DNA of 26,547 nucleotides from a virus, in IMG/VR virus record IMGVR_UViG_3300045959_000068, positions 1-26,547 of that record. The stretch is one strand, 5' to 3'. The notes beneath the pieces were generated by a model. It had not been told where the DNA came from and did no database searches. It saw only the letters and a program-made list of their open reading frames with translations. Position 1 is the stretch's first letter, and each line of letters begins with the position of its first letter. The translations under genes and the position numbers were made by a program. Positions 1 to 26,547 of this stretch are shown here, piece after piece.

Positions 1-126
1 GTTAGGAATCCGCACCGCGCCCCGCGTATTAAATATGCAATTTTTATGCAGATTCGCCGTTGGGGCGCCCGGGGCGCTTGCATAATTTTTAGTGATCTGT
101 TAAGATTAGCGCGGAGGAAAACCAAA
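1..126 (+). promoter_or_regulatory. Left-edge leader with possible promoter and strong ribosome binding site
   Basis: This stretch is AT-rich in two patches (about 27-50 and 82-108) that interrupt otherwise GC-rich DNA. A possible sigma-70-like pair is TTGCAT at 78-83 and TAAGAT at 101-106 with a 17-base spacer; only 3 of 6 and 4 of 6 positions match consensus. GGAGG at 113-117 lies 9 bases before the TTG at 127 and decides that start. The reading frame of the next gene is open back to base 1, so a longer or fused protein cannot be strictly excluded, but the upstream translation does not look like a conserved domain. A short GGGGCGC direct repeat sits at 62-68 and 71-77. Confidence 0.35.
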
Positions 127-921
127 TTGATCGAGCTTACAGCCGCAGAATTGTCACGCCTGGCGCACGTTTCGCGCTCGGCCATCTCACAAGTTAGCGC
201 GCCGGGCGGGCCGTTGCATCCGGCGCTTGTCGGTCCGGCGAGGTACGACCGAAACCATCCCGCTGTTGTGGCCTACGTCCAGCGCGGGGTTGCACGCTCA
301 CAAGCGGCGGCGGCGAGGCGTGGGCGCGCGGTGCCGAGGGCGACCCGGCTTGACGAGGTGGCGATCAATATCGAGGACCGGCGCGGACCGGATGGGCGAT
401 TGGGCAAATCCCCGCGCCAACCGCCGCCGAAAGACCCAAACGAGCGGCGAGGGCGCCCGCCGCGGTCGCGTGACGATGGGATCGAGGTTGCCGACCCGCC
501 GCAAATATCGCTAGAGCTCGCGGCGGAAACGTTGCGCGCGCTGCCGGCGGAGATCCAAGAGTTGAGCGATTGGCCGTTGCGGTCACTAATCCGGCGGTTC
601 GGCCCGGCGGCGGTTTTCTCCGAATGGCTGTCGGCGCAGGAAAAGATCGAGAAGATCCGGCAATTGCGGATCCAAAACGAAACGCGCGAGGGCGAGTTGG
701 TACCGCGCGCCGAGATCCACCGACTTGTGATTGACCCGCTGGATACGGCTTTTCGACAATTGCTGTCCGACGGCGTGCGGACGATCACAAAAATTTTAAG
801 TGCAAAAATTCAGGCGGGGATCACGTTGACGGAGTGCGAACAATATTTGCACGATCAGATCGCCGGGTATATCCGCGAGGGAAAAGCGCTTGCGGTGCGG
901 GGGATCAAAAATGCTCGCTGA
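127..921 (+). CDS. Terminase small subunit, Nu1-like
   Basis: Predicted DNA-recognition subunit of the packaging motor, 264 aa. The first 25 residues (TAAELSRLAHVSRSAISQ) look like a helix-turn-helix, followed by a YDRNHPAVVAY segment reminiscent of the Nu1 winged-helix N-terminus. Residues about 75-130 are a low-complexity Arg/Pro/Gly linker. The C-terminal half is helical and charged, with a QLRIQNETREGELVPR stretch typical of Nu1-type small terminases, probably for contacts with the large subunit. TTG at 127 is chosen because GGAGG precedes it by 9 bases; an ATG at 46 in the same frame has no such site. It overlaps the large terminase by 11 bases. Family assignment rests on motif pattern and gene order. 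Confidence 0.7.
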   Translation: MIELTAAELSRLAHVSRSAISQVSAPGGPLHPALVGPARYDRNHPAVVAYVQRGVARSQAAAARRGRAVPRATRLDEVAINIEDRRGPDGRLGKSPRQPPPKDPNERRGRPPRSRDDGIEVADPPQISLELAAETLRALPAEIQELSDWPLRSLIRRFGPAAVFSEWLSAQEKIEKIRQLRIQNETREGELVPRAEIHRLVIDPLDTAFRQLLSDGVRTITKILSAKIQAGITLTECEQYLHDQIAGYIREGKALAVRGIKNAR

Positions 922-2845
922 ATATTGGGAGGATTGGTTAATCGCCGAGGTTGAGGGGTTGACGGAAAAAATTGATCGCGTGCTGCCGTCGGTGCACGCG
1001 GAGAAATACCGGCGGTTGAGTTCGGCGGTGACTTCGTTACCCGGCCCGATGAGTTACGAGACGACCCCATATTTGCGGGAGATTGTGGATTGTGTGGCAA
1101 TTGAAAGCGACGTTCGCGAGGTGAACGTGATGAAGGGCGTCCAAGTCGGATATACCACGGGCGTCTTAGAGACCGCCGTTTTTTATTTTGCGACCTGGAT
1201 CAAAACGGTCCCGTTGATGTTCATGTCAGCTGATAAAGATCTTGCTAAATCGCGTTTGGAAGATTTTATTTTATTGATGCTCAAGGACTCGGGATTTTCT
1301 GGAATTATCAGATCGTCGGACACGACCAACAAACGCAAAACCGGGCAGACCGCGGCGCATATCCAATGGGAGGGCGGCGGATCGTTGATTCCGTTCGGCG
1401 CAAAGAATGCCGACAAGATGCGGACCTTCTCGATCCTGGGGATGTTGAAGGACGAGGTTGACGCCTGGCCGGAGCGGGTTGGCAAAGACGGCGACCCGGA
1501 CAAGCTGAGCGATGGGCGATGTAAAGGATACTGGGAGACGCGGAAGATTGTCCGCGGAAGTACGCCGCTGCTAAAAGAGTCATCGATCATTTATCGGAAT
1601 TTTCTACGCGGCGACCAGCGCCGATATTATGTGCGGTGCGTGTCTTGTGGTTTTGCGCAGCCGTTGCGCTGGCACGGCAAGCGCGACGACGGCAAGGTCT
1701 ACGGTATGGCCTGGGAGCTCGACAATCGTGGGATCCTGGTGCTGGATTCGGTGCGGTATCTGTGCGCCAATTGTGGGCACGCGCACCAAAATCACGACAA
1801 GCCGCGGTTGTTCGATCCGGCGCACGGTGCGGAGTGGCGGCCAACGGAGACGGCGCGCGAGCCCGGGATCCGCTCGTACCACTTGCCGGCGCTATATTCC
1901 CCGGTGGGGATGACGCCGTGGTCTGCGTGCGTTGCGGATTTTTTGGAGGCGTACGATCCGGTGACAAATCGCGTTTTAGATTTCAATAAATTCCAAACCT
2001 ATTACAACAACGTACTCGGCGAGCCGTTCGCGCAGATCGGCGGCCGCGTCCGTTTCGCGCAGGTGAGCGGGCATCGGCGCGCGGCGTACCGGCTCGGGGA
2101 GATCCCCGACGCCTGGGCGATGGCGCATTGTGAGAGCTCGATCAAATTTTTGACGTGTACGGTAGACGTCCACAAGGACAAATTAGCGGTTGCGGTTTGG
2201 GGTTGGACAGTTGGTGCGCGCTGTTTTCTGATTGACTACTGGCATTTCAAAGGCGAGGATTGCACGCAAAATGATTCGCCGGTGTGGAATGAGCTGCGCG
2301 ATCTGATCGAGAAAAAAGAGTACGCCGGCGGGCGGCAAATAATGATCACGCTGATCGATGCCGGGTTTGAGCAAGATCTTGTCACTGGTTTTTGTGCGGA
2401 GTACGCCGGCGGCGTGTTCCCAATTCTCGGGCGCGACCGCGCGGCGAAGAACCAGGCGATCAAGGAGTTCGCGGAATTTAAAACGCAGTCGGGGGTTGTG
2501 GGTTTTCGAATCTTGGTAGACCACTACAAGGACCGGATGGCGGCGATCCTGCGCCGGGACTGGGCGGAGTCGATGGGCGATCAGGTTGATTGGACGTTTA
2601 ACGCGCCGGTCGATTTGCCGGACGCGGCGTTGAGAGAATTGACGACGGAATATAGACGGCAAAAACGGGACGCACGCGGAGCAATCACGCACGAGTGGTA
2701 TCGGCCGGCCGGGTCGAGTAACGAGCTTTGGGATCTTTGCGTCTACGGCTGCGCGAGCGTTGAGATCTTAGCCTGGCAAGTGTCGGTACAATTTTTGAAA
2801 CTTGATCGGGTTGATTGGGATCGCTTCTGGAAATATTTCGATTGA
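911..2845 (+). CDS. Terminase large subunit, phage GpA family
   Basis: ATPase and nuclease motor that cuts concatemeric DNA and packages it through the portal; 644 aa, close to lambda gpA (641 aa). The ATPase has a deviant Walker A (KGVQVGYTTG, residues 75-84) with the lysine at its front, as in lambda, and a Walker B-like DEVD at 181-184. A zinc-finger-like four-cysteine set (CVSC 243-246, CANC 285-288) is typical of GpA proteins. The C-terminal nuclease domain shows acidic motifs TVDVHKD (417-423) and IDAGF (482-486). ATG 911 is preferred over an in-frame TTG at 890 because GGGGA precedes it by about 7 bases and the protein then starts like other GpA members. Confidence 0.95.
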   Translation: MLAEYWEDWLIAEVEGLTEKIDRVLPSVHAEKYRRLSSAVTSLPGPMSYETTPYLREIVDCVAIESDVREVNVMKGVQVGYTTGVLETAVFYFATWIKTVPLMFMSADKDLAKSRLEDFILLMLKDSGFSGIIRSSDTTNKRKTGQTAAHIQWEGGGSLIPFGAKNADKMRTFSILGMLKDEVDAWPERVGKDGDPDKLSDGRCKGYWETRKIVRGSTPLLKESSIIYRNFLRGDQRRYYVRCVSCGFAQPLRWHGKRDDGKVYGMAWELDNRGILVLDSVRYLCANCGHAHQNHDKPRLFDPAHGAEWRPTETAREPGIRSYHLPALYSPVGMTPWSACVADFLEAYDPVTNRVLDFNKFQTYYNNVLGEPFAQIGGRVRFAQVSGHRRAAYRLGEIPDAWAMAHCESSIKFLTCTVDVHKDKLAVAVWGWTVGARCFLIDYWHFKGEDCTQNDSPVWNELRDLIEKKEYAGGRQIMITLIDAGFEQDLVTGFCAEYAGGVFPILGRDRAAKNQAIKEFAEFKTQSGVVGFRILVDHYKDRMAAILRRDWAESMGDQVDWTFNAPVDLPDAALRELTTEYRRQKRDARGAITHEWYRPAGSSNELWDLCVYGCASVEILAWQVSVQFLKLDRVDWDRFWKYFD

Positions 2846-2889
2846 AAATAAAATTTGGATCTTTGGTTCGGTAGCGGAACAATGGGGGC

Positions 2890-3150
2890 ATGACGACCGC
2901 CGACCCTTTCGGGCTTGACGAGCGGATCGAGAAAGCCCGGGCGATACTATCCGCGCTTGAAGACGAGATGCTAGCATCTCTAAACGGCGGCGTTGCGTCT
3001 TTTACGCTTGACACCGGGCAGACTCGGGAAGTGGTGACGCAACGATCGATCGGCGAGATTAAAAACGCCATTTCCAGCGCGACGAACCATCTAGCGACTT
3101 TGATCGCACGACGTGACGGGCGCGGCAATTACGGGGGGCCGGCGTGGTAG
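2890..3150 (+). CDS. Head-tail joining protein, gpW-like
   Basis: A small protein of 86 aa between large terminase and portal, exactly where lambda gene W sits. In lambda, gpW binds the portal after packaging and readies the head for tail attachment. The pattern fits: an N-terminal helix (ERIEKARAILSALEDEML), a central beta-like segment (VASFTLDTGQTREVVTQ) and a C-terminal helix with alternating hydrophobics (IGEIKNAISSATNHLATLI). It is slightly longer than lambda gpW (68 aa), with a Gly-rich tail. A GGGGG run lies just before the ATG. A 44-base gap separates it from the terminase gene, and it overlaps the portal start by 7 bases. Confidence 0.7.
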   Translation: MTTADPFGLDERIEKARAILSALEDEMLASLNGGVASFTLDTGQTREVVTQRSIGEIKNAISSATNHLATLIARRDGRGNYGGPAW

Positions 3151-4694
3151 CCTGGCCGCAATGGGTGCGCGGTTTGTTCGGCGCGGGGCGCCCGAGGTAT
3201 CGGGGATCGCGTCCACAATACCGCGCGTTTAACCCGGCGTTGCTGCAATCCTGGGCGGGCGATAAATTCCCCGGCAGTTGGGGCACCACTTCGCTCTATG
3301 ATATTATTGATTACGACGAGCTTCGGTTGCGGTCGCGCCAATTGTTTCGCGACAACATTTATGCGCGCGGTTTTGTTCGGCGCCTGGTGACCAACGAGAT
3401 CAACACGGGCTTGACCTGGGAGTCCTTCCCCTACGCGCGCGCGCTCGGCATTACCGACGACGCATCTTCTTTGTGGGCCGAGGAAAAAGAGAACGCTTTC
3501 GAGTTGTGGGCGAACGACCCGCGCCAATGCGATTTTTCTGGAATGAGCAAATTCGGGGAGCTACAGAAACGCGCGCGCCGTCAAGCGCTGGTGGATGGTG
3601 ATGTTTTGGTCGTGCTTCACCTGGATCCGTTTTCCGGTTTGCCACGGATTCAATTGATCGCCGCGTCGTCGGTGTGTACGCCGGTATCTGTAGACGCCGG
3701 CGCGCGGAACATTAAACACGGGGTTGAGGTCGGCGCGAACGGCGAACATTTGGCTTTTTGGGTCCGTAATGACGACAACACAGAAACGCGGATCCCCGCT
3801 TACGGCGCGGCATCGGGGCGGAAGATTGCTTGGCTGATCTATGGGTCCGATATGCTCCTTGACGAAGTGCGCGGCGAGCCATTTCTCGCGATCATGCTCT
3901 ATTCGTTGCGCGACCTGGATCGGTACAAAGACGCCGCGCAGCGCAAGGCGCTGTTGAACGCCATGCTCGCGCTGTTTGTCGAAAAGGGCGAAGACCGCGC
4001 GGGATCTAATCCGTTCTCCCGCGGGGCAGTGAGAACTTCGGAAGTGACCGCGCTGGCGAGTGATTCGACGCAAAGATCTTTTGATCTGTCTAAGTTCATC
4101 CCCGGGCTGTACATCGAGGAATTGCAGACCGGCGAGAAGATCGTACCGCACAGCACGGCCGGGACCGACGTCAATTATGGTCCGTTCGAGGAATCGATTA
4201 TTCAAGCACTGTCTTGGTGCGCGGAGATACCGCCGGAGATCGCGCGGCTTTGTTTCACGCGCAATTACTCGGCGAGCCAAGCGGCGATCAACGAATTCAA
4301 GATGTATTTGGACATGAGGCGCGATAGTTTCGGATCGGTATTTTGCGAACCGATCAAAAATGAATGGCTGATCGGCGCGCATTTCTCGGGGGTGTTTAGC
4401 ACGCCCGGATTTATCGAGTCATACCTTGACCGATCGCGCGTTGGCGAATTCCAGGCATGGACGCGAGGCGAGTGGACCGGGCCGGTGAAACCGTCGACCG
4501 ATCTTTTGAAAATGGCGCGTGGGCTTGAGGTGCTTGTAGATCACGGCTGGGAGACTAACGCACGCGCGGCGCGCACACTCACCGGATCAAAATTCGAGAC
4601 CAACGTCGCGCGGATAAATCGCGAACGGCAATTGATGAAAGCCGCCGGAATGCTGGTGGAGGAAGGATCCGATAATGCCCTGGCTGCTGAGTGA
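3144..4694 (+). CDS. Portal protein, lambda gpB family
   Basis: Dodecameric ring at the capsid vertex through which DNA enters and leaves; 516 aa, similar to lambda gpB (533 aa). Family features include the N-terminal segment DNIYARGFVRRLVTNEINTG, the central QRKALLNAMLALFVEKG region, and the conserved NYSASQAAINEFK stretch near residue 373. The GTG start at 3144 has a GGGGGG run 5 bases upstream and overlaps gpW by 7 bases. The 3' end overlaps the protease gene by 20 bases. In lambda the portal N-terminus is trimmed by the neighbouring protease; a similar event is possible but cannot be read from sequence. Confidence 0.93.
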   Translation: MVAWPQWVRGLFGAGRPRYRGSRPQYRAFNPALLQSWAGDKFPGSWGTTSLYDIIDYDELRLRSRQLFRDNIYARGFVRRLVTNEINTGLTWESFPYARALGITDDASSLWAEEKENAFELWANDPRQCDFSGMSKFGELQKRARRQALVDGDVLVVLHLDPFSGLPRIQLIAASSVCTPVSVDAGARNIKHGVEVGANGEHLAFWVRNDDNTETRIPAYGAASGRKIAWLIYGSDMLLDEVRGEPFLAIMLYSLRDLDRYKDAAQRKALLNAMLALFVEKGEDRAGSNPFSRGAVRTSEVTALASDSTQRSFDLSKFIPGLYIEELQTGEKIVPHSTAGTDVNYGPFEESIIQALSWCAEIPPEIARLCFTRNYSASQAAINEFKMYLDMRRDSFGSVFCEPIKNEWLIGAHFSGVFSTPGFIESYLDRSRVGEFQAWTRGEWTGPVKPSTDLLKMARGLEVLVDHGWETNARAARTLTGSKFETNVARINRERQLMKAAGMLVEEGSDNALAAE

Positions 4695-5718
4695 CGAGGC
4701 CCTTGTGTTTTTGCGTAGCGCTGCGCCGCGAAGTGCGGTCGTGCTTCCCGCGCCGACGGCGATGGACGCCGCGCCGTTGTACGCGGTTGAGGGGCGAACG
4801 GCGATCATCGGTGTTGAAGGTATTTTGACCCCCGAGCCGGATCGGTGGATGGCGTACGTCTACGGCGCTAATACTGGGTACTCGACGATCGTGGCGGCGG
4901 TACGTGCGGCCAATGCGGACCCCAAGATCATAAATATACGGCTTGAATTTGGGAGAGTCCCCGGCGGCGACGTTATGGGACTTTTCGGCGCGATGGATGC
5001 GATCGCCGATTCGGAAAAACCTGTCGAGGCGTTTGTTCGATACCAGGCGACCAGCGCCGGGTATGGGCTCGCAAGCCAGGCGGGGAAGATCATCGCGGCG
5101 GATCGTGGCGTTGTGCTCGGTTCGGTGGGCGTCGCAGTGGATGCGTTTGTCGATGAACATTTGGTTTCGGTATCGTCGACCGAGGCGCCGGACAAACGCC
5201 CGGATCTTTCCACGGAGGAAGGGCGCGCGGTTGTGCGCAAGGAGCTTGACGAGATCCACGATCTTTTTGTGGCGGGCATTGCCCGCGGCCGCGGTACGAC
5301 CGTGGAAAAAGTGAATGCGGACTTTGGGCGCGGCGGTTTGATTATGGCCGAGAGCGCTCTGAAAATAAACATGATCGACAAGGTCGAATCCCGGCGGGCG
5401 TCGGGAACGAAAAAAGCCGGAGGTAAAAAAGTGGAAGACGAAAAGACTTTCGAGGATGGCGTGCAAGCTGAGCGCGCGAGAGTGGCGAGCCATTTGGCGC
5501 TTGCGGTGGTGTCGGGCGCCTTTGACGTGGCGCTTGAAGCGATCAAGTCGGGATCGCCGATTACCGCGGAGATCTCGACGCGGCATATCGAGGCGGGTGT
5601 TAAGTCTCGCGCGCAAGCTGCGCGAGTTGCGGACGCCACGCCGGTCGCGTCCACAGTGGATGCTGAGGACAGTTTCGAAATGTGCTGCCTTAAGGCGTAT
5701 GAAAGCGGGGTGCGGTAA
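4675..5718 (+). CDS. Prohead protease, S49 family (gpC-like) with C-terminal scaffold domain
   Basis: 347-aa protein in the position of lambda gene C. Residues about 40-240 form an S49 (SppA/ClpP-fold) peptidase: a VPGGD loop at 95-99, a nucleophile candidate Ser127 in QATSAGYGLASQ, and a general-base candidate Lys174 in the APDKRPD segment followed by the helix DLFVAGIARGRG. Residues 243-252 are a Lys/Gly linker, and the last 95 residues are helical and probably the scaffold. It would digest the scaffold and itself during capsid maturation. ATG 4675 has GAGGAAGGA upstream and overlaps the portal gene by 20 bases. The end overlaps the decoration gene in a TAATG junction. Confidence 0.88.
   Translation: MPWLLSDEALVFLRSAAPRSAVVLPAPTAMDAAPLYAVEGRTAIIGVEGILTPEPDRWMAYVYGANTGYSTIVAAVRAANADPKIINIRLEFGRVPGGDVMGLFGAMDAIADSEKPVEAFVRYQATSAGYGLASQAGKIIAADRGVVLGSVGVAVDAFVDEHLVSVSSTEAPDKRPDLSTEEGRAVVRKELDEIHDLFVAGIARGRGTTVEKVNADFGRGGLIMAESALKINMIDKVESRRASGTKKAGGKKVEDEKTFEDGVQAERARVASHLALAVVSGAFDVALEAIKSGSPITAEISTRHIEAGVKSRAQAARVADATPVASTVDAEDSFEMCCLKAYESGVR
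5431..5718 (+). CDS. Nested capsid scaffold, Nu3-like, same frame as the protease
   Basis: A GTG at 5431 lies in the same frame as the protease gene (codon 253). It is preceded by GGAGGT at 5419-5424 with 6 bases of spacing, an excellent ribosome binding site. Initiation here would give a 95-aa protein identical to the protease C-terminus, predicted to be mostly helical with an acidic/Lys start. Lambda Nu3 arises the same way inside gene C and is the scaffold for procapsid assembly. The Lys/Gly linker of the protease is itself encoded by the ribosome binding site region, which suggests the site is maintained. Expression is inferred from the start signal and the lambda precedent. Confidence 0.7.
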   Translation: MEDEKTFEDGVQAERARVASHLALAVVSGAFDVALEAIKSGSPITAEISTRHIEAGVKSRAQAARVADATPVASTVDAEDSFEMCCLKAYESGVR

Positions 5719-6419
5719 TGTCGATGACCGTGACAAATATTGATCAAGGCCGTTGTCTGGTCGAAGCGGAGGCCACGCGCAACGTGGTTCTAGCTTTTGC
5801 GGGCGCGGATGTTCTGGCCGAAGGGACACTAATCGCCAGGCGCGAAGCGGTAACGGCGATTACGCCCGCTGCCGACGAGGGCAACACGGGCGATGGAACT
5901 TGCACGCTCGCCTCGGTTGTGGCGGGTGGCAAGCCGAAGATCGGGACGTACGTTTTGACGTGCATCGCTGAAGTGGCCCACGGCGGCATCTTCAAGCTGG
6001 TGGATCCCGATGGCGGCTTGGTCGCTGGTTATCTCCCGATGACCGCCGGCGCGGGCGTCGCCACGGCTTTCGAGGTCGGCGGGTTGGCGTTCACGTTGAC
6101 CGACGGCGACGAGGATTTCGACATCGGCGATATTTTCACCCTCCCCGTCGTGGCCGATGGAAAATGTGTGCCGTTCGCGATTGATGGCGTCGGCAGCATC
6201 GCCACGCCGATCGGCGTGTTGAGTTATCCTGTCACGGCGACCGGATCCGGCAACATCGCCGCGCAGATTGTCGCCGCCGGAACTTTCCGCAAAGAGCGGA
6301 TGATCATCGACGCCGACGGAGATGACACCAATTTGTCCGAATCGATCATCGATGGGCTTTATGCCCGCGGGATCAAGGTCGTCAACACCAAAGACATCAG
6401 TGTCTTGGATAACCAATAA
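5718..6419 (+). CDS. Head decoration protein, lambda gpD family, with an inserted domain
   Basis: Outer capsid cement protein in the lambda gene order. The N-terminal part (residues 1-50, GRCLVEAEATRNVVLAFAGA) and C-terminal part (about 150-233, ending KGIKVVNTKD-like) fit the gpD fold. At 233 aa it is about twice the length of lambda gpD (110 aa). The extra mass is a beta-rich block, residues about 52-145, beginning EGNTGDGTCTLASVVAGGK and rich in Gly, Asp and Thr. Such Gly/Thr blocks are known in other long D-type proteins and probably project from the capsid surface. The ATG overlaps the protease stop (TAATG). Confidence 0.8.
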   Translation: MSMTVTNIDQGRCLVEAEATRNVVLAFAGADVLAEGTLIARREAVTAITPAADEGNTGDGTCTLASVVAGGKPKIGTYVLTCIAEVAHGGIFKLVDPDGGLVAGYLPMTAGAGVATAFEVGGLAFTLTDGDEDFDIGDIFTLPVVADGKCVPFAIDGVGSIATPIGVLSYPVTATGSGNIAAQIVAAGTFRKERMIIDADGDDTNLSESIIDGLYARGIKVVNTKDISVLDNQ

Positions 6420-6436
6420 GATCGTGAGGTAGATAA

Positions 6437-7522
6437 ATGGCCGGTGAATTCAGGGAAAGAATGATCAGGGCGTACCGCGAGATGCGGGAGCCCACAAAAT
6501 TTTTGAGTCGGTTTTTCACGATCGACGCGGAAAGCTTTTTTAGCACGGAGGAAGTTGAGATCGATGTTGATCGCGAAGGCGAGGACATTGCGATCGCCGT
6601 CCAAGATCTATCCGCAGGCTACCGGATGATCTCGGCGGATCAGTTCACGAACAAGAAGTTCCCGCCCCCGGTTTTCAAGACCGGGTTCAACCTGCACGCC
6701 GCGGATCTGTTCAAGCGGGATGTGGGTTTCAATCCGTACACCGACGTAGGATTCCAAACCGCGGCGGTAAATAGATTTTTGGGCAAGGCCAAAAAAGTGG
6801 AGAAGTTGATCAACCGAGCGATCGAGCAATACGCGTCGCAAATTCTGACCACTGGGACAGTGACGTTGATCGACTACGACGGCAACGCCGTTTACGCGTT
6901 GGACTACAAGCCCAAAACCACGCATTTCGCCGCCGCCGGCACGGCCTGGAACGATAGCGCGAGCGTCGACATTCTCGGCGACATCCGCACGCGCGCCAAT
7001 TTGATCCGGGCGAACAGTGGCAAGGATTGCCGGCGCCTGCTCATGGGCGAGGGGTCCTTTGTGGTTGCCACGCAGACCAACACGGCATTTAAGGAACGTT
7101 TCGAGAAAACAAAACTTAATTTGGGCGAGTTGATCCCGCCGCAATTGCAAGACAGCGGTGGCACATACCATGGGCACGTTTCGATCGGGAATTACCGTTA
7201 TGAGATTTGGACGTACGCCGGGACGTACAAACACCCGCAAACGGGCGCCACGACGAAATACCTACCGGACGACAAGGTGGTTTTGCTGCCTGATGATATC
7301 GATTTCCGCGCGTTGTTCGGGGACGTTCCTCGACTGGCGCCGCCGGATGCTCGCGTGATTCGGTATCTTCCCGCGCAGATGGCTGAGGCCGGCGGTGTGC
7401 GGATGCATTGGAACGCCTGGTTGAACGACGACGCGACCGCGTTGATCGGTGGCGTTGCCTCGCGGCCGTTGCTGGTGCCCACTTCGATCGATGCGTTCGG
7501 ATGCATCGACACGGGGATCTAA
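6437..7522 (+). CDS. Major capsid protein, lambda gpE family
   Basis: Main shell protein of the icosahedral head (HK97 fold in this family), 361 aa against 341 for lambda gpE. Family hallmarks are the early ISADQFTNKKFPPPVFKTG segment, a long helix around LGKAKKVEKLINRAIEQYA, and the DYDGNAVYALDYKP hairpin. It follows the decoration gene directly with a 17-base gap holding GAGGT upstream of the ATG. No separate pro-sequence is evident, consistent with the scaffold being supplied by the nested gene upstream. Confidence 0.92.
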   Translation: MAGEFRERMIRAYREMREPTKFLSRFFTIDAESFFSTEEVEIDVDREGEDIAIAVQDLSAGYRMISADQFTNKKFPPPVFKTGFNLHAADLFKRDVGFNPYTDVGFQTAAVNRFLGKAKKVEKLINRAIEQYASQILTTGTVTLIDYDGNAVYALDYKPKTTHFAAAGTAWNDSASVDILGDIRTRANLIRANSGKDCRRLLMGEGSFVVATQTNTAFKERFEKTKLNLGELIPPQLQDSGGTYHGHVSIGNYRYEIWTYAGTYKHPQTGATTKYLPDDKVVLLPDDIDFRALFGDVPRLAPPDARVIRYLPAQMAEAGGVRMHWNAWLNDDATALIGGVASRPLLVPTSIDAFGCIDTGI

Positions 7523-7779
7523 TGGGACGGTACCGTAAAGGCGCTGCGGCGCCAGTTGTCAAAGCGCCCGACGTTGCGGGGGCACCGGATGTCAAAGCGC
7601 CCGACGTTGCGGCGCCTGTTGTCGAGGCACCCGAGCCGGCGCGGTATTTCGTCGCGCCTGGGAAGGCGATCACCTGCAAGCGTGGGGTTCTTGGACCTGG
7701 CGCGGAGGTGTTCCCCGAGACCGACGGGATCGGGAGATTCTTTGAATTTCTCGAAAATGGGTACTTGGTGGCGAAATGA
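7522..7779 (+). CDS. Small Ala/Pro-repeat protein in the head-completion region
   Basis: An 85-aa protein of unknown function. Residues about 7-38 are a low-complexity tether rich in Ala, Pro, Val and Lys in which KAPDVA is repeated. The C-terminal half (ARYFVAPGKAITCKRGVLGP and onward) looks like a compact beta fold in which a small module carries a Gly-rich turn and an ENGYLV end; similar small modules occur in head-completion regions of many phages. ATG 7522 overlaps the capsid stop (TAATG) and is preferred to upstream in-frame GTGs inside the capsid gene. Its end overlaps the next gene in an ATGA junction. A capsid-associated role (lambda FI slot) is inferred from position only. Confidence 0.7.
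   Translation: MGRYRKGAAAPVVKAPDVAGAPDVKAPDVAAPVVEAPEPARYFVAPGKAITCKRGVLGPGAEVFPETDGIGRFFEFLENGYLVAK
7558..7612 (+). repeat. Tandem imperfect repeat encoding VKAPDVA units
   Basis: A 22-base unit beginning GTCAAAGCGCCCGACG occurs identically at 7558-7579 and 7591-7612, 33 bases apart. It encodes the repeated Ala/Pro tether of the small head-region protein. Because 33 is a multiple of 3, gain or loss of a unit would keep the frame and change tether length. Confidence 0.85.
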
Positions 7780-8153
7780 GTTTGCGAGAGAAAGCCGAAG
7801 CGGTGCTGTTGGCCGCGATTGAAAATTCGGACTTGTTCGGGCAGGCGGTAACAGTGATCAACCCGAGTGGGACGACGCTTGACACTGTTGGGCTTTGCAA
7901 CGACATTGCGCAGTCGATCGATCCCCAAACCGGGGTCGTTATTAGCGGGCGTCAAGTATCGGTGGCGCTTCGGCTTTCCTCTCTTTCTGTTTTTTCTACT
8001 CTACCCATTGCGGTGCCTGAGTCGGCCGGGCGCCCTTGGCTTGTGCGGTTCGCGGACATCCTGGGCGCCGAGCGTACTTTTAAGGTGCGCGAGACGTACC
8101 CGGATCGGACTCTTGGCGTACTCGTTTTGATCCTAGAGGCTTACAATGCTTGA
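7776..8153 (+). CDS. Head-tail joining protein, FII-like
   Basis: A 125-aa protein directly after the capsid block and before the tail genes, as lambda gpFII. FII-type proteins sit between connector and tail and complete the neck. The sequence has an N-terminal helix (REKAEAVLLAAIENSDLFGQ), a beta-rich middle and a typical closing stretch (RPWLVRFADILGAERTFKV then RTLGVLVLILEAY). The ATG overlaps the previous stop (ATGA). Codons about 67-80 are strikingly pyrimidine-rich compared with their neighbours. The family assignment rests on pattern and position. Confidence 0.6.
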   Translation: MSLREKAEAVLLAAIENSDLFGQAVTVINPSGTTLDTVGLCNDIAQSIDPQTGVVISGRQVSVALRLSSLSVFSTLPIAVPESAGRPWLVRFADILGAERTFKVRETYPDRTLGVLVLILEAYNA

Positions 8154-8805
8154 GCTGATTGACAAGCTTGACGAGTGCGAAACCATACGGGACAAGGTCG
8201 CGGCGATCCTGGCTGCGGAAATCGCCGGCCAGAAGGCGCAGGCGATTGACGCGGACAAAGATCCTGCTCTTTGGGACCTGCGCATCTACACCGAGCGATC
8301 GACGGCTTGGGAGATGTTTTTGCACGACACCGACGCCGGGCCGCCAGTTGTCAATATTTGGATCGACGGCATGGATTTTACCGGCCGCGGGTCGGATGTT
8401 GTCGGAAGGCAGAAAACCGAGACGGCGATCAATATTGACGTTTTTGCATCGATGCCGAGTACCGAAGCGGGCGCCGGGCATTTGCCGGGCGACGAGGCTT
8501 CGGCGCGGGCGGTGCAACGCGCTTGTCGCTTGATCCGGAATATTTTGATGGCGGACACATACACCTATCTCGGTTTGCGCGGGCAAGTCTGGAAAAGGTG
8601 GATTGAGTCTACAAAATATTTCCAGCCCACTTTCCAGGGCGTAACGGTCCAGCATGTTGTGGGCGCACGGATCACGCTGCAAGTTACACACAACGAGCTT
8701 TCGCCGCAATTCACCGGCGAAATAATGGAAGCAATTGACGCGCAGGTTTTGCGCAAGGCTGACGGCGCTTTGTACGCTGCGGCTACTTTCGAATACGAGG
8801 AATAA
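8146..8805 (+). CDS. Putative tail terminator / tail completion protein
   Basis: A 219-aa protein between the head-tail joiner and the sheath, the slot of tail-end capping proteins in Mu-like phages. The layout is like that group: an N-terminal helix with Asp/Glu pairs, a beta core (TAINIDVFASMPS), a helix (SARAVQRACRLIRNILMA) after a GDEAS turn, then TYLGLRGQVWKR and a C-terminal strand region (ARITLQVTHNELSPQ). Such proteins cap the head-proximal end of the tail tube. The start ATG overlaps the previous gene by 8 bases. No single residue is diagnostic, so the role is an inference from order and shape. Confidence 0.5.
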   Translation: MLELIDKLDECETIRDKVAAILAAEIAGQKAQAIDADKDPALWDLRIYTERSTAWEMFLHDTDAGPPVVNIWIDGMDFTGRGSDVVGRQKTETAINIDVFASMPSTEAGAGHLPGDEASARAVQRACRLIRNILMADTYTYLGLRGQVWKRWIESTKYFQPTFQGVTVQHVVGARITLQVTHNELSPQFTGEIMEAIDAQVLRKADGALYAAATFEYEE

Positions 8806-8809
8806 AAAA

Positions 8810-10303
8810 ATGGCGATCAGTACTGCGATCGATCCCTCCCAAGTCTCCCGGGCTGTTGGGATCAAAACAGAATACCAAAACGCCGGGGGCGCGCCGTCGC
8901 AATTTCTGCCGATGCGGATCGCTGTGCTGGCGCAGGGTGCAACGGCGTCCACGTTCCCGACGGACAAGGAACAGGTTTTCGACGCCGACTATGTCGGGCA
9001 GAAATACGGCACCGGGTCGCCGCTGCATTTGATTATGCGGCGGCTGAAACCGGCGGAAGGCGGCGGCGTTGGGAATATCCCGATCACGCTGTACCCGCTT
9101 GACGATGCCGGCACGGGCGTTGCGGCCACTGGCGACGTGACGCCTTCACTCGGTACGATTGTTCAAGCGGCGTACAAGGTGCGCGCTGGGAACATCGATT
9201 CCGCGCCGTTTCTCGTTGAGGTTGGCGACGCCGTTGCGGACGTTGTGGACAAGATGGTAATTGCCTGCAATTCGGTCCCCGCGTTCCCGCTGATTGCGGC
9301 GGACGGCACAACCAAGCTCGACCTCACGGCCAAGTGGAAGGGGCTGACCGGCAACGATATCGAAGTTGAGATCATCGGCCCGACGGGTCAAGGTGCCGAT
9401 TGGGCGTTTACTCAACCGGCCGGCGGTCTCGTTAATCCCGAGGTTGACACGGCTTTGACGCTGGTCGGTAACGTTTGGGAAACCATCGTTATCAACGGGC
9501 TCGGCACGGATTCCGACGCCCTGGACGCCCTTGCGGCGTTCGGTGAGGCGCGTTGGGCACCGCTGGTGCGCAAGCCCTTGGTAAGTGTTTTCGGCAACAC
9601 AGAAGCGACCGTCGCCACGGCCTACGCGGTGACAGACGCGCGGAAGACCGACCGGGTAAACGTGCAAGCGGTCAACCCCGGCTCGAAGGATCTCCCGTTC
9701 GTCGTGGCGACCGAGCTCGCCGTACGGATCGCGAATACGGCGAACGGCAACCCCGCCCGTGACTACTGCGCGCAAGCGCTGCCCGGCTTGGTACCTGGCG
9801 CGGATAGCGTCCAATGGGACGGCGCGAAACGCGAGGCCGCCGTTGTGGCTGGCTGCTCGACTGTCGAGGTGGTTGATAGCGTGGTCCGTGTTTCGGACAC
9901 CGTCACTTGTTATCACCCGACGGGCGAAGCGATCCCAAAATATAGATACGTCTGCGACCTCATGAAATTGTGGCAGGTGATCTATAATTTGGGTCTGGTG
10001 TTCGACGCGCCGGAATGGGCGGGCGCCCCGTTGATCCCCGACTTCCAACCGACGGCAAACCCGACGGCGAAAAAGCCGAAGATGGCCAAAGCCGCGGCGG
10101 CGAAGATTGTCGACGATCTCGCGCTTGAAGCGATCCTTGCGGATCCCGACGTGTCCAAAGCGGCGATCATCGCGGCGATCAGCTCGACGAACGCGAAGCG
10201 CTTGGATCTCCGGGTGCCCGTGTTCCTGTCGGGCAATACTAACATTATCTCGACGGATCTTTTGTTCAGTTTCTACTACGGCGGCGCCGTGGTGGTCGGA
10301 TAA
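8810..10303 (+). CDS. Contractile tail sheath protein, Mu gpL-like
   Basis: Outer contractile sheath of the tail; 497 aa, almost the length of Mu gpL (495 aa). It begins MAISTAIDPSQVSRAVGIKT, typical for this group, has an inserted beta domain in the middle (about residues 95-230), and ends with the sheath-type C-terminal region LDLRVPVFLSGNTNIISTDL and an FYYGGAVVVG tail that would make the inter-subunit mesh strand. ATG 8810 is chosen because GAGGA precedes it by about 8 bases; the frame is open further upstream inside the previous gene. Its presence shows a myovirus-type tail, unlike lambda, which supplied the head-type genes. Confidence 0.92.
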   Translation: MAISTAIDPSQVSRAVGIKTEYQNAGGAPSQFLPMRIAVLAQGATASTFPTDKEQVFDADYVGQKYGTGSPLHLIMRRLKPAEGGGVGNIPITLYPLDDAGTGVAATGDVTPSLGTIVQAAYKVRAGNIDSAPFLVEVGDAVADVVDKMVIACNSVPAFPLIAADGTTKLDLTAKWKGLTGNDIEVEIIGPTGQGADWAFTQPAGGLVNPEVDTALTLVGNVWETIVINGLGTDSDALDALAAFGEARWAPLVRKPLVSVFGNTEATVATAYAVTDARKTDRVNVQAVNPGSKDLPFVVATELAVRIANTANGNPARDYCAQALPGLVPGADSVQWDGAKREAAVVAGCSTVEVVDSVVRVSDTVTCYHPTGEAIPKYRYVCDLMKLWQVIYNLGLVFDAPEWAGAPLIPDFQPTANPTAKKPKMAKAAAAKIVDDLALEAILADPDVSKAAIIAAISSTNAKRLDLRVPVFLSGNTNIISTDLLFSFYYGGAVVVG

Positions 10304-10316
10304 GGAGGGTGCGAAA

Positions 10317-10697
10317 ATGGTTGCTACTGGTGGCAGTGTAGAAAGTGTGACCCTCGCCGGCCGTGAATTTGCGGTTGACGCCGAGGGCGATGTTGAGCGT
10401 ATGCTTGGCGGGAAAACCGCGGAGAGCAAACCCAACGGTAACGGTACTTTCCGAGTGATCGTCAAGCAGACAATGTCGTCTATTACCGGGCTCCCCCTGG
10501 TGATCGACGACACGCGGTCGGATCAAGAATTCTTGCAAGACCTAGCCGACCGAAAAAAGCCCTTCGACTTTTCGATCACCTATGCGAACGGGAAGACGTA
10601 CCAGGCAAGCATGATGATCGAGGGCGAGATCAAAGCGTCGTCGCAAGATCCAATTTGCACCGTTGAACTACGCGGGAGCAAGTTGACCCCGCAATAG
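10317..10697 (+). CDS. Tail tube protein, Mu gpM-like
   Basis: Inner tube subunit, 126 aa (Mu gpM is 118 aa). The pattern is right: an early LAGREFAVDAEGDVE strand, NGNGTFRVIVKQTMSSITG, a helix at about DQEFLQDLADRKKPF and a closing TVELRGSKLTPQ. AAGGAGGG at 10302-10309 lies 7 bases before the ATG at 10317, overlapping the sheath stop region and giving strong initiation, as expected for an abundant protein. It is followed by a strong hairpin before the chaperone gene, which would lower expression of the genes downstream relative to the tube. Confidence 0.88.
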   Translation: MVATGGSVESVTLAGREFAVDAEGDVERMLGGKTAESKPNGNGTFRVIVKQTMSSITGLPLVIDDTRSDQEFLQDLADRKKPFDFSITYANGKTYQASMMIEGEIKASSQDPICTVELRGSKLTPQ

Positions 10698-10720
10698 GCC
10701 AGCAAAGGAGCTCAAAATCA

Positions 10721-10770
10721 CGGGCGGCGGCGGTTTCACTCCTTCCGCGCAAAAACGCCGCCCGCTTTTT
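10721..10770 (+). terminator. Hairpin with T-run between tail tube and chaperone genes
   Basis: CGGGCGGCG at 10721-10729 pairs perfectly with CGCCGCCCG at 10756-10764. Inside, GCGG 10730-10733 can pair with CCGC 10745-10748, leaving a bulge of A residues. The outer stem is followed by C and a five-T run (10766-10770). This has the form of a rho-independent terminator, probably partial, because the tape measure and baseplate genes have no other visible promoter. It fits attenuation after the abundant tube gene. It is the largest non-coding gap inside the gene block (10698-10786). Confidence 0.7.
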
Positions 10771-10786
10771 CAAGGAGTGATCGATC

Positions 10787-11185
10787 ATGGAATTGCAGGA
10801 AGAACAGGTTATTGACGCCGAAACCGCGGAACTTGAGTTCGAAAGGTTTTGCAAATCAATGCGGATCCGGGCGAGCAAAAAAGAAGGGCCCGAATTCGAG
10901 AAGCAAAAACGCGTTTTCATCGACGCGGTTTGTAGTGGGCGGCTCGTCGTCGACGAGCAAGGGCGCGCGGTTTTTTGCCCCGAGGAAGGCGATCCCCTTG
11001 TGTTCTCGCGGCCGAAGGCGCAGGCGTTCGTTGACCTTGGGAAGACTGGCAAAGACGGCAACGAGATTCTAGGGCTGGTGCAATCGTTATGCAGTATTCT
11101 TAGTGTTTCGATGGCGCGAATCAATCAGCTGTACGAGGCTGAATTGCAGATCTTGCTTGCGTTGCGTGCGCTTTTTTTGGGGTGA
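10787..11185 (+). CDS. Tail assembly chaperone, zero-frame product (lambda G-like role)
   Basis: 132-aa helical acidic protein between tube and tape measure genes, where dsDNA phages encode their tail assembly chaperone. It begins with Glu-rich helices and ends ALRALFLG just after a poly-T slippery site. AAGGAG at 10772-10777 precedes the ATG by 9 bases. Such proteins bind the tape measure protein and recruit tube subunits, and do not enter the virion. Sequence similarity in this class is low, so the call rests on position and on the frameshift signal at its 3' end. Confidence 0.75.
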   Translation: MELQEEQVIDAETAELEFERFCKSMRIRASKKEGPEFEKQKRVFIDAVCSGRLVVDEQGRAVFCPEEGDPLVFSRPKAQAFVDLGKTGKDGNEILGLVQSLCSILSVSMARINQLYEAELQILLALRALFLG

Positions 11186-11391
11186 TCGCCGCGCCGTTAT
11201 TGGTTCGCGGCGGCCGCAACGTGCATTTAGAAGAGGAGCATACGAGAGTGCGAGTGTATACCGAAATGCTTCTACAAGTTGTGCACGACTACCCGGGGAT
11301 CGGTAATTGGCGCGAGCTGTCCGAGCATGAGATTGAGTTTTTTTACGATGGGCTGCGCGGAGAGCTGAAGAAGGCGACTAAGAAGCAATGA
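10787..11391 (+). CDS. Frameshifted tail assembly chaperone (GT-like fusion)
   Basis: A -1 shift on the slippery site at 11173-11179 would join the first 131 codons to the downstream frame ending at 11391, giving a fusion of about 201 aa. The extension (GVIAAPLLVRGGRN and a helical, charged end LRGELKKATKKQ) has no good start of its own: only a GTG at 11182 without a proper ribosome binding site. This mirrors G/GT of lambda and the E/E' pair of P2, where the minor fusion is essential for tail assembly. The fusion is inferred from signal and context, not from protein data. Confidence 0.72.
11173..11212 (+). promoter_or_regulatory. Programmed -1 ribosomal frameshift site with downstream hairpin
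   Basis: The heptamer T TTT TTG (11173-11179) is in the zero frame of the chaperone gene, so both tRNAs can re-pair after a -1 slip (TTT and TTG to TTT and TTT). Seven bases downstream, CGCCGCG (11187-11193) pairs with CGCGGCG (11206-11212) around a 12-base loop, a stimulator at the usual distance. The zero-frame stop TGA is at 11183-11185, immediately after the site. Confidence 0.75.
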
Positions 11392-13502
11392 CCGGCAAAA
11401 CTACATATTCTGTTGAAGCTGTCTTTAAAGCGATCGACCATATCACCAAGCCGGTGAAGGATATGGAGGGCGCAGTTCAAGGGCTGTTGACGCGGAGGAA
11501 AGCACTTTCCGGGATGATTGGGGGGATCTCTAAAAATTTTTCAAGTGGGATCGAGCGGGCCGGCCGTCGCGCCTTCACGGGTGCGGCGGTCGGCGCGGCT
11601 GTTCTTGGCGCCGAGCTTCTGGACATTACCAAGACCGGCGCGGACTATCAACGATCGCTTGTTAAAGCGGCGGCGAAGATGCCGGGCACTATCCGCAAGG
11701 GTACGGAGGCATACAAAGAGCTTGACAAAGCGGCGCGGGCGGTTGGGCGCGGGACGGAATTCAAAGCGTCGGAGGCAGCGGCGGGGCTTGAGTTTCTAGC
11801 AATGGCCGGTTTTGATGCGAAGCAAGCAATCTCTGCACTCCCGCAGGTTGTGGACTTGGCGACGGCGACATCGATGGATTTTGCGAAGGCAACAGACATT
11901 GCGACGGATACAATGAACGCGGCCGGGCTCGCCACGTTGGATGCGGCCCAACTTGGCCTGAATTTGGCGCGGGTAAATGATGTAATTGTCGGATCGACAA
12001 ACGCGGCGAATTTTAACGTTGAGCAATTCTACGAAGCTATGGACGCCGGGCTTTCAACTGTCGTCGGGGCTGGGGCGCAAATTGAGGATTTTGCTGGGTT
12101 GCTGGGGATGCTTGCTAACGCGGGTAAAAAAGGATCGGAAGCTGGGACGGTGATCCGGAACATGTTTTTAAGGTTGCAAGCGCCGACCGGCGCGGCGGCC
12201 GACATGATCAAAAAGTACGCGGGTGATCTTGACGACGGCACCGGAAAGATGATCCCGTTCGCCGAGGTAATCGGGCGACTACAGAAAAGCATGGGCGGGC
12301 TCGGGAAAATGAAGCAAGCGGAGATCCTAAACGAGATCTTCGGGCTGCGCGCGATTGGCGGCGCGCAAGTGTTGTTGGGCACAGGCGAGACGACTATCGC
12401 CAATTTCATCGAGCAACTAAACAACGTAAAAGGAAAGGGCGCCGAGATCGCCGCGGTAATTCGTGGAGATGCCAAGGCGTCCATTGACAATCTTGGATCC
12501 GCTGTCGAGAGTTTGAAGCTTTCGATCTTTGAGCTGGAAGGTACGGCGATACAGGGCGCGATTGACGCGGCAACCGAATGGGTGCGTGCAAATGAGCAAC
12601 TGATAGCGCAGAATCTTGCGGACACCGTGAATTGGATCCGCGAAAATTTCGACATGCTGGTGACAACTATCAAAAATGTCATTTTGATTGGCGCCGGGTT
12701 GTGGGCGTTGGCAGAGATTGCGACGGTTGTTTCCACAGTTATGTCGGTTGTTGCGACATTGCAGGCGATGTCGGCGGCGGCGCTCGTGTCGCTTGGTTGG
12801 GTTGCGCTCATTGTGGCCGCACTGGTGGCGGCGGTGGCGCTGATCGTTGTGTACTGGGAGCCGATCAGCGGGTTTTTCAAATCGGTTTGGGAAGGCGTTG
12901 TCGCGGCTTGGGAATGGGGCGTCGGCGTCGCCGAGGGTATTATTGACTACTTGGTTCACAACGGCCCGATCTCTTGGATCTTGTTTGCCGTGTCGATGCT
13001 GGGTGAGGCAATGGACGCCCTGGGCGTGACGTGGGGTGACGTTTGGGACGGCATTGTTTCGGCGGCGGATGCGGCGTTCTCTTTCCTTCTGTCGGCGACC
13101 GGGATCCAAGGTCTGATCGATTCGATAAAAGGGCTCGGTCCGTTGTGGGACGAGGTGTCGGCGGCGGCTTCCCGATTCTGGGACGCGATTGTGGCGGGCG
13201 TGCAACCGGCGATCACTTGGGTCAAAAATTTCATCTCGCCGATCACAAATCTCTATGACCGGATCATCGGGTACAAAAACAAGGTGATCGACAAGCAGTT
13301 GTTCGGCGGTGGGTTTGCGTCCGGTAAAGACGGTGGTGGCGAGATCGTTTCGCGGGAAACGCGCGCGGCGATAAATACCGCGGAGCTCTACGATCTGCGC
13401 GGCGGTGCGGATATTACGATCCGGGACGAGACGAGACGCGCGCAGGTTGACCGCTCGAAACCGGGGACCAACATGACGCTGATACAGACGGGGGCCTTCT
13501 AA
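11388..13502 (+). CDS. Tail tape measure protein, TP901 core type
   Basis: 704-aa protein that sets tail length and lies inside the tube; in the gp42 slot of Mu. Residues about 80-330 match the TP901-type core: YQRSLVKAAAKMPGTIRK, an EFLAMAGFDAKQAISALPQV segment and ATDIATDTMNAAGL. Residues about 430-490 are strongly hydrophobic with two or more membrane-like stretches and several Trp residues around 490-600, consistent with a role in DNA entry through the inner membrane. The ATG overlaps the chaperone fusion stop (ATGA). The gene length would predict a short to medium tail. The C-terminus is polar and possibly cleaved or free. Confidence 0.9.
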   Translation: MTGKTTYSVEAVFKAIDHITKPVKDMEGAVQGLLTRRKALSGMIGGISKNFSSGIERAGRRAFTGAAVGAAVLGAELLDITKTGADYQRSLVKAAAKMPGTIRKGTEAYKELDKAARAVGRGTEFKASEAAAGLEFLAMAGFDAKQAISALPQVVDLATATSMDFAKATDIATDTMNAAGLATLDAAQLGLNLARVNDVIVGSTNAANFNVEQFYEAMDAGLSTVVGAGAQIEDFAGLLGMLANAGKKGSEAGTVIRNMFLRLQAPTGAAADMIKKYAGDLDDGTGKMIPFAEVIGRLQKSMGGLGKMKQAEILNEIFGLRAIGGAQVLLGTGETTIANFIEQLNNVKGKGAEIAAVIRGDAKASIDNLGSAVESLKLSIFELEGTAIQGAIDAATEWVRANEQLIAQNLADTVNWIRENFDMLVTTIKNVILIGAGLWALAEIATVVSTVMSVVATLQAMSAAALVSLGWVALIVAALVAAVALIVVYWEPISGFFKSVWEGVVAAWEWGVGVAEGIIDYLVHNGPISWILFAVSMLGEAMDALGVTWGDVWDGIVSAADAAFSFLLSATGIQGLIDSIKGLGPLWDEVSAAASRFWDAIVAGVQPAITWVKNFISPITNLYDRIIGYKNKVIDKQLFGGGFASGKDGGGEIVSRETRAAINTAELYDLRGGADITIRDETRRAQVDRSKPGTNMTLIQTGAF

Positions 13503-14959
13503 TGGCGTTGTTTGACAACCCATTTGCGCAGCCGGGTGCGCTGCCACTGGCGCCGCCATCGTGGGAGGATAGGCTGGCACAGGCGGCATATACGCCGCCG
13601 TCTGGCGTGCGAATTACGTTCGACTACGAAGACGTAGCGTATACGCGCACCAAGCGAACAACGGCTTTCCAGTTCCCCGGCGTTGACGGGCAGCTTGTGC
13701 AAGATCATGGGGTGTCCGGGCACCAAATACCGCTACGTATTTTTATCGCCGGGCCAGACTATGACCGGGCGGCGAAAGTGTTCGAGGCGGCGTTGGCTGA
13801 ACGCGGATATGGGAAACTAGAACATCCGGTTTATGGGACGAAAACGGTTGTTCCATTCGGTGACTTTACCAGGCGCGACGATCTGGTATCGGCTGGGAAC
13901 CAAGCAGTTTTCGAGGTAACTTTTTTCGAGACGTTTGAAACGCCCTACCCGACCGGCAAAGAGGGATCGGCAAGCGCAGCCCTTGTGGCCATTGATTTGT
14001 ACGGCCAGGCGGCGGCGCTGGACTTCGCGAGCGCGTTGGATTTGGGATCGGTATCCGAACAATTGAGTTTTCTCGACAAAGTGCAAAACGCGCTCGCCAC
14101 TGTTGGCGCGGTTATGGAATCGATCGCCAACGCGCAAAGCAATATCGCCGAACAATTCGCGGAGGTCAAAGAAACGATCGATCTCGGGATCGACGTTTTG
14201 GTCGCGTCGCCTTTAGCGCTCGCGCAGCAAACGCAAAATTTGATTTTGCTGCCGTCGCACGCCATGACCAGCATTACCGCGCGCTTGGATGGCTATGGAA
14301 ATTTGGCGAGCAATTTAGCGGCCAATGTCGTTTCTGGCCCGGGCGGTCCCGGTGGCGGCGGGCCGATGCCGGGGAGTTTCACGGGCACCGGGAACGACGC
14401 GCAAGACGCAAACGCATTTCAGGTTTCGCGGCTGTTTGCCGGCGCGTGCGTGGCCGGCGCGGTGTCCTCGGTGATCTTTACCTCGACGCAACGCGGCGAC
14501 GCGCAGGCGGCGAGCCAGGTATCGCGCGAGCAAGCCAATGCGGCGGCGGATGGTTTGGCGATTGGCAGCGGGTCATTTTTGACGGCGGGCGAAGCTATCG
14601 CAGCGGCGGATCAAATACTCGCCGCGGTTGAGGCGTTCGCCGAATGGAACGACGCAAATTATGCCAAGCTCGCCGAGTCGGATCAGGTGGTCACAACGCC
14701 GCTTAATGTCGACAGCGGCGAAACGGTGCGCACGTTGCGCACGGCTGCGGAGATGGCGGCCGGGTATTTGGTGCGGCTGTCGTTTGATCTGCGCGCCGAA
14801 CGCTCCATGACCTTGAGCGCAGATCGCAACGTGCTTGAGCTGTGCGCGGAATTGTACGGGGATATTGGATTGCTGGATTTTTTTATTGAGTCGAATTCTT
14901 TCACGGCCGACGAGATCATCGAGATACCACGCGGGCGGGCGGTAAAATACTATGTCTGA
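13502..14959 (+). CDS. Baseplate/tail protein, Mu gpN-like (DNA circularization N-terminal domain)
   Basis: 485-aa protein in the Mu gene N slot, straight after the tape measure (TAATG junction). Residues about 15-110 carry the DNA_circ_N-type domain: APPSWEDRLAQAAYTPPSG, FPGVDGQLVQDHGVSG and IPLRIFIAGPDYDRAAKVF. The family name comes from an old circularization claim; in Mu the protein is part of the tail/baseplate hub. The middle contains a Gly/Pro run (GPGGPGGGGPMPGS, near residue 280) that looks like a flexible hinge, followed by a helical C-terminal half. The end overlaps the next gene by 8 bases. Confidence 0.85.
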   Translation: MALFDNPFAQPGALPLAPPSWEDRLAQAAYTPPSGVRITFDYEDVAYTRTKRTTAFQFPGVDGQLVQDHGVSGHQIPLRIFIAGPDYDRAAKVFEAALAERGYGKLEHPVYGTKTVVPFGDFTRRDDLVSAGNQAVFEVTFFETFETPYPTGKEGSASAALVAIDLYGQAAALDFASALDLGSVSEQLSFLDKVQNALATVGAVMESIANAQSNIAEQFAEVKETIDLGIDVLVASPLALAQQTQNLILLPSHAMTSITARLDGYGNLASNLAANVVSGPGGPGGGGPMPGSFTGTGNDAQDANAFQVSRLFAGACVAGAVSSVIFTSTQRGDAQAASQVSREQANAAADGLAIGSGSFLTAGEAIAAADQILAAVEAFAEWNDANYAKLAESDQVVTTPLNVDSGETVRTLRTAAEMAAGYLVRLSFDLRAERSMTLSADRNVLELCAELYGDIGLLDFFIESNSFTADEIIEIPRGRAVKYYV

Positions 14960-15992
14960 GAACGTGCGGCTATTTATCGGCGAGGACGAGTTGGCATGGC
15001 ATACCGATCTGGATTTTACGGTGGCCGTTGACGCGATCCCGCTGGTCAATTACACGGCGCCGTTTGACCCCGAATCCAAGGTTTTGCGCGACATGTTTCG
15101 GCCGTTCAGCTATCGCGAGGTTTCGCTTCTCGTCGATGGTGCTCGGGAATTTACCGGCACCCAAAACGAGATCAATCCAAGGCGAACGGCCACGGATACG
15201 CAAGTCGCGGCGGGGGCGTACTCGAAACCGGGCGTTCTGGCGGAATGCTGCCCGGCGGCGGGCAATCTGCCGCTTGACTTTCGCGGCGTTGGCCTTCGGG
15301 AGATCGCGGAAAAGCTGGCCGAGCCGTTCGGAATTAAGGTTGTGATTGTCGGCGATACAGGCGCGGATTTTAAAAAATTAAAGATCGACCCGACGGCGAC
15401 GGTACTCGACACGCTGGTTAAACTGGCGCGAGAAAAAAATTTCGTCATTACCGCGAACGCGTTGGGCGACCTTGTGTTCCAACGCGCGAACCCGTTGGGG
15501 ATCCCGGTCGCCGACCTCGCGGAAGGTGCGCGGCCATTGGAGAGTATCACGCCGACGTTTCGCGCTTCTGAAGTATATTCAGAGTTGACCGGGTTGCGGA
15601 CTGTTCGCGTGCGTTCGAAGGTCTCCGACCGCGTAACAGTGTTCCCCAAAATCACGGAGGCATACCGCCCCTATACTTTCTCGGTCGACAAGGCCGAGGA
15701 TACCGCGGCGGCGGCGAATGCGGCGGGATCGCGGATGGCGGCGGGGGCCGTGTCGTATACCGCCGAGGTCACTACCTGGCGCGACGAGCACGGCGATCTA
15801 TGGCGGCCGAATACCGCGATCCAACTGTACGCGCCAAGCGTTTTTATTTATCGATCTTTCACGTTCCAAATCCGCACCGTCAAATTTATGCGCCGCGCCG
15901 AGGAAGAACGCGCCGCGCTTGAATTGGTTTTACCGGGCGCGTTTGTCGAACAAGTGCAAACGGAGGGCGTACCGTGGGAAGACTGGCTGTAG
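14952..15992 (+). CDS. Baseplate hub protein, Mu gpP (gp44)-like
   Basis: 346-aa hub protein in the Mu gene P slot (Mu gp44 is 379 aa). It has the gp27/gp44-type layout of beta barrels: SLLVDGAREFTGTQNEINP near residue 57, a SKPGVLAECC turn, a small alpha/beta middle (LREIAEKLAEPFGIKVV, then LDTLVKLAREKNFVITANAL), and a C-terminal barrel ending LVLPGAFVEQVQTEG. It forms the trimeric collar that holds the central spike. The gene overlaps gpN by 8 bases and the spike gene by 19 bases. Confidence 0.87.
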   Translation: MSENVRLFIGEDELAWHTDLDFTVAVDAIPLVNYTAPFDPESKVLRDMFRPFSYREVSLLVDGAREFTGTQNEINPRRTATDTQVAAGAYSKPGVLAECCPAAGNLPLDFRGVGLREIAEKLAEPFGIKVVIVGDTGADFKKLKIDPTATVLDTLVKLAREKNFVITANALGDLVFQRANPLGIPVADLAEGARPLESITPTFRASEVYSELTGLRTVRVRSKVSDRVTVFPKITEAYRPYTFSVDKAEDTAAAANAAGSRMAAGAVSYTAEVTTWRDEHGDLWRPNTAIQLYAPSVFIYRSFTFQIRTVKFMRRAEEERAALELVLPGAFVEQVQTEGVPWEDWL

Positions 15993-16405
15993 TCCAATCC
16001 GTTGAGGACAACGCCGACGGCGGCGAGAATGTCCGGGACGTGGTGATCGACCTCGGCGGCGGGGACGTGTCGCGGGTCGCGCTGTTTGGCGCGTCTGGTG
16101 ACGACGCGCCGCCATTGCCGGGCGATTACTGCGTGGAGGTTGACGGCGCGTGCGTGGCCACCGCGGATCCCGAGAATGCGGGCACGGCCGTATCGGGCGA
16201 GCGTCGGATCTACGCGCGGGACAGCTCGGGCAACGTTGTCGCGCAAGTGTATCTACGCGGGGACGGTACGATCTTCGTATCGAATGGACAGGGCGAAATA
16301 CTTTTGCAGGGCGCAAAGATTCGATTGTCGAACGGGTCGGGATTTGTAGAGTTGGCGGCGTCTGGCGCGGTTTCCATAAATGGGAATTTAGAGGTGTTGA
16401 CGTGA
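15974..16405 (+). CDS. Baseplate central spike protein, Mu gp45-like
   Basis: 143-aa spike protein: an N-terminal OB-like part (residues 1-70) and a C-terminal beta-helix-like part with short repeated strands (VYLRGDGTIFVSNGQGE, then ILLQGAKIRLSNGSG, then VELAASGAVSINGNLEV). GTG 15974 has GGAGGG at 15962-15967 and overlaps the hub gene. In Mu gp45 and P2 gpV the tip binds iron through an HxH motif. This protein contains no histidine at all, so that apex is missing. A separate PAAR-like tip is encoded next, in a GTGA overlap. Confidence 0.82.
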   Translation: MGRLAVVQSVEDNADGGENVRDVVIDLGGGDVSRVALFGASGDDAPPLPGDYCVEVDGACVATADPENAGTAVSGERRIYARDSSGNVVAQVYLRGDGTIFVSNGQGEILLQGAKIRLSNGSGFVELAASGAVSINGNLEVLT

Positions 16406-16779
16406 GTCTGAAACCAATAATGACCGCGGCCGGCAAGCTGGGCCACGCACCTGGGAGCCTAGTTTCCGGCGGTGTGTTTACCGTGACGACCGCGCCATCT
16501 TTGAAATCTAAGATCGGCGGCGTTGGCGTGCATCGTGGGACAGTGGCGTATACTTTCGCCGGTGGGAGCGCTGCGGGCTTTGTGTCGGGCTCGGTGACGG
16601 GCGGGGGTGCTGTTACCGCCGGCGCAATTAAAACCCGTGCGGACGGCCTCCCCGTTGTTTTGGAGGGGGATCGATCTACAATGGTCGCCACCGGGGCGAT
16701 CCCTGGCGGCGGGTCCGGTCCGGTGACTGGATTAGTAGAAGTGGCGAACGCTGGGCAAGACAAGGTTAATGCGCAATGA
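16402..16779 (+). CDS. PAAR-like spike tip protein (putative)
   Basis: 125-aa Gly/Val/Thr-rich protein between the gp45-like spike and gp46. The TRADGLPVVLEGDRSTM stretch resembles the repeated DG-PV-LE-D units of PAAR-like proteins that sharpen phage and type VI spikes, and a GGVFTVTTAP segment precedes it. It has two histidines (LGHAPG and GVHRGT) but no cysteine, so the usual zinc site (three His and one Cys) is not complete within a single chain. GTG 16402 overlaps the spike stop (GTGA) and is preferred over upstream in-frame GTGs. Function is inferred from the pattern and the position next to a tipless spike. Confidence 0.5.
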   Translation: MSLKPIMTAAGKLGHAPGSLVSGGVFTVTTAPSLKSKIGGVGVHRGTVAYTFAGGSAAGFVSGSVTGGGAVTAGAIKTRADGLPVVLEGDRSTMVATGAIPGGGSGPVTGLVEVANAGQDKVNAQ

Positions 16780-17150
16780 GTGACGTTCTTTTCTATCACG
16801 GGCCGGACGGCGGGGAGATCGACGTTATGGAGGGCGGCGCCGATCTGGTTCTCACGGATACGCCGAGTACGGCCATGTATTTGAAGCTGTTCGGAGGCCC
16901 ATCGAAGGGCGAGTGGTGGGGCGATCTTCTTGGCGGCGAATCGATGACAAGCGAAACGTTGCGTCTGTGGGAGTCCGGCACGGAGATCACACCGGCCAAC
17001 CTTGCGCGGTATCAAGCGGCGGTTGCCAAAGACCTGGCCGAATTTAAGGTTGACCGCGTGACGGTTAGTATCACCTCACCGAAGAACATAAAAATTGTTG
17101 TCGACGGGTCCGTGTTGTACGCTGGGCCAATAGCGGAGGTGGCGCAATAA
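16776..17150 (+). CDS. Baseplate wedge protein, Mu gp46-like
   Basis: 124-aa protein in the gp46 slot. Sequence features fit the family: an early LVLTDTPSTAMYLKLFGG segment, then GEWWGDLLGGESMTSETLRL, a long helix (NLARYQAAVAKDLAEFKVDR) and closing strands (RVTVSITSPKNIKIVVDG). gp46/gp25-type wedges sit next to the hub and start sheath assembly. Both ends overlap neighbours (ATGA upstream, TAATG downstream), so it is translated as part of a coupled gp45-tip-gp46-gp47 set. Confidence 0.87.
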   Translation: MSDVLFYHGPDGGEIDVMEGGADLVLTDTPSTAMYLKLFGGPSKGEWWGDLLGGESMTSETLRLWESGTEITPANLARYQAAVAKDLAEFKVDRVTVSITSPKNIKIVVDGSVLYAGPIAEVAQ

Positions 17151-18346
17151 TGGCCAGGCAAATCCCTACGACTAGCGAAACGTACGCCGCGATCCTGGCA
17201 AATTTTGAAAGTGCTTTCGGCTACCCGGTGCGGCTGTTCGCGCGTGCTTTCTTGCGCGTGCTGGCGAAGGTTCTCGCGGGGCTGATCACCGTTCTATATC
17301 GGTACGGAAACTTTTTTTTCCTTCAGCAGTTTGTACAGTACGCGAGCTCGGAGCCGATCACCGTCGGCGGTAAAACCTTCACCCCGCTTTTAATGTGGGG
17401 CGAGCTCGTTGGTGCGGAAGGCCGCGCTGCTGGTACGCGCGCGATCTACACGTTTCGGATCAAGGTCAACACGGCCGCTGGCGTTCTCGGGAAAAACACG
17501 GCCATTAAAAGCCTTACGGGCGCGCTATATTTGACCCTTGTGGATACTGCGATCGCCGGCGACTATATTGACGTCGACGCGGTGGCAGTGGACGACCCCG
17601 AGGGGAATCGAGGGTACGGCGACGCCGGGAATTTGGACATTGGTGCGCGGGCGCAGCTTGTCAACGCGCATCCTAATTTAGCTACGCGCGCCGCGGTGCT
17701 CGCGGAAGTTGTGCACGGTGTCGATCCGGAAACTTGGGAGGCGTATAGACAGCGCGTGATCGACCTGTTCAATAAAGCGCCCCAGGGCGGGGCGTATGTT
17801 GACTATGAGGTCTGGGCGGAAACGGTGGTCGGGATTATTAACGCCTACGTATACCGCGGCGATCCCGGTGTGGTCGAGGTGTACCTGGAGGCGACTCCCG
17901 AGAGCTGCGGGAATGATGACGGGATACCGACGGCCGGGCAGTTGTCGGACGTTTACGACGCGATCCAATACGTAAACGGGACGGGAAAGGCGTCTAGGCG
18001 TCCGGTCTGCTCGTACGTTGACACCTTGCCGATTTCCCGGGCCGCTTTTGACGTAACTATTTTTGGGTTCACCGTTGAGGAGAAGGAAGTCGAGGTCAAG
18101 GATCGCATATCCGCGGCGCTGTCGGCGTACTTTGCGAGCCGGGAGCCGTATATCCCCGGGCTGACTGTCGGCCCGCGGCGCAACCACGTCACCATTTCCG
18201 GCGTGGCCGGGGTGATTCAAGACATCCTAGACGCGTATAACGGCTATTACACAACCGCGATCCTATACCGAGGCGGCGAACAAAAGATCGCCGAGATCTT
18301 GGGACGCGGGGAGAAGGCGAAGCTTGGATCTATTTCGTACGATTAG
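17150..18346 (+). CDS. Baseplate J-like wedge protein, Mu gp47-like
   Basis: 398-aa protein (Mu gp47 is about 360 aa) of the baseplate J/gp6-like family, forming the outer ring of wedges that opens on contraction. Recognisable parts are the N-terminal helical region, the ATRAAVLAEVVHGVDPETWEAYRQRVIDLFNKAPQG-type region at about residues 180-215 with its conserved YRQRV and GGAYVDY motifs, and the GDPGVVEVYLEATPES strand region. GGAGG lies at 17136-17140. The start overlaps gp46 (TAATG) and the end overlaps the gp48-like gene by 23 bases. Confidence 0.88.
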   Translation: MARQIPTTSETYAAILANFESAFGYPVRLFARAFLRVLAKVLAGLITVLYRYGNFFFLQQFVQYASSEPITVGGKTFTPLLMWGELVGAEGRAAGTRAIYTFRIKVNTAAGVLGKNTAIKSLTGALYLTLVDTAIAGDYIDVDAVAVDDPEGNRGYGDAGNLDIGARAQLVNAHPNLATRAAVLAEVVHGVDPETWEAYRQRVIDLFNKAPQGGAYVDYEVWAETVVGIINAYVYRGDPGVVEVYLEATPESCGNDDGIPTAGQLSDVYDAIQYVNGTGKASRRPVCSYVDTLPISRAAFDVTIFGFTVEEKEVEVKDRISAALSAYFASREPYIPGLTVGPRRNHVTISGVAGVIQDILDAYNGYYTTAILYRGGEQKIAEILGRGEKAKLGSISYD

Positions 18347-19196
18347 CCACCTACTGCCGCGCGGCCCGGCGTGGAAGCTAACGCCCTCGTCGCGTGGTGG
18401 CAGTCTAAAAGGCGCGAAGATAAAATCAATCACCCAATTTTTTTCGGCGATCGCGGATTCGTTCAATCCGCTTCTTGATTTTTTTGGCGGTGTTTGGTTG
18501 GACATGTTCCCAGCGCACACAACGCAGTTGACGTCGTGGGAGAGTCAACTTGGGATGCTGCCGGCGAATATCACGGAGGCGCAGCAACGCGCCCGCATTG
18601 ACGGGCGTTGGAAAGAACGCGGTGGGCAATCCCCGGCGTACTTGCAAAGCGTTTTGCAGGCGGCAGGGTTCCCGCTGTACGTTCACGACTGGTGGGAGCC
18701 GGGAACGTACCCGCCAATTGCGCGCAACCCGCTTGTTGCGGTCGGCGGGGACTACCCGCAATTTGGTGACGGTACCCAATTCGGCGACGACGATTTGCAG
18801 TTCGGCGCGGAGGCCGCAACCGGGTACGCGCTGGCCAATAAGCTATATACGGCGCGGACAAATTGGGATCACCAATTCGGCGACGATCTACAATTCGGCG
18901 ACGATGTGCAATTCGGTGAGAATTCGGGTGTGATATACGAGCGGATTTTAGACCGCATCCCCGAGGATCCAAAGTACTGGCCGCGCCTGGCGTACGTTGG
19001 CGGCGAGACTTTCCCCGAGTTTGTTTTCATCCAATCGGCGCTGCGCGATGATCTGGAAAACCTGGTATTGCGTATTTTCCCGGCCGACGTTTGGATCGTC
19101 ATGCTGGTGCAATATACAGAGGGCTACTACGTAGACGAGAATTTAAATTACCTGGTCGACGAGAACGGGAATCGCCTCGTCGCTTTGTATTTTTGA
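18324..19196 (+). CDS. Tail protein, Mu gp48-like (DUF2313), with QFG repeats
   Basis: 290-aa protein following gp47 as in Mu, where gp48-type proteins link baseplate to fibres. The N-terminal region (LLPRGPAWKLTPSS, a helix to FGGVWLDMFP, then LTSWESQLGM and RIDGRWKERGG) fits DUF2313. An insertion at residues about 146-198 carries six QFG units in two clusters of three (146-161 and 184-198), each followed by Asp, Gly or Glu. Mu-like relatives often carry Cys/Gly repeats at this place, so it may be a metal- or fibre-binding surface. The start is a TTG at 18324 with GGGGAGAAGG upstream, inside the end of gp47. Confidence 0.78.
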   Translation: MDLFRTISHLLPRGPAWKLTPSSRGGSLKGAKIKSITQFFSAIADSFNPLLDFFGGVWLDMFPAHTTQLTSWESQLGMLPANITEAQQRARIDGRWKERGGQSPAYLQSVLQAAGFPLYVHDWWEPGTYPPIARNPLVAVGGDYPQFGDGTQFGDDDLQFGAEAATGYALANKLYTARTNWDHQFGDDLQFGDDVQFGENSGVIYERILDRIPEDPKYWPRLAYVGGETFPEFVFIQSALRDDLENLVLRIFPADVWIVMLVQYTEGYYVDENLNYLVDENGNRLVALYF

Positions 19197-19205
19197 GGTG
19201 AGATC

Positions 19206-22200
19206 ATGACAGTCCCCCCCGATGTTTTTCATCGCGAATCGGTTGTTGGAGACCGGCACGCCCCCCATAATCTAGAGTACCCGGACGCGGCGAGCCGCGA
19301 GGCGGGTATCAATGAGGGCCGGGGCTTTGAGCTCGCGGCCGGGTTGCTATATCAGTTCGCCCGGCAAACGGACGATAATTCCTTGTGGATGCTCGTCGGG
19401 TACGATCCGATCGCCTGGGTGCCTGTCGGCGGCGCGGGAGATACTACGCTTGACGACGCGTATAGCAACGGCGAGACCGGGGATCATTTGGTTGACGTGG
19501 ATGACGGCCCAGTGATTTGGCGGCTCGCCGACGGGGAGAATTTTCGCGTTGATGCTGGTGGTGATGGTGAGGGCGTGCCGGTCTCCGTAATCGAGGATGG
19601 CGATTGCGAGGCCGCCGATATGTCGGCTTGGACGCTTGTCGGGAGCCCGGCTAAGTCGTCGGCGTATGCCCACGGCGGATCACAGGCGATAGAATTTTAT
19701 TCGGGTACTTCCGAGGTTGCCCAAGGCGGCCTTGTTGTCGGTTTAGAATATCGTGTCCGTTTTTGGGCTTTAAGAGATGGAATGGGCTCGTTTGTAGTTT
19801 ACAATGGTTCCGGCGGATCCGAGGTTTTTCTTGGTGAGCTGATCATGGGGGATCTATACACCTGGTATGAGTTTGACAAAATTTTTACCGCCACGTCCGA
19901 CACGATTAGAATTGTCGGTACTGGATTCGGTCTAAGGTATATCGACGACATAAGCGTGGTCGGTACTGGCGGCGGCACTCCTGCGACGCTTAATGACGGT
20001 GATTGCGAGGCCGCCGATATGTCGGCCTGGACAGCGTCGGGCGGCCCAAGTAAATCCACGGACTACGCGCACGGCGGGACGCGGTCGATTCGGTTTGGTG
20101 CATCGCCCGCGGAAGTTTCGCAGTCGTGTATCACCCCGGGGACGGAGTATCGGCTCCGGTTTTGGGGGCTCAAAAATGGGACGCACACCGGATTTTCTGT
20201 TTATGATGGGAGTTCGGAAACGGGAACGCTATTGGGGACACTGTCGCAGGCTTCCGCGGATGTCTGGTATGAGTTTGATCACACTTTCACGGCGGCGACC
20301 GATACGGTTACAATCGCCGCGGGGAGCTTAGACGGCGCGGCATACATTGACGATGTGACGATCGTAAATACCGGCGGATCGGCCGCCGGATATTTTCAGT
20401 TGACCAGCTCCGGGACGGCGCTCGGTCTGTCGGCGCTGTTGTCATCGGTTGGGATCGTGGCGTCCGGGAACGTTGTGATCGAGAGTACTGGTGGCAACGT
20501 CGATATCGGAATTATGCACGGCGAGGGCGCCGGGTATCAGTACGCCCGCGAGATCTACAATGCGACGCAAAGCGCCGGTGTGATTTCCGGCGGCGGTATT
20601 ACGGACAACCTGGACGGGACTGTCGACATAGAAGAGATTGAAGTCATCTTCAAAACGACGGACAGCGAGACTGGCGCGAACGAAACGCACACTATCCCCG
20701 CACAAACGGATGTCGAGTTTACCGACCACGCCAAAAATTTTATTTTGTTGGATTACAACGGCGGGTCGCCGTCGGTATCAGTGTCCACTTCCGACACGTC
20801 CAACGGGCACGACGTGATTGAGCTGGCGTGCGTGTTTCGCGAGGGAACCAATCTGGACATATTCCGTTGTGGTCTAACTGTGTCCGATTTGGCCAACCGC
20901 CTAGCGTATCTCCACGAGCTCGAAGATGGTTTGCACTTCGTCACCGGCGGCCACGTTTCGGACGCGGGGACGCGGTATATTGAGATCACGGCCGGGATCA
21001 TGATCAAGGGACTTGTGGAGATCGTCTCCAACGCTTTTGACAGCACGGGCGAGGCGTTCGAGTATTATTACGAATACCCGCCGAGCACTTGGGTCGAGAC
21101 ATCCGCGCAACAGCTGAACAACGCGCAGTATAATGACCCGGCTGCCGGGCTGGTAGCGCACACGGCAAACCGATATGGTACCCACTGGGTCTACAAGGGG
21201 ACGAACGGGAATACCTACGTACTCTATGGGCGCGGGGATTACCTACTCGCGCAAGCCCAGGCGGCGCAACCGCCGGCCACGCTGCCGCCGCATGTGGAAT
21301 CGTTTGGCGTTCTTAGAGCCAAAGTGATCACACAACAGGGCGCCGCGGAGATCGTAGAGATCCAGGCGGTGGATGACGTTCAATTTACTTATTCAACGCC
21401 ATCCGTACATAACGAGCTGTCCGGCTTGCAGGGCGGGGTTGCGGGCAGTTACTACCACAGCGACCAGGCGATCAACGCGGCGAGCTCGCCCACGTTTGCC
21501 GGGCTCACCGTGTCGGGGTTGATTTACGCCAACGGGAATATCACCAAGGCGCCCGGTTCTGTCCTATCGATTTACGGCGGCAATTCCTACGTGCGGATCG
21601 GCGATACGGCGGTAACGTCGCATCTACTGGACTCCGAAAATGATCTCTTGATTGGCGGCGAATTGGAAGTTGATGGGGCCACTTACCTGGATGGATCGCT
21701 TACAATATCGGGTTTGATAACGTCTTCAAATTCGATGTATATGGGAGGAAATCAGCGCGTCTATGCAGGCGCTGGACTTTCCTTTTACCCATATATCTCA
21801 ACGCAAACTGTCGGATCGGGATATATTGGGACAGACGCGAACAACTTGTTATTATTTGGGCGGCAGGCTAACGTAGGTGGAAACTATGGATTTTCTGCTC
21901 CGGCGAATCCGACGTTTTACATTTTGTCCGCGTCTGCCGCCACCACAGCTACAGACCAATGGGGTCGCTGGTATCACGATCAATCGGATTTTAGGATCGG
22001 AGCGGGCAAAGGTGCGACTCTCGTTGACGGCCCGGCAGCCGGTTGCGGGATAGGGTTCCCGTCGATGACGACGGCAAACCGCACATCCTATTCGCCGTCG
22101 CGCGCTGGTGTGCTGGTTTGGGATAGTGATTTGTCAGATCTGCAACGTTGGGACGGCACGTACTGGGACGGCTTGATGAGGGTCAATACCGCCCCCGTCG

Positions 22201-22577
22201 CCGACACCACCGGGAACGGAATCACGGCGCGGGTAACCGTGACGACCAACACGGTCGGGATCGGCGGGGCGCTTACTGTCGATAGCTCCTTCCAATGGGT
22301 GGACGCGGACAACACCGATCCGAGCACGGCGCCGTGCCTGGCGATAGCGTTGGAGGCTGGTACGGGCGCCGGTAAAAAGGTTCTGCTGCTCGGGACCGGC
22401 GTGATCCGAAAGGACGCTTGGGACTGGTCGAGAGGGTATGTATACGTCGGCACCTCGGGAGGGCTCACGCAGACCGCGCCTTCTGGTTCGGGTGATCAGG
22501 TTCAGCCCGTGGGATACGCACTATCGGCGGACACGATATTGATAGGCGGCGGGCTCGCAGCGCTGGTAGAGGTGTAA
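19206..22577 (+). CDS. Large tail fibre protein with two tandem carbohydrate-binding-like modules
   Basis: 1123-aa host-recognition fibre, with GAGGTGA before the ATG. Residues 1-125 look like a virion-attachment head with the LEYPDAASREAG and DDNSLWMLVGYDPIAW pieces found in many phage fibres. Two jelly-roll-like modules start at residues about 130 and 263; both open with DGDCEAADMSAWT and close with an YIDD strand (RYIDDISVV, AYIDDVTIV), the layout of CBM4/9-type sugar-binding domains. Residues about 400-730 are a beta-rich shaft including HNELSGLQGGVAGSYYHSD, and the last 100 residues form a compact beta-rich tip (GVIRKDAWDWSRGYVYVG). Sugar binding is an inference from shape; no enzyme motif was seen. 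Confidence 0.8.
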   Translation: MTVPPDVFHRESVVGDRHAPHNLEYPDAASREAGINEGRGFELAAGLLYQFARQTDDNSLWMLVGYDPIAWVPVGGAGDTTLDDAYSNGETGDHLVDVDDGPVIWRLADGENFRVDAGGDGEGVPVSVIEDGDCEAADMSAWTLVGSPAKSSAYAHGGSQAIEFYSGTSEVAQGGLVVGLEYRVRFWALRDGMGSFVVYNGSGGSEVFLGELIMGDLYTWYEFDKIFTATSDTIRIVGTGFGLRYIDDISVVGTGGGTPATLNDGDCEAADMSAWTASGGPSKSTDYAHGGTRSIRFGASPAEVSQSCITPGTEYRLRFWGLKNGTHTGFSVYDGSSETGTLLGTLSQASADVWYEFDHTFTAATDTVTIAAGSLDGAAYIDDVTIVNTGGSAAGYFQLTSSGTALGLSALLSSVGIVASGNVVIESTGGNVDIGIMHGEGAGYQYAREIYNATQSAGVISGGGITDNLDGTVDIEEIEVIFKTTDSETGANETHTIPAQTDVEFTDHAKNFILLDYNGGSPSVSVSTSDTSNGHDVIELACVFREGTNLDIFRCGLTVSDLANRLAYLHELEDGLHFVTGGHVSDAGTRYIEITAGIMIKGLVEIVSNAFDSTGEAFEYYYEYPPSTWVETSAQQLNNAQYNDPAAGLVAHTANRYGTHWVYKGTNGNTYVLYGRGDYLLAQAQAAQPPATLPPHVESFGVLRAKVITQQGAAEIVEIQAVDDVQFTYSTPSVHNELSGLQGGVAGSYYHSDQAINAASSPTFAGLTVSGLIYANGNITKAPGSVLSIYGGNSYVRIGDTAVTSHLLDSENDLLIGGELEVDGATYLDGSLTISGLITSSNSMYMGGNQRVYAGAGLSFYPYISTQTVGSGYIGTDANNLLLFGRQANVGGNYGFSAPANPTFYILSASAATTATDQWGRWYHDQSDFRIGAGKGATLVDGPAAGCGIGFPSMTTANRTSYSPSRAGVLVWDSDLSDLQRWDGTYWDGLMRVNTAPVADTTGNGITARVTVTTNTVGIGGALTVDSSFQWVDADNTDPSTAPCLAIALEAGTGAGKKVLLLGTGVIRKDAWDWSRGYVYVGTSGGLTQTAPSGSGDQVQPVGYALSADTILIGGGLAALVEV
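19602..20026 (+). repeat. Duplicated module start in the tail fibre gene
   Basis: A 26-base block starting GATTGCGAGGCCGCCG is identical at 19602-19627 and 20001-20026, exactly 399 bases (133 codons) apart. It marks the start of the two tandem binding modules. Outside the block the two modules have clearly diverged in DNA and protein, so the shared block is either conserved by selection or refreshed by recombination. The second half of the first module (about 19740-19960) is visibly more AT-rich than the second. Confidence 0.85.
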
Positions 22578-22580
22578 GGG

Positions 22581-23357
22581 ATGGCTATCGTCTTAAATTG
22601 CTGGGAGGAGGTCAACGGAGACGGGTCGGTATCAGAATCAATTATAGTGAACAAACCTTCTTCAGCTAGCACGAACGGTGATGATCCAAAGAACGTGGTG
22701 GCGGGGGATTTACTAATCATATTTGCGGGCAACGACCACAATACAAATGATCTGTACTTTGATGACGACCAGTTCAAACCTTCCGGATTCACGCTAATAA
22801 AAACAGGCGGAAACTCTACTTGTGATTGTCAGGTTGCGGCTTTCTATAAGATCGCAGACGGAACCGAGGGGAGCACCTTTACCGTCCCGCAGCTTTATAT
22901 CGCCGATATGTGGGCGGTATGTGTATTGATAAGTGGCGCCGATCCCATTAGCCCGATAAATGCCGTTTCTGCGTCGGTTACTTACGCTGCCACCGCTGAT
23001 TCGGGTTCTCCGCTCACGGTTCCGGGTATATCCGTATCAGTCACCGGGTGCTTGGCTATCGCTGTCGGAGCCTTTGATGGGGGGGACTCGTCCGGTTTTT
23101 ATTTCACTAGTTCCGGTTGGTCGAAAATCGAGGAAAGTTTATGCGCCCCACCGGATTCTGGTGGCGCAGATGGTGCGTTTGGAGCAAGACAATTAGCGGC
23201 TGAGAGTAGTACTGGGGACTGTACCATGTATCCGGGATCTAGCGATGGGATGGTGGGCTTTCAGTTTGCGATTGCGCCTGCTTCGGGTAAAACTGTATAC
23301 GGGTCCGCGGCGGCAAAAGTCTACGGCGTCACGCCGTCAAAAATTTACGGAGTGTGA
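22581..23357 (+). CDS. Beta-rich tail or surface protein of unknown function
   Basis: 258-aa protein after the fibre gene. It starts with a beta-rich region in which GDLLIIFAGNDHNT and SGFTLIKTGG, then VAAFYKIADGTEGSTFTVP, resemble a beta-sandwich found in many fibre-associated phage proteins. The C-terminus has three Tyr-Gly units (VYGSAAAKVYGVTPSKIYG) that may attach it to a partner. The DNA is noticeably poorer in GC than both neighbours (about 45% in 22621-22680 against about 73% in 23461-23520), which suggests recent acquisition. It could be a second receptor-binding or fibre-tip protein; no certain function can be given. Confidence 0.6.
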   Translation: MAIVLNCWEEVNGDGSVSESIIVNKPSSASTNGDDPKNVVAGDLLIIFAGNDHNTNDLYFDDDQFKPSGFTLIKTGGNSTCDCQVAAFYKIADGTEGSTFTVPQLYIADMWAVCVLISGADPISPINAVSASVTYAATADSGSPLTVPGISVSVTGCLAIAVGAFDGGDSSGFYFTSSGWSKIEESLCAPPDSGGADGAFGARQLAAESSTGDCTMYPGSSDGMVGFQFAIAPASGKTVYGSAAAKVYGVTPSKIYGV

Positions 23358-23360
23358 AAA

Positions 23361-23663
23361 ATGGCAACCAAGAAAAACATTGATACAAAATTCGGCTTTT
23401 CGCTGGAAGGCTACGGGCGGATCGTGTCCGTCCAATTCAACCGCCGCGAGAAGTGCGCCCACGTATACCGCGAGTGGTACCCGGACAAAGCCGCGAGCGA
23501 CGCCGGGGCGCCGCCCCTGGAAGTCGAGGACTTCTTTTTCTGGGGCGAGGCGTGGCCGGGCTTCGCCGCCGCCCTGGGCGAAAAGGATCTGGTCAAACAG
23601 TGTTACCTGCTGATCGCCGCGCGGGAGATAGCCGAGGAAAAAGATCCTGGGATTGAGATTTAA
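23361..23663 (+). CDS. Small hypothetical protein after the fibre genes
   Basis: A 100-aa soluble protein, not recognised. It has an N-terminal beta-like part (GRIVSVQFNRREKCAHVYREW), an aromatic-rich acidic segment (EVEDFFFWGEAWPGFAAAL) and a C-terminal helix. GGAG sits 9 bases before the ATG, which is 3 bases past the previous stop. Position suggests a virion-related or fibre-assembly accessory, but this is only a guess from the neighbourhood. Confidence 0.6.
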   Translation: MATKKNIDTKFGFSLEGYGRIVSVQFNRREKCAHVYREWYPDKAASDAGAPPLEVEDFFFWGEAWPGFAAALGEKDLVKQCYLLIAAREIAEEKDPGIEI

Positions 23664-23709
23664 TTTGTGGTATCGTCCAAATGCGGACAGAAAAAGGAGT
23701 ATGCAGAAA

Positions 23710-23955
23710 ATGGAAAAGAAAGAAAACGTCCGAGAGCTGCCAAAGAAACCAAAAGAAAACGTGACGGCGCACCCGATCCCGGCGAATGTGCTGCAAGCGA
23801 TCCAACAAATCGACGCGGCGCAAAACATGTTGCGCTTGCAAATGGATCTACAAGTGGAACGCGCGTTGCGCCTGTGCGGCGTTACGGATCCCGATCTCCG
23901 GGTGCGTATCGAAGGCGGGTCGCTGATCGTGACGAAAGTGGAGGCCGAGAAATGA
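23710..23955 (+). CDS. Small Lys/Glu-rich hypothetical protein
   Basis: An 81-aa protein with a Lys/Glu-rich head and a helical middle (VLQAIQQIDAAQNMLRLQMD), followed by a beta-like end (RVRIEGGSLIVTKVE). AAAGGAG at 23693-23699 lies about 10 bases before ATG 23710; an in-frame ATG at 23701 is too close to the same site. The gene ends in an ATGA overlap with the lipoprotein gene. No membrane segment is visible. Function unknown. Confidence 0.6.
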   Translation: MEKKENVRELPKKPKENVTAHPIPANVLQAIQQIDAAQNMLRLQMDLQVERALRLCGVTDPDLRVRIEGGSLIVTKVEAEK

Positions 23956-24176
23956 AAGCAACAATCGCAATCGTTTTTGCGCTGGCCCTTGGCGGCTGCG
24001 CGTTTTGGAAACCCGCGGTAAAATCAACCATGGCTGTCGCGCGCGTGCTGTGCGAGGAGTACGGCACCGGGCGCGATCTAGGGATGAGCGTCGAGGATTG
24101 GTGTGCCATCGAAGGCAACCTTCGGCCGTTCGTCGAGGCCGTAACCGGATTGGATGCCGCCGGTGTGGCCAAGTAA
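23952..24176 (+). CDS. Small lipoprotein
   Basis: A 74-aa precursor with a lipobox: a short signal (KATIAIVFALALGG) and Cys16 as lipid-attachment residue (LGGC). The mature 59-residue part has only two further cysteines (34 and 51) and a charged helical region EEYGTGRDLGMSVEDW. After processing it would sit in the inner or outer membrane of a Gram-negative cell. It is coupled to the gene before (ATGA) and overlaps the peptidase gene by 23 bases. An outer-membrane spanin or a receptor-blocking exclusion lipoprotein are possible; it lacks the Pro-rich stretch of Rz1 spanins. Confidence 0.68.
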   Translation: MKATIAIVFALALGGCAFWKPAVKSTMAVARVLCEEYGTGRDLGMSVEDWCAIEGNLRPFVEAVTGLDAAGVAK

Positions 24177-24906
24177 ACACGGCACGGGATACACTCCCGA
24201 CGAGCGCGATCCGCGGGATTTCCCTTTCGCCAAGCTTATGCTTGGGGGACTTTCCACAAAATACAGCAATTCTCTTTTACGGCATATCGAAACGGTACGT
24301 AATCAAAGATCAACAGAATCGTGCGTTCTACAGGCGGCGAGCGCGGCCCACGAAATACGGGCGCGCCGCCGTGGTGGTCGGTACGCGCCGATCTCCGTGT
24401 TGTATTGCTGGTTCAATGCTCGCGCGGCCGTCGGCGCGCAATTGCGCAACGTGGGATGCTCGCCCAGGATCGCAATGCGGCTGATCCAAAAACTTGGCGG
24501 GAGCCTAGAAAGCGCGTGGTCCTTTTCGACAGACCCCATAAAATTCAGACGCCGCCCACCGTGGAACGCCTACGCGGTAGGGTTCGAGGCGCGCGATCTG
24601 CGGTACTATCGGATCGACGATGGCGACCGGGATCGGCAAGTGCGCACGTCAATCGACGCCGGGATCCCCGTAATGGTCGGATTAGAGATCGGCAAGGAGT
24701 TTAAAGCGCACAACGGATGCGATCCGCTCGGGCCGCCGACCGACACAATCGGGCGGCACATGGTTTTGGTCACAGGTTACGAGGGGGACAATTTTCAGAT
24801 CTTGAATTCTTGGGGCAAAGGTTGGGGGCGCGCCGGCGTGGGCATTATCTCGCGGCGGTATTTGGAGGAGGCGGGAACCCGTGATCTGTATGCGTTCCAT
24901 TATTAA
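24154..24906 (+). CDS. Papain-fold (C1A-like) cysteine peptidase
   Basis: 250-aa protein with all active-site residues of the papain family in order: Gln51 and Cys57 in NQRSTESCVLQAASA, His202 in IGRHMVLVTGYEG and Asn218 in ILNSWGKGWG. The N-terminus has the GYTPDERDPRDF motif seen in short, prodomain-less C1 peptidases. There is no signal peptide, so it acts in the cytoplasm, in the virion, or leaves the cell upon lysis. It overlaps lipoprotein genes on both sides. Whether it trims virion proteins, attacks host proteins or helps in lysis cannot be told. ATG 24154 is the first start; a GTG at 24163 is also possible. Confidence 0.88.
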   Translation: MPPVWPSKHGTGYTPDERDPRDFPFAKLMLGGLSTKYSNSLLRHIETVRNQRSTESCVLQAASAAHEIRARRRGGRYAPISVLYCWFNARAAVGAQLRNVGCSPRIAMRLIQKLGGSLESAWSFSTDPIKFRRRPPWNAYAVGFEARDLRYYRIDDGDRDRQVRTSIDAGIPVMVGLEIGKEFKAHNGCDPLGPPTDTIGRHMVLVTGYEGDNFQILNSWGKGWGRAGVGIISRRYLEEAGTRDLYAFHY

Positions 24907-25141
24907 AATTGCGCTGCCCCTTGTGGTTATTGGCTGCGGCGCGCCCGTGCTGCCAATCGACACGCCCGAAACGTGCGCGGCGGCGTGCGATAATTTGCAG
25001 CAACTTAGGTGCCCTGGGTGGCGGGAGGAGTGCCCGGAAATGTGCGTGACGTTCGGCCGCGAGCCGGGCGTGTCCTTTCATTCCGAATGTGTCGCGAATG
25101 CGGGAAATTGCCAGGCGGCGGACGCCTGCCTAAAATACTAG
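24890..25141 (+). CDS. Small cysteine-rich lipoprotein
   Basis: An 83-aa precursor with Arg2 and Lys6, a hydrophobic core (IALPLVVIG) and lipobox Cys16. The mature part has eight more cysteines (29, 33, 41, 48, 52, 67, 74, 80), enough for four disulphides, consistent with a compact periplasmic or outer-membrane domain. A GTG at 24881 in frame is an alternative start lying about 11 bases after GGAGG; ATG 24890 gives the better signal peptide. It overlaps the peptidase gene. Possible roles are a spanin-like lysis factor or superinfection exclusion, neither proven. Confidence 0.7.
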   Translation: MRSIIKIALPLVVIGCGAPVLPIDTPETCAAACDNLQQLRCPGWREECPEMCVTFGREPGVSFHSECVANAGNCQAADACLKY

Positions 25142-25152
25142 TGGAGGTGGCT

Positions 25153-25413
25153 TTGGCAGATGAACACAAGGATTTGTGGGAGCAAACCAATATCAACCGG
25201 GTCGAGATCGCCGGGCTGAAAGCCGTCGTCACGTCGATCCCCGATCAGCTCGAAAAATTAGCGGCGGCCGTGCAAGAAATAAAAATTTATTGCGCGCAAT
25301 GCCGCACCGCGCCGGCAGTGGCAACGGCTGGCAGCGCCCAGTTGATCAAGCTGTTATTGGGCGCGGTCGTGGTACTCACCGGCGCGCTTGGCGTGCTGTT
25401 GGGTATCCAATAG
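25153..25413 (+). CDS. One-helix membrane protein, XhlA/holin-like
   Basis: 86-aa protein: a soluble N-terminus with coiled-coil character (WEQTNINRVEIAGLKAVV, QLEKLAAAVQEIKI), a CAQC pair at residues 47-50, and one C-terminal membrane helix (LIKLLLGAVVVLTGALGVLL). This is the layout of XhlA-type holin partners. GGAGG at 25143-25147 lies 5 bases before the TTG at 25153, which decides the start; the frame is open further upstream. It lies between the Cys-rich lipoprotein and the second fibre, so a lysis role is plausible. No endolysin with a classical muralytic motif was found in the window. Confidence 0.6.
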   Translation: MADEHKDLWEQTNINRVEIAGLKAVVTSIPDQLEKLAAAVQEIKIYCAQCRTAPAVATAGSAQLIKLLLGAVVVLTGALGVLLGIQ

Positions 25414-25429
25414 CAGGAGGTAAAAAAAA

Positions 25430-26272
25430 ATGTCTTTCCTTTGGACAAGTCTTTTTTTCGGTCGCGCCGAGGCCGCATCTACCAATTACCCGCACGGCGC
25501 CCCGCGCGACCGCACCCCAGGCAATTCGGACGGAACGCCGATCACAAATACTTGGTTGCGCCATCTTGCTGGGTTTGAGCAGCGGGCGTTGACCCGCGCG
25601 GGTATTACGCCGAACGGGAATCTCGACACGGCGTTGACCTCCCAACTTTTTGAGGCGCTTCAAAAAAGCATTCACCCGCCCGGGACGTTGTGTTTTCACT
25701 CGTGGGCCAGTATCCCCGCCGGGTACCGTCTTTTGAACCTGGAAGGGCAGGGGATTGACCGCACGGCCGCGGACTATGTCGACCTCGACGCGGCTTGTTA
25801 CGTGGGCGACACGTACAACGACAATGCGACGGCGTTTTACCGCGCCGACGATGCCGGCGGCGTGACACGCAACACCGTTGGGCAGTATTTAATTTTACCG
25901 GACGCGCGCGGCTGTTTTGTCCGCGGCGTCGACCTCCCCAAGGATGTCGACAAAGACCGCCAGCACGCATATCAACGGTTGCCCGGCAACGTGCAAGGGT
26001 GGGCGATGCGATCACACGGGCACGTTGTATCGCACGGCGTAGACTCTAACGACGCGGCTTTCGAGCCGGTGCCGATCCGCACTCCCGACGGCGAAGGAGA
26101 ATACATTTATCCGGCGCTTAAGGTGTCGCCGGAACCGGATCCAATTGACGCTGTGGCCACTGGAAGTACGCTATACACCAGCCTGGGAGATAGCGGGGAT
26201 TTCCCAACACATCAATCTAATTACGAGAGCCGCCCGATCAACGTGGCCGCCTACGTCGCGATCTGGTACTAG
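25430..26272 (+). CDS. Tail fibre protein with collar-type C-terminal domain
   Basis: 280-aa second fibre-like protein. The C-terminal half has the collar signature YLILPDARGCFVRGVD (residues 153-168), MRSHGHVVSH (193-202) and the ending SRPINVAAYVAIWY. The His-rich loop could bind metal, as in short tail fibres. The N-terminal half (ASTNYPHGAPRDRTPGN and onward) may attach it to the baseplate or to the long fibre. AGGAGGT precedes the ATG by about 8 bases. It is separated from the first fibre by the peptidase/lipoprotein cassette. Its stop overlaps the convergent polymerase gene by 4 bases. Confidence 0.78.
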   Translation: MSFLWTSLFFGRAEAASTNYPHGAPRDRTPGNSDGTPITNTWLRHLAGFEQRALTRAGITPNGNLDTALTSQLFEALQKSIHPPGTLCFHSWASIPAGYRLLNLEGQGIDRTAADYVDLDAACYVGDTYNDNATAFYRADDAGGVTRNTVGQYLILPDARGCFVRGVDLPKDVDKDRQHAYQRLPGNVQGWAMRSHGHVVSHGVDSNDAAFEPVPIRTPDGEGEYIYPALKVSPEPDPIDAVATGSTLYTSLGDSGDFPTHQSNYESRPINVAAYVAIWY

Positions 26273-26547
26273 TCCTTTTTGTAGCAATCCCCGATCCAAC
26301 CATCGGCGCGCAACGGGTATTCTCGCGCCCAGCCTGGAAGATCAAGCATGATCCGCGAGACGTCGGCGACAGTGACGGACCCGCGCGGGGCTTCGATCAA
26401 TACTTCGTCGTGGACGTGCAAAACAACGCGGAGGCCGGCGGCGTCGAGGTTGTTCACGGCGTGCGCCAGAATATCGCGCGCGGCCGCTTGGGCGATATTC
26501 TCGACGAGTTTCCCGCCGTAGGTATCGCCGCGCCGCCAACGCTTTTG
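26269..26547 (-). CDS. DNA polymerase I, family A (C-terminal fragment, cut by window edge)
   Basis: 92 codons of the 3' end are visible; the 5' part lies beyond the window. The fragment shows GGKLVENIAQAAARDIL, the helix region of family A polymerases, and motif C (VVLHVHDEVLIEAP) with the VHDE catalytic carboxylate. It ends at a TAG complementary to 26269-26271. This indicates phage-encoded replication in an opposing block. It is not a feature of Mu-type transposing phages. Its coding extends to the window end without a stop, so length and exonuclease domain are unknown. Confidence 0.9.
   Translation of the reverse strand, partial: QKRWRRGDTYGGKLVENIAQAAARDILAHAVNNLDAAGLRVVLHVHDEVLIEAPRGSVTVADVSRIMLDLPGWAREYPLRADGWIGDCYKKD

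Follow-up and report, generated by a model that had tools for sequence, protein, structure and literature searches.

A papain-family peptidase paired with a cysteine-rich lipoprotein in the putative lysis slot of a tailed phage

The window analysed here spans the 26,547 bases of an IMG/VR record. Since the record is classed as linear, the window is probably a fragment, and an endolysin may therefore sit in the missing part. Its main genes make up a myophage late operon. They specify a head of lambda-like type (gpA-type terminase, portal, S49 protease, HDPD-like decoration protein and capsid protein E) and a contractile tail like that of Mu (sheath, tape measure, hub, baseplate J and gp48). Fibre genes lie at the end of this operon, and a family-A DNA polymerase gene converges on it at 26,269. 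Four genes in this region, here called A to D, and their surroundings are as follows.

23653..23955, plus strand: 100-aa ORF upstream of A, with a TTG start and an ATG at 23701
23952..24176, plus strand: gene A, 74-aa lipoprotein with lipobox LGGC, Ala at +2 and the motif DWCAI..NL.PF
24154..24906, plus strand: gene B, xylellain-type C1A (papain-family) cysteine peptidase of 250 aa (Pfam PF00112, E 4.3e-5)
24881..25141, plus strand: gene C, proline-rich and cysteine-rich lipoprotein of 86 or 83 aa, starting at GTG 24881 or ATG 24890; matches to its profile lie beside the peptidase
25153..25413, plus strand: gene D, 86 aa, helical in its N-terminal part and with a single transmembrane segment at the C-terminus (residues 67-85)
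25430..26272, plus strand: tail fibre gene at the end of the late operon, next to the cassette but outside the unit (PHROG 26525, E 2e-15)
26269..26547, minus strand: C-terminal end of the convergent family-A DNA polymerase gene (PHROG 7766, E 9e-34)

The initial annotation described four tightly overlapping genes between two fibre genes. All four exist, and the overlaps are 23 bases between A and B and 26 or 17 bases between B and C, depending on the start of C (GTG or ATG, respectively); C and D do not overlap but have 11 bases between them. The best start of D is the TTG at 25153, five bases past a GGAGG (judged by eye). The position between fibre genes holds loosely, as the large upstream fibre ends at 22577 and is followed by an adhesin-like ORF and two 100-aa ORFs. 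The stop of the second of these, at 23955, overlaps the start of A (ATGA) and the downstream fibre gene begins 16 bases past D, so the A-D run is part of a longer operon. This 100-aa ORF, for which no relative was found, possibly belongs to the same operon as A, outside the conserved core. The identification of A as a lipoprotein, of B as an intact C1A-like peptidase without signal peptide and of C as a lipoprotein with eight extra cysteines (eight Cys in addition to that of its lipobox, VIGC) was borne out. Protein D had been called XhlA-like; its layout is indeed similar, but it had no Pfam match at E<=1.

Among named phages, the window phage is closest to Shewanella phage SppYZU01 and Acinetobacter phage Scuro (terminase identity 51-58%). 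Between its fibre and convergent DNA polymerase genes, SppYZU01 carries a GH108 endolysin with a peptidoglycan-binding domain, a holin-like protein and a Phage_holin_3_1 holin, and the neighbourhood of the Scuro fibre contains a GH19-like endolysin and a membrane protein. The DNA polymerase gene, which is common to SppYZU01 and other relatives, marks the 3' border of this slot. Relatives were collected more widely by their baseplate J protein, giving 80 viral contigs, and 89 slot proteins from 27 of them were scanned. The families found were GH108 (eight times), Amidase_3, Amidase_2 and M15_4 (twice each), and M15_3, CHAP, NlpC/P60 and DUF5675 (once each), together with three Phage_holin_3_1 and one GTA_holin_3TM holins and one Rz1-like LysC. 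The position is thus a lysis slot in which one lytic enzyme is often exchanged for another.

The window phage has put A-B-C-D into the lysis slot of its lineage. SppYZU01, Scuro and the window belong to one lineage and have their cassettes in the same place after the baseplate and fibre genes, with the DNA polymerase border present in SppYZU01. The cassettes of the two named phages differ in having GH108 or GH19-like endolysins and multi-span holins, and in lacking both a C1A peptidase and a Cys-rich lipoprotein. No C1A peptidase was found in any of the 80 baseplate-J relatives within the stretch examined. As the initial annotation had noted, no classical endolysin is seen: known peptidoglycan-hydrolase domains were not detected in the main window proteins examined, B matched only Peptidase_C1, and no muralytic Pfam or PHROG family was found in the other proteins searched.

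D had no homologue in Pfam (E<=1), PHROG, tblastn or clade-locus searches; it did not match a holin family profile, and its only PHROG matches were weak and of other kinds. It is nevertheless holin-like in being small with one transmembrane segment, and only from its size, this segment and its position is it plausibly a holin.

B scores above the Pfam Peptidase_C1 cut-off, and its Cys57, His202 and Asn218, together with Gln51, are invariant in alignments of 23 and 25 sequences. Its closest solved protein, both by sequence (phmmer E 4e-11) and by fold, is xylellain from Xylella fastidiosa (PDB 3ois), which is the best PDB match to the AlphaFold model of B (pLDDT 88.4; TM 0.80, E 3e-16). B also shares with xylellain-type short bacterial C1A peptidases the catalytic residues and a short N-terminal extension with a G-Y-x-P-D-x-R-D-x-R-D motif. 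The sequence thus identifies B as a C1A peptidase with intact catalytic residues and predicted proteolytic activity. It has no signal peptide, transmembrane segment or wall-binding domain. Unlike the xylellain type, B is in its clade always linked to a C lipoprotein, and it sits in a phage lysis slot. It lies on a long branch, with about 30% identity to any relative, and a single-sequence scan of viral_contigs with B returned no match. Myoviridae and Siphoviridae are reported to have acquired xylellain-type peptidases (PMC10380794), and an enzyme of the B type is therefore not new to phages.

A scan with a peptidase alignment yielded 80 phage C1A loci, and a second scan was run with clade members, followed by a search with a C profile. 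A C homologue adjoins the peptidase in the top 12 loci and in L275 (the contig of phage L089, see below), which together represent 11 distinct viral contigs, two of them short. None was present in the 64 other phage C1A loci of the second scan. None was present in 80 bacterial C1A loci either, and a bacterial origin of the B-C pair was rejected on this ground. In the peptidase tree, a branch with support 96/95 sets all 12 C-linked peptidases (11 contigs and the window) apart from the rest. Window B pairs weakly with that of L089 (85/44); because the window branch is long its exact placement is unsure, but the C gene is an independent character on which its grouping with the clade is based. B and C distances, taken pairwise, are correlated (Mantel r 0.54, p 0.001, 12 pairs). 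Chance pairing was considered and rejected from the C-profile distribution, the clade tree and the Mantel test. These sequence comparisons indicate that B and C are co-inherited.

The order of the two genes varies. C is upstream of B in most clade phages. In the window and L089 it lies downstream and overlaps B; in L266 a homing endonuclease gene separates the two, and in L265 they are on opposite strands. Linkage has thus been maintained despite rearrangement. Searches by tblastn with A, C and D against phage records gave no matches, and scans with A and C alignments returned only loci that were already known. GIY-YIG-type homing-endonuclease-like genes were seen by eye between or beside B and C in L088 (3032-3871), L113 (2863-3882) and L266 (5986-6702).

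The 12 aligned C sequences have in common a lipobox, a proline-rich stretch and six mostly conserved Cys after the lipid Cys. Two extra Cys are present in C of the window, L089, L265 and L266, and both are missing in the other 8 of the 12. This joint gain or loss is the pattern expected of a disulfide, which implies an oxidising compartment. Absence of Asp at +2 after the lipid Cys directs lipoproteins to the outer membrane by the E. coli rule, which may not be that of the host. C is probably a disulfide-rich outer-membrane lipoprotein. Its structural model, of middling quality (pLDDT 70), consists of four short helices. A fold search with this model found no solved relative, and in BFVD it matched one phage protein named 'Lipoprotein' (prob 1.00, E 0.013). 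Near the B-C pair of L267, at 7600-8487, lies a lipoprotein-like ORF composed largely of a DTDTGPDTGPGP repeat.

Gene A has a single homologue, in the unrelated phage L089 (IMGVR_UViG_3300024518_005412), where it likewise lies directly before the peptidase. L089, one of the 80 loci of the first scan, has A (phmmer E 1.8e-5 in its ORFs), B and C (E 5.8e-5) in the order A-B-C, and it has no detectable structural protein in common with the window. The repetition of this order in an independent phage argues for more than chance. Directly downstream of A-B-C, L089 encodes a 270-aa Amidase_2 protein with a peptidoglycan-binding domain, and a 164-aa protein that combines a transmembrane segment with a probable coiled coil. 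The initial annotation had taken independent occurrence of the genes in relatives as grounds for refutation, and this holds by half: D, and mostly A, are independent of B and C, but B and C stay together. A-D as one fixed unit was rejected, as A recurs once and D never.

Lytic genes are also found next to the pair in other clade members. In L266 a GH24 lysozyme gene overlaps the start of B, in L264 an M15_4 enzyme with a peptidoglycan-binding domain abuts B, and in L262 a glucosaminidase gene is beside C. No recognisable lytic enzyme adjoins the pair in L088/L256, L107/L257, L113/L258 and L164/L259. As a peptidoglycan hydrolase adjoins B in some clade members, B is not the sole endolysin there. 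Distances between C1A and hydrolase genes, examined in 50 records for five lytic families, were shorter than under random placement in the clade (combined p 0.014), in other C1A phages (0.0045) and in both together (4.5e-4), a statistic that is support and not proof, since the five families were partly picked after the clade had been seen and the contigs are fragmentary. Neighbours of phage C1A genes in general were mixed, with few lytic enzymes among 117 proteins, and a lysis association is thus not claimable for all phage C1A peptidases from neighbours alone. Downstream of B, two large phages encode a related protein of 240-290 aa (L088 4641-5519 and L113 6607-7338) that belongs to no Pfam family and carries the motif AGHKKD...AIYGWH..DG..IQGP.

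Independent support for C1A domains taking part in lysis comes from Alicyclobacillus phage MMB025 (PV686781; L006 7878-10139), in which a protein deposited as endolysin fuses C1A, Ig-like, Rv2525c glycoside-hydrolase-like and peptidoglycan-binding domains. It has in common with B the xylellain-type C1A domain and the lysis context, but it is a single 753-aa fusion from a phage of a Gram-positive host and has no lipoprotein partner.

Among the three suggestions of the initial annotation, an unusual lysis unit is the one best supported, by slot content, the L089 amidase and the clade neighbours, although the four genes are not one fixed unit. We give an even chance to the reading that A-D are the lysis-slot genes of the window phage and form a lysis-associated envelope module, with B as a protease and C as its dedicated partner. 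B would be made late and stay in the cytoplasm until D, acting as holin, opens the inner membrane and lets it reach the periplasm. There it could cut envelope proteins or the peptide cross-links of the wall and so help the cell to burst. C, a lipoprotein comprising a proline-rich tether and a disulfide-stapled helical head, would be sorted to the outer membrane, where it might contact B as anchor or activator, or act as a periplasmic inhibitor. A may belong to this envelope module as another lipoprotein, less conserved than C. Our data suggest that the B-C pair helps to open the host cell envelope, and C most likely partners B directly; whether as anchor/activator or as inhibitor is a choice that sequence alone does not separate.

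An auxiliary protease is favoured over a sole endolysin for B by the standard hydrolases beside the pair in clade members. It is doubtful that B is the endolysin itself, a C1A fold turned murein peptidase that stands in for the GH108, amidase or M15 enzymes of relatives, while D acts as holin and lipoprotein A or C disrupts the outer membrane. B does lie where relatives have exchangeable lytic enzymes, in a window with no other hydrolase domain found; it lacks a signal peptide, as canonical endolysins do, and the MMB025 protein joins a C1A domain to peptidoglycan-binding and glycoside-hydrolase-like domains. However, four clade members have a peptidoglycan hydrolase of a known family directly beside the pair, B is missing a wall-binding domain, and xylellain, its nearest solved relative, is described as a cysteine protease. 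Proteins are the usual substrates of C1A enzymes, and we know of none acting as a peptidoglycan hydrolase.

Similarly doubtful is a specific form of the envelope-module reading, in which outer-membrane C captures or activates B once the inner membrane has been breached, and B then severs the proteins linking the outer membrane to the wall, proteolysis taking the place of membrane fusion by spanins. C has in common with spanins (Rz/Rz1) that it is a small proline-rich, probably outer-membrane lipoprotein near lysis genes; unlike them it has a conserved disulfide-rich head. Neither A nor C, both small lipoproteins without Asp at +2, matched a spanin family in Pfam or PHROG. No inner-membrane spanin partner with an N-terminal transmembrane segment was found in the window, and D is unlike such a partner in that its sole transmembrane segment is C-terminal. 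No proteolytic route through the outer membrane was met in the literature searched.

C could instead be a periplasmic immunity protein that inhibits B, guarding against damage before lysis or against B from neighbouring cells. Strict pairing, correlated divergence and the disulfide-rich, exported nature of C would fit this role, and Tae4/Tai4, papain-like amidase effectors with periplasmic immunity proteins (PMC3695027), offer a comparison in logic, not homology. Nonetheless, B has no signal peptide and C would thus meet it only once the inner membrane opens, and the C model, itself of middling quality, matched no known inhibitor fold; we regard such a function as unlikely.

Quite unlikely, in our view, is that B is a virion-associated or released protease directed against host surface proteins, S-layer or appendages, with the lipoproteins as unrelated exclusion genes. 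Fibre-like genes lie on both sides of the set, and tail-fibre-like genes follow B in L107. But C tracks B across very different phages, a lipoprotein is not a virion component, and the position is the lysis slot in the nearest relatives. The earlier proposal of a protease-based attack may still apply, whether on competitors or, by the virion, on a surface. Superinfection exclusion, the remaining suggestion, finds nothing in its favour beyond lipoprotein-like signal sequences, and a Cor-type function for A was rejected because the Cor PHROG match covers residues 1-20 only, the signal peptide, at E 0.28.

C1A peptidases in tailed phages and endolysin exchange in lysis slots are already known. 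The B-C enzyme-partner pair appears to be undescribed; no description was found in the open-access literature searched, which is weak evidence. The pair bears on the question of how phages that lack spanins breach the outer membrane. Conserved across phages of very different genome size, this two-gene module would be a directly testable candidate. If our reading is true, a function would follow for C1A peptidases annotated merely as 'peptidase' in tailed phages.

Two minor observations concern the head genes of the window. The 116-position lambda gpD model aligns with about 200 residues of the decoration protein (5718-6419, 233 aa), which therefore seems to carry a large insertion. In addition, a 5,858-base contig from another IMG/VR record (L002 1-5858) encodes a terminase 100% identical to that of the window and at an equal distance from the contig end; the two records are probably one phage seen twice, with a contig end in common.
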